Origin: Halobacteriales archaeon QS_9_67_17 | Lineage (GTDB): Archaea > Halobacteriota > Halobacteria > Halobacteriales > Haloarculaceae | Reading direction: 5' to 3' | Assembly: GCA_003023185.1 (NCBI GenBank) | Contig: PXSB01000054.1 | Coordinates: 1 to 58,227 of the forward strand | Length of the DNA: 58,227 nt | Shown: positions 1-58,227 of the stretch, piece after piece | Position numbering within the stretch: the first letter of the stretch is position 1 | How the letters are laid out: each line of letters begins with the position of its first letter | Translations under genes and position numbers: made by a program | The notes under the pieces: generated by a model | What the model saw: the letters and a program-made list of their open reading frames with translations, nothing else | Told to the model about the DNA's origin: nothing | The model's database searches: none

Positions 1-57
1 GACCGACCACGCACAGAGATTGCAGACGCCGTCGAACAGCACGACCGGACCGTCCAT
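1..57 (-). CDS. DCC-family (DUF393) thiol-disulfide oxidoreductase, N-terminal fragment
   Basis: Only the first 19 codons lie in the window; the gene runs off the left edge on the minus strand. The translation begins MDGPVVLFDGVCNLC, which matches the family signature of a hydrophobic strand followed by FDGxCxxC. The two cysteines spaced by two residues are the proposed redox pair of DCC proteins, which are small thioredoxin-fold-like proteins of poorly known role. The ATG is at the upstream edge of the motif, as usual for the family. It is too short to judge length or integrity. Confidence 0.75.
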   Translation of the reverse strand, partial: MDGPVVLFDGVCNLCAWSV

Positions 58-403
58 GCGTTCGGTAGGAGCCGCGCGGCGAAAAGGGTAACTTCCGGGG
101 CGGCCGAGTAGCGGTGCACGCCTTCAGTCCCCGCCCCGAGGCCGCATCAGCGCGCGATGAGGCGGCGGAGAACCCGGGCGTGCAACAGACGATGCGGACT
201 GCGGAACGCGTGGCTCCGCGCAGCGAGCCCGCCCTGCACGAGGGTTAGCCGGCAGACGCGGCACGCCGCCACGGGATGATGCCGGTCGTTAGTGTCCGGG
301 GCGATATCCTTCCGATACTCCTCTTCTGTTCGTAACTGATCCACAGAGCCATCCCGAGAATCGCAGAGAAAATCATAGGTCCGCTCGGCGTGAATCGTCG
401 ACG
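58..403. other. Gap without a supported gene
   Basis: No convincing coding sequence. The two minus-strand ORFs in the track (147-344 and 245-454) have no recognisable motif, and the second runs antisense into the Doc remnant. A GC-rich block around 110-240 is followed by a more AT-balanced block before the Doc start. I see no tRNA or clear repeat. Confidence 0.4.
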
Positions 404-736
404 ATGACCGACTCGTTCTGGTATCCGTCGGTCAAAGATATCCTCGACATCCACGAGGACATCGTCTCAGAGTATCCTGAGACCAGTTCAGGTATCCGGA
501 GCCGTGGCGACATCGAATTCGCACTGGAGTATATCAGCGAAGAAGGATTCGGGTCGGGACCGAACGATTAACCGGAGCGATTGACAAAACTGGTTATGCC
601 AACGGAAGAAGAATTCGGGAAGCGCACCCCGCTCGACGACGTGATGGAAGACATTCGTCGAGAACTCGTATCGCGGGTCGCTAAGGCTGACCGAGACGAA
701 CATCGCGAAGTCTACGACGCCCTCGAAAACGAGTAG
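404..736 (+). pseudogene. Doc (death-on-curing, Fic-fold) toxin remnant
   Basis: The 55-codon ORF from 404 to 571 (MTDSFWYPSVKDILDIHEDI...) resembles the N-terminus of haloarchaeal death-on-curing toxins. It goes directly from EEGFG to a short tail and a TAA stop. The catalytic Fic loop (HPFxDGNKR type) expected in the middle is absent, so the protein cannot be an active AMP-ylating or phosphorylating Fic enzyme. After the stop, the same frame stays open for another 54 codons to 736, containing MPTEEEFGKRTPLDDVMEDI, either the decayed C-terminus or a small partner gene with its own ATG at 596. No antitoxin is visible upstream. Assignment of the first half is from family memory; assignment of the second half is uncertain. 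Confidence 0.55.
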
Positions 737-900
737 TCTTTCACGTCTGCTGGTGTCCGATTCACGAATTCATACTGCTTCAACTGTATCGATCCCAGTA
801 GTAGCGTATCGCTAGCAACGCCAGACAAAACATCTGTGGGAGTAAAACACGCGTTTGAACCACCGGAAAGCGCTTGAGGGGGGCGTCGGTACGTGGCCGT

Positions 901-1515
901 ATGGGAATACTCGGCTCGCAGGTGTTCTCGGACCCCGACCCGGACGAGCCGCGCGTGCTCGACATCGAGGGGGCCGACGCCGAGCGCACGTTCGACGCGC
1001 TCGGCTCCGAGACGGCTCGCTCGATCCTCGCCGCGACGTACGACGAACCCCGGACGCCCCCGGAGATCCGCGACACCGTCGGCACCTCGCTCCAGAACGT
1101 CCACTACCACATCGAGCGGCTGGAGGACGCCGACCTGATCGAGTCGGTCGGAACGGGCTACTCCGAGAAGGGCAACGAGATGAGCGTCTACGCGCCGTGT
1201 AGCGAGGCACTCGTGTTGTTCGCGGGCGACGAGCGCGACCGCGGCCGCTTGGAGTCGTTTCTCGGTCGCGTCCTCTCGGCGTACCTCCTGCTGGCGACGC
1301 TGACGGCCGCCGTCGCCGTGTTCACGCGACGCGTCACCCAGCAGGCCGCCGATCTATCCATGGCAAGCGGGGATGTGAACACAGCCGAAACGACCGCACG
1401 AGAGACGGCACCGTGGCTGTTTCCGTTCTCGCTCTCCGATCCTGCCGTCATGTTCTTCGTCGGGGGTCTGGTCACACTCGCCGCGCTGTCGGCCGTCTGG
1501 TGGCTCCGTCAGTAA
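901..1515 (+). CDS. Membrane-anchored winged-helix (ArsR-like) regulator
   Basis: A 204-residue protein. The ATG at 901 was chosen over the ORF-track start at 874 because the protein body MGILGSQVFSDPDPDEPRVL begins there. Residues about 25-95 form a winged helix of the haloarchaeal ArsR type (DALGSETARSILAATYDEP, then QNVHYHIERLEDADLIE). The C-terminal half carries two hydrophobic segments, roughly residues 120-140 (LGRVLSAYLLLATLTAAVAVF) and 180-203 (FFVGGLVTLAALSAVWWL), with a polar, probably extracellular loop between. The DNA-binding head would face the cytoplasm. This suggests a membrane-tethered transcription factor that may sense an envelope signal; its targets are unknown. It stands alone and converges on the metal regulator downstream. 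Confidence 0.7.
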   Translation: MGILGSQVFSDPDPDEPRVLDIEGADAERTFDALGSETARSILAATYDEPRTPPEIRDTVGTSLQNVHYHIERLEDADLIESVGTGYSEKGNEMSVYAPCSEALVLFAGDERDRGRLESFLGRVLSAYLLLATLTAAVAVFTRRVTQQAADLSMASGDVNTAETTARETAPWLFPFSLSDPAVMFFVGGLVTLAALSAVWWLRQ

Positions 1516-1545
1516 GGGTCAGACTGCTCTGTGTTGTCGAGGAGG

Positions 1546-2229
1546 CTACGCCGCTTCTTCGGTCGCCGTCTCGTCGACCGGGACGGCCTCGATGAGGCGA
1601 GCGATGTTCTCGGGCAGCGACTGGTGTCCCTCCGCGGTCTTGACGGTGACCATCCCGAACGGCGCGACGTCGATCACTTCCAGCGACTCGTCGGGGGCGA
1701 CGCCGGCCGCCGCGAGATACCGCAACTCCTCGTCGTCCTGATGCCGAATGCGGCGGACGACGAGCCGGTCGCCTTCCGAGGCGGCGGCGAGATTCGTCGT
1801 CTCCTCCGCCTCGGGCAGTTCGAGTTCGCGGCTGGGGATCGGGTCGCCGTGCGGGTCGGCGTTTGGGTTGCCCAGCGTCTCGGCGATGCGGTCGGTCAGC
1901 TCCGCGGAGACGTGGTGTTCCAGCCGGTCGGCCTCCTCGTGTACGTCGGCCCAGTCGTAATCCAGCGCCTCCGTCAGGAACGATTCGAGCAGGCGGTGGT
2001 GGCGGAGGATCTCAAGCGCGACGACTTCACCCTCCTCCGTGAGCCGTACGCCCTTGTACTCCTCGCGGTCGACGAGGCCGCGGTCTGCGAGTTTCTTGAT
2101 CATGCTCGACACCGTGGGAGGCGTCACGTCGAGATACTCCGCGAGGTCCGAGGTCGACACCCGCTCGCCGGTGTCGTTCCCGATGGCGTAGATCGCCTTG
2201 ATGTAGTCCTCCATCACGGCACTGAGCAT
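1546..2229 (-). CDS. DtxR/MntR-family metal-dependent transcriptional regulator (SirR-like)
   Basis: A 227-residue protein. Residues 1-70 are the winged helix (MLSAVMEDYIKAIYAIG, TPPTVSSMIKKLADRGLV). Residues about 70-140 form the metal-binding and dimerisation domain, with the typical HHRLLESFL helix and an EADRLEHHVS helix that supplies metal ligands. The C-terminal 80 residues look like a FeoA/SH3-like domain. Members bind Fe2+ or Mn2+ and repress uptake genes when metal is plentiful. It is divergently placed 105 bp from hisD. The plus strand opposite this gene is open in one frame, so the ORF track reports a false 691-residue ORF that merges with hisD. Confidence 0.9.
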   Translation of the reverse strand: MLSAVMEDYIKAIYAIGNDTGERVSTSDLAEYLDVTPPTVSSMIKKLADRGLVDREEYKGVRLTEEGEVVALEILRHHRLLESFLTEALDYDWADVHEEADRLEHHVSAELTDRIAETLGNPNADPHGDPIPSRELELPEAEETTNLAAASEGDRLVVRRIRHQDDEELRYLAAAGVAPDESLEVIDVAPFGMVTVKTAEGHQSLPENIARLIEAVPVDETATEEAA

Positions 2230-2334
2230 ACTCGTTACGTGTTTCTCCGGTCGCGTATTAGTTCTTCTGTCGTGCGACCGCAGTTGGGCACAACGTATGG
2301 AAACCGTTTTTCGCCGCGCGACCGGAACTCGTGT

Positions 2335-3606
2335 ATGAACGTTCGAGCCGTCGCGGAGCTATCGCCCGACAAGCGCGCGGCGCTGTTCGAGCGGGACGCC
2401 GGCGTCGCCGACGCCCGCGAGACGGCCCGCGAGATCGTCGACCGAGTGCGAACAGAGGGTGATGTCGCCGTCCGTGAGTACGCCGAGGAGTTCGACGGCG
2501 TCTCCGTCGGCAACATCGACGTGACCGACGAGGCCGAACGGGCCGCCGACCATCTCGACGACCGACTGCTCGCACACATTGAGCGTGCGGCCGCGAACGT
2601 CCGCGAGTTCCACGAAGCCCAACTCCCGGACGACTGGACCCGCGAGTTCGACGGCCGAGAGCTGGGCCGGCGCTACCGACCGCTGGAGCGCGTCGGCGCG
2701 TACGTCCCCGGCGGTACCGCCGCCTACCCGTCGTCGGCGCTGATGACCGTCGTTCCGGCGACGGTCGCGGGCGTGGACCACGTCGCCGTCGCGACGCCGC
2801 CCGCCGAGGAACTGAACGACGCCACGCTCGCGGCCATCCATGTCGCCGGCGCGGACGCCGTCTACCAAATCGGGGGTGCGCAGGCGGTCGCCGCGCTCGC
2901 GTACGGTACCGAGACGGTCAGCCGCGTTCAGAAGATCGTCGGCCCGGGCAACCGCTTCGTCACCGCCGCAAAGGCCGAGGTGCGGGCCGACTGCGAGATC
3001 GATTTCCTCGCCGGCCCCTCGGAGATACTGGTGCTCGCCGACGGCGACGCCGACCCAGAACTCGTCGCCGCCGACCTCATCGCGCAGGCCGAACACGACC
3101 CCAACGCGTCCGTCGTCGTCGTCACCCCCGACGACGACCTCGCCACCGCAGTCGCCGACGCCTGCGAGCGGCAGGTCTCCGACCGCGAGCGCACGGACGT
3201 GATAGAGACGGCACTCGGTAACGACGCCTCCGGCGTGTTCACCGCGCGGTCGATGTCGGAGGCCGTCCTCTTCGCCGGCGAGTACGCCGCCGAACACCTC
3301 TCCATTCAGGCCAAAAACGACGAGACGCTCCTCGACCGCATCGGTGCCGGCGGCAGCGTCTTTCTCGGTCCCTACTCGCCCGTCGCAGCCGGCGACTACG
3401 CGACCGGTACGAACCACGTCCTCCCGACCGGTGGCCTCGCGAAGACGACCGGCGGCCTCTCCGTCGACCACTTCCTCGTCTCGCAGACCGTCCAGCGACT
3501 CGACCGCGATGCCCTCGACGACATCGCCGACACCGTCACCGCGCTCGCCGAGGCCGAAGGGTTAGACGCCCACGCCGAGAGCGTCCGAAAGCGGGTCGAC
3601 AAGTAG
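2335..3606 (+). CDS. hisD: Histidinol dehydrogenase
   Basis: A 423-residue enzyme that catalyses the last two steps of histidine synthesis, oxidising L-histidinol to L-histidine with two NAD+ in the cytoplasm. Family blocks are visible: the nucleotide-site region ERVGAYVPGG, the stretch IVGPGNRFVTAAK, AGPSEILVLAD, and the C-terminal NHVLPTGGLAKTTGGLSV. Length matches the family. The ATG at 2335 was chosen because the longer ORF-track start at 1531 is antisense to the DtxR gene. The start sits just downstream of an AT-rich patch near 2300. No other his genes are adjacent, which is common in haloarchaea. Confidence 0.95.
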   Translation: MNVRAVAELSPDKRAALFERDAGVADARETAREIVDRVRTEGDVAVREYAEEFDGVSVGNIDVTDEAERAADHLDDRLLAHIERAAANVREFHEAQLPDDWTREFDGRELGRRYRPLERVGAYVPGGTAAYPSSALMTVVPATVAGVDHVAVATPPAEELNDATLAAIHVAGADAVYQIGGAQAVAALAYGTETVSRVQKIVGPGNRFVTAAKAEVRADCEIDFLAGPSEILVLADGDADPELVAADLIAQAEHDPNASVVVVTPDDDLATAVADACERQVSDRERTDVIETALGNDASGVFTARSMSEAVLFAGEYAAEHLSIQAKNDETLLDRIGAGGSVFLGPYSPVAAGDYATGTNHVLPTGGLAKTTGGLSVDHFLVSQTVQRLDRDALDDIADTVTALAEAEGLDAHAESVRKRVDK

Positions 3607-3626
3607 TACGGCAGGGGACGCTGGAG

Positions 3627-3637
3627 TTTTCTTTTTC
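3627..3637 (+). terminator. Probable oligo-T terminator after hisD
   Basis: A T-rich run (TTTTCTTTTTC) lies about 20 bp after the hisD stop and before the next promoter. Archaeal terminators are often plain oligo-T tracts without a hairpin. Confidence 0.5.
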
Positions 3638-3647
3638 CCGTCGCTTG

Positions 3648-3660
3648 CTTAAATTTATAA
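3648..3660 (+). promoter_or_regulatory. TATA box for the secreted PKD protein
   Basis: CTTAAATTTATAA is centred about 29 bp before the ATG at 3684. That spacing predicts a leaderless or nearly leaderless transcript, the usual arrangement in haloarchaea. Confidence 0.6.
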
Positions 3661-3683
3661 CGTGAGACGAGATCAGATGGCGT

Positions 3684-5408
3684 ATGCGACTGCTCGTCGT
3701 CGTGGGCGTCTGTGCACTGCTGGTGGCGTCGCCCGCGACAGCTACCACGACTGCGGCTCCTACGGGCGAGCCACCCCTCGCCGAGGCCGGCCTCGATCAG
3801 ACCGTCCAGCGGGGCGCGGGGGTCATCCTCGACGCTGGCGGGTCGCGGGACCCGGACGGCGAGATTACCGGCTACGACTGGCAGATCAAAGCACCCAATG
3901 GAACCACAGTTACCCCTGAGTGTTCAGACTGCGAGCAGACCCGGTTCACCGCGGATACCGTTGGCGAATACAACGTGACCGTCGAGGTGACCGACGACGA
4001 CGGCAACACGGCGAACGACACGCTCTACGTGACCGTCGAATCGCCGCCCGATGGCCCCACGGTCTCGCTGTCCGGCGACACGGCTCCGAGTGTCGACGCC
4101 CCCGCCAGATACGACGCGACAGCAACCGCTGGTGACGCGGAACTCAAAACGGTGGAATGGACTGTGGATGGTCAGAATGCCACCGAGCAGGACGTGGGCG
4201 AGGAGTCGGCTACAGAGTCGCTGATTCGCGCGTTCGACGACGCGTCACCGCGAACTGTCCGCGTGACCGTCACCGACGAGGCCGGTCGGACGGCCTCCGA
4301 TGCGCTCCGTATCGATCCGCGAGCGGAGCGTAATGATCGTGGAGCGCCTGAGGGACCACCGGAGTCGACACCGACGCTCGAGGAAATGGACACACCATAC
4401 GAGCCGTGTGCTGAGAATCAAGAACCCGACGTATCAGCGGATGCACGAGTATCAGTGGATATGCGGGCGAGTGGTGAGGTCGCTTACATCTCCTCTGAAC
4501 AGAGTGACCCAGATGGGTCTATCATAGATGTCAGGTACAAGCCGGGGTCCACCGTGCCTGTTCCAGAGGCCGGGAAGACCAAGACAGCCACTGTCACCGT
4601 GGAAGACAACTGCGGAGCAACGGCATCGGACGTGGTGCTCATCGGGCAGGAGACAGACGAGAAAACAATCCAGAAGACAAAGACTCAGGAGGTAGAAAAC
4701 GAGAACGTCATCGAGGTTCGGATTGATGGCTGGGCTGTTGTGGGCAGCAAGATCAGAAGCGGGAAATCAAGTGACCTGCCTGACACCGTATCTGGTCAGG
4801 TTGACCGGGCCCCAGAGATGCGAGCTGTCATTGGGTCAACGGAGTGGACCGTCATCAAAAATCACGTAGGTCACCGTGAGAATACCTCTAAGGACGGCAC
4901 TAGACTGTCTGGAGAGGATGCAACACAGACGGAGATCCAGTACGTCAACGAAACGGAGACAGTAAAGATAACAGAAACGGAACTCAAGACCGATGTCACA
5001 CCGTACGAGAAGAGCGGAAAGACAGTCACAAACGACCTGAACAACGACGGAAAGATCGACATCGTCGACTGGCGACAAAAGTACCCTAGCCACAACACTG
5101 TCGAAGAGACGAACAATGACCACGACGATGATGGTCATAACAGTGTAAAAAGTCTAGAAGAAAAGGACGAGAACAATGACGGCACGGCCGAGGTCTGCTC
5201 GAGGGGGTACTGTATGGACCTCGATACTGACCTAAACAATAACGGAGGAGCAAACAACGACAACGACGGAGGTGCGAACAACAACGGAGGGACGAATAAT
5301 AACAACAACGGAGGAACAGAAGACGATGAACTGAGCGAGCAAGCCACCAACTCCCAGATGAGCGATGAGACGAAAGACGCCTTCGTCAAGTACGCTCGCG
5401 AGAACTGA
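3684..5408 (+). CDS. Secreted PKD-domain surface protein
   Basis: A 574-residue protein starting with a Sec-type signal peptide (MRLLVVVGVCALLVASPATA). Residues about 30-115 are a PKD-like beta-sandwich (AGLDQTVQRGAGVILDAGGS, DPDGEITGYDW, TVTVEVTDDDGNTAND region). A second weaker PKD-like module runs to about residue 210, and a third around 250-320 contains DPDGSI. The last 130 residues are Asn/Asp/Gly-rich with low-complexity NNNGG runs. No transmembrane anchor or sorting motif is visible at the C-terminus. The second half is more AT-rich than its neighbours. The stop codon lies in a perfect hairpin, and the frame remains open after it, so the annotated C-terminus may be truncated. The function is unknown; an extracellular binding or adhesion role is inferred. 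Confidence 0.75.
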   Translation: MRLLVVVGVCALLVASPATATTTAAPTGEPPLAEAGLDQTVQRGAGVILDAGGSRDPDGEITGYDWQIKAPNGTTVTPECSDCEQTRFTADTVGEYNVTVEVTDDDGNTANDTLYVTVESPPDGPTVSLSGDTAPSVDAPARYDATATAGDAELKTVEWTVDGQNATEQDVGEESATESLIRAFDDASPRTVRVTVTDEAGRTASDALRIDPRAERNDRGAPEGPPESTPTLEEMDTPYEPCAENQEPDVSADARVSVDMRASGEVAYISSEQSDPDGSIIDVRYKPGSTVPVPEAGKTKTATVTVEDNCGATASDVVLIGQETDEKTIQKTKTQEVENENVIEVRIDGWAVVGSKIRSGKSSDLPDTVSGQVDRAPEMRAVIGSTEWTVIKNHVGHRENTSKDGTRLSGEDATQTEIQYVNETETVKITETELKTDVTPYEKSGKTVTNDLNNDGKIDIVDWRQKYPSHNTVEETNNDHDDDGHNSVKSLEEKDENNDGTAEVCSRGYCMDLDTDLNNNGGANNDNDGGANNNGGTNNNNNGGTEDDELSEQATNSQMSDETKDAFVKYAREN

Positions 5409-5426
5409 TATGCTACCAGCATATCA
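5406..5426 (+). repeat. Perfect 9-bp inverted repeat overlapping a stop codon
   Basis: TGATATGCT, a 3-base loop ACC, then AGCATATCA. The first three bases are the TGA stop of the secreted PKD gene. It could be a terminator-like hairpin, an insertion scar, or a structure that affects termination of translation. Confidence 0.8.
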
Positions 5427-5513
5427 ACCGCTCGGCTCGACAACGACGGCGAAGATGAAGACTACTCAAACGGGCGCTGTATGAAGCTCGACATCGCCCT
5501 GAACAACGGGTAG
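5409..5513 (+). pseudogene. In-frame downstream extension of the PKD protein (34 codons)
   Basis: In the same frame as the upstream gene, 34 sense codons run to a TAG at 5511-5513. The piece YSNGRCMKLDIALNNG closely resembles the upstream segment CSRGYCMDLDTDLNNNGG. It therefore looks like real, formerly translated sequence: either the original C-terminus cut off by a new stop, or a remnant of a tandem duplicate of the tail. Confidence 0.5.
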
Positions 5514-5642
5514 CTTGGTACAGTAGCCACGAAGATCAATATCTTCGGTCTAACGTTCGATGCCAGATATTTTTATTCCGCCTCCTGAATGAAGAGTAAA
5601 CGCTGCGAAACCACAGTGATACCCTCAGTCCACTACCGTCCC

Positions 5643-6322
5643 ATGTACCGACGTACATTCCTCACCGCGACCGGAGTTAGTCTCACCACCGCGCTTGCCG
5701 GCTGTAGCGACAGTTCGAATCCTGATACATTCTCAGAACCAGCAACGGCAACCCCAACCGTCACTGCGACGGAAACGGATATGACGACCAATACCGGGAC
5801 AGAGGTGATCACCGCAGAAGCACTTGGACTCTCGCGAACCGAACTTAGCGGCGTTTTTCAAAGCTTCCAATCGGCTGACTTCTACTCCGCTGAACGCCGT
5901 TCGATCACTGTCGATTATCAGAGGATCGCAACCTCGGATCACTAACTCATCACAAGCACTCTCGAAGACATTGGAGCCAACATTTAAATAGCCGCTGACC
6001 AGCTTGATCCGGACGATTTCGCGCAGAAGAACGCGAGCGAGCCGCTCCGCGTCGGACAAGACACGCAGCGAAGCAAAGAGTACGCAGATGGACTTCTCCA
6101 CCGTGGCGCCATTACTTACATCACTCCTCCGTGTAAGCAAATTAAGAGCGGTGCGGTTCTCAGTCAACAGAGCGGTCAGACAAGACAAGCGAACACCGTC
6201 TACCGATGGGCTATACGCTTGATGGAAATCTGACGGTCGAGAGTAACTGTTACGATTTCTCAGATATACAGTTGTCTGTACTGCTCGTGGTATTAGTTTT
6301 TATAACGACCGAATGCACATAG
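5643..6322 (+). pseudogene. Tat lipoprotein gene with two in-frame stops and a frameshift
   Basis: Starts MYRRTFLTATGVSLTTALAGC, a twin-arginine signal followed by a lipobox cysteine. The ATG at 5643 was chosen because the signal peptide begins there rather than at the track start 5589. The intact part is 100 residues, with a Thr/Pro-rich linker after the cysteine. A TAA at 5943 is followed in the same frame by 13 codons, a second TAA at 5985, then a long open stretch (QLDPDDFAQKNASEPLRVGQ...) to 6233. A further shift near 6206 would continue into YTLDGNLTVESNCYDFS. This looks like one secreted protein decaying. Its original function is not recognisable. Confidence 0.6.
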
Positions 6323-6654
6323 TACGAACCTTCCTCCGAGAGGACACTGTTTGCCAACTATGGGAAGTTGTACAGATATCGACATTCGAGAACACCCCAG
6401 ACGTAATCCGCAACGTCAGCGAGCGTGACGAGAGTCCGCCATTCGAGAAGCCGCAAAACTGGACGAATCCGGACGAGAACAGAACAGCAGAGCTTGATTC
6501 GGACGTACTGCCGACAACACGACGGGCAAGAGAATCAACTGCCGAAATCCACAGCAAACGTATAGTTCAGGCCACGATGATACTTGGAAAGAGGTCCACC
6601 AATCACAATCGTACGGTGGTTAACTCGGAGCGTTCGCGCCTCGTCAACAATTAA
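6313..6654 (+). CDS. Hypothetical ORF, doubtful
   Basis: A 113-codon ORF starting MHIVRTFLREDTVCQLWEVV. It has no recognisable domain, signal or membrane segment and lies in the AT-richer, decayed stretch. Codon use is less GC-biased than in neighbouring genes. Its 3' end overlaps the end of the GINS gene by 4 bp on the other strand. It may be part of the decayed gene upstream or chance; I keep it because nothing else explains the interval. Confidence 0.2.
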   Translation: MHIVRTFLREDTVCQLWEVVQISTFENTPDVIRNVSERDESPPFEKPQNWTNPDENRTAELDSDVLPTTRRARESTAEIHSKRIVQATMILGKRSTNHNRTVVNSERSRLVNN

Positions 6655-7520
6655 TCCAGTCGTTCTGCGGCGTCCCGCTCCACGAGCGGTCCGGCGTTCT
6701 CGGCCGGGAGCGTCACCACGTCGTCAGAGGAGAGGTTATACGAGCGCTCGTCGATGCCGAACACTTCGCCGACATCGCTCGTGATCCGCACCGTGGTTCG
6801 CTCAACGGAATCGTTCTGGTCGTCGCTCGCCGTATCCTGCTCGTCGGGAACAGCGGTGTCGCTCTGCCCCATCTCCGCCGGCACCGAGTCGGGAACAGTG
6901 GTATCCGCGTCTGTGCCGTCGCCCATCATCTCTGCCGCGCTGACGCCGTCCCCGTCGTTCGACTGCTTGCGGGGGGAGTTGGGAGTGGGATCGAGACCGA
7001 GTTCGGCGGCAGGGGCTGAGTCCGACTCGATGGCGTTCCGAACCTCCGATTCGGGTTTCGAGTTGGTTGCCGACGGCTCCGCCGATGCCTCGCTCGGCGT
7101 CGCGTCACGCGAACAGGAGATGCCGGAGCCGCCGTCTTCGAGCACGTCGTCAAGGACGTGTTCGCGGTTGGTCTCGATGCGTTCGACCAGCGTCCCGAAC
7201 AGTCGTTCTTCCTCTTCGGTGAGACCATCCTCGTCGGCGGGCATGCCGGCGGCGGCGATAGAGGCAGTCTTGACGACCTTGCCGACGCGGCGCTCGTAGA
7301 TGGCTTCGACCGTTGATTTGGCCGTCTCGATATTGTCGGTGAGCCGGCGGACCTCGTCGGAGGAGAACGGGTCGGTCGCGCGCTCGGCGGCGCGGTCGCG
7401 CTCGCGGACCAGCTCTTGGATGAACTCGCCGGCATCTTTGTAGAAGGTGGGCCGGAGATTCTGCAGGCTCGTGGCCTGTCGTTCCCGGCTTTGGATGCTC
7501 TGGAGTTCGTCCAAGTTCAT
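6651..7520 (-). CDS. GINS complex protein (Sld5/Psf-like)
   Basis: A 289-residue protein. Residues 1-115 are the helical GINS A domain (MNLDELQSIQSRERQATSLQ, YKDAGEFIQELVRERDRAAE). Residues about 120-230 are an acidic, low-complexity linker. The last 50 residues are the small B domain (RTTVRITSDVGEVFGIDERS...). GINS binds the MCM helicase and primase in the archaeal replisome. It starts inside the end of priS with a 4-bp overlap, so the two are translationally coupled, which fits a joint role in replication. The long linker is typical of haloarchaea. Confidence 0.85.
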   Translation of the reverse strand: MNLDELQSIQSRERQATSLQNLRPTFYKDAGEFIQELVRERDRAAERATDPFSSDEVRRLTDNIETAKSTVEAIYERRVGKVVKTASIAAAGMPADEDGLTEEEERLFGTLVERIETNREHVLDDVLEDGGSGISCSRDATPSEASAEPSATNSKPESEVRNAIESDSAPAAELGLDPTPNSPRKQSNDGDGVSAAEMMGDGTDADTTVPDSVPAEMGQSDTAVPDEQDTASDDQNDSVERTTVRITSDVGEVFGIDERSYNLSSDDVVTLPAENAGPLVERDAAERLD

Positions 7521-8707
7521 TCTGCCACCTTCTCCGCTCGGCCGCGCGCCATGAGGAACACGCCGAGCGCTTCTTCGACGTGACTCTCACCCTCCTGAAT
7601 ACTAAACGCTTCGCCGTCGAACTCCACCGGGCCGGAATCGGTCACCTCGATTGCGACCTCGTGACCGCGGAACTGCTCGGGGACGGCGTCGACGAGCGGG
7701 TCGAAGTCGGCGAGGGCGTCCCGGTCAATAGGCGTGACGACGAGGCCGGTGCCGCCGTGGATACTCCGCGGGAGACGGATGAGCCGGTTGATGTCGGTGG
7801 TGACCGGCTCGTCAATCGGTGCGGCGTCGGTTTCGAGCACGCGCTCGAAGAGGTGTTTCGCGAGTGAGACGACGGCAGGGTGAACGTCGATGTTGCCCGC
7901 GGCCAGTTCGTCGTGGTTGTCGACGGTTGCGCGTCGGATCGCCGACGCCTTTCCCTCGCCGACGCCGGGGAACTGGCGGAGTCGGTCGAGCGCCTCATTT
8001 TCGGGCAGGTCGCGCACCTCGTTGACGAGCGTCATGAGCTGTCGGTGGACGCGCGCGCTCCAGCCGCCGTCGGTCGGGAGCGTCCGCTTCTGTGTCGGGT
8101 TCTTCAGTCCGATGCCCTCAACGGACTCGGTTCGGACGACGTCTTCGAACTCGATGTTTGGCCCGCGGACGTACTCGACGATCTCGTCGCGCTGGTCGCG
8201 GCCGAGATCGAGGACGCCGTCCGCGCGGATGTGAACGTGGTAGCCGCGGCCACCCGAAAAGACGAGCTTCGTATCGCGGGCCGCGAATCCGAAGTCGTCT
8301 TCGAGGAAGTCGAGGAGGTCGAACAGGGCGTCTTTACACGCCGCCAGCATGTCAGCGTAGGAGGTGGCGTCGGGGTCGACGCCGGGGAGGTGGTCGGCGT
8401 CGAGATCGAAGACGAGGTCGGCCGCGCGCCACCCCTTCTCCGACATGCGGCCCGCGCCGGGGTCGCGGTAGCGCCCCGCAGAGAAGTACACGTGGCGAGG
8501 CTGCTCGCGAGAGAGGAAGTCACTCAGCGAGCCGCCGCCGGCGATATCGATCCACGACTGGTGACGGACCATCGTCGTCTCCGGCCCGGGCGTGAAGGGG
8601 ATGTGGCCCCACTCGCGTTCGTTGGCGGCGGGCGGCCCCTCGATGTCGCTCCGGCGGTAGTAGTCGCCGAACCGGCCCCGGAGATACTCGCGCGTCCGCT
8701 CGTCCAT
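7517..8707 (-). CDS. priS: DNA primase small (catalytic) subunit PriS
   Basis: A 396-residue protein that synthesises RNA/DNA primers together with PriL at the replication fork. Start chosen at MDERTREYLRGRFGDYY; the track start ten codons earlier adds an atypical tail. Catalytic features are visible: the metal-binding DxD in LVFDLDADH (about residue 100) and the SGGRGYHVH motif (about residue 155). The fold continues to the C-terminus with normal length. The gene comes first in a two-gene unit with GINS. The divergent neighbour on the other side is deoxyhypusine synthase, with about 120 bp between starts. Confidence 0.95.
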   Translation of the reverse strand: MDERTREYLRGRFGDYYRRSDIEGPPAANEREWGHIPFTPGPETTMVRHQSWIDIAGGGSLSDFLSREQPRHVYFSAGRYRDPGAGRMSEKGWRAADLVFDLDADHLPGVDPDATSYADMLAACKDALFDLLDFLEDDFGFAARDTKLVFSGGRGYHVHIRADGVLDLGRDQRDEIVEYVRGPNIEFEDVVRTESVEGIGLKNPTQKRTLPTDGGWSARVHRQLMTLVNEVRDLPENEALDRLRQFPGVGEGKASAIRRATVDNHDELAAGNIDVHPAVVSLAKHLFERVLETDAAPIDEPVTTDINRLIRLPRSIHGGTGLVVTPIDRDALADFDPLVDAVPEQFRGHEVAIEVTDSGPVEFDGEAFSIQEGESHVEEALGVFLMARGRAEKVAE

Positions 8708-8826
8708 CGCTCTCGAAGCGAAGGGCGACGGTGTCAAAAGCGTGTCCTTCGCCGCGTCGCCACGGCCCGAGAGGACCCCGCCCCGAGACCGCGCCGTTGA
8801 AACCTGTCTCGGGCGAAGTAGGCGTA

Positions 8827-9852
8827 ATGACCGACGATTCGACGGACGAGTGGGAGGCGCCGAACCGCGAGGAGTTCAGCCACGACCCGCTCGGCCACAC
8901 CCACGTGTGGGCCGACATGAGCGTGGACGATCTGGTCGACGGCTACGGCGAGGCCGGCATCGGCGCGGCGGCGGTCCACGAGGCGGCCGACATCTACGCC
9001 GAGATGCTCGCCGACGAGGAGTGTACCGTGTTCGTGTCGCTCGCCGGGGCGATGGTGCCGACCGGAATGCGCCGGATCGTCGCCGACCTAATCCGGGACG
9101 GCTACGTCGACGCGCTCGTCACGACGGGCGCGAACCTCACCCACGACGCCATCGAGGCCATCGGCGGCAAACACCACCACGGAACCGCCGACGCACCGGA
9201 GAAGACCGAGCGCGAACACGACGAGCAACTGCGCGACGAGGAGGTCGACCGCGTCTACAACGTGTATCTCCCGCAGGAACACTTCGGGCTGTTCGAATCC
9301 CACCTCCGCGAGGAGGTGTTCCCGCCGCTCGAAGCGGAGGGCACAGTGAGCATCGCGCGACTCACCCGCGAGCTCGGGCGGGCGAACGCCGCGGTGAACG
9401 ACCGCGAGGACATCGAGGAAGGGCCGGGCGTCGCCGCCGCGGCGTACGAGGCGGACGTGCCGATCTACTGTCCGGCCGTCGCCGATTCCGTCCTTGGATT
9501 ACAGGCGTGGCTCTACTCGCAGACCTCCGAGTTCTCGCTCGACGCGCTGGCGGATATGACGCCGCTGACCGACCTCGCGTTCGATGCCGAACGCGCGGGC
9601 TGTTTGCTCGTCGGCGGCGGCGTTCCCAAGAACTTCACGCTCCAGACGATGCTCGTCACGCCGAACGCCTACGACTACGCCGTCCAGATCACGACGGACC
9701 CGGAGCACACGGGCGGCCTGTCGGGCGCGACGCTCGACGAGGCGCGCTCGTGGGGGAAACTCGAACCGGACGCGCGCAACGCCACCGTCGTCGGCGATGC
9801 GACCGTCCACCTGCCGCTGCTCGTCGCGGCCGCACGCGAACGGCTGGAGTAG
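8827..9852 (+). CDS. dys: Deoxyhypusine synthase
   Basis: A 341-residue cytoplasmic enzyme that transfers an aminobutyl group to a lysine of translation factor aIF5A. The start MTDDSTDEWEAPN at 8827 was preferred over the track start at 8731. Conserved blocks seen: FVSLAGAMVPTGMR, VDALVTTGANLTHD, the region DVPIYCPAVADS, and EARSWGKLEPDA, where the lysine matches the catalytic Lys of the human enzyme. Length fits the family. In haloarchaea the donor pathway may use agmatine rather than spermidine; that is literature knowledge, not visible here. Confidence 0.93.
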   Translation: MTDDSTDEWEAPNREEFSHDPLGHTHVWADMSVDDLVDGYGEAGIGAAAVHEAADIYAEMLADEECTVFVSLAGAMVPTGMRRIVADLIRDGYVDALVTTGANLTHDAIEAIGGKHHHGTADAPEKTEREHDEQLRDEEVDRVYNVYLPQEHFGLFESHLREEVFPPLEAEGTVSIARLTRELGRANAAVNDREDIEEGPGVAAAAYEADVPIYCPAVADSVLGLQAWLYSQTSEFSLDALADMTPLTDLAFDAERAGCLLVGGGVPKNFTLQTMLVTPNAYDYAVQITTDPEHTGGLSGATLDEARSWGKLEPDARNATVVGDATVHLPLLVAAARERLE

Positions 9853-9898
9853 CTATTTCTCACCTCTCACCGGGCGTTTGCCAGTCGGCGAGCAGCTA

Positions 9899-10997
9899 TC
9901 ACTCCTCCCGCGTGAGCGCGGCGTCGCCGTGTCGCTCGCGGAGTTCGCGCATCTGTTCGCGCTGGTCGGCGATGCGGGGTGTCGGCTCCGCGAACGCGTC
10001 GGCGAACATGTCGTCCGGGTCGGCCTCGACGCTGGCGAGTTGGTCTACCGCTGCGGCCATCCGGGACTCGTTTTCCGCCTCGATGTCGGCTATCTCCTCG
10101 TCGTCGAGGAGTCCCTCGCGGCGGAGATACGCCTCCAGCCTGTCGATGGGGTCGACCTGTCGCCACCGCTCGACCTCCTCGTCGTCGCGGTACTCCGAGG
10201 GGTCGTCCGCGGTCGTGTGTGCCCCGTAGCGGTATTCGACGGTCTCGATCAACGTCGGGGCGGCCTCGTGCTCGCGGGGGTCGAGTGCCTTCTCGCGGGC
10301 CGCACGCGTCACCTCGTACACCGCGAGCGGGTCCATACGCTTCGGCCTTCTGCGCGATGGTCTGCGACCGCGTCTGTTTCTCGCGGGGCACGGAGATGGC
10401 CCAGCCGTTGTTGTGACAGACGAACACCGTCGGCGTGTCGAAGACGCCGGCGAAGTTGAGCCCCTCGTGGAAATCACCCTCCGAGGTCGCGCCGTCGCCG
10501 AAGTGGCAGACGACGACTTCATTGCTATTGTCCTCGTCGTCGCTCTGTAGGTTCGCCGCCATCCCGAGGCCGGTCGCGTGCGGGATGTGGTCGCCGATGC
10601 AGATGTTGAGCGGGAAGATGCGCTCGTCGACCAGCGCGTCGTGGCCCGACTCGTGGCCGGCCCAGTAGTGGAGATACTCGGGCGGGAACCCGCGGACGAT
10701 GGGCGCGGCGTGTTCGCGGTACTGGTAGAGCAGCCAGTCGGCGTCCTCAAGCGCGTACATCGACCCGAAGCCGGAGCCCTCTTGGCCGGCCATCGGTGCG
10801 TACGTCCCGAGTCGGCCCTGCCGCTGGAGGCTCACCATCCGGTCGTCGAAGTGCCGCCCCAGTTTCATGTCGGCGTACAGTGACACGAGTTCGTCGTCGG
10901 ACAGCGACGGCTCGTAGCCGTTCTGGAGCGTGCCGTCCGGCGCGAGAAAGCCGATGCGGTCGTCGTACGGGCGGTCGAGGAGCGTCCGGTCTGCCAT
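9899..10997 (-). pseudogene. Pyruvate dehydrogenase-type E1 component alpha, frameshifted
   Basis: The N-terminal 220 codons (MADRTLLDRPYDDRIGFLAP..., with the thiamine diphosphate region GDGATSEGDFHEGLNFAG and NNGWAISVP) are in one frame. The last 145 codons (MDPLAVYEVTRAAREKALDP... to DAALTREE) are in another. The frames break at about 10332-10338, exactly after KAEAYG. Family members continue YGFxGxxVDGxDxLAVY, so about eight residues are missing and the frame is lost. The junction contains ATGG, which fits a small deletion between two ATGG copies. No E1 beta, E2 or E3 gene is adjacent. The enzyme would decarboxylate a 2-oxo acid. It is either inactive, or the frameshift is a sequence error. 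Confidence 0.85.
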
Positions 10998-11002
10998 CCA
11001 GA

Positions 11003-11413
11003 TCAGTCCGTGTGCGGCGTGGGCGGTGTCGCGTCCACGTCCGGGAGATGTCCGGTCAGATCGGTCCGAGAGAGCATCCCCGTTACCTGTCCGTCCGGTC
11101 CCGTCACCGGCAGATGGCCGAGATCCTCCTCGACCATCATCGGTGCGACCGCAGTCAACGACTCGTCGGCCTCGACGGTCACCACGTCTTCGGTCATGTA
11201 CGCTGCGACGGTCGCCTCCTCGGGCGCGTCGGCAACGACGCGCAGTGCGTCCGTCGACGTGAAGATGCCCTGCGGCCGGCACGCTTCGTCGATGACGAGA
11301 ACGGATTCGATACGCCGGTCGACCATCGCCGCCGCCGCCTCCTCGATTGGTGTCTCCTCGTCCAGCGTGAGGACGGGTGTGGTCATCGCGTCTGCTACGG
11401 TCTGCTCGCTCAT
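11003..11413 (-). CDS. CBS-domain pair protein
   Basis: A 136-residue protein made of two CBS domains: residues about 1-62 (TVADAMTTPVLTLDEETPIE) and about 68-128 (AYMTEDVVTVEADESLTAVA, then GHLPVTGPDGQVTGMLSRTD). CBS pairs bind adenine nucleotides and act as energy-state sensors. It ends 5 bp before the start of the E1 alpha gene on the same strand, so it is probably co-transcribed and may once have regulated it. It is intact. Confidence 0.88.
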   Translation of the reverse strand: MSEQTVADAMTTPVLTLDEETPIEEAAAAMVDRRIESVLVIDEACRPQGIFTSTDALRVVADAPEEATVAAYMTEDVVTVEADESLTAVAPMMVEEDLGHLPVTGPDGQVTGMLSRTDLTGHLPDVDATPPTPHTD

Positions 11414-11674
11414 ACGTACTCTCTCCGACGGAAACTACATAACTGTCGTGTTACCAGAACGCGCTCACCGGAAGCGACGGTTCTGGGGTGCATCTACCCT
11501 CACGATGACGGGCGCGTGCCGAGTCGGGAGAGGCACTTGGCCGTGATGAGCCTCTCTCCGATGTGAGGCGTCTCTGAACTAATCTGTCGGTGGCCACAGT
11601 AGACACAAGCCCGACCGGCCGCTAAGTCGGAAAATAAAAACAGACTCGACGCGGGAGTGACGGTTCGTTACGCG
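11414..11674. other. Gap without a gene (261 bp)
   Basis: Contains the upstream region of the CBS gene and the downstream region of the large repeat protein. An AT-rich run (AAAATAAAAA near 11630) may be a terminator for the minus-strand repeat gene or for read-through in either direction. No small ORF is convincing. Confidence 0.35.
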
Positions 11675-14245
11675 TCAGTTCGACGTGCTGTCGTCTGAAT
11701 CGAGGTAGTTCGGGACGCCGTCCCCGTCCGCGTCATCGGTGCCCTCGGTCTCGTCGGACGTGCCATCTCCGTCAGAATCGAGATCCCGATAGTTGGGGAG
11801 GCCGTCGCCGTCGACGTCCTCAGTTCCTTCGACACTATCGGCGATGCCGTCGTTGTCGCTGTCGGTGTCGAGGTAGTCGGCGGGACTGTCCCCGTCGGTG
11901 TCGGTCGTTCCCTCCGTGCTGTCCGTGATCCCGTCACCGTCGGAATCAGTGTCGAGGTAATTCGGAACGTCGTCGCCGTCGGCATCGTTCGTTCCCTCAG
12001 TGGAATCGAGGACACCGTCACCGTCCGAGTCGGCATCGAGATAGTTCGGAGCGCCATCGCCGTCAACGTCGCCGGTCCCTTCGGCACCGTCGAGGAGTTC
12101 GTCTTCGTCGCTATCCGTGTCGAGGTAATTCGGAGTGCTATCGTCGTCGGAGTCGTTGGTCCCCTCGACGCTATCGGCGATGCCGTCACCGTCGGAATCA
12201 GTGTCGAGGTAGTTCTTGATCCCGTCGCTGTCGGCGTCGTTCGTCCCTTCGGTGGCGTCGGGGATGCCGTCACCGTCGTTATCGGTGTCGAGATAGTTCG
12301 GAGCACCGTCGCCGTCGGCATCGTCGGTGCCCTCGGCGCTGTCGGGGATGCCGTCGCCGTCGGCATCGAAGTCCCGGTAGTTGGCGACGCCGTCGCCGTC
12401 AGCATCGTTGGTCCCTTCGATGGCGTCCGAGATGCCGTCGTTGTCGCTGTCAGTCTGGAGGTAGTCGGCGGGACTGTCGCCGTCGGTGTCGGTCGTTCCT
12501 TCCGTGCTGTCAGGAATGCTGTCGCCGTCCGAATCAGTATCTATGAAGTTCGGAGTGCCGTCTTCATCAACGTCGTTGGTCTTCTCGGTGGAGTCGAGGA
12601 TACCATCATCGTCCGAATCGGCATCGAGATAGTTCGGAGCTTCGTCGCCGTCGACATCGTCGGTCCCTTCGACGCTGTCGAGGAGGCCGTCTTCATCACT
12701 GTCGGTGTCGAGGTAATTCGGGGTGCTATCGCCGTCGGTATCATCGGTGCCCTCTGTGCTGTCCGTGATCCCGTCACCATCGGAATCCGTGTCGAGATAG
12801 TTCGGAACCCCGTCGTCGGCATCGTTGGTTCCTTCGGTGGCGTCCGGGATGCCGTCGCCGTCGTTATCGGTGTCGAGATAGTTCGGAACGTCGTCATCGT
12901 CGGCGTCATCGGTCCCTTCGGTGCTGTCCGTGATCCCGTCACCGGCGGAGTCGGCGTCCTGATAGTTGGGGACGCCGTCACCGTCCGCGTCCTCGGTACT
13001 CTCGGTGGCGTCGGGGATGCCATCGTTGTCGCTGTCAGTCTGGAGGTAGTCCGCGGGACTGTCGCCGTCGGTGTCGGTCGTCCCCTCCGTGCTGTCGGGG
13101 ATGCCGTCGCCGTCGGCGTCAGTGTCGAGATAATTCGGAACGCCGTCGCTGTCGGCGTCGTTCGTCCCCTCGGCGGAATCGAGGATACCGTCACCGTCCG
13201 AATCAGCATCTAAAAAGTCGGGGGTTCCGTCCGCGTCGGCGTCGGCATCACCCTCGGTACTGTCGGGGATGGCGTCTTCGTCGCTATCGGCGTCGAGATA
13301 GTTCGGCGTGCTGTCGCCGTCGGCGTCGTCGGTGCCCTCGACGGCGTCGGCGATTCCGTCACCGTCGTTGTCGGTGTCGAGGTAGTTGGGAACGTTGTCG
13401 CCGTCGGCGTCGTTCGTTCCCTCGGTGGAATCGAAGGTGCCGTCGCCGTCTGAGTCGACGTCGCGGTAGTCAGCTGTGCCGTCACCGTCAGCGTCGGTAG
13501 CTCCCTCGGTCGAGTCGCTGATGCCGTCGTCGTCGCTGTCGTCGTCGAGGGCGTCGATGGTCTCGTCACCGTCAGTGTCCACCGCGGAGCCGCCGTCGGT
13601 CTCGACGCCATCGTCGATACCGTCACCGTCCGTGTCGGCGGAGTCGATATCGGTCCCGAGGCTCTCTTCGAGGGAGTCGTCCAGCCCGTCGCCGTCGGTG
13701 TCGTTCGAGTCGTCGCCGTCACCGATGGAGTACGTCGTCGTCGTCGGGTTGTCCGTGCTCTGGACGTTGACGGCGACGTCGACGTCGTAGGTGCCGGAGC
13801 TCTGCGGGTTCTCCGCGGCGTCGTAGACGACGTGCACTACGTCACCTTCCGAGAGGGAGTAGCTGCCGCCGAAACCTATCGCCAGCGTCTCGCCGTTGTT
13901 CGAGCCAGACACGGAGTCGAGGTCGTCCGAGACATCGACGACGGAGCCGTCCGACCGTTCGATCTCGGCCGTGACCACGTCGGACTGGTCGACGTTACTG
14001 ACGGTGCCGTCGAAGTTACCGTCGACGCTGTAGTCGACTTCAACGCTGTTCAGCGAGTTGGAATCGTCGTTCGATTCGACTACCGCCCTGATGTCGTGTG
14101 TCGCTGTCGCACCCGGATCGGCCGGCGAGACTTCGACCGATGCATCGGCCGACGCGACAGCGTTGCCCGCGAGAGCTACACCGCCGACAGCGGAAGCGAT
14201 CAGTATCGTTACCAGGAACACCGCACGGCTTTGTTTTACCATCAT
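11675..14245 (-). CDS. Secreted calcium-binding-type protein with 22 thrombospondin-3-like repeats
   Basis: An 856-residue protein. Residues 1-33 are a Sec signal peptide (hydrophobic LVTILIASAVGGVALAG). Residues about 34-180 are a head domain (SPADPGATATH, FGGSYSLSEGDVVHVVY, VQSTDNPTTTTYSIGD) shared with two nearby proteins. A short Asp-rich linker precedes 22 units of 28 residues (DGDGIPDSTEGTNDADGDGV type). Each unit carries DxDxDG-like motifs of calcium-binding thrombospondin type 3 repeats. There is no C-terminal membrane helix or PGF-type sorting signal; it ends DDSTSN. The start is just downstream of an AT-rich promoter. The role is unknown; a rigid, extended, ion-binding surface or matrix protein is inferred. 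Confidence 0.85.
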   Translation of the reverse strand: MMVKQSRAVFLVTILIASAVGGVALAGNAVASADASVEVSPADPGATATHDIRAVVESNDDSNSLNSVEVDYSVDGNFDGTVSNVDQSDVVTAEIERSDGSVVDVSDDLDSVSGSNNGETLAIGFGGSYSLSEGDVVHVVYDAAENPQSSGTYDVDVAVNVQSTDNPTTTTYSIGDGDDSNDTDGDGLDDSLEESLGTDIDSADTDGDGIDDGVETDGGSAVDTDGDETIDALDDDSDDDGISDSTEGATDADGDGTADYRDVDSDGDGTFDSTEGTNDADGDNVPNYLDTDNDGDGIADAVEGTDDADGDSTPNYLDADSDEDAIPDSTEGDADADADGTPDFLDADSDGDGILDSAEGTNDADSDGVPNYLDTDADGDGIPDSTEGTTDTDGDSPADYLQTDSDNDGIPDATESTEDADGDGVPNYQDADSAGDGITDSTEGTDDADDDDVPNYLDTDNDGDGIPDATEGTNDADDGVPNYLDTDSDGDGITDSTEGTDDTDGDSTPNYLDTDSDEDGLLDSVEGTDDVDGDEAPNYLDADSDDDGILDSTEKTNDVDEDGTPNFIDTDSDGDSIPDSTEGTTDTDGDSPADYLQTDSDNDGISDAIEGTNDADGDGVANYRDFDADGDGIPDSAEGTDDADGDGAPNYLDTDNDGDGIPDATEGTNDADSDGIKNYLDTDSDGDGIADSVEGTNDSDDDSTPNYLDTDSDEDELLDGAEGTGDVDGDGAPNYLDADSDGDGVLDSTEGTNDADGDDVPNYLDTDSDGDGITDSTEGTTDTDGDSPADYLDTDSDNDGIADSVEGTEDVDGDGLPNYRDLDSDGDGTSDETEGTDDADGDGVPNYLDSDDSTSN
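11678..13534 (-). repeat. 22 tandem 84-bp coding repeats with a 7-unit higher-order period
   Basis: The repeats encode 28 residues each; unit 9 is one codon shorter. Comparing unit n with n+7 gives clear matches. Units 6, 13 and 20 share TTDTDGDSPADYL. Units 4, 11 and 18 start DED. Units 7, 14 and 21 start DNDGI and have NYQ/NYR. Units 3, 10 and 17 share DSTPNYLD. The array therefore grew by copying blocks of seven units (about 588 bp), three blocks plus one unit. Confidence 0.85.
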
Positions 14246-14673
14246 GGGATAAAAATTTATTATCGCTATTATAATTTATGTCTGGCATGCAATTTAATAT
14301 TTTTGAACATTCAGACCCAGCTGACAGAGAATCTCCGTCGGCGACGTCAGCAGAGCGATAATGGTTTTTCTCCGGATCCCACTACTCCGCGTGGGCCGAT
14401 GATGAGTCCGTCCGACCGAGTCAGCCTCGGCAGCTGGCGATGACGACCCCTATGAGTACTGTCATAGGCCCACGTACCGCGATTCACCCATCTTCGGCGG
14501 CAACCCGAAGTCACGTTTGGTGTCGTCCGGTCGTTCCCGTCTTGCCGTCGTTCACGAAAGCTACCAGCGGTGAGCGGAGCGAACCGGAACTTAGCGAGAG
14601 ATATTTCCAAAAATATTACCCCGAAACCATTTTCGTTGACCTTCGGAATCTTCACTCGGAGCACCGAAATACG
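14246..14673. promoter_or_regulatory. Divergent promoter region between two paralogous secreted-protein genes
   Basis: 428 bp separate the starts of the two divergent paralogues. On the minus strand the TATA-like AAATTATAATAG lies about 25-30 bp before the 14245 ATG. An additional AT-rich stretch (14280-14320) and AAAAATATTAC near 14608 may serve the plus-strand gene at 14674, which would then have a leader of roughly 40 nt. The middle (14330-14590) holds no convincing gene. Confidence 0.5.
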
Positions 14674-15699
14674 ATGTATCCAACGAACCCCCCAATGCGT
14701 GCAGCGGTCCTCGCAACGATAATGGTCGTTTCGGCCATCGCAAGCGGCGCAGTCTTGGCAGGCTCTGCAGCTGCGACGGCGAACTCTACCATCAAGGTAT
14801 CGCCGGCCGAGCCCGACGCGACCGCGACACACACCGTGCGCGGCACTGTGGAATCGGACGACGACTCGACGGCGTTGAACGGCATCGAGATCCAGTACAG
14901 CGTCGAGGGCGACTTCGACGGGTCGGTTAGCAACGTCGGCCGGTCGGAGGTGACGGCAGTCGAAATCAATCGGAACGACGGCACCACGGTCGACGCGCTC
15001 GATGACCTCCAGAGCGTGAGCACGACCGACGACGGCGACACCCTCAGGTTCGACTTCGGCGGGAGTTACAATCTGCAGGAGGGCGACGTCGTCGCGGTGA
15101 CCTACTCGTCCGTCCAGAACCCGTCGGACTCCGACACCTACTCCGTCGCCATCGCGATCAACCCCGACAGCGCAGACGACCCAGCGTCGACCACCTACAC
15201 GCTCAGCGACTCGGATTCGGATTCGGACTCCAACAGTGATGATCCTGATTCGGACAACGACTCGGATAGTGACTCTGACGATGATTCCGATTCAGATTCG
15301 GACTCAGATGACTCAGACTCCGCCGATTCGGACAGCGATTCCGATTCCGACTCGGACGACGATTCCAATTCGGATTCCGACGACTCCGATTCTGACTCCG
15401 ATAGCGATGATTCAGATTCCGACTCAGATTCGGATGATGACTCAGACTCCGAGGACGATTCTGACTCTGACAGCGATTCGGACTCAGATGACGACGATTC
15501 CGATTCTAACTCGGACTCCGACGATGACTCGGCCGACTCTGATAGCGACTCGGATTCAGATTCCGATGACGACTCAGACTCTGACAGCGACGATGACTCG
15601 GATACCGACGATTCCGATTCAGACGACGACTCGGATTCGGATGACGACTCAGATTCCGACAGCGATTCCGATGGCGACTCCGACTCCGATTCGGATTAG
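14674..15699 (+). CDS. Secreted Ser-Asp (SD) repeat protein
   Basis: A 341-residue protein. ATG 14674 was chosen because the signal peptide (MRAAVLATIMVVSAIASGAV) follows directly; the track start at 14440 adds a non-protein-like tail. Residues about 35-175 are the same head domain as in the neighbours (SPAEPDATATHTVRGTVES, DFDGSVSNVGRSEV, FGGSYNLQEGDVVAVTYSS). The last ~165 residues are almost pure Asp/Ser. There is no sorting motif. Comparable SD tails act as stalks in staphylococcal Sdr and clumping factors, where they are also glycosylated; that comparison is analogy only. Confidence 0.82.
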   Translation: MYPTNPPMRAAVLATIMVVSAIASGAVLAGSAAATANSTIKVSPAEPDATATHTVRGTVESDDDSTALNGIEIQYSVEGDFDGSVSNVGRSEVTAVEINRNDGTTVDALDDLQSVSTTDDGDTLRFDFGGSYNLQEGDVVAVTYSSVQNPSDSDTYSVAIAINPDSADDPASTTYTLSDSDSDSDSNSDDPDSDNDSDSDSDDDSDSDSDSDDSDSADSDSDSDSDSDDDSNSDSDDSDSDSDSDDSDSDSDSDDDSDSEDDSDSDSDSDSDDDDSDSNSDSDDDSADSDSDSDSDSDDDSDSDSDDDSDTDDSDSDDDSDSDDDSDSDSDSDGDSDSDSD

Positions 15700-15851
15700 C
15701 CGAGCCGATACCGACATTTTTCTGACGAACACCACCACCGAGATAGCCACAGTTCCCGAGTCCGTTGGCACGAAGCGAGGCCTCTCGGTTCACGTCAGAA
15801 GCACCGTGCATCCGCTAATCCGAAAGGAGGCCTATACGGCTCGGCGTCGAC

Positions 15852-17540
15852 TCACTCCGCCTCGGGTTCCCCTTCGACGGAGGCGTCAGACTTGGGCTTG
15901 TCGTCGGGTCCGTCCTCGAACATCGCGTCGAACACCTTCCGCTCGGCGGTGCGGAGGTGTTGCGTGAACGTCGAGGGGGTAATCTCGAAGCTGTCCGCCA
16001 GATCCTGCGCGCTGCTCTCGCGGGGCCACCCGAAGTAGCCGCCGGAGTAGGCCGCCTCCAGCGCGTTCCGCTGTTTCTCCGTCAGCCGTTCTTCGACCGC
16101 AGACCGGCCGGCCGAGACGCCAGCGTCCGTCTGCTGGACCTTGCGTTGCGCGATGACCGAGACGTTGGACGCGTGGTCCTGTACGCGTTCAATGAGCCGT
16201 CGCTTGTCGCGTCCCGGTGGAAACTCGACGACGAACCGGAATCGGCCGTCGATGATCGAAGCGGAGGTGACGTGGCCGCCGTGGGTCGCGGCCGCCTCGG
16301 CGAGTTCACTGATCGCCGGACTGGTGAGTTCGAACTCGACCGTCTGGTCCTCGGCAGAGAGGATGCGAACGTCGTCGGTGCCGTCGGCTCGTTCGGTGGC
16401 GTCACGGAACGTCTCGGAGTCGATGCCCGCGCTCTCTCCGTAGGCGACGAGCGAACCGTCGTTCCGGATGAGACTCTCGAACTCGACGGCCGGCGTCTGG
16501 TTGGTCGGGAGCGCGATCAGGTCGTCGACGATGTCGTCGATGCCGAAGGTGAGTTCGAGCACCTGATCGCTCACCAGCGCGTCCTTGCGTTCGAGCGCCG
16601 CGAACGCGTGGCCGATGACGTCGCCCAGCCGGGAGAGGATCTCAATTTCCGGTGTCGAGAAGGCGTTCGGCGACGCGGCGTAGATGTTCAACACGCGGTA
16701 GAGGTGGTCCTCGTACGCGACCGGCACCGCCGCGGAGGAGTGGTAGTCGCGCTCGATTGCTTCCTCGCGCCACGGCTCGAACGTCAAGTCGGACTGTACG
16801 TCCTGCATCACCTGCACCTCGTGGGTCCGGACCGCACGGCCGGCCGGCCCCTGTCCGGTGTCCTCGCCGCCGACGGTCACCTCTATCTCGTCGAGATAGC
16901 CGTCTTCGACGCCGGCCGCAAGCTTGGGCGCGATGCGACCACTGCTGTGATCGACGGCGCCGATCCAAGCGAACCGGTACGCGTCGGTGTCGGCGACTCG
17001 TTCACACACGGCGCGTTCGAGTTCCTGCTGTGTCGACGTCGTGATGACAGCGTGCGTGATCTCTTGGGTGATTCTGTTGAGGTTGTTGAGCGCCCGGAGC
17101 TGTTCGAGCTGTCGGACGCGCTCGCGCTCCTGTTGGTTCCGGTCGATGGCGTGGTGGATCGAGCGCACCAGCAGTTCGCTGGACACCTCGCCTTTCACCA
17201 GATAATCCTGTGCGCCGCGCTGGACCGCTTCGGTGCCGACCGACTCGTCGCGCAGTCCCGTGAGGACGACGATGGGGACGTACTCCGTCGCGTCGACCAC
17301 CGTTTCGAGCGTGTCGATGCCCGTGCTCTCCGGCAATCCGAGGTCGAGAAGGATCACGTCGATGTCCCCCTCGTCCAAGCGGTCGAGGCCGTCCGAGAGT
17401 CGCGACGCGTGGTGTAGCCGTTGCTCGTCGGTCGCGACCCGCTCCAGCAACCCTTCCGTCTGTCCGAGCATCTCCTCGATCAGCCGTGCGTCGCCGGGAT
17501 TGTCCTCGATCAGGAGGATGTCGAGCGCGTCGGCACTCAT
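15852..17540 (-). CDS. Response regulator with receiver, GAF and Bat/HTH-10 domains
   Basis: A 562-residue protein. Residues 1-125 are a receiver domain with phospho-acceptor Asp in VILLDLGLPES and the conserved Lys in YLVKGE. Residues about 150-320 are a GAF sensor domain (ELERAVCERVADTDAYRFAW, GPAGRAVRTHEVQ). Residues about 325-480 are the bacterio-opsin-activator region. The C-terminus has HTH-10 (LTEKQRNALEAAYSGGYFGW). It is a cytoplasmic DNA-binding regulator. It overlaps the upstream receiver-only gene by 4 bp (ATGA), so the two are translationally coupled and probably belong to one phosphorelay. No histidine kinase is adjacent. Confidence 0.9.
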   Translation of the reverse strand: MSADALDILLIEDNPGDARLIEEMLGQTEGLLERVATDEQRLHHASRLSDGLDRLDEGDIDVILLDLGLPESTGIDTLETVVDATEYVPIVVLTGLRDESVGTEAVQRGAQDYLVKGEVSSELLVRSIHHAIDRNQQERERVRQLEQLRALNNLNRITQEITHAVITTSTQQELERAVCERVADTDAYRFAWIGAVDHSSGRIAPKLAAGVEDGYLDEIEVTVGGEDTGQGPAGRAVRTHEVQVMQDVQSDLTFEPWREEAIERDYHSSAAVPVAYEDHLYRVLNIYAASPNAFSTPEIEILSRLGDVIGHAFAALERKDALVSDQVLELTFGIDDIVDDLIALPTNQTPAVEFESLIRNDGSLVAYGESAGIDSETFRDATERADGTDDVRILSAEDQTVEFELTSPAISELAEAAATHGGHVTSASIIDGRFRFVVEFPPGRDKRRLIERVQDHASNVSVIAQRKVQQTDAGVSAGRSAVEERLTEKQRNALEAAYSGGYFGWPRESSAQDLADSFEITPSTFTQHLRTAERKVFDAMFEDGPDDKPKSDASVEGEPEAE

Positions 17541-17998
17541 CGCTTCACCTCCTCCGGCGGGAGCCGGACCGCGTCGAGCCAGAACGACTCGAATCGCCTG
17601 ACCGCCTCGATGAACTCGTCGGGGTCGACCGGCTTCGTCAGATACGCGTTGGCGTCGAGTTCGTACGACCGCACTACGTCCTCCTCGGCGCGCGAACTCG
17701 TCAGCACGACGACCGGGAGATACTGGAACTGGTCGTCGTTTCGTATCCGTTCGAGCACCTCGTCGCCGTTCGTCCGCGGGAGATTGAGATCGAGGAGCAT
17801 CACGTCCGGGCGCGATTTGTCGGCGTGGTCGCCGCGCTGATAGAGGAAGTTCAGCGCCTCGTCGCCGTCGGTGACGACGTGGAGCGTGCTGGTGAGGCGG
17901 CTGTTCTTGAACGCCTCCTTCGTGAGCCGAACGTCGCCGGGATTGTCCTCGACGAGCAGAATGTCGGCGGACTCACCGGCGGTAGGTGCGTCACTCAT
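17537..17998 (-). CDS. Single-domain response regulator (Rcp1-like receiver)
   Basis: A 153-residue receiver-only protein. The start MSDAPTAGESADILLVEDNPG at 17998 was chosen; the track ORF reaching 18571 is an artefact. Phospho-acceptor Asp lies in DVMLLDLNLPRTNG, the conserved Thr/Ser in VVVLTSSRAEED, and the Lys in YLTKPVDPDE. The length and NFLYQRGDHA segment resemble Rcp1-type receivers that serve phytochrome-like kinases. It probably passes phosphate within a relay together with the coupled downstream regulator. Confidence 0.92.
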   Translation of the reverse strand: MSDAPTAGESADILLVEDNPGDVRLTKEAFKNSRLTSTLHVVTDGDEALNFLYQRGDHADKSRPDVMLLDLNLPRTNGDEVLERIRNDDQFQYLPVVVLTSSRAEEDVVRSYELDANAYLTKPVDPDEFIEAVRRFESFWLDAVRLPPEEVKR

Positions 17999-18083
17999 CA
18001 GTCTCACCCACCGCCGGTAGCGTGAAGCCACCGACCGTCGAGCCGGTGATCTGCGGATACGCAGACAGGTCGAGCGACGCCTT

Positions 18084-18410
18084 TCACAGCCAGTGGCCGC
18101 CGGCGAGAATGATGATGCCGGACGCACCGAGGAGGAGAAGCTGGACGACGGCTTCTCGGGCTGGAGCGCCGTTCTGTAGGATGAGCGCAGTCCAGCCAAC
18201 CGCGAACAGCACGCATATGCCGCCAAGCAGTCCGGCAGCGCGGACTGCCGAGACGGCACGTCGCCAAGGGAGCCATACAGCCGAAACGCTCCATCTGAAA
18301 TTATAACTTGGGGGTGCGAGTTTCTCCGCGACGCATCGCCGTCCGTCATCGGCGGTACCGACGCGCCGTGACTCTCCGTCTGTCCAATCAGGCGAGCGCC
18401 ACACCCCCAC
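18084..18410 (-). CDS. Small two-helix membrane protein, start uncertain
   Basis: The last ~65 codons encode two plausible membrane helices (AAGLLGGICVLFAVGWTALI and EAVVQLLLLGASGIIILAGG). The first 40 codons of the ORF look random, and a TATA-like AAGTTATAATTT at about 18298-18309 lies inside them. The only ATGs just after that box (18294, 18276) are in another frame. Either the gene is decayed by a small frameshift near its 5' end or it uses an unusual start. Function unknown. Confidence 0.35.
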   Translation of the reverse strand: MGVWRSPDWTDGESRRVGTADDGRRCVAEKLAPPSYNFRWSVSAVWLPWRRAVSAVRAAGLLGGICVLFAVGWTALILQNGAPAREAVVQLLLLGASGIIILAGGHWL

Positions 18411-18443
18411 CCACTTTTAACCGACCGTTTCCAATTTTGGACA

Positions 18444-19646
18444 ATGACCGAGCGTCCGATACCGAAAGGCGTGAGCCTCGACACGCTACGGGACATCGTC
18501 GCTGGCTGGGCGGCCGTCGGGGCGGCCGACGAGCCACAGTACACCTCCGACGTGGCGGAGGCGACGGGCATCTCGGATGCCGTCGGCCGACAGACCCGAT
18601 TCCTCGAAGCAGTCGACGTTCTCGAATCCGAGGGCCAGCATCACGTGCTCACCGAGGCGGGCGCTCCGCTCGCGCAGGCACTTGACTCGGGAGCGACGGA
18701 CGAGGCGCGGGAACACGCCACCGACCTGCTCGGGGACTGGACAGTCACCGACGAGCTGTACGGACTCCTCCGCAGAAACCAGGTCGAACGGGAGCAGCTC
18801 GAACGCCATCTCGCTGCGATAACCGACCACGACCACACGAACAGCCGCGTGTCGTCGGGTGTCGGGACGCTGCTGGACCTGTACGAGTGGGCGGGCCTGC
18901 TCGACCGCGACGACGAGGACCGATGTCGTATCCCCGAAGCGAGGAGGGAAACCAAAGACGAGGTGGCCGAACTCCGCCGCGAACTCGACGCGATGCGGGC
19001 CGACCTCTCTGACGAGATAGCCGCGGTGCGAGACGAGACACGGGAGACGAGCGAGCAGGTCCAGCGCGCGCTCGAACGGTCCGTCGCGGCCGCCAACGAG
19101 GACATCGACGCGACGGTGGACGAGGCCGCCAGAGGACTCGTCCGAGCAATCGTGGCCGCCGAGTCCGGGGTCGAGCAGGCACTCGAAAGCCGCCCGACCG
19201 ACGGCTCCCCGGAGGAGCAAGCCGGTGAGGGTGCAGACACGGAGGCCGAGGCGCTAACCGCGGAACCTGAGTCGAGCGACGCGGTCGGAGATGTCGACAC
19301 GGACGGCGGGTCGAGTCTCGACCTCCTGTCGGGCGAGACGGACGCCGTCACCGTCGACCGCGACACCGACACGGTCAGGATCGAAGCCGACGGCTCGACG
19401 TTCGAACTTTCTCCGTCCGGCGTCGAGATAATCGACGCGGGAGAAGCCGACGGTGGTGAATCGGACGAGGGTAGCGACGCACCAGCCGAGGCGGCCGCCG
19501 GTCGCCCGTCGACGAGTCGCGCCGGCGAGGACGCAATCGCGCTCTCGCTCGATCTCGCGCTCGACACCGACACCGACGACGTGGAGGACCTCGTCAGAGG
19601 ACTCCGACGGGCGCTGGTCGACGAGATGCTCAGCGAAGAGGACTGA
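18444..19646 (+). CDS. Winged-helix protein with coiled coil and acidic C-terminal region
   Basis: A 400-residue protein. Residues 1-150 look like paired helix-turn-helix/winged-helix modules (YTSDVAEATGISDAVGRQTR, then SSGVGTLLDLYEWAGLLDRD), reminiscent of DUF5343-like proteins. Residues about 170-250 form a coiled coil (EVAELRRELDAMRADLSDEI...). An acidic low-complexity stretch and a small ordered segment (VTVDRDTDTVRIEADGSTFE) precede an amphipathic C-terminal helix. There is no membrane segment. A TATA-like CTTTTAACC lies about 28 bp upstream. It may be a chromatin- or partition-like DNA-binding protein. I do not recognise the family with confidence. Confidence 0.65.
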   Translation: MTERPIPKGVSLDTLRDIVAGWAAVGAADEPQYTSDVAEATGISDAVGRQTRFLEAVDVLESEGQHHVLTEAGAPLAQALDSGATDEAREHATDLLGDWTVTDELYGLLRRNQVEREQLERHLAAITDHDHTNSRVSSGVGTLLDLYEWAGLLDRDDEDRCRIPEARRETKDEVAELRRELDAMRADLSDEIAAVRDETRETSEQVQRALERSVAAANEDIDATVDEAARGLVRAIVAAESGVEQALESRPTDGSPEEQAGEGADTEAEALTAEPESSDAVGDVDTDGGSSLDLLSGETDAVTVDRDTDTVRIEADGSTFELSPSGVEIIDAGEADGGESDEGSDAPAEAAAGRPSTSRAGEDAIALSLDLALDTDTDDVEDLVRGLRRALVDEMLSEED

Positions 19647-19681
19647 CGCAAGAGGAAAGCGGTTATCGGGGTCAGCGCACT

Positions 19682-20710
19682 TCAGTCCGATGTCGAGTCG
19701 TCGGAGTCCGGCTGGTCCGGAGCGTCCGGCTCGTCAGGTGCGTCCGGTTCGTCGGGCGCGTCCGTGTCGTCGGAGTCTGAATCCGAATCCGAGTCCGAGT
19801 CGCTGTCTGAATCCGAGTTCACGTCGCTGGTAGAGGCCGTGCTACCGTCGGAATCGTCATCTGAGTCCGAGTCGTCGCCGTCGGAGTCACCGTCGTCGGA
19901 ATCGGAATCATCGTCTGAGTCTGAATCTCGGTCGTTCTCGTCGGAGTCGTCAGAGTCGTCATCATCGTCGTTCGATTCGTCCGAATCTCTGTCGTCGCCG
20001 TCGGATGAGTCCTCGTCGCCATCGTCGGACTCATCGGAATCGTCGTCACCCTCGTCGCCATCCTCTGAGTCGTCATCGCCGTTCTCGCCTTCGTCAGGAT
20101 CGTCGCCTGGGTCGTCGTCCGAATCGTCATCGTCGGAATCGTCGTCCGAGTCGTCCTCATCAGAGTCGTCCTCGTCGTCGCCGATGACGTACGTCGCGGA
20201 CATCGGATCGTCCGTGCTCTGGACGTTGATAGCGATTTCGACCTCGTGTTCGCCGGTAGTCGTCGGATTCTCGGCGGAACCGTAGCTGACCCGCAGGACG
20301 TCACCCTGATGCAGGGTGTAACTGCCGCCGAAGGCTATATTCAGGGTTTCGCCGTTGTTCGTCTCGGTGACGCTGCTGAGGTCGTCGGAGACGTCGACCG
20401 TGGTCCCGTTCGAGCGAACGATCTCCGCGGTGAGGACGTCCGACTGGTCGACGTTGCTGACCGTCCCGTCGAAGTCACCCTCGACGCTGTAGTCGATTCG
20501 GATGCTGTTCAGCGAATCCGTGTCGTCTGCGGCCTCGATGGTGCCGGTTGCCGTGTGGACTGCCGTCGCGCCCGGCGCCGAGGGATCGGCGCTGATAGAC
20601 GCCTCCGTCGCCGCGCCGGCCGTCCCGACGAAGGCGACTCCACCGACGGCCGCCAGCAACATCAGTGCCGACAGTACGGTCGCGTTGAGTGCGGTGTTTC
20701 GATGTGCCAT
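19682..20710 (-). CDS. Secreted protein with shared head domain and mixed acidic repeat tail
   Basis: A 342-residue protein. It starts with a signal peptide (LSALMLLAAVGGVAFVGTAG), followed by the same head domain as in the two paralogues at 11.7 and 14.7 kb (SAPGATAVHTATGTIEAADD, DFDGTVSNVDQSDVLTAEIV, FGGSYTLHQGDVLRVSYGSA). The tail of ~165 residues is Asp/Glu/Ser-rich, includes a pure SD run, then three DAPDEP/DAPDQP units, and ends SDDSTSD, similar to DDSTSN of the large paralogue. No sorting signal. A TATA-like TATATTTATTA lies about 45 bp upstream on the minus strand. Confidence 0.82.
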   Translation of the reverse strand: MAHRNTALNATVLSALMLLAAVGGVAFVGTAGAATEASISADPSAPGATAVHTATGTIEAADDTDSLNSIRIDYSVEGDFDGTVSNVDQSDVLTAEIVRSNGTTVDVSDDLSSVTETNNGETLNIAFGGSYTLHQGDVLRVSYGSAENPTTTGEHEVEIAINVQSTDDPMSATYVIGDDEDDSDEDDSDDDSDDDDSDDDPGDDPDEGENGDDDSEDGDEGDDDSDESDDGDEDSSDGDDRDSDESNDDDDDSDDSDENDRDSDSDDDSDSDDGDSDGDDSDSDDDSDGSTASTSDVNSDSDSDSDSDSDSDSDDTDAPDEPDAPDEPDAPDQPDSDDSTSD

Positions 20711-21075
20711 GGTACTGCTCTCGTGTCTTTCGGTATTATTTCAGAAGCAAGGATAATAAATATACGTGACGGTAGCGAGCACTCATCGTGAGGGAAATTA
20801 GCGAAACACGCAGTTCAGAGACTACGGTCGGCTAAATTGGCAGTCGGGGTGAACGACGGCGGTCGTCGCCGGCACTCTCTAATCACAAATAACTGGGGAT
20901 GCCACAGCCTCATCCGGACACAGCGACCAACCGGTCAGCGTTGAGGTGCAGAAAGATGGATACTGCCTGCAAATGTTCAATTTACGGCCAGAATGTGACA
21001 CACCTATTTAGCAAATTTGGCTCAGATTGTAGCTTCGGAACGGTTATACGTGTACTCACTCTTTGTATATTTGTA
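20711..21075. promoter_or_regulatory. Divergent promoter region, SD-family gene and cspA
   Basis: 365 bp without a gene. On the minus side, TATATTTATTA near 20752-20765 serves the secreted-protein gene. On the plus side, GGTTATACGT near 21040-21050 sits about 28 bp before the cspA ATG, predicting a very short leader. A second AT-rich run is seen near 20990-21020. Confidence 0.45.
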
Positions 21076-21270
21076 ATGGCAAACGGCACGGTTGACTTCT
21101 TCAACGACACTGGCGGCTACGGTTTCATCGCGACTGACGACGCTGACGACGACGTGTTCTTCCACATGGAAGATGTCGGCGGCCCGGACCTCGAGGAGGG
21201 GACCGACGTCGAGTTCGATATCGAGCAGGCGGACAAGGGTCCGCGCGCGACGAATCTCACCCGCGAATAA
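21076..21270 (+). CDS. cspA: Cold-shock domain protein CspA
   Basis: A 64-residue single cold-shock domain that binds single-stranded RNA and DNA. The RNP-1-like GYGFIATDD and RNP-2-like VFFHMED motifs are both visible, and the protein starts MANGTVDFFNDTGGYGF as is typical. The ATG at 21076 is the only sensible start; the track ORF from 20899 extends into the promoter. The predicted leader is only a few nucleotides, unlike the long cold-shock leaders of bacterial cspA. Confidence 0.95.
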   Translation: MANGTVDFFNDTGGYGFIATDDADDDVFFHMEDVGGPDLEEGTDVEFDIEQADKGPRATNLTRE

Positions 21271-21436
21271 CTGACTCGTTGTCGCCACGCGGCGACATCG
21301 CACTCACAATTCTTTCGAACACATCAGTCCAGAGCGACCGCGCTGACCCGCACAGTCACCGCTGGTCTGCCCTTATAAGGGTCGAAGGTGAGTGAAACGG
21401 TCATCGTAGGAAGACTGACAAGACCGTCGGACGTGG

Positions 21437-22000
21437 TCAGTGGCCGGCGATGACCACACCCAGATCCTCGTGTGAGAGGTCGTCGACCGTGTCCACGAGG
21501 TCCGTGTTGAGGTCGTCGTACTCGCGTCGTAGCTCCTCGTACGCTTCCGAAGACTCCAGTTCGGCGTCGGTCATGTACTTCTCCAGCAGCGCGATCTTCC
21601 GCGCGACGACGAACTGTCGGTTCACGCGGGTGCCGAACTCTGCCCGCTGGACCAGCCGAGCGACGAGGGCACGGAGTGTCTCGGCGTCGACCGGCTTACA
21701 CAGGTACTCGTCGAAGCCGAGATCCACCACGTCGTCTGTCGGCTCGACGGCGGTGACCATCGCGATGCGCACGTCCGTCTCTGAGCTACGCATCCCGGCG
21801 AGGACGTCGTCGCCCGGCGCGTCGGGCATGCGCCGGTCGAGGAGAACGACGTCGATTGAGTCGTCGAACACGTCGAGTGCCTCCGTCGCGTTACGAGCAG
21901 TCACCACCCGATGGGCTTCAGAGAGCCATCTCCCGTACAGTTCTCTGAGCCGCTCATTGTCCTCGACGACGAGCACGGTCGGCTTGTCAGCAGAGTTCAT
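21437..22000 (-). CDS. Response regulator with HalX C-terminal domain
   Basis: A 187-residue protein. Start chosen at MNSADKPTVLVVEDNERLRE (22000); further in-frame ATGs upstream at 22018 and 22033 are possible. The receiver domain covers residues 1-115, with Asp in VVLLDRRMPDAPG and Lys in YLCKPVDAE. The C-terminal ~70 residues (EFGTRVNRQFVVARKIALLE) match the HalX domain, a haloarchaeal helical module of unknown output. It stands alone next to cspA. Confidence 0.9.
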   Translation of the reverse strand: MNSADKPTVLVVEDNERLRELYGRWLSEAHRVVTARNATEALDVFDDSIDVVLLDRRMPDAPGDDVLAGMRSSETDVRIAMVTAVEPTDDVVDLGFDEYLCKPVDAETLRALVARLVQRAEFGTRVNRQFVVARKIALLEKYMTDAELESSEAYEELRREYDDLNTDLVDTVDDLSHEDLGVVIAGH

Positions 22001-22140
22001 CCCACTCCATCTCCCCATGTGATTTCCCCACACATTGGACTATATCGAACGGGTGGAGATCATATAAACCATCTACCGTGTTTTCGCCCGCTGAAAACGG
22101 TGGACGGACGACGTATTAGGCTCGCGCTCGTGGGCCCGAT

Positions 22141-22599
22141 ATGGATCTTGACCGGTTCGCTTCAGACACACCGGACGACGACGCCCGTGGCGATGCGCGC
22201 GTCTGTGTCGTCGCGACGCAGTCAGACACGTTCGACCGATGTCGCGACGGCTTCTATCCTGCGCCTCGCTCCTACGAGCGTACCCGGCGCGACTTCGAGT
22301 ACATGGCGTTTTACCGAACTGCGCCCGTCTCGGCCGTCACCCACTACGCGCCGGTGACTGACCGCGTCGAACAGGTGCGCGGCGACCCCGGGCCGATGGC
22401 CGAGGCCGACTGGGAGGCGCTCATCGATCCGTTCTCGACGGAATCCGTCGTGCTCGTCTTCGAGTTGGGTGACCTCGTGCCGCTGGACCGGCCGGTAGGG
22501 AACGATCAAAACGGCGTCCGGGGCGCGTGGTACTGCACCGTCGACGATGTGCGTGCGGCCGAGACACTCTCGGAACTGGCCGACCGCTCGGAAGACTGA
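22141..22599 (+). CDS. Conserved haloarchaeal protein of unknown function
   Basis: A 152-residue soluble acidic protein (MDLDRFASDTPDDDARGDAR...). It has an alpha/beta look with segments FEYMAFYRTAPVSAVTHYAP and STESVVLVFELGDLVPLDRP. It has no signal peptide or membrane segment and no motif I can assign. Reading frame, codon use and length support a genuine gene. It converges on the thioesterase gene 9 bp downstream. Confidence 0.7.
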   Translation: MDLDRFASDTPDDDARGDARVCVVATQSDTFDRCRDGFYPAPRSYERTRRDFEYMAFYRTAPVSAVTHYAPVTDRVEQVRGDPGPMAEADWEALIDPFSTESVVLVFELGDLVPLDRPVGNDQNGVRGAWYCTVDDVRAAETLSELADRSED

Positions 22600-22608
22600 C
22601 TGGCAGAC

Positions 22609-23043
22609 CTACTCCGCGGCTATGCCGGCGTCGCGTAGCTCTCGGTCCCGGTCGCTCTCGACGGTCACCTCCGGGACGGACACCGGGTCGCCGTCGGCGT
22701 CGACGGCGACGAAGACGAATCGCGACTCGCAGGTGCGCTCGCGCTCGCCTGTCCGGGGATTCTCACGGTCGACGGTCACCCGGACGCGGACGCTCGTCTC
22801 GCCGGCGTCGTACACCCACGACTCGACGACGGCCGTTTCGCCTCGGGGGACCGGGCGCGTGAAGTCGAGGCCGTCGACGCGGGCCGTCACGCATGTCTCG
22901 CCGGCGAAGCGCATCGCCGACAGCGCCCCCACCTCGTCCATGAGCTTCATGACGATGCCACCGTGGGCGGTGTCGTAGTTGTTCGTCATGTCCGGCTGTA
23001 TCCGGTCGCGGTTCTCGATGTAAGTGCAGGTCGGCGTCGGCAT
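22609..23043 (-). CDS. Acyl-CoA thioesterase (hotdog fold, YciA/BACH type)
   Basis: A 144-residue protein with the hotdog active-site region NNYDTAHGGIVMKLMDEVGA and the strand TCVTARVDGLDFTRPVPRGE, as in cytosolic acyl-CoA hydrolases. It would hydrolyse acyl-CoA to free acid and CoA in the cytoplasm. Substrate chain length cannot be read from sequence. It is followed on the same strand by the zinc-ribbon gene 23 bp upstream, which may share its transcript. Confidence 0.88.
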   Translation of the reverse strand: MPTPTCTYIENRDRIQPDMTNNYDTAHGGIVMKLMDEVGALSAMRFAGETCVTARVDGLDFTRPVPRGETAVVESWVYDAGETSVRVRVTVDRENPRTGERERTCESRFVFVAVDADGDPVSVPEVTVESDRDRELRDAGIAAE

Positions 23044-23066
23044 ACCGTTACTACGGAGACTGGCCT

Positions 23067-23798
23067 TTAGACCCGCTCGGTTGCCACGTCACAGCGGAGA
23101 CACAGCACCGTGTCCGCGACGTGATTGATGTCGTTCGCGCCACACTCTGGACACCGATACGAGTCGTTGCCGTACTCCGTCGAACCCCGCGGCGCGTGGA
23201 GATGGCCTTCCCGCTCGCGGGCGTCGAGAAACGCCGGCAACCGCGCCCGAGCGAAGCGGACCCGACGCGCGAGCGCGTTCGAGCCGTCGCCGTGGATGTC
23301 GTCCCACGCGGCGTCGTCCGGCCGCGACAGCTGCGTCAGCAGATCCGTCCCCGCCTGTAACAGGGGTCGAGTCGTCGCCGTCGACGGGTCGTCGGGGTCG
23401 GCGTCCTCGTATGCGGCCGCGGCGCGGTCGTACGCCTCCTCGGCACCGTCGCTGTCTGCGAGCGTCCGACAGTGGCCCACCCACTCGTGACAGGCCGCGG
23501 CGTCGACGCCGTCCACGCGACGGCGGTAGTCGGTCGCGACGAGGACGCCCTGTAGGCCACGGTTGCGCGCGCCGGCGTCGTCGCCGGCCAGTTGCGCACA
23601 GACGCCCGCGAGCACCAGATAGCAGAGGCCGTCGCCGGCGCTCGTCCGGTCGTCGGTCAGCGCGCGCTTGAACCCCTCGTAGCCCGCGAGCGTTCCGTAG
23701 GCTCCCATCGTGTACGCGTCGGCCGCCTCGCGCCACCGCTCCGGGCCGAGCAGTCGCACCGCGCGGTCCGCGTGGTCAATGTCGTCGGTCACAACCAC
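23067..23798 (-). CDS. TPR-like helical protein with C-terminal zinc ribbon
   Basis: A 243-residue protein. Most of it is alpha-helical with Ala-rich repeats resembling TPR hairpins (AAACHEWVGHCRTLADSDGA, EEAYDRAAAAYEDADPDD). The last 35 residues carry CPECG and CLRC, a zinc ribbon. This layout is common in conserved haloarchaeal proteins without known function; a scaffold or RNA/DNA-associated role is inferred. Confidence 0.7.
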   Translation of the reverse strand: MVVTDDIDHADRAVRLLGPERWREAADAYTMGAYGTLAGYEGFKRALTDDRTSAGDGLCYLVLAGVCAQLAGDDAGARNRGLQGVLVATDYRRRVDGVDAAACHEWVGHCRTLADSDGAEEAYDRAAAAYEDADPDDPSTATTRPLLQAGTDLLTQLSRPDDAAWDDIHGDGSNALARRVRFARARLPAFLDAREREGHLHAPRGSTEYGNDSYRCPECGANDINHVADTVLCLRCDVATERV

Positions 23799-24008
23799 GT
23801 TATGAGACGCCCGGACGGACGGGTTCCGGTCGCGGCCACGCCCGCCGGTTCACTCGTCCCACAGCGTCGGTCGGCTGTTGCCGTCGCGTACCACCTTCCG
23901 GTCGCCTCTTACCATCGCGCGGCCGACTATCCATCCAAATCACAACACAACGGTCGATTAACCCAGCGTACCAAACGGCCTTTTCGGGTGTCTCTCGTCT
24001 GTAGAGAT

Positions 24009-24251
24009 ATGAGCGCGACGACCGCACAGAGCGCGACGGGGCTGAGCGAGAAACAGCGACGCATCCTCGCGTATCTGCGCGAGGCGGGTCGCACGAACAC
24101 CTACTTCAAGTCCCGCGACATCGGCGAGGAACTCGGCATGTCAGCAAAGGAGGTCGGGACGAACATGACGGCCATCTACGAGGGCGAGTTCGACATCGAT
24201 GTCGAGAAGTGGGGTTACTCGTCGGGAACGACGTGGAAGGTCACCCTCTGA
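24009..24251 (+). CDS. Small winged-helix protein (DUF7123-like)
   Basis: An 80-residue protein, MSATTAQSATGLSEKQRRIL at the start, with a helix-turn-helix (FKSRDIGEELGMSAKEVGTN) and a C-terminal wing (KWGYSSGTTWKVTL). The ATG at 24009 was chosen; the longer track ORF is a read-through of non-coding sequence. Such small single-domain proteins are abundant in haloarchaea and probably bind DNA. DUF name from memory. Confidence 0.8.
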   Translation: MSATTAQSATGLSEKQRRILAYLREAGRTNTYFKSRDIGEELGMSAKEVGTNMTAIYEGEFDIDVEKWGYSSGTTWKVTL

Positions 24252-24360
24252 CCGGCGTAACGCCTCGCACTATCGGATAACTCTCTTCAACGAACCGACC
24301 GAGAACGTATCGGTAGCTCGATGAGTTACAAGTGCCGCAACGAGTATGAGCCGCGCGCCG

Positions 24361-24957
24361 TCACGGGTCGTAGCTGACCAACTCGGCCGCGCCGTCGGCC
24401 AGCGCCGCCGCCTCGGGACCGAACGACTCCGCGTAGCGAACCACGAGCGTCAGCAGTCGTTCCGGCGCGACGAGCGCGTAGCCGTCCTCACGACTCAACA
24501 GCCCCGCGGCCTCCAGTTGGCCGGCGTACTTACTCACCGTCGGCCGCGACACGTCCAGTCGCTCGGCCAGTTCCTTGCCGGTCGCGTCCGGGTCGCGCAG
24601 CAGCGCGAGCAACATGCCACGGGCGGTGTCACGCCGGAGGTAGCCGACCGCCCGGCGTTCGAAGGCCGAGAACTCGCCACTGGGGAAGTAGCGGCGGTAG
24701 TCGCCGTCCTTGTACGACTCGACAGCACCTTCGTCCTCCAGCCGACGGAGATGGTGTTGTGCCTCGCCGGTGCCGAGTCTGAGGTCGTCGCGAAGCTTCG
24801 AGAAGTGTGCGCCGGGCGTCGTCGAGAGATATCCGAGGATGGCGTCGCGGGCGTCCGACTCCCCGGAGTCGCCGGCGAGCCGTGCCAGCGGCGACGCCGC
24901 GCCGATAGCGGCGAACCGTTTGAGCGTGGCCCGCTTGCTCTCGTCGACACCGTCCAT
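24361..24957 (-). CDS. Transcriptional regulator with two winged-helix domains (ArsR/TrmB-like)
   Basis: A 198-residue protein. The first domain (residues ~35-90) is an ArsR-like wing (AHFSKLRDDLRLGTGEAQHH, LRRLEDEGAVESYKDGDYRR). The second (residues ~105-165) is another HTH (ATGKELAERLDVSRPTVSKY, AGQLEAAGLLSREDGYALVA). It has no membrane segment or effector domain, so the signal is unknown. It lies next to the SPFH gene on the same strand, starting 38 bp from its stop. Confidence 0.85.
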   Translation of the reverse strand: MDGVDESKRATLKRFAAIGAASPLARLAGDSGESDARDAILGYLSTTPGAHFSKLRDDLRLGTGEAQHHLRRLEDEGAVESYKDGDYRRYFPSGEFSAFERRAVGYLRRDTARGMLLALLRDPDATGKELAERLDVSRPTVSKYAGQLEAAGLLSREDGYALVAPERLLTLVVRYAESFGPEAAALADGAAELVSYDP

Positions 24958-24995
24958 ACGATCTCGTGGGAGAGTATCGGGTAAAACCGCTTCGG

Positions 24996-26150
24996 CTACT
25001 CCGACTCCTCCATCGCGTCGCGCATCTCCGCCTCCATCTCCTCGCCCACCTCGGACTCCATGTCGGAGATGACCTCGTCGGCGCTCTTGATGTCGGCCTC
25101 GTCCGCGCCGGACTTGACCGCCTCCGCCTCGGCCTCCATCTGGTCGAGATTCATCTCCGCCTCCTGATCAATCTGCCCGAGTATCTCCTCGATGTCGTCG
25201 AGGCCGAGCATCTCGCGGGTCTCGGAGTCGAAATTAAGCGAGTCGAGCATATCGCCGTTGGACTGCACGTCGGAGCCGGTCATATGTTTGCCGTAGCGAC
25301 CGACGAGGCTGGTGAGCTCCTGCGGGAGCACGAACGTCGTGGACTCGGACTTGCCCATCTCGCCGAGCGTCTCCATCCCCTTGTCGATGACCGCGCGCTC
25401 GCCCATCGACTCGGCGGATTTCGCCCGGAGCACCGTCGAGATGGCGTCACCTTGCGCTTCGAGGATCTGGCTCTGCTTTTCACCCTGTGCGCGGATGATG
25501 TTCGACTGCTTGTCACCCTCTGCCGTCTCGACGGCGGAGCGGCGTTCACCCTGCGCTTCGAGGATCATCGCGCGTCGGCGGCGCTCGGCGGATGTCTGCT
25601 GTTCCATCGCCTGCTGGACATCCTTCGAGGGGTTCACCTCGCGCACCTCGACGCTTTCGACGCGGACGCCCCACTCGTCGGTCGGCTCGTCGAGTTCCTT
25701 GCGGATTCGCGCGTTGATCTCTTGGCGTTTGTTCAGCGTGTCGTCGAGTTCCATGTCGCCGAGCACCGCCCGCAGCGTCGTCTGCGCGAGGTTCGACACC
25801 GCGCGCTTGTAGTCGTCGACTTCGAGGAACGCCTTCTTGGCGTCCATCACCTTGATGTAGACGACGGCGTCGGCCGTCACCGGCGAGTTATCCCGGGTGA
25901 TGGCCTCCTGTCGCGGCACGTCCAGGGTCTGTGTCCGCATGTCGAACGCGTACGTCTGTGAGACGAACGGGACGACCGGATTGAAGCCCGGCTCCAGCAG
26001 TCGTCGGTACTCCCCGAACCGCGTCAGCGCCTTCTTCTCGTAGGCTTGGACGATGACGATGGACCGATACACCACCACGATCGCCAGCGCGAGCAGGACG
26101 AGCGCGACGGCGGAGACGCCGATTCCACCCAGCTGCAGCGGGAACAACAT
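24996..26150 (-). CDS. SPFH/stomatin-prohibitin family protein
   Basis: A 384-residue membrane protein. Start at MLFPLQLGGIGVSAVALVLL (26150), giving one N-terminal membrane helix. The SPFH domain follows (YEKKALTRFGEYRRLLEPGF, DVPRQEAITRDNSPVTADAV), then a flotillin-like helical region with AQGE/AEGD repeats (ILEAQGERRSAVETAEGDKQ). The acidic C-terminus is haloarchaeal. It pairs with the NfeD gene upstream on the same strand, the usual partner of such stomatins, interrupted here by a dispersed repeat. Proposed role: membrane microdomain organisation and protease control. Confidence 0.93.
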   Translation of the reverse strand: MLFPLQLGGIGVSAVALVLLALAIVVVYRSIVIVQAYEKKALTRFGEYRRLLEPGFNPVVPFVSQTYAFDMRTQTLDVPRQEAITRDNSPVTADAVVYIKVMDAKKAFLEVDDYKRAVSNLAQTTLRAVLGDMELDDTLNKRQEINARIRKELDEPTDEWGVRVESVEVREVNPSKDVQQAMEQQTSAERRRRAMILEAQGERRSAVETAEGDKQSNIIRAQGEKQSQILEAQGDAISTVLRAKSAESMGERAVIDKGMETLGEMGKSESTTFVLPQELTSLVGRYGKHMTGSDVQSNGDMLDSLNFDSETREMLGLDDIEEILGQIDQEAEMNLDQMEAEAEAVKSGADEADIKSADEVISDMESEVGEEMEAEMRDAMEESE

Positions 26151-26230
26151 GCGTGCATTTGGGGGAAACGACGCATAAGGATTCCCCCGACAACGAGGGT
26201 AGTGTTCAGCTGAGCACAATTCAGCCGGAT

Positions 26231-26413
26231 GAGCCAGCAACCGGGTGTAGAAAGCCCCAGCCCGCTCGCTTCGCGCGCCTCGCTGCGGCCCTCGTCGGTC
26301 GCTTCGCTCCCTCCTGCGGTCCTTATGTCGGCGGGCGTCGGCGAGCGGGCGGCCCCTTTCAGTCCCACCCCCCGCAGTTTTTCAGCCGGGCGACGACCCG
26401 CGTATCTGAACAC
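26231..26413 (-). repeat. Dispersed non-coding element, copy A
   Basis: About 183 bp. Read on the minus strand it begins GTGTTCAGATACGCGGGTCG, has the core GGTGGGACTGAAAGGGGCC, and ends GGGGCTTTCTACACCC followed by a GGCTCATC-like tail. It lies between the NfeD gene and the SPFH start, both minus strand. The ORF-track entries here are translations of the repeat. Confidence 0.8.
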
Positions 26414-26446
26414 GGCCACCGCGAGCCGGTCCATTCCGTCGTGGCG

Positions 26447-27025
26447 TTACGCGACCTCGGCCTCCCCGTCGCGCTCCGGGTCGCCGCCCGTCTCTCCCGT
26501 TCCGCTCGTCTCGCGTGCGCGCCGGAGCTCGCGGTCGATTGCGTCCTCGTCGGCGTCCGTCGCGGCGACGGTGAGCACGTTGCCACCGCCGGGATCGAGG
26601 ACGACCACCTCCGAGTCTTCGGGGATCTCGTCGTCCATCGACCGCGCCCGATAGTAGGGGTTGAAGCCACCGTCTTCGAGCTTCACCTCGCCGCTGTCGG
26701 CGGTCACGCGCTCCGTGACGCGGCCGAACTGTCCCTGTAGCGACGACGAGTCGGACGAGCGGCTCCCCGACCCGCCCGACCCGACGCCGATCTTCCGATA
26801 GACGCCGAGTGTCGCCCCGCCGGCGACCAGCACGACCGCCGCGAGCAGGAACGGCGTGAGCGAGCCGAGCAGTGGACTCGCGACCAGCCCGACCAGCCCC
26901 GCGGCCGTGAGCGCCGCCCCGACGACGATGAAGTGAGCCCCGGGTGCCAGCGCCTCCGCGATCATCAGCCCCGTGCCGGCCAACAGGAGGACCAGCGAGA
27001 GCGGCAGCCCGAGTATCCCTTCCAT
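26447..27025 (-). CDS. NfeD family protein
   Basis: A 192-residue membrane protein. Start at MEGILGLPLSLVLLLAGTGL (27025). Three to four helices cover residues 1-75. The soluble part (GQFGRVTERVTADSGEVKLE, EVVVLDPGGGNVLTVAATDA) is the OB-fold C-terminal domain of short NfeD proteins. It lacks the ClpP-like protease domain of long forms. It works with the SPFH protein encoded next on the same strand. The larger ORF in the track is a merge with antisense sequence. Confidence 0.9.
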   Translation of the reverse strand: MEGILGLPLSLVLLLAGTGLMIAEALAPGAHFIVVGAALTAAGLVGLVASPLLGSLTPFLLAAVVLVAGGATLGVYRKIGVGSGGSGSRSSDSSSLQGQFGRVTERVTADSGEVKLEDGGFNPYYRARSMDDEIPEDSEVVVLDPGGGNVLTVAATDADEDAIDRELRRARETSGTGETGGDPERDGEAEVA

Positions 27026-27184
27026 GCCCCGCTTTGGGCGGCCGGTGTCGTAAGGGTTCGCCCCGCGTGTCTCGTTGCCGGGGACCAAGAGCGGCCGTAG
27101 ACCGTCGCCACGAGAGCGACATCCGTCCGCCGGTTTGACAGAACGCTTATTCACGGGTTCACCGTACGCGACGCCGAGCCCCGA

Positions 27185-29098
27185 ATGAGAGGCGATCACA
27201 CGCCGGGCCGCGGAGACGAGGTGTCGCCGCCCCACTCGTTCACCGACGACGCGAACGCGGCCGCCGGCGTCCGCGAGGCGTTCGCCGAGGAGGGCCTCGA
27301 CGCGTGGTCGCGCGCCGCCGACCTCCTCGCGTGGGACCGGCCCTACGAGACGGTGGTCCGCGACGGCGACCGACTCGAATGGTTCGCCGGCGGTCGGCTC
27401 AACGCGTCGCACAACTGTCTCGACCGCCACCTCGACGAGCGGAAGAGCCACGTCGCGCTCCGCTGGGAAGGCACCGGCGGTGAGTCGCGCGTCTACACGT
27501 ATCTCGACCTCCACCACGAGGTGAACGAGGCGGCCGCCGCGCTCCGCGACATCGGCGTCGAGGCGGGCGACGTCGTCACCTGCTACGCGCCGGTCATCCC
27601 GGAGCTCGTGGTGACGATGCTCGCCTGCGCGCGACTCGGCGCGCTCCACAACGTCGTGTTCGCGGGCTTCTCCGCGGACGAACTCGCCACGCGACTCCGC
27701 CGCACGGAGTCGTCGTATCTCGTCACCTGTGACGGCTACTACCGGCGGGGCAACGCCGTCACCCAACTCACGACGGCGGACAACGCACGGATGGCCGTCG
27801 ACCACGACGTGGACCCGGTCGTCGTCGAGCGACTGGACGACGACGCGGTGTATCTCGGCGACGACCACCGCCGCTACGCCGACCTCCTCGACGACCACCG
27901 GGGCGAGACGGTCGAGCCAGTCGCGCGCGACGCGACCGACCCCCTGTTCGTCATCTACACGTCGGGTACGACGGGCGAGCCGTCGCGCGTCACGCACACG
28001 ACCGGCGGCTATCTCGCACACGTCGCGTGGACCGGCCGTGCGGTGCTCGATATCGAGCCGTTCGACACCCACTGGTGTGCCGCGGACGCGGCGTGGATCA
28101 CCGGCCACTCGTACATGGTGTACGCCCCGCTCGCGTTGGGTGCGACGACGCTACTGTACGAGGGTGCCCCCGACCAACCCGAGAAGGACCGGCTCTGGGA
28201 GTTGGTGGAGCGACACCGCGTCGACACCTTCTACACCGCGTCGACGGCGGTGCGGTCGTTCATGAAGTGGGGCGCGGACCATCCCGACTCGCACGACCTG
28301 TCCTCGCTGCGCCTGCTGGGGATGGTCGGCGAGCCGACCGACCCGGAGGCGTGGAACTGGTACTGGGGACACGTCGGCGGCAAGGAGTGCCCTGTCGTCG
28401 ACACGTGGTGGCAGACGGAGACGGGCGGTATCCTCGTCTCCACGCTCCCCGGCGTCGATCCGATGCGACCCGGGAGCGCCGGGCCGGCGGTGCCCGGCGT
28501 CGACGTAGCCGTCGTCGACCGCGAGGGCGAGCCGGTGGCGGACGGCGACCCTGGCCACCTCGCGGTGACGACGCCGTGGCCCGGCATGTCCCGCTCCCTC
28601 GCGCGGGAAGCGGCCGGGACGGACAACGGCGCAGACGACGGGTGGCTGTACGTCACCGGCGACCGCGCCGTCAGAGACGGCGACGGCTACGTCACCTTCC
28701 TCGGCCGCGAGGACGACACCGTCACCGTCGGCAACACCGCCTTCGGGCCGGCGACGCTGGAGAGCGCCGTCATCGAGGTGGACGCCATCGCGGAGGCGGC
28801 GGTCGTCGAGTCGAGCGAGCAGGGTGGCACCGCCGTCGCCTACGTCTGCACGGAACGGGACCACGGCGGCGACGACGACCTGCGCGAGGAGATCGGCGAA
28901 CACGTGGGCGAACGGCTCGGCCCGACGGCCCGCTTCGGCGAGATCGTCTTCACGCCGGAACTCCCCAAGACCCACTCCGGGAAGATCATGCGTCGCCTGC
29001 TCGGGGCCATCGCCGACAGCGAGGAGTACGGCGACACCTCCGCGCTCCGCAACCCGGAGATCGTCGGCGAGATCGAAACCGTCGCGAACGACGAGTGA
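27185..29098 (+). CDS. Acetyl-CoA synthetase-like paralogue with altered motifs
   Basis: A 637-residue member of the acyl-adenylate-forming family. Family blocks are present: NASHNCLDRHLDERKSHVAL, DTWWQTETGGI, and the C-terminal catalytic Lys region PKTHSGKIMRRLL. Two key motifs deviate. The phosphate-binding loop reads YTSGTTGEPSRVTHT instead of TSGTTGKPKGxxHT. The hinge region reads DDTVTVGNTAFGPATLE instead of the GHRLGTxE form seen in the canonical copy 2 kb downstream. It may use another acid, be weakly active, or have a regulatory role. The frame is intact over the full length, which argues for selection. Confidence 0.85.
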   Translation: MRGDHTPGRGDEVSPPHSFTDDANAAAGVREAFAEEGLDAWSRAADLLAWDRPYETVVRDGDRLEWFAGGRLNASHNCLDRHLDERKSHVALRWEGTGGESRVYTYLDLHHEVNEAAAALRDIGVEAGDVVTCYAPVIPELVVTMLACARLGALHNVVFAGFSADELATRLRRTESSYLVTCDGYYRRGNAVTQLTTADNARMAVDHDVDPVVVERLDDDAVYLGDDHRRYADLLDDHRGETVEPVARDATDPLFVIYTSGTTGEPSRVTHTTGGYLAHVAWTGRAVLDIEPFDTHWCAADAAWITGHSYMVYAPLALGATTLLYEGAPDQPEKDRLWELVERHRVDTFYTASTAVRSFMKWGADHPDSHDLSSLRLLGMVGEPTDPEAWNWYWGHVGGKECPVVDTWWQTETGGILVSTLPGVDPMRPGSAGPAVPGVDVAVVDREGEPVADGDPGHLAVTTPWPGMSRSLAREAAGTDNGADDGWLYVTGDRAVRDGDGYVTFLGREDDTVTVGNTAFGPATLESAVIEVDAIAEAAVVESSEQGGTAVAYVCTERDHGGDDDLREEIGEHVGERLGPTARFGEIVFTPELPKTHSGKIMRRLLGAIADSEEYGDTSALRNPEIVGEIETVANDE

Positions 29099-29231
29099 TT
29101 TCGCCAAGGCTTACGTTCGCGAAACACATTTGCTGTGCTCGACGGATAATGTTAGTTTTGGATGATTTCTGACCACGTGTGACTCGCCACCGCAGCTTTA
29201 TTTCGGAATAGCTCGACTGTGCGAATCGAGG

Positions 29232-31105
29232 ATGGAGGCACGAGGGACGAAAACACTTGACAAGGCGGGGTACGCACGGATCCGGCGCGCGTGTGAGACC
29301 AACCGACAGCGGCTGCTGGTTCGGCTCTGTGGCGAGGTCGGACTCAGGCCGGTCGAGATTGCTCGCATCCAGCCGGGGGATATCCGCGCGCACGTCCACG
29401 ACGGCAACGTCCACTATTTCCTCCGAGTTCGGGGTGACGGCGGGAGCAACGCCCGCGACGCGTATCTCCCGCGCGAGGTGAAGCGCGAACTCGACCGCTA
29501 CGTCGAGAGCGAGGGAATCAACGACGCGGCCCCGGTGTTCGACGTGAGTCCGCGCCGCCTTCAGATGCTCGTCGGCGAAGCCGTCGAGCGTGCGGTCGCG
29601 GCCGGGGCGGAGTCGCTGCGCGGCGTCTCGACGGCCGACCTGCGCCGCTACTGCGCTCGCGCACAACTCAGAGCGGGGGTGCCACCGGCCGTCGTGATGG
29701 CCGTCGGCGGCTGGTCCCGACTGGACGGCTTCGCCGCCGACCCCGACGAGGTGGGCGAGGCGACGGCCGCGGCGGCGTTCGCCCGCGCCGACAGCGACGA
29801 CGGTAGTCGACTCCGCGCCGCGTTCCAACGAGCGATTCGCCGCCGCGACCGGCGTTGACCCTGAGACGGTCGTCGGTCGGGAGTTACGCGATGTCGCCGC
29901 GCCCGTCGATGCGGGCGGCTACATGGACGCGTGGGAGACGGCGCTGGCCGGGGAGACGTGGCGCGGCCCGGTCGTCTGCCGCGCCGCCGACGGTGACCCC
30001 GTGGAAGGGGAACTCGCGCTCGCTGGTATCGGCGACCCGACGCGACCGGACGGGTTCGTGGCCGGGTTCCGGCCGGACGGCACTGTCCTACCGACGGCCG
30101 ACCAGACCCGGTTCTCGACGGTGCAGTCGCGGGTGCTCGCCGCGGGTGACGCGCTGGCCGGGGGCGCGACGCGTGAGGAAATTCTCTCGCGAGCGTGTGG
30201 CGCGCTCGTTAAGGGTGACGCATACAGCGGAGCGTGGGCGTTCGACGCGCCCATCGAGGGGACGACGCCGCTCGCCACCGCGGGCGACGCCGACCCTCCC
30301 GACGATGGCTCCGCGCTCGCCGCGGCCGCAATCACAAACGGGGCTGTCACCAGCGGCGACGCCGAGCGCGACGACGCGCCGCTCGCGGTGCCGCTCTCGC
30401 ACGGCAGCACCGACCACGGCGCGCTCGTGCTCGCGCCCACTGGTGCGACAGACGCGCGTGAGCGGCGCTCGCTCGCCGGCCTCGGGGGACGGGTCGCCGG
30501 CACGCTCGCGGCCGTCGAGTGGAAGCGCCTCCTGCTCGCCGACGCCGTGCTCGAACTGGAGTTACAGCTGCGAGCGCCCGACGCCGGGTCGCTGTTCGCC
30601 GCCGTCTCGGCCGAGTTAGGCTGTGAGCTGACGCTGGAGGGAGTCGTCCCGCTCGACGGCGACTCCCTGCTCTACTACGTCTCGGTCGGGCGACGGCGAC
30701 TCGTTCCCGGGTGAACTCATCGCCCGCGGGGCGAACGTGAGCGAACTGACTGCGGCGCAGGGCACCGTCGAGCTCACCTGTGAGACTGCGCCCAGCGCCG
30801 ACGTGCGGGAACTGGTCGAGGGCGTCCAACAGAGCTACCCGGAGACGCGGCTCGTCGCCAAGCGGGAAGTCGAGCGGTCGGTTCGCACGCCGACGGAGTT
30901 CCAGCAGGCGCTGGCCGAGCGGCTGACCGACAAACAGCGCTCCGTGTTGCAGGCGGCGTACCACGCCGGCTACTTCGACTGGCCGCGTGGCTCGACGGCC
31001 GAGGAGTTGGCCGACTCCATCGGCGTCTCCTCGCCGACGCTCCACAACCATCTCCGCCGGGCACAACGGAAACTGCTGGCCGCCTTCTTCGACGGCGAGG
31101 AGTGA
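29232..31105 (+). pseudogene. Bat-like regulator (integrase-like, PAS, GAF, HTH-10), twice frameshifted
   Basis: Three pieces in three frames form one gene. Piece 1 (29232-29858) is an integrase-like DNA-binding segment (LLVRLCGEVGLRPVEIARIQ). Piece 2 (open to 30714) starts with PAS sequence NERFAAATGVDPETVVGREL, which is upstream of the track ATG at 29923, and continues into GAF and bacterio-opsin-activator regions. Piece 3 (to 31105) carries the end of that region and HTH-10 (LTDKQRSVLQAAYHAGYFDW). The first junction, near 29824-29840, loses the beginning of PAS. The second, near 30690-30712, loses part of the activator domain. It lies between two acetyl-CoA synthetase genes, which it may have controlled. 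Confidence 0.8.
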
Positions 31106-31181
31106 GCGACGGCGCGGGCAGATTGTTTTGTATAGGTTAGCGGCGGCATTAATATGAGGGTCGGGCCGAAACCGAGACAGT

Positions 31182-33167
31182 ATGTCGGAGGAAGATAACG
31201 CGGATGTCCAGCTCGAAGCGCGGCTTCGAGAGCAGGAGTATTTCCGGCCGTCGGCGGAGTTCGTCGGGCAGGCGAACGCCACCGACCCGGCCATCCACGA
31301 CGAGGTGGGGGAGTTCCCGGACGGGTTCGAGCGGTACGCCGAACTGCTCGACTGGGACGAACACTGGGACCAGACGTTCGACGGCTCGAACCCGCCCTTC
31401 TTCGAGTGGTTCGTCGGTGGGAAGCTCAACGCGTCGTACAACTGCGTCGACCGCCATCTCGACGAGCGGAAGAACCAGACGGCGCTGCTGTGGGAAGGCT
31501 CCGATGGCGAACAGGAGAACATCACGTATCAGGACCTCTATCGGCGTGTCAACGAGACGGCCGCCGCGCTCCGGTCGGTCGGCGTCGAGGAGGACGATGT
31601 CGTCACGATCCACCTGCCGATGGTCCCGGCGCTTCCGATCACGATGCTGGCGTGTGCCCGCATCGGTGCGCCACACTCGGTCGTCTTCGCCGGCTTCTCG
31701 GCACAGGCGCTCGCCGAGCGGGTCGACAGCGCCGACTCGGAGTACGTCGTCACCATCGACGGCTACTACCGGCGCGGCGAGTTCCTTGACCACATCGAGA
31801 AGGCCGACGAGGGGGTCGCGGAGGCGGACAACGACCCCGAGGTGTTGACGTGGTATCGCCACGACGAGCCGAACGCCGAGGTGAGCGACGACTACGTTCC
31901 GGTCGACGACCTGCTCGACGAACACAAACACGAGACGGTCGAACCGGTCGCCCGCGACGCCGAGGACCCGCTGTTCCTGATGTACACGTCGGGAACGACC
32001 GGGAAGCCGAAGGGATGTCAGCACCGCACCGGCGGCTATCTCGCCTACGCCGCCGCCACCTCGAAGAACGTCCTCGACATCGAGCCCGAGGACACCTACT
32101 GGTGTGCGGCCGACATCGGCTGGATCACCGGCCATTCGTACATCGTCTACGGCCCGCTCGCGCTCGGCACAACCAGCGTCATGTACGAGGACACGCCGGA
32201 TTACCCGCACAAGGGTCGCATCTGGGAGATCGCCGAGAGGTACGACGTCGACATCTTCCACACCTCGCCGACCGCGGTGCGGATGTTCATGAAGTGGGGC
32301 GAGGAGTACCCCGAGGAGTACGACTTCGACTTCCGGCACATGACGACGGTCGGCGAACCGATCCAGCCGGAGGCGTGGCTCTGGTACTACAAGCACATCG
32401 GCGACGAGGACGCCGTCATCGTCGACACGTGGTGGCAGACCGAGACCGGCGGCCACCTCATCACGAACCTCCCGGCGCTCGACGACATGAAGCCCGGTTC
32501 GGCGGGCAAGGCGTGTCCGGGCATCGAGCCGGCGCTGGTCGACGACAGCGGCGAGAAACTGCCGGCGGCCTCCGGACAGGCGGGGAACCTCATCATCGAG
32601 CAGCCGTGGCCGTCGATGCTCCAGACCGTCTACGGCAACGACGAGCGGTTCATCTCCACCTACTGGGGGGACTTCTCCGACACCGACTCCGACGACTGGC
32701 GCGACTGGAACTACAAGGCCGGCGACGGCGCCGTGCAGGCACAGGACGGCTACTGGCGCGTGCTCGGCCGGCTGGACGACGTGATGAACGTCGCCGGCCA
32801 CCGGCTCGGCACGATGGAACTCGAATCGGCGGTCTCCGAGGTGCAGTCGGTCGCGGAGGCGGCCGTCGCCGCCCGCGAAGATACCCAGAAGGGCGAGGTA
32901 CCCGACGTGTACGCCGTCGTTCGCGAGGGCGTCGACCCGACCGACGAGGTACGGCAAGAGATCGTCGCCGCCGTCGAAGACGAGATCGGCAAGTTCGCGC
33001 GGCCGGCGAACGTCATGTTCGTCGACGACCTGCCGAAGACCCGCTCGGGGAAGATCATGCGGCGCATCCTCGAGAACATCTCCAACGACGAGGGGCTGGG
33101 CAACACCACCACGCTGCGTGACCCCTCCGTCCCGGAAGACATCCGCGAGCAGGTGCAGGCCGACTGA
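31182..33167 (+). CDS. acs: Acetyl-CoA synthetase (acetate-CoA ligase)
   Basis: A 661-residue cytoplasmic enzyme that activates acetate with ATP and CoA. Canonical motifs: YTSGTTGKPKG, WWQTETGGH, GRLDDVMNVAGHRLGTMELE and the catalytic Lys in PKTRSGKIMRRIL, the acetylation-regulated site in bacteria. Length and motif order are normal. TATA-like ATTAATATG lies shortly upstream, and the transcript should have a short leader. Together with the paralogue upstream this is an acetate-use locus. Confidence 0.96.
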   Translation: MSEEDNADVQLEARLREQEYFRPSAEFVGQANATDPAIHDEVGEFPDGFERYAELLDWDEHWDQTFDGSNPPFFEWFVGGKLNASYNCVDRHLDERKNQTALLWEGSDGEQENITYQDLYRRVNETAAALRSVGVEEDDVVTIHLPMVPALPITMLACARIGAPHSVVFAGFSAQALAERVDSADSEYVVTIDGYYRRGEFLDHIEKADEGVAEADNDPEVLTWYRHDEPNAEVSDDYVPVDDLLDEHKHETVEPVARDAEDPLFLMYTSGTTGKPKGCQHRTGGYLAYAAATSKNVLDIEPEDTYWCAADIGWITGHSYIVYGPLALGTTSVMYEDTPDYPHKGRIWEIAERYDVDIFHTSPTAVRMFMKWGEEYPEEYDFDFRHMTTVGEPIQPEAWLWYYKHIGDEDAVIVDTWWQTETGGHLITNLPALDDMKPGSAGKACPGIEPALVDDSGEKLPAASGQAGNLIIEQPWPSMLQTVYGNDERFISTYWGDFSDTDSDDWRDWNYKAGDGAVQAQDGYWRVLGRLDDVMNVAGHRLGTMELESAVSEVQSVAEAAVAAREDTQKGEVPDVYAVVREGVDPTDEVRQEIVAAVEDEIGKFARPANVMFVDDLPKTRSGKIMRRILENISNDEGLGNTTTLRDPSVPEDIREQVQAD

Positions 33168-33177
33168 CGACCGCGCC

Positions 33178-33188
33178 TCGCTTTTTCA
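33178..33188 (+). terminator. Probable T-tract terminator after acs
   Basis: CGCTTTTTCAG lies about 12 bp after the acs stop, before the promoter of the transporter operon. Confidence 0.4.
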
Positions 33189-33271
33189 GGGACGCGTTCG
33201 TCCGAATCCCGGCCGAATTAGCATAATTATGCGGGGAGTTTATGTGTCGATGGGGTTTGTGAACTGCTGTC

Positions 33272-34609
33272 GTGAGCCAGAACATTGACCGGCGTGACGT
33301 ACTCAAAGGCGCCGGCGCGGCGGGGATAGCAGGACTCGCAGGGTGTGTCGGGGGCGAAAGCGGCGGTGACGCTGAATACCCAGCTATCGGGAACTACCCG
33401 GTCGAGGGGGACGAGGTCGTCCTTGGCTTCAACGTTCCACAGTCCGGGCCCTACGCTTCCGAGGGGAACGACGAGCTGAAGGCGTACAACCTCGCGGTGG
33501 AGCATCTCAACAACGGCGGGGGCTGGGTCGACATGTGGGATGACCTCTCGGCGGGCGGCATCCTCGATAAGACGGTCATCTCGGTCGAGGGCGACACCGC
33601 GACTACCCCCGCGACCGCCGAGGAGTCGGCGACCCAGATGATCCGCAACGACGGCGCGATCATGATAACAGGGGGAGTCTCCTCGTCGGTCGCCATCTCC
33701 CAGCAGAAGCTGTGTCAACAGGAGCGGGTGCAGTTCATGTCCTGTCTGACACACTCGAACGCGACGCAGGGGGCAGACTGCGTCCGGTACGGCCAGCGCG
33801 AGATGCACAACGCGTTCATGACGGGGAAGGCACTCGCCCCTATCTTGGTCGAGGAGTTCGGCGAGGACCTGAACTTCTACTCCATGTACGCCGACTACAC
33901 GTGGGGGACCTCAAACCGTAACTCGATGAAGCGGTTCCTCGAGGACGAGGGCTGGACGCAGACCGACGAGGCGCCGACGCCGCTCGGCGAGTCCGACTTC
34001 TCGCCGTACATGCAGGACGTGCCCCGCGAGGAGACGGACGTGCTGTTGCTCATCCACTTCGGCGCGGACGCGGCCAACTCCATCCCGGCGGCGTTCGACG
34101 CCGGTCTCGACGAGGACATGGAGATCGTCGTCCCGCTGTACGACACCATCGCCGCCAACTCCGCCAGCGATGACATCGGCGGCGTCTACGGGACGGTCGA
34201 CTGGAACTGGCAGCTGGGCGAGGAAGACGAGTTCGCGCAGGCGTTCGTGGACGCCTACCGCGAGGCGGAGGGCGGGGTTCCCTCGTACGCGGCGCGACTG
34301 GCGTACTCCGCGACGATGCGGTACGCCGCCGCCGTCGAGCGGGCCGAGACGTTCTACCCGCCGGAGGTCATCAAGCAATTGGAGGGCCACGAGTACGACA
34401 ACACCGGCATCGGCGAGGCCGTCTCCCGCGGCTGTGACCACCAGTCCCAGCGCGACGTGTTCGTCGTCCAAGGGCGCGAGCCGTCCGAGCAGGAGGACGG
34501 TGCGCTGCTGTCGCTCGTCGGCACGACCGACAAGGAAACCGCCGGCTACGCCTGTGACGCGGGCCCCGCCGCCAACTGCGAACTGGGCGACTACGGCGAG
34601 GATAGCTGA
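33272..34609 (+). CDS. Branched-chain amino acid-type ABC transporter substrate-binding lipoprotein
   Basis: A 445-residue protein with a GTG start. The N-terminus has a twin-arginine motif (DRRDVLKGAGAAGIAGLAGC) followed by a lipobox cysteine, so it is exported folded by Tat and lipid-anchored outside. The body is a periplasmic-binding type 1 fold (LGFNVPQSGPYASEGNDELK, FYSMYADYTWGTSNRNSMKR). It is the first gene of a five-gene transporter operon. The substrate could be branched-chain amino acids, amides or urea; sequence alone does not decide. A TATA-like TAATTATGCG lies about 40 bp upstream. Confidence 0.92.
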   Translation: MSQNIDRRDVLKGAGAAGIAGLAGCVGGESGGDAEYPAIGNYPVEGDEVVLGFNVPQSGPYASEGNDELKAYNLAVEHLNNGGGWVDMWDDLSAGGILDKTVISVEGDTATTPATAEESATQMIRNDGAIMITGGVSSSVAISQQKLCQQERVQFMSCLTHSNATQGADCVRYGQREMHNAFMTGKALAPILVEEFGEDLNFYSMYADYTWGTSNRNSMKRFLEDEGWTQTDEAPTPLGESDFSPYMQDVPREETDVLLLIHFGADAANSIPAAFDAGLDEDMEIVVPLYDTIAANSASDDIGGVYGTVDWNWQLGEEDEFAQAFVDAYREAEGGVPSYAARLAYSATMRYAAAVERAETFYPPEVIKQLEGHEYDNTGIGEAVSRGCDHQSQRDVFVVQGREPSEQEDGALLSLVGTTDKETAGYACDAGPAANCELGDYGEDS

Positions 34610-34733
34610 GACGAACCGGGCGATCCCGGTCGCGTCCCTCGGAAGCTTACGAAACTATTAGATACGATAATTACATGCCTATCCGCACGAGCAAACTCAG
34701 TATGACACGCGCTCACACCGGGGTGTCGGCGTC

Positions 34734-35684
34734 GTGGTAGACATCGCCGGCATCCTCCTCACCGGTCTCCAGCAAGGGGCAATATTCGCGCTTCTCGGTC
34801 TCGGGTTGACTATCATTCTCGGAACGATGGAGTTCCTCAACCTCGCGCACGGTGCCCTGTACCTCGTCGGCGCGTACATGGGGCTGTTCATCGTCCGTGA
34901 AGTATCGGTTCAGGAGGGGCTGCTCGCCGGTATCGCCGGCGACCCGACGGCGGTCGGCCTCGGGAGTAGCTTCCTCGTCGCGCTGATACTCACGCCGATA
35001 CTGATGTTCGTCATCGGGGTCGCGATGGAGCGGTTCGTCGCCCGCCCGCTGTACGACCGCACGGAGGTCGAACAGCTCCTGTTGACCTTCGGGCTGGCGC
35101 TCATCATCGAGGAGTTGGCCCGCGAATTCGTTGGTTCGCAGCCGTTCTCCAGCTACGCTCCGGACAAACTGCTCGGGTTCACCGTCGGCGGGCAGGCGGA
35201 CGTCCCGCTCGTGGGACTGTATCCGCGCTGGCGGTTCGTCGTCATCGGGCTGGCGTTTCTGCTCATCGGCCTCTCGTATCTCATCATCGAGCGGACCGAC
35301 TTCGGGCTCATCGTGAAGGCCGGAACTCGCGACTCCGAGATGGTGCGGATGCTCGGCATCGACATCACCCGGTCGTACGCGCTGGTGTTCGGCGTCGGGG
35401 CGGCCCTGGCAGGGCTTGCGGGGCTCGTCGGCGGCACGATAATCGATGTCGCGCCCGGCATCGGGACGAACAACGCGCTGGTGCCGGCGTTCCTGACCGT
35501 CGTCATCGGCGGGGCCGGCAGCGTCGTCGGTGCCATCGCCGGCGGTATCATCCTCGGGATGGTCGCCGCCGTGTTCCAGTTTCAGGCCCCGCAGTGGTCA
35601 CAGATCGTCCTGTTCGGCTTCGTCGCCGTCTTCCTGCTCGTCCGCCCGGGCGGGCTGTTCGGAAGCGTGGAGGTGGGCGAATGA
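34734..35684 (+). CDS. ABC transporter permease, LivH type
   Basis: A 316-residue membrane protein with a GTG start (MVDIAGILLTGLQQGAIFAL) and about eight helices. The permease signature for contact with the ATPase is visible around GTRDSEMVRMLGIDITRSYA. It overlaps the next gene by 4 bp. A promoter-like AT-rich region (ACTATTAGATACGATAATTA) sits about 70 bp upstream, so this gene may also start its own transcript in the 124-bp gap. Confidence 0.93.
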   Translation: MVDIAGILLTGLQQGAIFALLGLGLTIILGTMEFLNLAHGALYLVGAYMGLFIVREVSVQEGLLAGIAGDPTAVGLGSSFLVALILTPILMFVIGVAMERFVARPLYDRTEVEQLLLTFGLALIIEELAREFVGSQPFSSYAPDKLLGFTVGGQADVPLVGLYPRWRFVVIGLAFLLIGLSYLIIERTDFGLIVKAGTRDSEMVRMLGIDITRSYALVFGVGAALAGLAGLVGGTIIDVAPGIGTNNALVPAFLTVVIGGAGSVVGAIAGGIILGMVAAVFQFQAPQWSQIVLFGFVAVFLLVRPGGLFGSVEVGE

Positions 35685-36934
35685 GCGACGACGCCGAAAC
35701 CGACGGCGGCACGGCCATCGAGGTGACGCCCGAGGACGGAAACTTGGTTGACCGGCTCGTCGCGGCGAAGGACGGCGAGCGGTTCGTCGCGGTCGCGGCG
35801 TTCGTCGGCGTCTTCGCCATGCCGTTCGTCCTCATCGACGTGCTCGGCGTCTTCGATACACTGATCGGTCTCAGCCTCGGCGGCTTCGTCGGCCTGCCGA
35901 CGCTCATCCTCTCGTTCGGTATCGTCGCCGTTGGCTACAACCTCCTGCTCGGCTACACCGGGCTGTTGTCGTTCGGGCACGCGGCACTGTTCGGCTCCGC
36001 GGCGTACGCCGCGGGCATCTTCTCGAACAACGTAGTCGCGAGCCCGCTGCTCGCGGTGGTCGTCGGCATCGCCGTGGCGACCCTGCTGTCGTGGCCCATC
36101 GGCTTCCTCTCCATCCGCCGGTCGGGGGTCTACTTCGCCGTGTTGACGCTGACGTTCGGCCAGATGCTGTACTTCTACGCGTTCGGGCCGGGGTCGTGGC
36201 TCACTAACGGCGACGACGGCTACACGCCATTCGACGTGGCCGGCGGCCCCGACCTGCTCGGCTTCCTGGCGATGGACGCCTCAATCACGACGCTGTTCCG
36301 CGATATTACCGGCCTGACGCTGACGCTGACCGACGGGCTCGACATGACCGTCGGCTACATGCTCGCGGGGCTGGTCGGCGTCCTCGCCATCGTCGTCGCC
36401 CACCGCATTATCAAATCACCGTACGGACTGATACTGAAGGCCATCGGACAGAACGAACAGCGCGTGGCGTTCGTCGGCCTGAACGTGTTCCGATACAAGC
36501 TGATGGCATTCATCCTGAGCGGCGTGTTCGCGGGCGCGGGCGGCGCGCTGTACGCCCTCTCGAAGGCCGGCCTCACCGTCCACCCGGACGCGACGCTGTA
36601 CTGGGTCGTCTCCGGCGACTTCGTCATCATCACGGCCGTCGGCGGGGTCGGCTCGCTGGCCGGGCCGCTCATCGGGGCGGTCGTCTTCGAGTACATCAGG
36701 CTCGTCGTGCAGGGGATCACCGTCCCCGGAACCGAATTCCAGATCGGGTCGCTGTGGCGGCTGCTGCTCGGGGTGGTGTTCGTGGTCGTGGTGACGCTGT
36801 TCCCGGACGGTATCTACGGCGGGTTGAGCTCGCTCGGCGACCGGCTCGTCGAGCGGTTCGGTGCTGCTACCGACGCCGACACCGACGACCGTCGGCCGGT
36901 CGAGGAAGTCGAGGAGACCGGGGGTGATGACTGA
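35681..36934 (+). CDS. ABC transporter permease, LivM type
   Basis: A 417-residue membrane protein. The start MSDDAETDGGTAIEVTPEDG at 35681 overlaps the LivH stop by 4 bp. A 30-residue acidic extension precedes the first helix. The core has LivM features (GYNLLLGYTGLLSFGHAALF, GLILKAIGQNEQRVAFVGLN). It forms the heterodimeric channel with LivH. Confidence 0.93.
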   Translation: MSDDAETDGGTAIEVTPEDGNLVDRLVAAKDGERFVAVAAFVGVFAMPFVLIDVLGVFDTLIGLSLGGFVGLPTLILSFGIVAVGYNLLLGYTGLLSFGHAALFGSAAYAAGIFSNNVVASPLLAVVVGIAVATLLSWPIGFLSIRRSGVYFAVLTLTFGQMLYFYAFGPGSWLTNGDDGYTPFDVAGGPDLLGFLAMDASITTLFRDITGLTLTLTDGLDMTVGYMLAGLVGVLAIVVAHRIIKSPYGLILKAIGQNEQRVAFVGLNVFRYKLMAFILSGVFAGAGGALYALSKAGLTVHPDATLYWVVSGDFVIITAVGGVGSLAGPLIGAVVFEYIRLVVQGITVPGTEFQIGSLWRLLLGVVFVVVVTLFPDGIYGGLSSLGDRLVERFGAATDADTDDRRPVEEVEETGGDD

Positions 36935-37697
36935 GATGTCGTCCATCCTCGAAACCGACGGGCTCACGAAGCGGTTCGGCGGGCTCACCGCCGTCAACGA
37001 CGTGGACCTGACCGTCGAGAGCGGCGAGACACGCGCCATCATCGGGCCGAACGGGGCCGGCAAGTCGACGTTCATCAACCTCGTCACCGGGCTGTTGGAC
37101 CCGACGGAGGGGAGCGTCCGGTTCGACGGAGACGACATCACGGGACAGGAGCCCCACGAGATAGTCCAGCAGGGCGTCTCCAAGTCGTTCCAGACCGCCT
37201 CCATCTTCCCGGAGATGACGGTCCAAGAGAACGTCCGGATGGCGGCGCTCGCGGCCGAGCGTGGCTCCTTCCGGTTCGACTTCCTCAGCCGGCGCGACAG
37301 GCTCACCGACGTTGCGGACGTGGCCGAGGAGAAGCTGCGCGCCGTCGACCTGTGGAGCGACCGCGCAGTCGACGCACAGAACCTCCCGTACGGCGACAAA
37401 CGCCGGCTGGAGATCGCCATCGCGCTCGCCTCCGAGCCGGATCTGCTGTTCATGGACGAGCCGACCGCGGGGATGTCACCAGAGGAGACGGACGCGACCG
37501 TCGACCTTGTCGAACAGGTCCAACGCGAGTTGGGACTGACTATCGTACTCGTGGAACACGACATGGAGATAATCTTCCGTATCGCCGACCGTATCGCCGT
37601 GCTTAATCGTGGGACCGTTATCGCCGACGCGACTCCCGACGAGGTACAGGGTGACCCAGACGTGCAGGAGGCGTATCTCGGGGGTGTCGAGCTGTGA
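36927..37697 (+). CDS. ABC transporter ATP-binding protein, LivG type
   Basis: A 256-residue ATPase. Walker A is GPNGAGKST and Walker B is LLFMDEPTAGMS; the signature is degenerate around LPYGDKRRLEIA, as is normal for LivG. The start at 36927 overlaps LivM by 8 bp; an in-frame ATG at 36936 would leave a 1-bp gap instead. It energises transport together with LivF. Confidence 0.93.
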   Translation: MTEMSSILETDGLTKRFGGLTAVNDVDLTVESGETRAIIGPNGAGKSTFINLVTGLLDPTEGSVRFDGDDITGQEPHEIVQQGVSKSFQTASIFPEMTVQENVRMAALAAERGSFRFDFLSRRDRLTDVADVAEEKLRAVDLWSDRAVDAQNLPYGDKRRLEIAIALASEPDLLFMDEPTAGMSPEETDATVDLVEQVQRELGLTIVLVEHDMEIIFRIADRIAVLNRGTVIADATPDEVQGDPDVQEAYLGGVEL

Positions 37698-38437
37698 GCC
37701 TGCTTGCGGTCGACGATATCGACGCCTACTACGGGGAGAGCCACATCCTCCGCGGACTCTCGATGGCCGTCGAGGAAGGCGAGATATGCGCGCTGTTGGG
37801 TCGCAACGGCGCTGGCAAGACGACGACGCTCCGCTCGGTCGCGGGCGCGCGCCCGCCGGACGTGCGTGACGGTACCGTCACGTTCCGTGGCGACGACATC
37901 ACGCAGATGGCCACGGAAGACATCGCCATCCGCGGGGTCGGGCTCGTTCCCGAGGAGCGGCGGGTCTTCCCCAACCTCACTGTCGAGGAGAACCTCCACC
38001 TCTCTGAGGTGTCGCGCAACGCGTCGAACACGGCCGGCCGCGATGTCGGAGACCTCCCCGAGACGCGGCCGCTGTCGGAGTTATACGAGGCGTTCCCCCG
38101 GCTCGACGAGCGGCAGAACCAGCTCGCCGGGACGCTCTCGGGCGGGGAACAGCAGATGCTCGCCATCGCCCGGGCGCTCCGGCAGGCGCCGGATCTGCTG
38201 ATGCTCGACGAGCCGTATGAGGGACTTGCGCCGCAGATAATCGACGATGTCGAGGACGCCATCGAGCGCATCAACGACGAGGGGACGACCATCCTGCTCA
38301 TCGAGCAGAACGCCGCGGCGGCGATCAGCATCGCCGACCAGTGTTACATCATCGACCAAGGGCAGGTCGTCTTCGACGGTGAGGCCGAGGAACTCCGCGA
38401 GGACGAGGAGACCCGCAAGCGGTATCTGGGTGTCTGA
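37694..38437 (+). CDS. ABC transporter ATP-binding protein, LivF type
   Basis: A 247-residue ATPase with a GTG start that overlaps the LivG stop by 4 bp. Walker A is GRNGAGKTT, the signature is LSGGEQQMLAIARAL, and Walker B is LLMLDEPYEGLAP. It is the second ATPase of the branched-chain-type importer. Confidence 0.94.
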   Translation: MSLLAVDDIDAYYGESHILRGLSMAVEEGEICALLGRNGAGKTTTLRSVAGARPPDVRDGTVTFRGDDITQMATEDIAIRGVGLVPEERRVFPNLTVEENLHLSEVSRNASNTAGRDVGDLPETRPLSELYEAFPRLDERQNQLAGTLSGGEQQMLAIARALRQAPDLLMLDEPYEGLAPQIIDDVEDAIERINDEGTTILLIEQNAAAAISIADQCYIIDQGQVVFDGEAEELREDEETRKRYLGV

Positions 38438-38438
38438 G

Positions 38439-39122
38439 ATGGGGCTCGCAGATTCGGAGGACCGGTACGAGCTCCTCGTCGAGGAGGGCGTCTTCGCGGA
38501 GACCGAGGACGGCCGCGTCGCCGTCACGGAGGCGTTCGACGCCACGAAACGGGTGTACCACGACAGCTACGCCGATATCGACGACGCGACGTTCCACGAG
38601 ACGATTGCCGACCTGTTCGAGCTATCGGTCACCGACGCGCGCGACCGGATCGACTCGCTCGGCATCACGCGGTCACAACTCGTGGCGTATCTCACGCTCC
38701 GGTCACATCTCGAGGACCGCGGCGTAATCGTGGACGGCAGCGACCTCGTGAGAATGGCCGGGATGGTCGCGGACGTGACGCCCGTCTCGCCGGTGCCCGA
38801 CGATACGGTGGCGCTGACCGACGACGACTACGAGCAGTTCCTCGCGGACAACCCGGACGCCGTCGTCTTCGTCTGGAAGCTCCACTGTGCCCCGTGTAAG
38901 GCGATGAAAGGGGAGCTTGACGAGGTGCTTGGACTCGTTCCCGACGGCGTGGCGGTCGCCGGCGTCGACGGCGAGCGCGTCGACGCCTTCCGCCGCGAGT
39001 TCGACGTGTCGGCCGCTCCGGCGACGGTCGTCGTCGCCGACGGCGACCACCACGAGACGCTGGAGAGCCGCCGCGAGCCGTCCCGGCTCGCGGAACTGTT
39101 CGACGCGGCCTACGACGACTGA
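38439..39122 (+). CDS. Thioredoxin-domain protein in the transporter operon
   Basis: A 227-residue soluble protein that starts one base after the LivF stop, so it is part of the operon. Residues 1-125 are a helical domain of unknown type. Residues about 130-225 are a thioredoxin fold with the redox motif LHCAPCKAMK (CAPC) and the cis-Pro region VSAAPATVVV. No signal peptide, so it acts in the cytoplasm. Its presence in this operon is a conserved-looking but unexplained association. Confidence 0.85.
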   Translation: MGLADSEDRYELLVEEGVFAETEDGRVAVTEAFDATKRVYHDSYADIDDATFHETIADLFELSVTDARDRIDSLGITRSQLVAYLTLRSHLEDRGVIVDGSDLVRMAGMVADVTPVSPVPDDTVALTDDDYEQFLADNPDAVVFVWKLHCAPCKAMKGELDEVLGLVPDGVAVAGVDGERVDAFRREFDVSAAPATVVVADGDHHETLESRREPSRLAELFDAAYDD

Positions 39123-39946
39123 ACGGCCCGCTCGAACCACTCCGGCCGCTCGACCGTCGTCGCCGACACATCGCTATATCTCACCTGCCACTCGACTCGC
39201 ACCGGCTCGGCGTCCACGGTCCCGGTGAAGCGGAGCCGGAGCGACCGCACCAGCCCACGCTCGGTCACCGTCGCCCGTAGCGAGACGTTCCGCACGTCCG
39301 TGAATTCCCCGGTGAACGACGCCCGGCGGAGTTCACTCCCGCGGAGTCGGTAGACGACCGTGTCGCCGTCCGTGCCGCGCTCGACCGCGTCGATGTCCAC
39401 GGACCGGAAGACGCCCGTGTAGAAGCTCGTGGGGTCGGCCTGCCCGCCTCCGAAGGGGACCGTCGCCACCCAGTATTTCCACGTGCCGGCTCCGCCCTCA
39501 CGCGGGCGAAATTCGTTGTATATCGTCGAGTCGTCGTTCGTGAGTCGACGAACGTAGACGGAGCCGTTCGACCAGAACGCGGCCGACGCCGGGGGAGTGC
39601 CGAGAAACACCGGCCCGTCGGGTCCCGCGGTCGCCGCTCGTGCGTGATATCCCCGATCAGCGGCCAACTCTACCCGGATTTGCAGTCCCGACCGGACCGT
39701 CCCGTTCCCGTACCGCTCGGTCCGGTTCGCGATGAGCGTGTACGACCTGTTCTCGATTGCGGCACGGTGTGCGGCCGCGAGTCGGTCGGCGTCGACGACG
39801 CCCGCCTCCGTCACGCCGGGAGCGAGCGTCGAATCCGAAGGAACCGGTGCCGCTGTCGCCGTCTCGGCTGATGTCTCGTTCACCCCGCCCGTGGGCGCGT
39901 TACAGCCCGCGAGCACGAGCAGACAGACGATGACGACGGTTCGCAT
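39110..39946 (-). CDS. Lipoprotein of DUF7537-like type
   Basis: A 278-residue protein with a Sec lipoprotein signal (MRTVVIVCLLVLAGCNAPTG). A Thr/Pro/Ala-rich linker follows, then a beta-rich body (AAHRAAIENRSYTLIANRTE, VYVRRLTNDDSTIYNEFRPR). It is anchored outside the cell. It converges on the thioredoxin gene with a 13-bp overlap. Function unknown; DUF name from memory. Confidence 0.75.
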   Translation of the reverse strand: MRTVVIVCLLVLAGCNAPTGGVNETSAETATAAPVPSDSTLAPGVTEAGVVDADRLAAAHRAAIENRSYTLIANRTERYGNGTVRSGLQIRVELAADRGYHARAATAGPDGPVFLGTPPASAAFWSNGSVYVRRLTNDDSTIYNEFRPREGGAGTWKYWVATVPFGGGQADPTSFYTGVFRSVDIDAVERGTDGDTVVYRLRGSELRRASFTGEFTDVRNVSLRATVTERGLVRSLRLRFTGTVDAEPVRVEWQVRYSDVSATTVERPEWFERAVQSS

Positions 39947-39983
39947 ACGCGTTGTTCGGCGGCCGGCCGCCTAAATCCTCACA

Positions 39984-40256
39984 CTACGTCTCCGGCTCGG
40001 CGTCGTCGTAACGATTGGCGACGTAGACGACGCCGATCAGGAGCACGCCCAGTAGCGAGCCAATCGTCGTTCCCCCGTAGATGGCCATCCCGACCGGAGT
40101 CGGCGGGAGTTGCACGACGCCGAACAGTTCGGGGTCGAGCCCCTGCGGCCCGATGGCACCGATGATGAAGCCGATGCTCGCCGTGAGAAGGACGACGATG
40201 ACGTAGATGGTGATGACGAGCCCCGGGCCGCCGGTTCGATCCTCCGTCTCGCTCAC
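39984..40256 (-). CDS. Small two-helix membrane protein (DUF7520-like)
   Basis: A 90-residue protein with a GTG start (SETEDRTGGPGLVITIYVIV). Two helices are clear: VITIYVIVVLLTASIGFIIG and YGGTTIGSLLGVLLIGVVYV. The longer track start adds a non-hydrophobic, unlikely extension. It sits beside the cytochrome oxidase gene, as similar small proteins often do in haloarchaea; an assembly role is inferred from position only. Confidence 0.7.
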   Translation of the reverse strand: MSETEDRTGGPGLVITIYVIVVLLTASIGFIIGAIGPQGLDPELFGVVQLPPTPVGMAIYGGTTIGSLLGVLLIGVVYVANRYDDAEPET

Positions 40257-40315
40257 GCGCGAACTCCGAGCGGTCGGAAGATTAGCCTTTTGACCGCGTG
40301 GAGCCAACTCAACGT

Positions 40316-40411
40316 ATGACCGAGAAGGAGGCGCTGTTCGGGGTGCTCACCGCTATCGCGTCGCTCATGTTCATCACCGGAATCGTCCTCGTGTTGACGA
40401 GTCTGAGCTAA
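40316..40411 (+). CDS. 31-residue single-helix membrane protein, below the ORF-track cutoff
   Basis: MTEKEALFGVLTAIASLMFI continues TGIVLVLTSLS: a short polar start then one 22-residue membrane helix. It sits in the gap between the oxidase subunit I gene and the DUF7520-like gene, on the opposite strand to both, with its stop 9 bp from the oxidase stop. Small one-helix subunits are common in terminal oxidases, so it could be an accessory subunit. The inference is from size and place only. Confidence 0.6.
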   Translation: MTEKEALFGVLTAIASLMFITGIVLVLTSLS

Positions 40412-40420
40412 AAGATCGAG

Positions 40421-42114
40421 TTACTCGTCGTCGACGCGGCGCACCGCGGATTCGACCTCGCCGCCGTCGGCACGGATCTCGCCGTCGCTCTCGCCGCCGT
40501 CGGTGAGCGCGAGCGAGTCCTCGTCGGCCGTCAGTTCCTCTTCGAACCACTGGAACTCGCGGGAGTGCTGGCCGGTCTCCTTCAGGTTCCACGGGTCGCC
40601 GTCCTCCACGACGGGCCCCTCGATGTACGACTGTGTCATGTTCCACAGCCAGATGACCTGTCCGAACAGGATGATGAACGCCCCGACCGTCGCAATCTGG
40701 TGGAGCGTCGTGATCTGGGCCAGGGGTGCGATAGCACCGCTGAACTCGTAGGTGGCGTAGCGGCGCGGCATGCCGAGATAGCCGAGCAGGAGCATCGCGA
40801 AGAACGTGATGCTCACGCCGATCTCGGAGAGCCAGAAGTGCCACTTGGCGAGCGTCTTCTGGTACATCTTCCCCGTGACGATGGGGAACCAGTAGTAGAT
40901 GGCACCGAAGCCGGCGAAGGCGATCATTCCCATCACGATCCAGTGGAAGTGACCGACGACGTAGTAGGTGTCGTGGAGCACCAGATCAATCGGGATGGCC
41001 GCGAGGAAGACGCCGGTGATGCCGCCGATGACGAAGTTGGCGACGAAGCCGATACAGAACAGCATCGGCGCGGCGAGCCGGATCTTCCCGTTCCACATCG
41101 TCGTGATCCAGTTGAACGTCTTCACCGCCGACGGAATCGCGATTGCCAGTGAGACGGCCATGAACGACGCCCGGATGCGCGGGTTGATCCCCGTCGAGAA
41201 CATGTGGTGGGCCCAGACGCCGAAGGAGAGCACGCCGATGGCGAGCGTCGAGTAGATGACGAACTTGTAGCCGAACAGCTTCCGACCCGAGAACTTGGGG
41301 AGGATCCACGAGACGAGTCCCATCGGCGGCAGCACGAGGATGTACACCTCGGGGTGGCCGAAGAACCAGAAGAGGTGCTGCCAGAGGATGGGCGACCCGC
41401 CTTCGACCGCGAAGAACGTCGTCGCGAAGTTCCGGTCGAGCAGCAGCATGATGAGCGCACTGCCAAGCAGCGGGAACGCGAAGAGGATCAGCGCCGACTG
41501 GGTGAGGATGGTCCACGAGAAGATGTCGAGATTCGCCCAGTTCACCTTGTTCGACCGCTCCGTGAAGATGGTCGCGACGAAGTTGATCGCGCCCATCGTC
41601 GCGGAGACGCCCGAGAGGTGGAGTCCGAGCAACATCAGGTCGACGCCAGCGTTGGCCTGCTCGGCCGACAGCGGCGTGTACATCGTCCACGCGGTCTGTG
41701 CCGCCTCGACCTCACCACCGGTGAGCGGCGCGAGGAAGAAGCCCGCCCAGATGAGGAGCGCGGCCGGCGGGAGTAGCCAGAACGCGATGGCGTTGATACG
41801 CGGGAACGCCATGTCGTCTGCGCCGATGAGCAGCGGGACTCGAGCCGCATGAGCATGACCGACATGCCACCCCAGACAAAGGCGATGGTGGCGTAGACGC
41901 CGTAGAGAATACCGATGTCCTTGTGGTCGACCGTCGTGAGCCAGCGAATCAGCCCGGCGGGCTTGTGCCCGTGACTCGTCTCGTCGCCGTAGCCGGCACT
42001 GCCGCTCCCCAAGGGGGTGTACGTGCGAAGCCTCTCCATCCGAGAGAGAAGAGCGACGACGCCCACGAGAAAGACACCCATGAGGACGGTCAGCGCGAGC
42101 TGTTCTCCTGCCAT
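40421..42114 (-). pseudogene. coxA: Cytochrome c oxidase-type subunit I with internal deletion and frameshift
   Basis: The first ~94 codons (MAGEQLALTVLMGVFLVGVV ... LTTVDHKDIGILYGVYATIA ... MRLE) are in one frame, and the rest from PLLIGADDMAFPRINAIAFW is in another. The break is at about 41834-41846. The missing ~45 residues should include the second helix with the SHG motif, whose His ligates the low-spin heme, and the following GNYFIP. Downstream ligands are intact: FFGHPEVYI, HHMF, and HDTYYVVGHFHW. Without the deletion this would be a normal proton-pumping haem-copper oxidase subunit. As written it cannot be functional. It may be an assembly error. Confidence 0.88.
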
Positions 42115-42186
42115 GCATCGTCGTCAGAACTGAATAATAAGAAAGTTTGTGTTCCCGGGTGACCGGGAGCGGGCGGGTGATTCCAG

Positions 42187-42537
42187 TTACGCGGACTCCT
42201 CGCCGGCTCCCTCCGCTGGCTCGTCGGACGTGATCTCGGCGTAGTCCGCGTCTTCGTCGGGGTTCGCCGCGGCCGCCTCCGGCTCGGCGAACTCCTCGGG
42301 GTCCGCCTCCAGTTCCTCCTCGGCGTTCGAGATCGCCTTCCCCGAGAAGTAGGTGAGGACGAACAGGCCGCCGAAGGTCAGAATGACGATGCTGAACTGG
42401 ATCGCCTGGCTGGCCGGGTCGGACCCGAACGGGTTGAACAGCGCGAAGACGACGACGAAGAAGGCCATCATCGCCAGCGGGATAGCGTTGACGATGAGGT
42501 CGAGGAGCGTCTCCCGGTCGAACGTCCGTGATGACAT
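42187..42537 (-). CDS. Two-helix membrane protein near the oxidase (DUF6684-like)
   Basis: A 116-residue protein (MSSRTFDRETLLDLIVNAIP). Two helices: AIPLAMMAFFVVVFALFNPF and AIQFSIVILTFGGLFVLTYF. A long acidic, Glu/Ala-rich cytoplasmic tail follows. It lies 72 bp upstream of coxA on the same strand and is probably co-transcribed. Oxidase-associated by position; DUF name from memory. Confidence 0.8.
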   Translation of the reverse strand: MSSRTFDRETLLDLIVNAIPLAMMAFFVVVFALFNPFGSDPASQAIQFSIVILTFGGLFVLTYFSGKAISNAEEELEADPEEFAEPEAAAANPDEDADYAEITSDEPAEGAGEESA

Positions 42538-42590
42538 ACCTGAGGCTTAGGCTACCGCGTCTAAGAGGTTACGGGTTCGCGCCGAGGGGG

Positions 42591-43013
42591 TCAGGCCGCG
42601 AACGGATCGCCGTCGACGACGGCCACGCCGGCCGCGCTCGCCGCGAGCGCGATGACGCCCGCAGCGGCGATGGAGAATCCTCGCAGGACGATGGTGTCCG
42701 CCCCGTCGACGGCACCGAGGACGGCAGCGACGTTCACGCCCGTCTGTGAGGTGACGACCCACGCGCCGACCGCGACGAGGACGACGCCGAGGCCGGCGAG
42801 CAGTCGCCACGGGCGCTCGCTGTACCCCGCCTCCTGCACGATGCCGGCGACGCTCCCGACGAAGAGGAGGAGCCCCCCGACGGCCACCGGATACAGTCCC
42901 ATGAACACGCCGACCTCGCCGACGGCGAGCCCCAGCGCCACGAACAGCGGCCACGGGCTCGCCTTCGAGGCCTCGCTGGCCGGCATGGTCGCGTCCGCCT
43001 CTCCCTCAGACAT
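42591..43013 (-). CDS. Four-helix membrane protein near the oxidase (DUF7541-like)
   Basis: A 140-residue protein starting MSEGEADATMPASEASKASP, with an acidic head and about four hydrophobic helices (WPLFVALGLAVGEVGVFMGL, AVGGLLLFVGSVAGIV, LLAGLGVVLVAVGAWVV, IAAAGVIALAASAAGVAVV). It is first in the minus-strand oxidase cluster. Start chosen at 43013; the longer track ORF runs into the dispersed repeat. Confidence 0.75.
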   Translation of the reverse strand: MSEGEADATMPASEASKASPWPLFVALGLAVGEVGVFMGLYPVAVGGLLLFVGSVAGIVQEAGYSERPWRLLAGLGVVLVAVGAWVVTSQTGVNVAAVLGAVDGADTIVLRGFSIAAAGVIALAASAAGVAVVDGDPFAA

Positions 43014-43068
43014 TACGCCTACTGGGGACGGTGCCCTCAAAGCCTCGTCGGTGTCAAAAACGCCGGCG

Positions 43069-43343
43069 GTGTTCAGACAAGCTGGTCGTCGCTCGGCGCA
43101 CAACCGCGATGGGTGGGACTGAAAGGGGCCGGGCGGTACGGGAAGCACGGCGACGTAAGCACCGCAGTCCGACCGAAGGGAGGACAAGGCGCGCAGCGAG
43201 GTCTGCTCGCGGCCGCAGGCCGCTCGCACGGCCCGTGGCGGCTTCGCCGCCACGCTGTCCAGGCCTCGCTGCGGTCCTCTCGCTCGCTTCGCTCGCGTTG
43301 CGGTCCTTGCGTCGGCCGGGTGTCGCGACCTTTATACCAGCCA
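43069..43343 (+). repeat. Dispersed non-coding element, copy B, with divergent 3' part
   Basis: Begins GTGTTCAGACAAGCTGGTCG, has the core GGTGGGACTGAAAGGGGCC and the ACGGGAAGCACGGCGACG stretch, then departs from the other copies. The second half is GC-rich with palindromes, including GTGGCGGCTTCGCCGCCAC. It ends in CTTTATACC, which doubles as the TATA box of the mvaD gene. Confidence 0.75.
43330..43338 (+). promoter_or_regulatory. TATA box for the phosphomevalonate decarboxylase gene
   Basis: CTTTATACC lies about 27 bp before the ATG at 43361, giving a leaderless transcript. It coincides with the terminal motif of dispersed repeat copy B. Confidence 0.6.
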
Positions 43344-43360
43344 CGGCCGGCCCTACGCGC

Positions 43361-44332
43361 ATGAAGGCGACCGCGAAGGCCCATCCGATTCAGGGGCTCG
43401 TGAAGTACCACGGGATGCGCGATCCGGAACTTCGGCTCCCGTACCACGACTCGATCAGCGTCTGTACCGCGCCCTCACACTCGAAGACGACCGCCGAGTT
43501 CGACGACGCGCTCGCCGCCGACGAGATCGTCATCGACGGCGAGGCGGCCACGGGTCGCGGCCGCGAGCGCGTCGAGATGGTGATCGACCACGTCCGCAAC
43601 CTCGCGAACATCGACGCGCCGGTGCGCTTCCACTCGGCGAACAACTTCCCGACGAACATCGGCTTCGGCTCCTCGTCGTCCGGCTTCGCGGCCGCGGCGA
43701 TGGCGCTGGTGGAGGCCGCAGGGCTCGACATGACGCGACCGGAGGTATCGACGGTCGCCCGTCGCGGCTCCTCCTCCGCGGCGCGGGCCGTCACCGGCGC
43801 GTTCTCGCAGCTCGATGCCGGGATGAACGACGAGGACTGTCGATCCCACCGCATCGAGACAGGGCTGGAGGACGACCTGCGGATCGTCGCCGCGGAGGTG
43901 CCGGCGTTCAAGCACACCGAGGAGGCCCATAGAGAGGCGGAGGAGTCGCATATGTTCGACGCGCGGATGGCGCACATCCACGAGCAGATAGCCGATATGC
44001 GTGACGCGCTCCGGCGTGAGGCGTTCGGCGAGGCGTTCGAGTTGGCCGAACACGACTCGCTGTCACTGGCCGCGACGACGATGACCGGCCCCGCGGGCTG
44101 GGTGTACTGGCAGCCGGAGACGCTGGCAGTGTTCGAGACGGCCCGAGAGCTGCGCGAGGAGGAAGGGATTCCCGTCTACTACTCGACGGACACGGGGGCG
44201 TCGGTGTACGTGAACACGACCGCTGCCCACGTCGACCGCGTGGAGTCGGCCGTCGCCGAGCACGTCCCGACGCGCGTCTGGGAGGTCGGTGGTCCCGCAC
44301 AGGTACTCGACGAGAGCGAGGCGCTGTTTTAG
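43361..44332 (+). CDS. mvaD: Phosphomevalonate decarboxylase (haloarchaeal mevalonate pathway)
   Basis: A 323-residue GHMP-fold enzyme. The start MKATAKAHPIQGLVKYHGMR is placed after the TATA box. The phosphate-binding region is FPTNIGFGSSSSGFAAAAMA, and SVARRGSSSAARAVTGAF-like sequence follows. It decarboxylates mevalonate 5-phosphate (or diphosphate) in isoprenoid lipid synthesis; in haloarchaea the monophosphate is the known substrate, followed by isopentenyl phosphate kinase. It converges on the cupin gene with a 4-bp overlap. Confidence 0.9.
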   Translation: MKATAKAHPIQGLVKYHGMRDPELRLPYHDSISVCTAPSHSKTTAEFDDALAADEIVIDGEAATGRGRERVEMVIDHVRNLANIDAPVRFHSANNFPTNIGFGSSSSGFAAAAMALVEAAGLDMTRPEVSTVARRGSSSAARAVTGAFSQLDAGMNDEDCRSHRIETGLEDDLRIVAAEVPAFKHTEEAHREAEESHMFDARMAHIHEQIADMRDALRREAFGEAFELAEHDSLSLAATTMTGPAGWVYWQPETLAVFETARELREEEGIPVYYSTDTGASVYVNTTAAHVDRVESAVAEHVPTRVWEVGGPAQVLDESEALF

Positions 44333-44861
44333 CGGTCGCTACCGCACGCAGTACACGTGATCGTCATCGCGTCCATCGCCGGCATCCGCGGGTCATCGGC
44401 GTCGCTCGCCGCCAGCGAGTGGACCGTCTCCGCGCCGCAGTCGGGACAGTCGACGAGCGCCTCCACGCCGTCCCACGCGTGTCGCTCTGACCCGACGCCG
44501 ATTGCCAGCCCCGTCACGGGTTCCTTGGTCTCGTTGCGGCCCTGCTGGAAGACATCGCCCGCCTCGAAGTGGATCGCCCCCATGGGGCCGACCTCGGTCG
44601 TCTCGCTCGCCTCGTTCGGGTCGGGCGTCGTCTCGAACGTCGCCGTCCCCTCCAGCACGACGAACAGTTCCTCCTGATCCGTGTGGGTGTCTGATCCGTG
44701 TGGGGGTGGAGGCCGCCAGAGAACGACTCACCGGGGTCGAGTTCCAGATACGTCGCGACGAACCCCATCGCATCGATGGCCCGCGACAGCGACCGTCGGT
44801 CCTCGTTTGTCCCCATGAAGTGTGGCACCCGTTCCACGTCGTCGAGATCGATCTGTTTCAT
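44329..44861 (-). pseudogene. Cupin protein gene broken by a 17-bp tandem duplication
   Basis: The N-terminal frame MKQIDLDDVERVPHFMGTNE ... GLHPHTDQ is followed by TPTRIRRN in the wrong frame. The true continuation EELFVVLEGTATFETTPDPN is in another frame and runs to CTACGSDR at 44329. At the junction, CCCACACGGATCAG occurs twice in tandem, so a 17-bp near-perfect duplication (one mismatch) explains the shift. Removing it restores HTDQEELFVVLEG. The restored protein would be a cupin barrel with a C-terminal CxxC...CxxC zinc site. Function unknown. Confidence 0.8.
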
Positions 44862-44940
44862 GTGGCGTGTTCACATTTTTCTCGGTGAAAGTCTGCGTGT
44901 CGGTCGCAGGAGTGTCAAATCAGGGGTGATTGCGGAGAGT

Positions 44941-45118
44941 AGGCGAGCAACGAGGTGTAGAAAGCCCCCGGTCGCTACGGTCGCGCGGCTCGCTGCGCGC
45001 CTCGCTCACTGCGTTCGCTGCGGTGCTTGCGTCGCCGGGCTTCCCGTACCGACCGGCCCCTTTCAGTCCCACCCACCGCGGTCACTCAGCCAAGCGACGA
45101 CCCGCGTATCTGAACACC
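44941..45118 (-). repeat. Dispersed non-coding element, copy C
   Basis: Read on the minus strand: GTGTTCAGATACGCGGGTCG, core GGTGGGACTGAAAGGGGCC, then ACGGGAAGCCCGGCGACG, CGCGCGACCGTAGCGACCGG, and end GGGGGCTTTCTACACC. It lies in the gap between the divergently transcribed cupin and NADH dehydrogenase genes. Confidence 0.8.
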
Positions 45119-45235
45119 GCCGTTGCTCGCTGAGGCCGGGATGTCGCTCCACAGAAGCCACGCACGGCACGGTTCCGCCGCGTCCGAGCCGGCAGGTTCC
45201 GGCAGACCCAAGCGGCACGCGCCCGAACGTTGCGT

Positions 45236-46290
45236 ATGCATGTCGCCGTGTTCGGTGCCGGCTACGCTGGCCTAACGGTCGCGCGCCGGCTCGAACGAGC
45301 CCTCCCCGCCACGGTCGAGTTGACGCTGGTCGACGAGCACCCGTACCACCTCGTCCAGCACGAACTACACCGCGTCATCCGCCGGCCAGAGGTGGCCGAA
45401 ACTATCCGCGCCGGAACCGCCGAACTCGCAGACGAGGACACTATCGACTACGACTACGCGGCGATCTGCTTCGGCGCGGAGACGGCCTTCTACGGGCTTC
45501 CGGGCGTCGAGGAACACGCACTGCCGCTCAAGCGACTCGCACACGCCGACCGTATCCGGTCGCGGTTTCACGCGGCAGAAGGCGGCCAGTTCGTCGTCGG
45601 CGGGGCGGGCCTCTCCGGGATACAGGTCGCGGGTGAACTCGCCGCGACCGCCGAGGAGAACGACTACGACGCGGAGATTCACCTGCTGGAGATGGCGGAC
45701 ACCGTCGCGCCGGGCTTCGACGCCGAGTTCCAGCGGACAGTCCGTGAGACGCTCGACGATAGCGGCATCGACGTTCACACCGGGGCGACAGTCGCGGAAG
45801 CGACGGCCGACGCGGTCGAACTCGAATCCGGCAAATCCCTCGCGTACGATGGCTTCGTCTGGACGGGCGGTATCCGCGGGCCGAACGCGCTCGACGGCGA
45901 GCGTCGTGAGACGCGGGGCACGCTTCGCGTCGACGACACTACCTTCGTCGCTGGCGACGCGGCTCGCGTGGCCGACAGCAGCGGCGACCCGGTTCCGGCG
46001 AGCGCACAGACCGCGCTCCGCGAGGCGAAGGTCGCGGCCGACAACATCGCCACGCTCGTCGACCACGACCTGTCCGACGGAGGTGGCTCGACCAGCGTCA
46101 ACTCGACCGCTACACCTTCGACTCGCCGGGGTGGGTCGTCACGGTCGGCGACGACGCCGTCGCACAGGTCGGCCCGTCGGTGCTCCGAGGACAGGCCGCC
46201 CGCGCCGCGAAGGCGACTATCGGCGCGGCACATCTCTCCTCCGTCGGCGCTATCACCGACGCCTCGCGACTCGCGAGAGAGGAGTTGTGA
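45236..46290 (+). pseudogene. Type II NADH dehydrogenase-like FAD/NAD oxidoreductase, frameshifted near the 3' end
   Basis: The start MHVAVFGAGYAGLTVARRLE (45236) carries the FAD-binding GxGxxG motif. A second GxGxxG is FVVGGAGLSGIQVAGELAA, and the FAD-contact TFVAGDAARVADSS region follows. The frame holds until VDHDLSDGGG (about 46085). The C-terminal part, LDQRQLDRYTFDSPGWVVTV ... ASRLAREEL, is in another frame to 46290. The lost frame removes the membrane-associated C-terminus. If intact it would pass electrons from NADH to quinone without pumping protons. Confidence 0.8.
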
Positions 46291-46650
46291 TCAGACGTTC
46301 GGGATGCCGACCGCCGACAGCGACGTGAGACCGAGGGCGCTCAACACACCGAGCACGACCAGCGCCGCGACCCACGCGACGAGCGCGATACCGCCGGCGC
46401 GGAGCCAGCCGACGCCGTAGCGCCACCTGATGACGAGTAGATACGCCAGCAGCGTGAGCGCAGGTCCGAGCAGCGGGATGCCACCGACGAAACCGCTGAC
46501 GACCGTCCAGACGACGGCGCCGACGCCGGCCGTGACGAGGGCGTGCGTGTAATCCTGTGCCGACACGAGCAGGCGAGCGCCGAGGTGGATGCCGACGCCG
46601 CCGACGAGGAGACTGGCCAGCAGGACGACGGCGTTGTCGAGTGGAGCCAT
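46291..46650 (-). CDS. Small four-helix membrane protein
   Basis: A 119-residue, almost fully hydrophobic protein (AVVLLASLLVGGVGIHLGAR, ALVTAGVGAVVWTVVSGFVG, LLGPALTLLAYLLVIRWRYG, LVAWVAALVVLGVLSALGLT). Its stop abuts the end of the NADH dehydrogenase gene. Function unknown. Confidence 0.75.
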   Translation of the reverse strand: MAPLDNAVVLLASLLVGGVGIHLGARLLVSAQDYTHALVTAGVGAVVWTVVSGFVGGIPLLGPALTLLAYLLVIRWRYGVGWLRAGGIALVAWVAALVVLGVLSALGLTSLSAVGIPNV

Positions 46651-46693
46651 CGTCCGGCTATCGGCTCCCCCGGGTTCTCATCCTTGTGGCCGC

Positions 46694-47482
46694 TCACTCC
46701 GGTCGCGGGCCGTCCGGCAGCGCCGTCGCGTCGATGAGCGAGTCGGCCACCGCGTCGTGATCGGGGAGGTGTTCGCCCAGTCCAGCGGCCGTCGCGACGG
46801 TCGTCAGGAAGGTCGCCTCCCGGCAGGGCAGGTCGGTGCGCGGGCCGCCGGCGCTCCCGTCGTGGTGAGCCAACACGCCCTCGATACCCCGGGCGACCGT
46901 CGCCGGGTCGCGCACGAGGATGCCGTCGATTGTCTCCGAGCGGCCGCCGTACAGCGCTCGCTCCTCGTGTTCGGTCGTCGCGAAGAAGCCGGCGTTGGCG
47001 AGTCGGGTCACGGTTCCGGCGAACCGTTCGCCGGCCCGCTCCATCTCGCCGGCGTCGCCGAGCGCGCCGGCCGCGAACGCGAGGTAGTAGTCGCGGTGTA
47101 GCGCCGCTCGCTCGTCTAACTCCCCGAGGTCAGTCCGGTCGACCGCGCGTTTCAGCCCGCGGGCGAGGCCCGGCACGGCCTGTTTCGATCCCGCGAGCGT
47201 CGCAGCCCGAAGCGCGTAGTACCGCTCGTCGACCGGGTCGGTGCCGGCGTCGGCCGCGCCGGCGTGGAGTTCCATCGCCGTATCGAACCAGCGCCGGGCC
47301 GTGTCGGTGTCGTCGCGCACCTGCACGAGGCCGGCGGCGGCTTTCTCGGCCAGTGTCGCCGTCGTGGCGCGGTAATCGCCGAGTTCGTCGTCGGGGACGG
47401 CACCCGTGGCGAGCGCCTCGGTTCGGTCGTCGAGCGTCGCCAACTCGCCGTCGAGCCAGCCGGTCAGGTCTGTCACGGCCAT
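46694..47482 (-). CDS. Conserved helical protein of unknown function
   Basis: A 262-residue soluble protein. Start chosen at MAVTDLTGWLDGELATLDDR (47482). It is mostly alpha-helical (ATTATLAEKAAAGLVQVRDD, RRWFDTAMELHAGAADAG), possibly with TPR-like hairpins. No catalytic motif is recognised. It lies near thiE on the same strand but with a 75-bp gap. Confidence 0.7.
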   Translation of the reverse strand: MAVTDLTGWLDGELATLDDRTEALATGAVPDDELGDYRATTATLAEKAAAGLVQVRDDTDTARRWFDTAMELHAGAADAGTDPVDERYYALRAATLAGSKQAVPGLARGLKRAVDRTDLGELDERAALHRDYYLAFAAGALGDAGEMERAGERFAGTVTRLANAGFFATTEHEERALYGGRSETIDGILVRDPATVARGIEGVLAHHDGSAGGPRTDLPCREATFLTTVATAAGLGEHLPDHDAVADSLIDATALPDGPRPE

Positions 47483-47557
47483 GCGTAGTAGTTCGCGCGC
47501 ATCACGGGTAGCAGTACGCCCGAAGTGGTTCGGGCGACAGCGCCCACCCACCTGCCC

Positions 47558-48193
47558 TCACGCCCCCGTCGCGTCCGCGACGGCCTCGTTCAGCCGTCGG
47601 GTCGCGGCGGCCGGGTCGTCTGCACGCGTGATGGCCGAGATGACCGCCACGCCGTCGGCACCGGCCGCGACCACGTCCCCCGCGTTCTCGACGGTGACAC
47701 CGCCGATGCCGACGAACGGTAGATCGACCCCCTCGCGGATGGCGCGAACGCGGTCGAGGCCCACCTTCGAGTCCTCGGGGTCGGTGTCCTTCGACGAGGT
47801 GGCGTACACCGCGCCGACGCCGAGATAATCCGCGCCGGCGGCCGCGGCCGCCTCCGCCCCGGCGACAGTCGAGACGGACCGACCGATGATCGCATCGGGG
47901 CCGAGTTGGTCGCGTGCGACCGCGACGGGCAGGTCGTCGTCGCCGAGGTGGACGCCGTCGGCGTCGAGTGCCGCCGCGAGGTCGATCCGGTCGTTGACGA
48001 TGAGCGGCACGTCTGCGGCCGCGGTCAGTTCTCGCACCGTCTGCCCGACTTCGTATCGGTCGCGCGCGCTTGCCGCCTTCTCGCGGAGTTGGACCACGCC
48101 GATGCCGCCGGCAAGTGCTGCTTTGACCACCTCGACGGTCGTCCGATCTGGCGACAGCGCCGCGCCGGTGACCAGATACGTCCCGAGATCCAT
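47558..48193 (-). CDS. thiE: Thiamine-phosphate synthase
   Basis: A 211-residue TIM-barrel enzyme that joins hydroxymethylpyrimidine diphosphate and thiazole phosphate into thiamine phosphate. Motifs: GIGVVQLREKAASARDRYEV, VPLIVNDRIDLAAALDADGV, HLGDDDLPVAVARD, and the phosphate loop VGIGGVTVENAG. The start MDLGTYLVTGAALSPDRT at 48193 was chosen over the longer ORF. Thiamine diphosphate would serve enzymes such as the E1 encoded earlier in the window. Confidence 0.95.
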   Translation of the reverse strand: MDLGTYLVTGAALSPDRTTVEVVKAALAGGIGVVQLREKAASARDRYEVGQTVRELTAAADVPLIVNDRIDLAAALDADGVHLGDDDLPVAVARDQLGPDAIIGRSVSTVAGAEAAAAAGADYLGVGAVYATSSKDTDPEDSKVGLDRVRAIREGVDLPFVGIGGVTVENAGDVVAAGADGVAVISAITRADDPAAATRRLNEAVADATGA

Positions 48194-48443
48194 CGGTGGC
48201 GCGTATCGGTGGCTCGCGCAAAAGGGTGGTGTCCGGTGAACTCCGGGCAATCGTGGTCGGAGCGAACAAGCGCGACACACAGACCGACGGTCTACAGGGA
48301 GAGTCGGCCGTTGTATCATGCACCTGCACTCTGACACAGGCCGACTCGCCGAGTCAGCGACGTGTGAACGCGGCCCACTCGCCGTGGTATTTTATTGTGT
48401 TGTCGTGTGAATTTCTGTATCAGTCGTGCGGCCAATTCCCCCC

Positions 48444-49559
48444 ATGTTCGGACTTTCGACCCAGAACTTTCGACTGCTGTTGTCGGCGGTGGTCGCCATC
48501 AGCGGCGTCCTCCTCCTCATTGGCGTGCGGGCCGGCGTCCGGTTGACCGAACAGTTCTTCCGCGATCACGCGGTGACGGACGATTATCTCTCGCAGGTGC
48601 CCGCCGTGCTCGTCCCGACGCGACTGTTGCGGCTACTGGTGCAGGGCGTCGTGCTGTTCGAGGTGGCGCTGCTCCTGTTGTACGTCTGGGGGTACGGCGG
48701 CATCGTCGGACAGATCGGCGAGTTCATCGTCGATCTGGTGCCGTTGCTGATCCGGACGGGCGGAACGCTGCTACTGCTGGCCGGTCTCGTCCTCGGACTG
48801 AATCTGGTCCGCGAGCGGATCACGTCGCTGTCGGACGAGGTCGACCGCATGACGGACCACGAGGAGCGGGTGTTGCTCCGGATGGCGCATCTGCTCGTCT
48901 TCGTCGCCGTCGGGCTGGCGACCCTCTCACTGTGGAGCTTCAACCTCGGCAATCTCATCATCGGGGCGGGGTTCCTCGGCATCGTCGTCGGGATGGCGTC
49001 CCGGCAGATACTCCAGTCCGGCCTCGCCGGTATCGTGCTCATGTTCTCGCGGCCGTTCGAGGTCGGCGACTGGGTCGAGATCGGCGACGACGAGGGCACC
49101 GTCACCGACATCAGTCTGATGCACACCCACCTGCGGAGCTTCGACGGCGAGATCGTCACGATCCCGAACGACCGGGTCGACGCGTCGACCGTCGTCAACC
49201 GGTCGGAACACGGCCGGCTTCGACTCGATGTGGACGTCGGCGTCGACTACGACGCCGACCTCGATGTCGTCGAGGGGGTCGTGGTCGACGCCGTCAGAGA
49301 TGTCGACAGCGTGCTCGACGCGCCGTCGCCCGAGGTGGTCGGCATCGAGTTCGGCGACTCGTCGGTCGTGGTTCGCGTCCGGTTCTGGATCGACAACCCC
49401 TCGTCACACCGGAAGTGGCGCGCGCGGACGGCGGTGATCCGCGCGATCAAGACCGCACTCGACGAGGCCGGCATCGACATCCCGTACCCCGTCCGGAACT
49501 TCAGGCCGTCGGAGCGCGCCGTCGAAGCCGACGCCGAACGAATCCCAAGATCGAAGTGA
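48444..49559 (+). CDS. MscS-family mechanosensitive channel
   Basis: A 371-residue membrane protein. The start MFGLSTQNFRLLLSAVVAIS (48444) was preferred; an in-frame GTG at 48426 is also possible. Helices occupy residues ~8-28, 65-85, 95-120 and the pore helix region (LGNLIIGAGFLGIVVGMASR). The beta domain follows (RPFEVGDWVEIGDDEGTVTD, LRSFDGEIVTIPNDRV). It releases solutes on osmotic downshock. It is followed 24 bp later by the PAS gene. Confidence 0.92.
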   Translation: MFGLSTQNFRLLLSAVVAISGVLLLIGVRAGVRLTEQFFRDHAVTDDYLSQVPAVLVPTRLLRLLVQGVVLFEVALLLLYVWGYGGIVGQIGEFIVDLVPLLIRTGGTLLLLAGLVLGLNLVRERITSLSDEVDRMTDHEERVLLRMAHLLVFVAVGLATLSLWSFNLGNLIIGAGFLGIVVGMASRQILQSGLAGIVLMFSRPFEVGDWVEIGDDEGTVTDISLMHTHLRSFDGEIVTIPNDRVDASTVVNRSEHGRLRLDVDVGVDYDADLDVVEGVVVDAVRDVDSVLDAPSPEVVGIEFGDSSVVVRVRFWIDNPSSHRKWRARTAVIRAIKTALDEAGIDIPYPVRNFRPSERAVEADAERIPRSK

Positions 49560-49583
49560 TCGCCGGTCGACGGCCAGAACACG

Positions 49584-50426
49584 ATGATCGACGCGGCACA
49601 CGTCGTCTACGTCGGAGAGGGGACGCTACTGCCGGACGACGAGACGTTCGCCGTCCGGACCGTCGCCGACCCGAGCGAGGTGTATCCCGAACTCGAAACG
49701 GCCGAGGTCGACTGCGTCGTCTGTGACGCTCGCGTCGACTGGGCGGCGCTCGACGTCGGCCTCGACGACCGATTCAACGACGTGCCGTTCGTGGTGTACG
49801 GCGAGGCCACGCCGGAGCGGATCGAGCGCACCGACGACGCGGTCGACGCGCTGGTGCCTCGCGGTGCCAGCGACGCCTACGTCGCCGCGCGCATCCGCGA
49901 CGTCGTCGCCGACGGCGACCGACGCGAGACGCGTCTCGAACGCGTCGACGCCCGATTCTATGCCCTCGCGGAGAGCATCAACGCCGGCATCGTCACCGTC
50001 GACACGGACGGCATCGTCCAGTTCGCCAATCCCGGCATCGAGTCGATCCTCGGCTGGGATCCCGAGGAGTTAGAGGGCGGCCCGGTGACGAGGCTCGTTC
50101 CCGAGCGTCTCGTCTCACAGCACCACGAGGGGATCGAACGGTATCTCGACACCGGCGAGCGCACCATCAACTGGGCCGGTACGGAGTTTCCGGCGGTGAG
50201 CGAATCCGGCGACGAGGTGTCGCTCACGCTCGCGCTCGGCGAGTTCGAACACGCGGGGGACCGCTATCTCAGCGCCATCGTCTCCGAGCGACCGGACGAC
50301 ATCGACGCCGACCGGCTTCGAGACGAACTCGAAACGGCACGCGAGGCGATTGCATCGCTGCCGGACGAGGACTCCGGAGCCGTCGCGGCCGCGCTCCAGC
50401 GAGTGCGGGACCTCCTCGACGAGTAG
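49584..50426 (+). CDS. Receiver-like plus PAS domain protein without an output domain
   Basis: A 280-residue soluble protein. Residues 1-115 resemble a receiver fold, but the usual phospho-acceptor region reads DCVVCDARVDWAALDVG and the acidic pocket near the N-terminus is missing. Residues about 125-245 are a PAS domain (RFYALAESINAGIVTVDTDG, GIESILGWDPEELEGGPV). A short coiled helix ends the protein. There is no kinase or DNA-binding domain, so it probably acts through a partner. It is close behind the mscS gene. Confidence 0.8.
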   Translation: MIDAAHVVYVGEGTLLPDDETFAVRTVADPSEVYPELETAEVDCVVCDARVDWAALDVGLDDRFNDVPFVVYGEATPERIERTDDAVDALVPRGASDAYVAARIRDVVADGDRRETRLERVDARFYALAESINAGIVTVDTDGIVQFANPGIESILGWDPEELEGGPVTRLVPERLVSQHHEGIERYLDTGERTINWAGTEFPAVSESGDEVSLTLALGEFEHAGDRYLSAIVSERPDDIDADRLRDELETAREAIASLPDEDSGAVAAALQRVRDLLDE

Positions 50427-50517
50427 GTCGACGCGGATCCGTTCGCTGGACCGTATCCCCGGACTTCGGCCCGTCACGACCCTATCTGTGTCAGATAAGC
50501 TGCGTTCGGTCCCCCGT

Positions 50518-50525
50518 GTTATATG
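50518..50525 (+). promoter_or_regulatory. TATA box for the leader ORF/repeat-helix gene
   Basis: GTTATATG is centred 29 bp before the ATG at 50551, so transcription should begin at or next to that ATG. Confidence 0.5.
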
Positions 50526-50550
50526 TTCGATTGGTGAGTAGCTCGTCCCG

Positions 50551-50625
50551 ATGGACAGCGAGCCGAGACGGCGAAACACTCCCCGAGCGGACGGCACCCC
50601 CCGACTCCCCGACGACAGTCGATGA
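50551..50625 (+). CDS. Putative 24-codon leader ORF coupled to the next gene
   Basis: MDSEPRRRNTPRADGTPRLP and four more residues end in TGA, which overlaps the ATG of the next gene in ATGA. The peptide is Arg/Pro-rich and has no known motif. Because the mRNA start is predicted right at its ATG, ribosomes would enter here and reach the downstream start by coupling. It may be a regulatory leader or a chance ORF. Confidence 0.4.
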   Translation: MDSEPRRRNTPRADGTPRLPDDSR

Positions 50626-51002
50626 GCGACGACGCAGACGGCGGTCAGTCGGTGTCCGCGTTTGTCCCCGTCGAAGACTCGACGGACCGGCAGTCGGACG
50701 ACCGCGGATCGCCGGTCCAGACAGATTCGGAGCAGGCGACGGACGACGCGGCCGAAGCGTCGACGGACGGAACGGTCGACGCAAAAGCAGAGTCGGTCGG
50801 CGATGCCAGCGCGGAAGCGGAGGAAGATATCGCCGCCGCGCTCAACGAACTCGCCGCGCGTGGCGAGGAGGCCGCCGGAGATGTCGATGCGGCGCTCGAT
50901 GAACTCGTCGCACGCGGCGAAGCAGCCGACGGGGATATCGACGCCGCGCTCGACGAACTCGCGGACCGTGGCACGCGAACGGACGAGGCTACCGAGGAGT
51001 AG
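50622..51002 (+). CDS. Acidic protein with three 18-residue helical repeats
   Basis: A 126-residue soluble, very acidic protein. The first ~70 residues look disordered (Asp/Ser/Thr/Ala). Then follow three units of 18 residues: DIAAALNELAARGEEAAG, DVDAALDELVARGEAADG and DIDAALDELADRGTRTDE. The period equals five helix turns, so the units would stack as one long amphipathic helix or a helical array. No signal peptide. Function unknown. Confidence 0.7.
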   Translation: MSDDADGGQSVSAFVPVEDSTDRQSDDRGSPVQTDSEQATDDAAEASTDGTVDAKAESVGDASAEAEEDIAAALNELAARGEEAAGDVDAALDELVARGEAADGDIDAALDELADRGTRTDEATEE

Positions 51003-51059
51003 CGGTGAGTTCCTGTCGCGAGCCAGTGGGAGTATCGAGGCGGAAGAGTGGGTTCGGGC

Positions 51060-51416
51060 TTAGAACGTGATGATTTCGTAGTCGTCGTCGACGAGCGACC
51101 GGATGCTCGGGTGGCCGTCGTGGTCGTCGAGCGCGACGATACCCGCGTCGTCCACCGCGTCTTCGACGCCGAACGCGCCGGCGCAGTAGTCACAGGCCAC
51201 CGCGTCGCCTTTTACCGCCTGATACAGTTCGTGATAGTCGCTCTCCGGGTCTTCGAGTTCTGGAATCCACTGTGTCCCGGCGCCGTCGAAGACGAGTTCG
51301 AGTTCGTCGTCCTCGTTCTGGGCGAACTCCTTGGCCGTCTCCAGCCCGTTCACGACGCGACCGAGATTTCCGTGTCCGTCCGTGTCTGCGAGGATTACGA
51401 CTGCTGCTTTCGCCAT
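51060..51416 (-). CDS. DsrE-family protein
   Basis: A 118-residue protein with the DsrE fold (MAKAAVVILADTDGHGNLGR, ELELVFDGAGTQWIPELEDP) and cysteines in ACDYCAGAFGV at the site used for sulfur transfer in this family. It may act as a small sulfur carrier or redox protein in the cytoplasm. Start chosen at 51416; the track ORF runs far upstream without protein character. Confidence 0.85.
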   Translation of the reverse strand: MAKAAVVILADTDGHGNLGRVVNGLETAKEFAQNEDDELELVFDGAGTQWIPELEDPESDYHELYQAVKGDAVACDYCAGAFGVEDAVDDAGIVALDDHDGHPSIRSLVDDDYEIITF

Positions 51417-51571
51417 TGCAGTTCGGCGTAAATCGGTGGTGGTTATAGGCGACGCGCGGCTGTGTGAGCGGGGCGGGACTCCGGTACACAATCGTGAGAG
51501 ATACCGAACCGAGCAGTCGTGACGGCTGAACTGCACGCTCACGGGGTCGGCGCGGGCAGACCGCTCTCGAC

Positions 51572-52171
51572 TCAGAGGCTCGCCGGGTCGATCTGTCGGC
51601 CGACCAAGACGAGGTTCCCGAGCAACAGCACGGCGGCAATCGGCAACAGGAACTGGAAGAGTGTCACGACGATGCCCGACGCCTGAAGGCCGAGGAGAAT
51701 CAGCACGACCGGGCCACAGCAGGCCGTGCCCGACAGCACTGCCGGAACACTCGCGAGGAGGCCGGACGACGAGGAGCCGAGTCCGCAGGCGACGGACTGT
51801 CGCCACGCGAGATACGTGAAGCCGACGTTCAGCCCGACCAAGCCGGCGATACCGAGTCCCAACACCGTGTTGAGCGAGAACAGGTACGTGATCGGGCCAA
51901 CCGACAGGCGCGCGACGGGCGTGAAGGAGAACGGCCCCAGCTCCGGCCGGAAGAACTTCTCGAAGGTGCCCGTGACGACTGTCACGTCGAATCCGCCGGT
52001 ACCCGGCGCGAGATGGCCGAGTGCGTACAGGTAGATCAGGAAGTACGCGAGGGTCGTCCCGCCGACGACGAGCGTCGCGTCGGGACGGCGAAACACCGCC
52101 ATCGCGGCCGCGACGGTCCGGGAGAGCGCAGCTCTGACCCGGGCGAGCGGAACGTCGCTACGCGTAGACAT
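51572..52171 (-). CDS. Multi-helix membrane protein with a CCGP motif
   Basis: A 199-residue membrane protein with about five helices (LVVGGTTLAYFLIYLYALGH, VLGLGIAGLVGLNVGFTYLA). A paired-cysteine segment, LSGTACCGPVVLILLGLQAS, lies inside the membrane region. The start MSTRSDVPLARVRAALSRTV overlaps the end of the DUF3179 gene by 14 bp, so the two are co-transcribed. Adjacent cysteines suggest redox or metal handling; function unknown. Confidence 0.75.
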   Translation of the reverse strand: MSTRSDVPLARVRAALSRTVAAAMAVFRRPDATLVVGGTTLAYFLIYLYALGHLAPGTGGFDVTVVTGTFEKFFRPELGPFSFTPVARLSVGPITYLFSLNTVLGLGIAGLVGLNVGFTYLAWRQSVACGLGSSSSGLLASVPAVLSGTACCGPVVLILLGLQASGIVVTLFQFLLPIAAVLLLGNLVLVGRQIDPASL

Positions 52172-53282
52172 CGGTATCGGGGTAGAAGCCGAGCCACGCG
52201 AACCACATCGCGTCGAACGCGTGAATTCTCGTGAGCGGCAGCGCGTCCGGGTCGTGCGAGGAATCACCGACCGACACCGTCTCACCGTCGACCGTGACCG
52301 TCTGCTCGTCGGGGTTCAGATAGACGTAGCCCGTGTCCAGTCGCGGGTCGGAGACTGCGACGACCGGTGTCCCGCCCAGTTCGCCTGTCACGACTCGCTC
52401 TTCGAGGAGCCGGGACTTGTCGAACGCGACCGCGCCGGCGGTGGTTCGGGCACCCACGAAGACGCGCTTCTTACTGAATCGGTCGGCCTGTTCGAGCGTG
52501 TCGAACAGCGTCCCCTCACTGTCGTAGTAGCCCGCACGTGGATTGTACCCCCCGTACGGGTCTCTGCCGTAGTTCTTGGCGAACCCTGTCTCCGTCGAGA
52601 GCACCTGCGTGTCGGGGTGGAGATCCCGCCACTGCTCCCACGTCGTCCACACGAGCCCGAACTCCCGCAGCGACCGCGTGCCGGGGCCCGGATTCCACGG
52701 TCCCGGTATCGACGTGGCGAGCATCTGTGGCCACCACGCCTCCGTCGCCCGGTCGTACATCACGAGATTGTTGTTGATCAGCCGGCCGGAGACGCCGAAG
52801 GTCGTCGCCCCGCGCTCGAACCCTTGGACGGTCCCGGTGAGCGGACAGTACGTCACCGCGACGGGGAGGTCGCCGAGCCTGTCGTTGACTATCTCGTGTT
52901 GGACGAGGATCTTCTGTGGATACGCCTTGGCGGCGCCGTTCAATGCGACGCCGAACACTGGGTCGCCGGGGTCGAGAAAGTCGACGCCATCGGCCCCGAC
53001 GAACGCCGGATCGTCGATAGACGGAATACCATCCTTCGGTGGACCTCCCGAGACCGCGAGCGACTCGAAGTCGCCCGGATCCCGCGACAGCGACAACACC
53101 TCGTCGGTCGTCGGAACCGGCGCGTCGGCGACGGACGCGGCGGTCGGTGTTGGCGTCTCCGTGGCCGTCGCCGTGTCGGTCGCGGTCGGGGTGTCCTCCG
53201 ATCCGACATCTGCGTCGCTCGCACACCCCGCGAGCGCACCGAGTCCGGCGGTCGCGACGAACTGGCGTCGAGTGAGCCGCAT
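52158..53282 (-). CDS. DUF3179 domain lipoprotein, Tat-exported
   Basis: A 374-residue protein with a Tat signal and lipobox (MRLTRRQFVATAGLGALAGC). A Thr/Ala/Glu-rich linker precedes the DUF3179 domain (VFGVALNGAAKAYPQKILVQ, HEIVNDRLGDLPVAVTYCPL, with LSTETGFAKNYGRDPYGGY later). The family is secreted, with conserved Cys and His of unknown role. It is paired with the CCGP membrane protein downstream. Confidence 0.88.
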   Translation of the reverse strand: MRLTRRQFVATAGLGALAGCASDADVGSEDTPTATDTATATETPTPTAASVADAPVPTTDEVLSLSRDPGDFESLAVSGGPPKDGIPSIDDPAFVGADGVDFLDPGDPVFGVALNGAAKAYPQKILVQHEIVNDRLGDLPVAVTYCPLTGTVQGFERGATTFGVSGRLINNNLVMYDRATEAWWPQMLATSIPGPWNPGPGTRSLREFGLVWTTWEQWRDLHPDTQVLSTETGFAKNYGRDPYGGYNPRAGYYDSEGTLFDTLEQADRFSKKRVFVGARTTAGAVAFDKSRLLEERVVTGELGGTPVVAVSDPRLDTGYVYLNPDEQTVTVDGETVSVGDSSHDPDALPLTRIHAFDAMWFAWLGFYPDTDVYA

Positions 53283-53547
53283 TACCGGATAGGAAGGAGT
53301 ACCGCGGATTAACGCTTGAGCGAACGTGTATACTGCTCACACACGCAGTCGGGTTCACGGGAGGAACGGAGTAGAGAGCCTGAGGGAGTGAGCGAACGTG
53401 GAGCGTTCGCGAACTACGCAGGGGGGGGAAACAAGGTGACGGGCCCTGCGAGATTTGAACCGGAGTCATGTCCCTCGCGCTGCTCGCTCGTGACAGGATT
53501 CAACTCCCGCTGCTCGCACTGCTCGTCGCGTTTGCTCCTCGCAGAAG
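53283..53547. other. Gap with tRNA 3'-end-like remnants
   Basis: No protein gene. 53441-53463 (GGGCCCTGCGAGATTTGAACC) resembles the T-arm and acceptor end of the neighbouring tRNA-Arg, and a weaker second copy (GGATTCAACTCCCG near 53496) follows. This pattern is common where elements integrate at tRNA 3' ends. The track ORFs here are translations of tRNA-like sequence. Confidence 0.45.
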
Positions 53548-53622
53548 CGAGCCCTGAGGGATTTGAACCCCCGGCAACGTGGTCCGAAGCCACGCACTCT
53601 GTCCAGGCTGAGCTAAGGGCCC
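53548..53622 (-). tRNA. tRNA-Arg (anticodon TCG)
   Basis: On the minus strand it starts GGGCCCTTAGCTCAGCCTGG and ends with the T-arm GGGGGTTCAAATCCCTC and acceptor AGGGCTC. The anticodon loop is CTTCGGA, giving TCG. Acceptor, D, anticodon and T stems all pair. CCA is not encoded. There is no intron. Confidence 0.93.
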
Positions 53623-53676
53623 GCAACCGCTCGTAGCGCGGTGCCCGTCAAAAGCCCTTCCATCGTCGGTCCCACA

Positions 53677-53860
53677 GTGTTCAGATACGCGTCGCGTCGC
53701 TCGACCAAGCAACTGTGATGGGTGGGACTGAAAGGGGCCGGGCGCTACGGGAAGCACGGCGACGTAAGCACTGCAGCCCGACCGACGGGAGGGCGAAGCG
53801 CGCAGCGAGCCGCGCGACCGTAGCGTCCGGGGGCTTTCTATACCCCGTCGATGACTCATC
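53677..53860 (+). repeat. Dispersed non-coding element, copy D
   Basis: GTGTTCAGATACGCGTCGCG, core GGTGGGACTGAAAGGGGCC, ACGGGAAGCACGGCGACG, and end GGGGGCTTTCTATACCCC with a GACTCATC tail. It lies between the tRNA-Arg 5' end and the ubiA-type gene, and is the most regular copy. Confidence 0.8.
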
Positions 53861-53939
53861 CAATTAAATCTCCCTTATGTGAATACCGTCTTTATCGCCG
53901 ACCGACGCGTTCAAGCCAGCGCCGCCGCACGCGGGGTGC

Positions 53940-54791
53940 ATGGAGCGTCCACGCGGGCTGCTCGAAATCACCCGGCCCGGTAACGCGGTCGTCGCCGGCG
54001 TCTTGACCGGGATCGGTGCGTTCGTGGCCGGTGCCGGCGACGCCGCCGGTCTGTTCGTGGACGCGTCGCCGACGGTGGGTGCGGCCACGGCCGTGCTCGC
54101 GACCGTCTTCGCCGTCGGGGCCGGCAACGCCATCAACGACTACTTCGACCGCGAGATCGACCGCGTCAATCGCCCGGAGCGTCCCATCCCGCGAGGGGCG
54201 GTCTCGCCGCGTGGCGCGCTCACGTTCGCGGTCGTGCTGTTCCTCGTCGCGACCGGACTGGCGCTCGTTCTGCCGGCGCTCGCGGTCGGCATCGCGGCGT
54301 TCAACCTCGCGGCACTGGTCGCGTACACGGAGCTGTTCAAGGGGCTTCCCGGCGTCGGAAACGTTGTCGTCGCGTATCTCGGCGGGTCGACGTTCCTCTT
54401 CGGCGGCGCGGCGGTCGGCGGCGCGCTCGGCCCGGTCGTCGTGCTCGCGGCGCTGGCGGCGCTCGCGACGTTCGCCCGAGAGGTGGTCAAGGACGTAGAG
54501 GACACCGTCGGCGACCGCGAGGAGGGGCTCTCGACGCTTCCCATCGCGGTCGGCGAACAGGCCGCGCTCCGGATGGCGGCGGGCGCACTCGTCGCCGGCG
54601 TGCTCGCCAGCCCGGCTCCGTATCTGCTCGCCGGCTTCGGCCCGGCGTATCTGGTCGCCGTCGCGGTCGCCGACGCGGTGATGCTGGCGGCCGGCTACCG
54701 GAGTTTCGCCGACGCGAGCCGCGGACAGGCGTGGCTGAAGTACGGCCAGCTCCTCGCGGCGGGTGCGTTCGTTCTGGGCCGAATCGCGTGA
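53940..54791 (+). CDS. Digeranylgeranylglyceryl phosphate synthase (UbiA family)
   Basis: A 283-residue membrane prenyltransferase with about eight helices. The two Asp-rich motifs are GNAINDYFDREIDRVNRPER and the second near REVVKDVEDTVGDREEG. It attaches the second geranylgeranyl chain to the glycerol phosphate core of archaeal ether lipids at the membrane. The alternative is another UbiA enzyme such as a menaquinone prenyltransferase; the short N-terminus MERPRGLLEITRPGNAVVAG fits the archaeal lipid enzyme. Confidence 0.9.
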   Translation: MERPRGLLEITRPGNAVVAGVLTGIGAFVAGAGDAAGLFVDASPTVGAATAVLATVFAVGAGNAINDYFDREIDRVNRPERPIPRGAVSPRGALTFAVVLFLVATGLALVLPALAVGIAAFNLAALVAYTELFKGLPGVGNVVVAYLGGSTFLFGGAAVGGALGPVVVLAALAALATFAREVVKDVEDTVGDREEGLSTLPIAVGEQAALRMAAGALVAGVLASPAPYLLAGFGPAYLVAVAVADAVMLAAGYRSFADASRGQAWLKYGQLLAAGAFVLGRIA

Positions 54792-54924
54792 GCCGACCCC
54801 AGTGGCGAGGGAAATATTCCGGAATCTGTCCGTACAAACAAAAACGCTAAATGCGAGTCGGGTAGGAAATAGAACACAATGGATGGGCGCGTCCGCCGGC
54901 GAACGTCGCGGTCGGAGGACCGCG

Positions 54925-55530
54925 ATGTATGATCTCGGCGGCCCGCTTAGCGGGACCGAGGTCGACCCCGGGACGAATCTGCTGTTGACCGGGCCTCCCC
55001 TGAGTGGCAAGATTTCTCTGGGGCACGATCTGCTCGAAGCGGGTCTCAATGCCGGTGGAGGCGGCATCGTCGTCTCCAACGAACACAGTGCCGACCGTAT
55101 CCGCGCCGAACACGAGGGCCTCTTCGAGTACGACGCGCCGCTCGGCGTCGTCGACTGCGTCACGAAACATCAGGGACAGGGGACGATTGCCGACACCGAC
55201 CTCGTCCAGTACGCCTCCTCGCCGGAGGACATGACCGGCGTCGGGATCGACTTCTCCGAACTGCTCGAGGACTTTTACGTGAACCGCGACCTCGCGCGGA
55301 ACCGCGCGCTGTTCGTCTCCGTCTCGACGCTGCTGATGTACTCCGACCTCCAGACCGTCTTCCGGTTCCTCCACGTGTTCACGAGCCGGGTCGAGAACGC
55401 CGATGCGCTCGGGCTGTACGTCGTGCAGTCGGGCGCTCACGACGAGCAGGCGATGAACACGCTGTCACAGCTGTTCGACGGCGTCATCGAGACGGACGCC
55501 GACGGCGACATCTCGACGAATCTGCCCTGA
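54925..55530 (+). CDS. RAD55/KaiC-like RecA-fold ATPase
   Basis: A 201-residue protein. The start MYDLGGPLSGTEVDPGTNLL (54925) was chosen; an in-frame ATG about 14 codons earlier is also possible. Walker A reads LTGPPLSGKIS and Walker B-like LFVSVSTLLMYSDL. It is a single-domain member of the haloarchaeal RAD55-type ATPases with no known substrate, often linked to regulation or recombination. It follows ubiA on the same strand after 133 bp. Confidence 0.82.
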   Translation: MYDLGGPLSGTEVDPGTNLLLTGPPLSGKISLGHDLLEAGLNAGGGGIVVSNEHSADRIRAEHEGLFEYDAPLGVVDCVTKHQGQGTIADTDLVQYASSPEDMTGVGIDFSELLEDFYVNRDLARNRALFVSVSTLLMYSDLQTVFRFLHVFTSRVENADALGLYVVQSGAHDEQAMNTLSQLFDGVIETDADGDISTNLP

Positions 55531-55580
55531 CCGTCGGAGCCGACCCCACGCTTTTCGGCCTGCCGCGTCTTCACCCATCC

Positions 55581-55991
55581 GTGCCAATCGACAGCGACGA
55601 GGAACTGCGCGAGATACTCGACGGCGACACCATCGCGGTCATCGGCTGTTCGACATCGCCCGGCAAGGCCGCCCACGGGGTGCCGCGGTATCTACAGGAG
55701 CACGGCTACGACATCGTTCCGGTGAATCCGACGGCCGACGAGGTGCTCGGCGAACGGGCGTACGACTCACTCTCCGAGATCGAGGAGTCGGTAGATATCG
55801 TGGACGTGTTCCGCCCGAGCGACGAGGTGCCGGGGATCGTCGACGAGGTGCTGGCGCGCGACGACGGCGACACCGTGTGGCTCCAACTGAACATCCGTGA
55901 CGACGAGGCCGGCGAGCGGGTCGAAGCCTCCGGTCGCCGGTTCGTGCAGGATAGCTGTATCAAAGTCGAACACGAACGGTTGGTCGGGTAG
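55581..55991 (+). CDS. CoA-binding protein (YccU type)
   Basis: A 136-residue Rossmann-fold protein with a GTG start (MPIDSDEELREILDGDTIAV). Motifs: IAVIGCSTSPGKAAHGVPRY, IVPVNPTADEVLGERAYDSL, VDVFRPSDEVPGIVDEVL. It binds CoA or acyl-CoA; role unknown. Its stop touches the end of the MeaB gene on the other strand. Confidence 0.9.
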   Translation: MPIDSDEELREILDGDTIAVIGCSTSPGKAAHGVPRYLQEHGYDIVPVNPTADEVLGERAYDSLSEIEESVDIVDVFRPSDEVPGIVDEVLARDDGDTVWLQLNIRDDEAGERVEASGRRFVQDSCIKVEHERLVG

Positions 55992-57047
55992 CTACTGCTG
56001 CTCTTCGATCCGGTTGCGGATGGGCGCGACTACCTCCTCCGCGACGGCGTACGGGTCAGTCTCCTTCGCGACGACGGCATCGACGTAGGCGTCGAGTCCG
56101 CCGCGTGTGTCGATCTCCGTCTGCACGAGGTCGGCGGCTTCCTCGCGTAGCAGTCGTCGTATCTCCTCGGCGTACCGTTCGCGCCGGCGCGATTCCAGCT
56201 CGCCCGACGACGCCAGCCACTCGCGGTGGTCGTGCAGCGTGCCGAGGAACTCCTCGACCCCGTCACCGCGCTTTGCGACCGTCTCGACGATGGGAGGCGT
56301 CCACCCGTCGTCCTCGTCGTCGGCGCCGCCCGTCGGATCGTCGTCTCGTCCGGCGTCGGCCCCGTGGTGGCCGGCCGTTCCGGCGAGCGGCGAGGCGTCC
56401 CGCATGTGGACCATCTCCTTCAGTTCCTTCACCGTGCGGTCCGCTCCGTCGAGGTCGGCCTTGTTGACGACGAACACGTCGGCGATCTCGAGGATGCCGG
56501 CTTTCAGCATCTGCACGTCGTCGCCGGAGGAGGGCGGGACGAGCACGGCCACGGTGTCGGCCGTACCGACGATGTCCACCTCGTTTTGGCCCGCGCCGAC
56601 CGTCTCGATGATGATTCGGTCCTTGCCGAAGGCGTCGAGCGCCTTCACGGCGTCCGTCGTCGCCGTCGAGAGCCCGCCGAGCGTGCCCCGAGCGGACATC
56701 GACCGGAAGAACACGTCCATGTCACCGACGTTCGAGGCCATCCGGATGCGGTCGCCCAGCACCGCCCCGCCGGAGAACGGCGAGGAGGGGTCGATGGCGA
56801 TGACGCCGACCGTCTCGCCGCGCTCGCGGTACGTCTCCGCCATCTTGTCCACGAGCGTCGACTTGCCGGCCCCGGGTGAGCCGGTGACGCCGACGACAGT
56901 CGCGCCGCCAGTGTGCTCGTGGAGTTCGCTCACCAACTCGCGGTAGCCGGGCGCGCGGTTCTCGATCTTGGAGATGACGCGGGCGAGCGCCCGGTGTTTG
57001 CCGGCGAGCAGGTCGTCGATGAGGGCTGCCGTCTCCGCCTGACTCAT
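55992..57047 (-). CDS. meaB: Methylmalonyl-CoA mutase chaperone GTPase MeaB
   Basis: A 351-residue G3E GTPase. Walker A is GVTGSPGAGKSTLVDKM; the switch regions include VIAIDPSSPFSGGAVLGDRI and IIETVGAGQNEVDIV. The specificity motif is NKAD. It gates cobalamin loading and protects the B12 mutase. It overlaps the small-subunit gene by 4 bp. The inserted acidic loop (GRDDDPTGGADDEDDG) is typical haloarchaeal. Confidence 0.94.
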   Translation of the reverse strand: MSQAETAALIDDLLAGKHRALARVISKIENRAPGYRELVSELHEHTGGATVVGVTGSPGAGKSTLVDKMAETYRERGETVGVIAIDPSSPFSGGAVLGDRIRMASNVGDMDVFFRSMSARGTLGGLSTATTDAVKALDAFGKDRIIIETVGAGQNEVDIVGTADTVAVLVPPSSGDDVQMLKAGILEIADVFVVNKADLDGADRTVKELKEMVHMRDASPLAGTAGHHGADAGRDDDPTGGADDEDDGWTPPIVETVAKRGDGVEEFLGTLHDHREWLASSGELESRRRERYAEEIRRLLREEAADLVQTEIDTRGGLDAYVDAVVAKETDPYAVAEEVVAPIRNRIEEQQ

Positions 57048-57463
57048 CGCTCCGGCGCGTTCTCGCGGACGAACTTGATAGCCTCTTCCATCGACGCGCC
57101 GGGCCCGAAGATGCCGCCGACGCCCATCTCCTCCAGTCCATCGCGGTCCTCCTCGGGGATGATACCGCCGAGGAGGATGAGCGTATCCTCGAACGCATCG
57201 TACTGCTCCAGCCCGTCGACTATCTTTGGGATGAGCGTGTTGTGCGCTCCCGAGAGGATAGAGATGCCGAGCACGTCAACGTCCTCTTGCACCGCCGCCT
57301 GCACGATCTCGTCGGGGGACTTGTGTAGTCCGGAGTAGATCACCTCGAAGCCGGCGTCACGGAAGGCGCGGGCGATGACGTGAGCGCCGCGGTCGTGGCC
57401 GTCCAGCCCGACCTTCGCCACCAGACACCGAACTGTTCGTTCCTCGGGGTCCTGCGTGCTCAT
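57044..57463 (-). CDS. Methylmalonyl-CoA mutase small subunit (B12-binding)
   Basis: A 139-residue B12-binding protein. The cobalamin motif is DGHDRGAHVIA, with SILSGAHNTL and GGIIPEED, as in mutase C-terminal domains. The start MSTQDPEERTVRCLVAKVGL (57463) was chosen. It pairs with a separate large subunit not in this window. It interconverts methylmalonyl-CoA and succinyl-CoA, as part of propionate or bioplastic metabolism. Confidence 0.94.
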   Translation of the reverse strand: MSTQDPEERTVRCLVAKVGLDGHDRGAHVIARAFRDAGFEVIYSGLHKSPDEIVQAAVQEDVDVLGISILSGAHNTLIPKIVDGLEQYDAFEDTLILLGGIIPEEDRDGLEEMGVGGIFGPGASMEEAIKFVRENAPER

Positions 57464-57634
57464 ACCTCCACGTGCGGACCACCGTGGCTTCACAGTTACG
57501 GAGAGTTCGGCGTTCAGTCTACTTGGATCGATGCAAGCGCAGTTTCACTCGACGCCACAGCGGGACGATTCCGTGGCGACCCACGGATGTCCGAAAACGG
57601 AACGGCTACCAAGCCGGCTTTCCAACCGATGGGC

Positions 57635-58227
57635 ATGGCAACTGCGGACGCGTCGGGGGTCGCGAAGCGGCATCCGCGAGCCGTCGCCGCGGTGCTCACC
57701 GTCGTCGGCTACGCGCTCGTGCTCGGCACGCTGTATCTGGGGCTGCCGTTGTATCCGACCATCTCGGAGGCGACCGTCAACGTGCTGGCCGACGCTATCG
57801 CCGTCGTCAACAGCCTCACCGTCGTCTGTCTGATCGCCGGCTGGTACTACATCCGGCAGGGTGACGTACGGAAGCACCGCGCGCTGATGATGAGCGCGTT
57901 CCTGCTCATCCTCGCGTTCCTCGTCATGTACCTGCTCAAGACGGGCGGCGGCGGTCGCAAGGAGTTCGCCGGTCCCGACACGGCGGCGCTGCTCTACTTC
58001 GCCATGCTCGCGGTTCACATCCTCCTCTCGATGGTCTCCGTCCCGCTCGTCCTGTACAACGTCACGGTCGGTCTCACCCACGCGAGGGAGGAGGTGGCGG
58101 AGACGGCACACCGGCGCGTCGGCCGCGTCACGGTCGTCGTGTGGTCGGTGTCGCTCACGCTTGGCGTGCTCGCGTACCTCCTGCTCAACCACGTGTACGG
58201 CTACGAGTTCGTCCGCGTGTCCGGCTT
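57635..58227 (+). CDS. DUF420 family membrane protein, 3' truncated by the window
   Basis: At least 197 residues with five to six helices (AVLTVVGYALVLGTLYLGLP, VVNSLTVVCLIAGWYYIRQG, ALMMSAFLLILAFLVMYLLK). DUF420 proteins are often found with cytochrome oxidase genes and contain a conserved His within KHRALMM. Start at 57635 (MATADASGVAKRHPRA) or two codons earlier at 57629. The C-terminus lies outside the window. Confidence 0.88.
   Translation, partial: MATADASGVAKRHPRAVAAVLTVVGYALVLGTLYLGLPLYPTISEATVNVLADAIAVVNSLTVVCLIAGWYYIRQGDVRKHRALMMSAFLLILAFLVMYLLKTGGGGRKEFAGPDTAALLYFAMLAVHILLSMVSVPLVLYNVTVGLTHAREEVAETAHRRVGRVTVVVWSVSLTLGVLAYLLLNHVYGYEFVRVSG

Follow-up and report, generated by a model that had tools for sequence, protein, structure and literature searches.

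A tail copy probably cut off by a palindrome-borne stop codon in a secreted PKD-domain protein gene of a halophilic archaeon

The locus and its genes

The window, that is, the whole stretch of DNA analysed here (58,227 nucleotides), comes from Halobacteriales archaeon QS_9_67_17, a draft metagenome bin (G000) in 102 contigs and 67.5% complete. It was compared with five further genomes of its genus (six in total). Between hisD and the GINS gene (window 3600-6651) lies a cassette of three genes, for a PKD-domain protein, a lipoprotein and a CAP protein; the lipoprotein is so named solely from its signal and Cys motif. The features that concern us are the following:

3684..5408, + strand: 574-aa ORF, intact, for a secreted protein with a PKD domain (Pfam PKD families); stop TGA at 5406-5408
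5169..5243, + strand: tail copy A, ENNDGTAEVCSRGYCMDLDTDLNNN, translated; 17 of 25 residues in common with the G088 tail
5235..5326, + strand: Asn/Gly-rich linker with four imperfect 26-nt repeats, resembling the linker that precedes the tail in G088
5328..5405, + strand: segment coding DELSEQATNSQMSDETKDAFVKYAREN; relatives were searched for and none was detectable
5406..5426, + strand: perfect palindrome in the sequence, 9+3+9 (21 nt, 7 codons), whose first codon is the TGA stop
5436..5510, + strand: tail copy B, past the stop and probably untranslated; aligns without gaps to the G088 C-terminus
5511..5513, + strand: TAG, aligned with the TGA stop of the G088 protein
5643..6265, + strand: lipoprotein pseudogene, interrupted in frame by TAA at 5943 and at 5985, with a loss of about 416 bp at 6033/6034 and a frameshifted remnant after that
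6277..6552, + strand: CAP-domain (YkwD-like) pseudogene, two end remnants only, with about 600 bp missing between them

The 574-aa protein begins with a signal-like segment, followed by a PKD domain. Its Pfam PKD matches range in E-value from 1.6e-14 to 7.5e-7, and those to PF22352, PF18911 and PF00801 exceed the curated cut-off. The sole close orthologue of the gene is found in Halobacteriales archaeon QH_7_66_36 (G088), at the same place, with hisD and GINS as flanks and the gene order of the window; the two proteins are 69% identical over residues 1-469. With the C-terminal half as query, G088 was the only match besides the window itself among 394 genomes of the order, and there was no match among plasmids; a scan of genome contigs returned nothing with the window protein, and G088 alone with the alignment as query. 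A further secreted protein, of 856 aa, is encoded at 11675-14245 on the minus strand; to judge from its translation, it carries many DTDGDGI-type repeats and is thrombospondin type 3-like.

The three-gene cassette is present in half of the genus genomes (3/6: the window genome, G086 and G088), and is missing at the hisD-GINS site in G085, G087 and G089; in these three, the distance from hisD to GINS is 38 to 500 bp. The loci compared for its presence or absence were window 3600-6651; L037; L065; and L039, L042 and L043. In G088, the lipoprotein-like and CAP-domain genes stand open and intact 3' of the PKD gene; G086 has a lipoprotein and a CAP gene at the same place, matched over much of their length.

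The stop codon and its surroundings

The TGA that ends the protein opens a perfect inverted repeat (TGATATGCT-ACC-AGCATATCA) of 9 bp with a 3-nt loop. An earlier, sequence-only reading of this DNA had pointed out the repeat, and was right in its geometry and coordinates; the repeat spans 5406-5426. A perfect hairpin of this size is by itself not rare: the window contains three of the 9-bp/3-nt kind, and about 1.3 are expected. The surroundings of the palindrome fold better than their shuffles (z -3.1). The 9-base arms do not recur in the window, and no second copy of the palindrome, with up to three mismatches allowed, was found in the six genus genomes; there is one match among viral contigs, probably by chance.

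The segment preceding the TGA has a GC3 of 0.81, and bases 5328-5435, the roughly 110 before copy B, matched nothing; homology of this stretch to the upstream part of copy A or of G088 was considered and rejected as not significant. A dockerin-like appearance of DLNNDGKIDIVDW was likewise rejected, as there is no Pfam match. The imperfect 26-nt Asn/Gly-coding repeats at 5235-5326 offer a possible substrate for slippage in the tail or for unequal recombination there.

Beyond the TGA, the frame stays open for 34 sense codons, as the same reading had reported; they spell YATSISTARLDNDGEDEDYSNGRCMKLDIALNNG, up to the TAG at 5511-5513. Such a frame would say little on its own; it is the homology that carries the evidence. 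Set against the upstream tail NNDGTAEVCSRGYCMDLDTDLNN, the downstream peptide aligns over 23 residues without a gap, at a score reached by 1 of 3000 residue shuffles; the resemblance claimed earlier between the two is therefore borne out, and it lies in the last 25 codons. Against the G088 protein, the score of the downstream peptide is reached by 0 of 3000 shuffles.

The G088 protein has a single tail, and ends in ...DDDNDGTIEVCSNGYCMNVDTDLHNT. Copy B shares 13 of 25 residues with that tail, codon for codon up to the last; because the alignment is free of gaps to this point, the TAG of the window coincides with the TGA of G088. The DNA match to G088 is moreover collinear over 5438-5660: it starts in copy B, crosses the intergenic region and reaches the next gene. 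The collinear match and the coincident stops together mean that copy B holds the place of the orthologous C-terminus. The sequence after the TGA is thus a genuine remnant of coding sequence that has kept its position, not a product of chance. As at the 3' end of a pseudogene, what lies past the stop is coding in the orthologue, which has neither the hairpin nor the internal stop, and whose downstream genes are open. A C-terminus of common ancestry with G086 (QSTDDYREEF against QMSDETKDAF) was also considered, and rejected, as 418 of 3000 shuffles reach the score.

Constraint, age and divergence

Relative to the G088 tail, copy A is better preserved than copy B. Changes unique to one copy were counted where two of the three tails (A, B and G088) agree, over 25 codons only: at codon positions 1/2/3, these number 2/1/6 in copy A and 4/7/6 in copy B. 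Copy A thus seems to keep a coding-type pattern of substitution, as in translated sequence; copy B looks relaxed over its 25 codons, with changes spread evenly across codon positions as in untranslated sequence. The relative-rate difference in the totals (9 against 17) is not significant alone. Copy B has also lost one of its two cysteines. Its GC3 is still 0.80 (the intergenic region after it has a GC of 0.47); its coding role therefore probably ended fairly recently.

The two copies differ at about 39% of their DNA. Saturation at synonymous sites is much the same in copy A, copy B and the G088 tail (pS 0.67-0.76); the tail duplication is therefore old, perhaps older than the split from G088, and the same saturation does not fix the age of the stop.

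Divergence from G088 is uneven along the locus. For hisD and GINS, synonymous differences per site are 0.16-0.17. Within the PKD gene they climb from about 0.2 in the N-terminal part to 0.4-0.86 in the C-terminal half, and they stand at 0.36-0.50 in the lipoprotein and CAP remnants. The block at about 4400-6500 thus has a more diverged history of its own, by allele exchange or otherwise, and is in decay. For window 4400-6500 as a whole (0.36-0.86), allele exchange in a variable surface-protein cassette is one possibility.

Explanations for the sequence past the stop

One account probably explains the locus: an old tail duplication, the terminal copy of which has been cut off by the palindrome stop and is decaying, within a cassette that is itself decaying. 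The gene product is a haloarchaeal PKD protein that is secreted and whose acidic tail evolves fast. In the window lineage, the tail unit is present twice, with copy A still translated today; copy B, which sits at the orthologous protein end, would formerly have been the terminal segment of the reading frame, translated in the present arrangement. A stop that arose together with the short perfect palindrome before copy B would then have shortened the protein by about 35 codons and left copy B to drift; the truncation would be one lesion among others in a cassette whose three genes, flanked by hisD and GINS, are all affected by decay. The stop may be of recent origin, and the palindrome may stem from an error of local replication, for example a template switch; as the 110 or so bases before copy B have no known relative, there is no ancestor with which to compare them. 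With one close orthologue, the ancestral state is not fixed, and G088 could have lost a copy.

The sequence-only reading had put forward a truncation, a decayed duplicate and a leaky stop. The first two hold up jointly: G088, which has no hairpin, runs past the site of the TGA and ends where copy B ends; the neighbouring genes are decaying; and copy B shows signs of relaxation. The leaky stop finds no support. Orthologues that share the stop and have unrelated sequence beyond it were looked for, and none was found, there being one close orthologue.

A second perspective takes the TGA as the settled end of the protein, and copy B as debris of a rearrangement, either a doubling of the tail or an exchange of alleles, that was at no time translated behind the upstream sequence now present. 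The stretch leading up to the TGA, which has no relatives and yet looks coding right up to the stop (GC3 0.81), agrees with this, as do the even distribution of changes in copy B and the divergence of the C-terminal half, lipoprotein and CAP remnants (pS 0.36-0.86 against 0.16-0.17 in hisD and GINS), as if a block had been exchanged. We nevertheless consider it unlikely, if worth keeping in mind: copy B lies in the frame of the ORF, has a high GC3, and shares its stop position with the orthologue. Much further from probable is programmed readthrough, in which the hairpin makes the TGA leaky and a minor, longer protein includes copy B. In its favour are a homologous extension, an open frame of 34 codons and a stable local hairpin (z -3.1); against it, the stop lies within the stem, not a few bases before it; stop and extension are not conserved, as the only close orthologue has neither hairpin nor stop; copy B looks relaxed, in a decaying cassette; and no tRNA-Sec scores above the curated cut-off in the six genus genomes, of which the window's own is 67.5% complete. 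It is a shade less probable again that a haloarchaeal surface protein is made here in two forms that end differently, and that hairpin-assisted UGA readthrough into the second tail repeat yields the longer one.

The hairpin might instead be functional, for instance as a transcription terminator or as an operator, and close the transcript ahead of the dead genes. Its perfect symmetry, its location at the stop codon and a fold better than that of shuffles speak for this, but no T-run follows it, it is absent from the terminator scan, it has no Rfam match, and it is a single copy among the six genomes at up to three mismatches; we regard this as very improbable. An assembly artefact, with tail repeats collapsed or misjoined in a bin 67.5% complete, is barely credible: a draft in 102 contigs with short imperfect direct repeats in the region invites the suspicion, but the repeats are short, about 39% of the DNA differs between the copies, and the lesions in the genes downstream are numerous and independent.

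Comparison with known systems

A 2021 review (PMC8211752) gives selenocysteine and pyrrolysine as the only cases in which stop readthrough has been shown in Archaea. The present locus resembles those cases in that a homologous frame stays open after the stop and RNA structure is present; it differs in that there is no conservation, no decoding machinery is seen, and the stop is inside the stem. A two-ended protein here, if true, would be archaeal readthrough outside selenocysteine and pyrrolysine. As a caution, an open frame and a hairpin past a stop need not mean recoding.

Template switching (quasipalindrome mutation) is a known source of perfect hairpins (PMC8794818, PMC7202029), and can make them in one step (PMC8794818). 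What the locus shares with such palindromes is an inverted repeat that is short and perfect, has a tiny loop and sits at a locally changed site; the difference is that no relative of the stretch before copy B was found to serve as ancestor.

For the preferred account, that of a duplicated tail cut off and decaying, the closest comparison is with truncated genes and pseudogenes of bacteria and archaea, which likewise show a premature stop, a homologous unread 3' remnant, and neighbours with stops and deletions. The locus has the look of ordinary gene decay, not of a new mode of reading a stop codon, and its significance is mostly local, with little import beyond it. It departs from the usual pseudogene in that the main ORF stays open over a great length, with constraint on the N-terminal part, and only the repeated tail is cut; it would be a small, clear example of a repeat tail trimmed as a variable surface-protein cassette is lost in a halophilic archaeon.

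Follow-up and report, generated by a model that had tools for sequence, protein, structure and literature searches.

Three predicted anchorless haloarchaeal exoproteins with an S-layer-type head domain and different acidic tails, possibly retained at the cell surface

Three paralogous secreted proteins, here called A, B, and C, are encoded in a 58,227-nucleotide stretch of DNA (the window) from Halobacteriales archaeon QS_9_67_17, and they combine one head domain with three different acidic tails. The reading we favor, which we think has an even chance of being right, is that they are anchorless exoproteins derived from an S-layer domain, with exchangeable polyanionic tails, and are held non-covalently at or near the S-layer. 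They are a local variant of a widespread haloarchaeal S-layer/PGF-CTERM surface module rather than a new kind of system; what is unusual about them is the combination of anchor loss with tail exchange. The source genome is incomplete (2.0 Mb in 102 contigs, 67.5% complete), and the window is part of one of its contigs (C54). The features of the locus are:

11675-14245, minus strand: protein A, a complete open frame
13721-14245, minus strand: A signal peptide and head domain, residues 1-175; 60% identical to the C head, HMM 1.7e-45
11675-13720, minus strand: A tail, about 22 thrombospondin-3-like 28-aa units (TRF; Pfam TSP_3), ending DSDDSTSN
14246-14673, no strand: A-B divergent intergenic region, AT-rich on the A side, containing a 121-bp segment at 14352-14472
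14674-15699, plus strand: protein B, from the ATG at 14674, within a longer mechanical ORF
14674-15207, plus strand: B signal peptide and head domain, residues 1-178, from sequence alignment and profile match
15208-15699, plus strand: B tail, a 163-aa Ser-Asp repeat; NCBIfam matches only to the MSCRAMM SD-repeat
15852-17540: response regulator between B and C
about 17537-18040: response regulator between B and C
19682-20710, minus strand: protein C, a complete open frame
20183-20710, minus strand: C signal peptide and head domain, residues 1-176; AlphaFold2 pLDDT 93.4, ortholog 93-94% identical
19682-20182, minus strand: C tail, D/E/S-rich with DAPDEP units, ending DSDDSTSD; shorter in the ortholog
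21437-22033: third response regulator, beyond C

The common part of A, B, and C comprises the signal peptide and about 140 residues that are 53-60% identical (A-C 60%, A-B 54%, B-C 53%) and align without large gaps. With the A head as query, C is retrieved at E = 5e-52 and B at 9e-46, far beyond chance, and a single profile HMM matches each of the three at E < 1e-43. The motifs ATA[TV]H, DFDG[TS]VSNV, FGGSY.L..GDV, and TY.[IL] are present in the heads, A having the variant NFDG. The original prediction of three secreted paralogs sharing one head is borne out in the position of the frames, in the relatedness of the heads, and in the motifs it had listed (DFDGxVSNV, FGGSYxLxEGDV, and others).

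The tails also have the three compositions and repeat types first described for them (TSP3-like, Ser-Asp, and D/E/S with DAPDEP). Acidic composition is widespread among halophile proteins. The A tail is 681 aa long with a net charge of -245, and its DNA has a TRF periodicity of 84/168/252 bp, matching 28-residue units. It belongs to the TSP_3 family (PF02412), scoring 46.7 bits against a curated cut-off of 25 (E 2.5e-12, 11 stretches), and contains 31 strict DxDxDGxx[DN]xx[DE] calcium-loop motifs; because an AlphaFold2 model of the repeats was of low confidence (pLDDT 50) and was not used, its predicted calcium binding rests on motif and family. Thrombospondin type 3 proteins share these loops and the 28-residue unit, whereas A has neither cysteines nor the thrombospondin C-terminal domain and is fused to an S-layer-type head, a combination of head and TSP3 repeats found in A only in the head-bearing sample. 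Genome G019 encodes a related giant repeat protein. The B tail (163 aa, charge -91) is 55% Asp and 39% Ser, 94% in all, and its codons are mixed, with six Ser codons in use and Asp encoded by 45 GAC and 45 GAT, which argues that the repeat is kept as protein and is not a fresh DNA microsatellite. The C tail has 166 residues (51% Asp, 21% Ser, 7% Glu) and includes DAPDEPDAPDEPDAPDQP. B ends in DSDSDSD followed by the stop, whereas A and C close with DSDDSTSN and DSDDSTSD, the DDSTS plus N or D that had been noted for two of the three proteins. The last seven residues before this N or D are identical in A and C, for which the chance expectation from tail composition is about 1e-5, and this argues that the middle of the tail was exchanged. 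The head and the C-terminal tip are conserved, while the sequence between them expands, contracts, or is replaced.

The earlier statement that no anchor is visible also holds, and it extends to the downstream reading frames. No PGF-CTERM motif was found in A, B, or C or in the three frames downstream of each, and a missed or frameshifted PGF-CTERM was therefore rejected; there is no C-terminal membrane segment in frame or downstream, the C-termini being Asp-rich, and there is no lipobox, none of the proteins having any Cys. The PGF motif, hydrophobic segment, and basic end that characterize PGF-CTERM/ArtA substrates are absent from all three.

When haloarchaeal genomes were searched with a head HMM, as had been suggested with the original prediction, a ten-row profile found the domain in 146 of 394 sampled Halobacteria genomes, covering 44 of 86 genera. 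All matches with E < 1e-8 in a phylum-wide sample fall in the same order as the window organism. Elsewhere the head is fused to S-layer glycoproteins, PGF-CTERM anchors, Tat lipoproteins, and type IV pilin N-termini; the commonest architecture among the roughly 100 head-bearing frames read is a signal peptide, one to five heads, a Thr/Asp-rich linker, and PGF-CTERM. When a regular expression was used to detect hydrophobic segments at the C-terminus, a membrane or PGF-type anchor was scored at the end of 53 of 101 head-bearing ORFs, a rough and probably low figure because some ORFs are wrongly scored as unanchored (L012 and L050, for example). Pilin_N fusions (L122, L131, L144), DUF7282 fusions, and PKD arrays also occur, and the tails on relatives of the head include Thr-rich stretches with PGF-CTERM, PKD, pentapeptide repeats, poly-Asp, and S-layer bodies. 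A second case of anchorless, acidic-tailed heads is found in another family (f7; L134 and L135), with Tat signals. One Natrinema plasmid protein joins the head to a pentapeptide tail; as it is the only plasmid relative, a plasmid-borne system was rejected, as was a viral origin, since IMG/VR contigs held no relative at the sensitivity of a pattern-based search and BFVD gave generic sandwich matches only.

The genome of the window itself encodes further heads: five in tandem in a 1096-aa protein ending in a PGF-type segment (contig C85), two flanking a Thr/Pro stalk in a protein with a hydrophobic C-terminal end (C31), one at the N-terminus of an S-layer-type glycoprotein (C26), and one in a Tat lipoprotein (C47). 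The head therefore marks a domain family rather than one particular locus. It is a haloarchaeal surface module that is reusable and for the most part unannotated, and about one-third of the sampled Halobacteria genomes carry it. Of the proposed modular set with swappable acidic tails, the variation of tails on a common head stands and acidic tails recur in the f7 family, but the head is also found well beyond this locus. The original prediction had also held that alignment of the head to a characterized, anchored family would count against it, and this has come about by half: most relatives are anchored, but A, B, C, and one ortholog are not, and the family has been named, not functionally characterized.

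By sequence phylogeny, the nearest relatives of the A, B, and C heads appear to be S-layer glycoprotein N-terminal domains, with a support of 84 that lies below 95. In a tree of 125 heads, the three and the C ortholog of the relative QH_7_66_36 form one clade (SH-aLRT 99; 96 in a mixture-model tree of 106 rows), and the next node joins it to eight S-layer-type N-terminal domains with support of 84 in both trees; the AU test did not reject the S-layer grouping of the core set (p-AU 0.74). Whole-domain homology places the heads and these N-terminal domains in one family. One S-layer-type protein, L014, matches the profile of A, B, and C at 1.6e-34 and is 49% identical to the A head used as a single query (E 1.4e-24), whereas its hhalign probability of 99.9 against the head family is not independent because it is one row of that alignment (A1). 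All S-layer-type rows scanned have the halo_sig_pep signal and, except for L120 (signal only), an NF041335-type body and PGF_CTERM. Haloarchaeal ArtA-dependent S-layer glycoproteins (NF041335; TIGR04207 signal) thus resemble A, B, and C in the signal peptide and N-terminal head, that of the S-layer-type protein in the same genome being about 40% identical to C. A, B, and C, however, have only the head, with acidic tails in place of the halo_surf_dom body and PGF-CTERM seen in L014, L043, L048, and L143. A relation to DUF2808 (PF10989), whose own function is unknown, is remote because A (16.4 bits) and B (14.4 bits) fall below the curated cut-off of 25.3 and C has no match; the likeness keeps one register for about 100 positions, weak matches are seen for 16 of 25 heads, and two paralogs in the same genome exceed the cut-off (L012, 53.2 bits; L013, 30.9 bits).

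The nearest genome compared was the 96% complete MAG Halobacteriales archaeon QH_7_66_36, which holds the C ortholog on PXQV01000014 with a head 93-94% identical. DNA identity to the window is 91% left of A, 89-92% on either side of C, and 95% over the response-regulator gene (15900-17670). A and B are missing at this locus and from the rest of this MAG. The 121-bp piece of the A-B intergenic region is kept there at 88%; a structured RNA (z = 0.38 and -0.94) and a repeat element (not repeated in six genomes) were both rejected as explanations of it. Between the C head and its ortholog, dN is 0.038 and dS 0.124 (dN/dS about 0.30), and the C head is under purifying selection. Its tail drifts in length while the head is conserved: the 166 residues of C compare with about 68 in the ortholog, which shares its DAPDEP units and its DSDDSTS[ND] end. 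The A and C heads are further apart (dN 0.31, dS 0.83) than C and its ortholog, which implies that the duplications predate the species split. On these sequence distances, loss of A and B in QH_7_66_36, or their transfer into the lineage of the window, is likelier than recent duplication.

AlphaFold2 models the C head as a ten-strand beta-sandwich (147 residues, mean pLDDT 93.4). Its best solved Foldseek match is TTHA1873 (TM 0.59/0.56), and others are the MSCRAMM N2-N3 regions of SdrG, ClfA, SdrD, SdrC, and Bbp, the collagen-binding ACE/CNA, AgI/II C-terminal domains, cohesins, and CBM3. Most matches have TM scores of 0.43-0.59, with sequence identity of 8-17% and rmsd > 4 A, so the kinship is one of fold class only. 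No PDB homolog was found by sequence, whether with a single head (best E 0.043, not significant), the head profile, or full-length A, and none of the papers in the library searched named TTHA1873, QH_7_66_36, or haloarchaeal TSP3 repeats. In Haloferax, the S-layer protein csg consists of Ig-like domains arranged as a chain, and the first of them, D1, encircles a six-fold pore; acidic residues that bind cations line the pore, and the lattice assembles in a calcium-dependent manner (PMC8640222). In the genus of the window organism, the first domain of the S-layer-type protein belongs to the head family, and together with these properties of D1 this leads us to favor retention at the surface. The equivalence of the head to csg D1 is positional, since the head has matches at the level of fold only and csg is absent from its best 50 Foldseek matches.

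The fold matches, together with the resemblance of the B tail to the SD repeat of SdrC, SdrD, and ClfB, raise the question of whether A, B, and C act as adhesins in the manner of staphylococcal Clf-Sdr MSCRAMMs, in which an Ig-type head would bind the ligand and ions would stiffen the stalk that carries it. We regard this as improbable. The TM scores are only about 0.5, no head sequence homology to the MSCRAMMs was detected, and the head is one Ig-type sandwich, not an N2-N3 tandem. The C-terminus of the stalk is free, with neither the LPXTG wall anchor nor PGF-CTERM, so the stalk cannot hold the head off the cell as in an MSCRAMM. A, B, and C could also be decaying copies of PGF-CTERM-anchored proteins whose ends were lost to repeat expansion, leaving tails with no selected function. 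The drift of the C tail and the missing A and B in the closest genome fit such decay, but the long frames are intact, the head has a dN/dS of about 0.30, the C-terminal motif is conserved in A, C, and the ortholog, and no relic of an anchor lies downstream of any of the genes, all of which makes decay very unlikely.

A stronger, though still doubtful, candidate is that the heads are not bound to the S-layer and the proteins are shed as freely diffusing matrix or public-good polyanions that buffer divalent cations or water or contact salt minerals. The lack of any kind of anchor, charges of -91 to -245, and the comparable heads of the f7 family agree with this proposal; a head under purifying selection whose nearest relatives are S-layer domains points instead to a specific partner. 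We give hardly any credence to a two-component surface switch in which the interleaved response regulators, originally named as possible controllers, toggle the three tails. Two regulators do separate B from C, one of them having a DNA-binding end of the BAT/HTH_10 type, and regulator genes adjoin C in both genomes that have it; the same regulators, however, remain in QH_7_66_36 although it lacks A and B, and a comparison of the sequences upstream of the three genes gave no common motif above shuffled controls. A common promoter motif was accordingly rejected, the best alignments lying within the shuffled range.

We infer that A, B, and C are exported, are retained non-covalently at the surface, bind cations, and serve in a coat or matrix. 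In the retention model that we favor, the proteins would be exported via Sec, with a head that shares its ancestry with haloarchaeal S-layer glycoprotein N-terminal domains and a polyanionic tail replacing the family's usual PGF-CTERM-type C-terminus. The head would be the conserved, interacting part and would most likely retain the protein at or near the S-layer; alternatively, it may contact further heads carried by the S-layer, PGF-CTERM, and lipoprotein-type proteins of its own cell. The tail would be the variable part, a hydrated, ion-binding polyelectrolyte built from Ca/Mg loops in A, Ser-Asp in B, and D/E/S in C, and together the three may form an ion-rich, probably calcium-tuned coat or matrix round the cell. 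A more specific version, which we consider a long shot, has the proteins, as free versions of the first domain of the S-layer protein itself, docking non-covalently in or on the S-layer lattice, for example around the six-fold pore, as accessory decorators with swappable cation-binding tails. If true, this would allow the cell to retune the charge and permeability of its coat with the S-layer gene unchanged. A, B, and C amount to a clean experiment of nature: the head is constant, the anchor is absent, and the chemistry of the stalk alone varies. They make it testable whether S-layer-derived domains can keep proteins without a tether at the surface of archaea, and what role Asp-rich tails play at saturating salt.

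Beyond the window, the head domain of the secreted paralogues A, B and C is joined to other partners, and a large repeat protein also occurs:

L150 2932-3918, head with a pentapeptide-repeat tail (Natrinema sp. SYSU A 869 plasmid)
L134 1765-2769, Tat-exported head
L135 1747-2775, Tat-exported head
L120 1125-5135, surface glycoprotein with the head domain, 1337 aa
L107 2834-9688, TSP3-like repeat frame, 2285 residues

The pentapeptide repeat of L150 is a further exchangeable tail on the head, and no anchor is visible in this protein. The Tat-exported heads, which come from two genomes of another family, have an acidic stretch on either side, the tail being about 63% D/E. The C-terminus of the L120 glycoprotein (IQDVLSVIDEYNNGNATIQDILAVIDAYNADN) reads like a dockerin-type repeat, and the C-terminal region of L107, judged by eye, resembles a toxin module of the contact-dependent or polymorphic kind.

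Within the window, a 121-bp segment between A and B (14352-14472) is retained with an 88% match in the relative MAG QH_7_66_36, where the flanking A and B are both absent. It is present in one copy per genome across the six genomes searched and contains an inverted repeat, CCTATGAGTACTGTCATAGG; no significant RNA fold was found in it. A 400 aa acidic protein (18444-19646), located between the response regulators and C, has a counterpart at 89% in the same relative and no Pfam match. A secreted protein with a PKD domain (3684-5408) carries an EF-hand-like motif, DLNNDGKIDIVDW, and Asn/Gly-rich repeats at 5235-5314; as with A, B and C, no anchor is visible.

At L122, L131 and L144, a head of the A/B/C type is preceded by an archaeal type IV pilin N-terminus, confirmed as Pilin_N in all three, and visual reading assigns the same arrangement to L125, L128, L130, L132, L139, L140 and L146. 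These sequences suggest that the head is common to pilin-like proteins and the S-layer.
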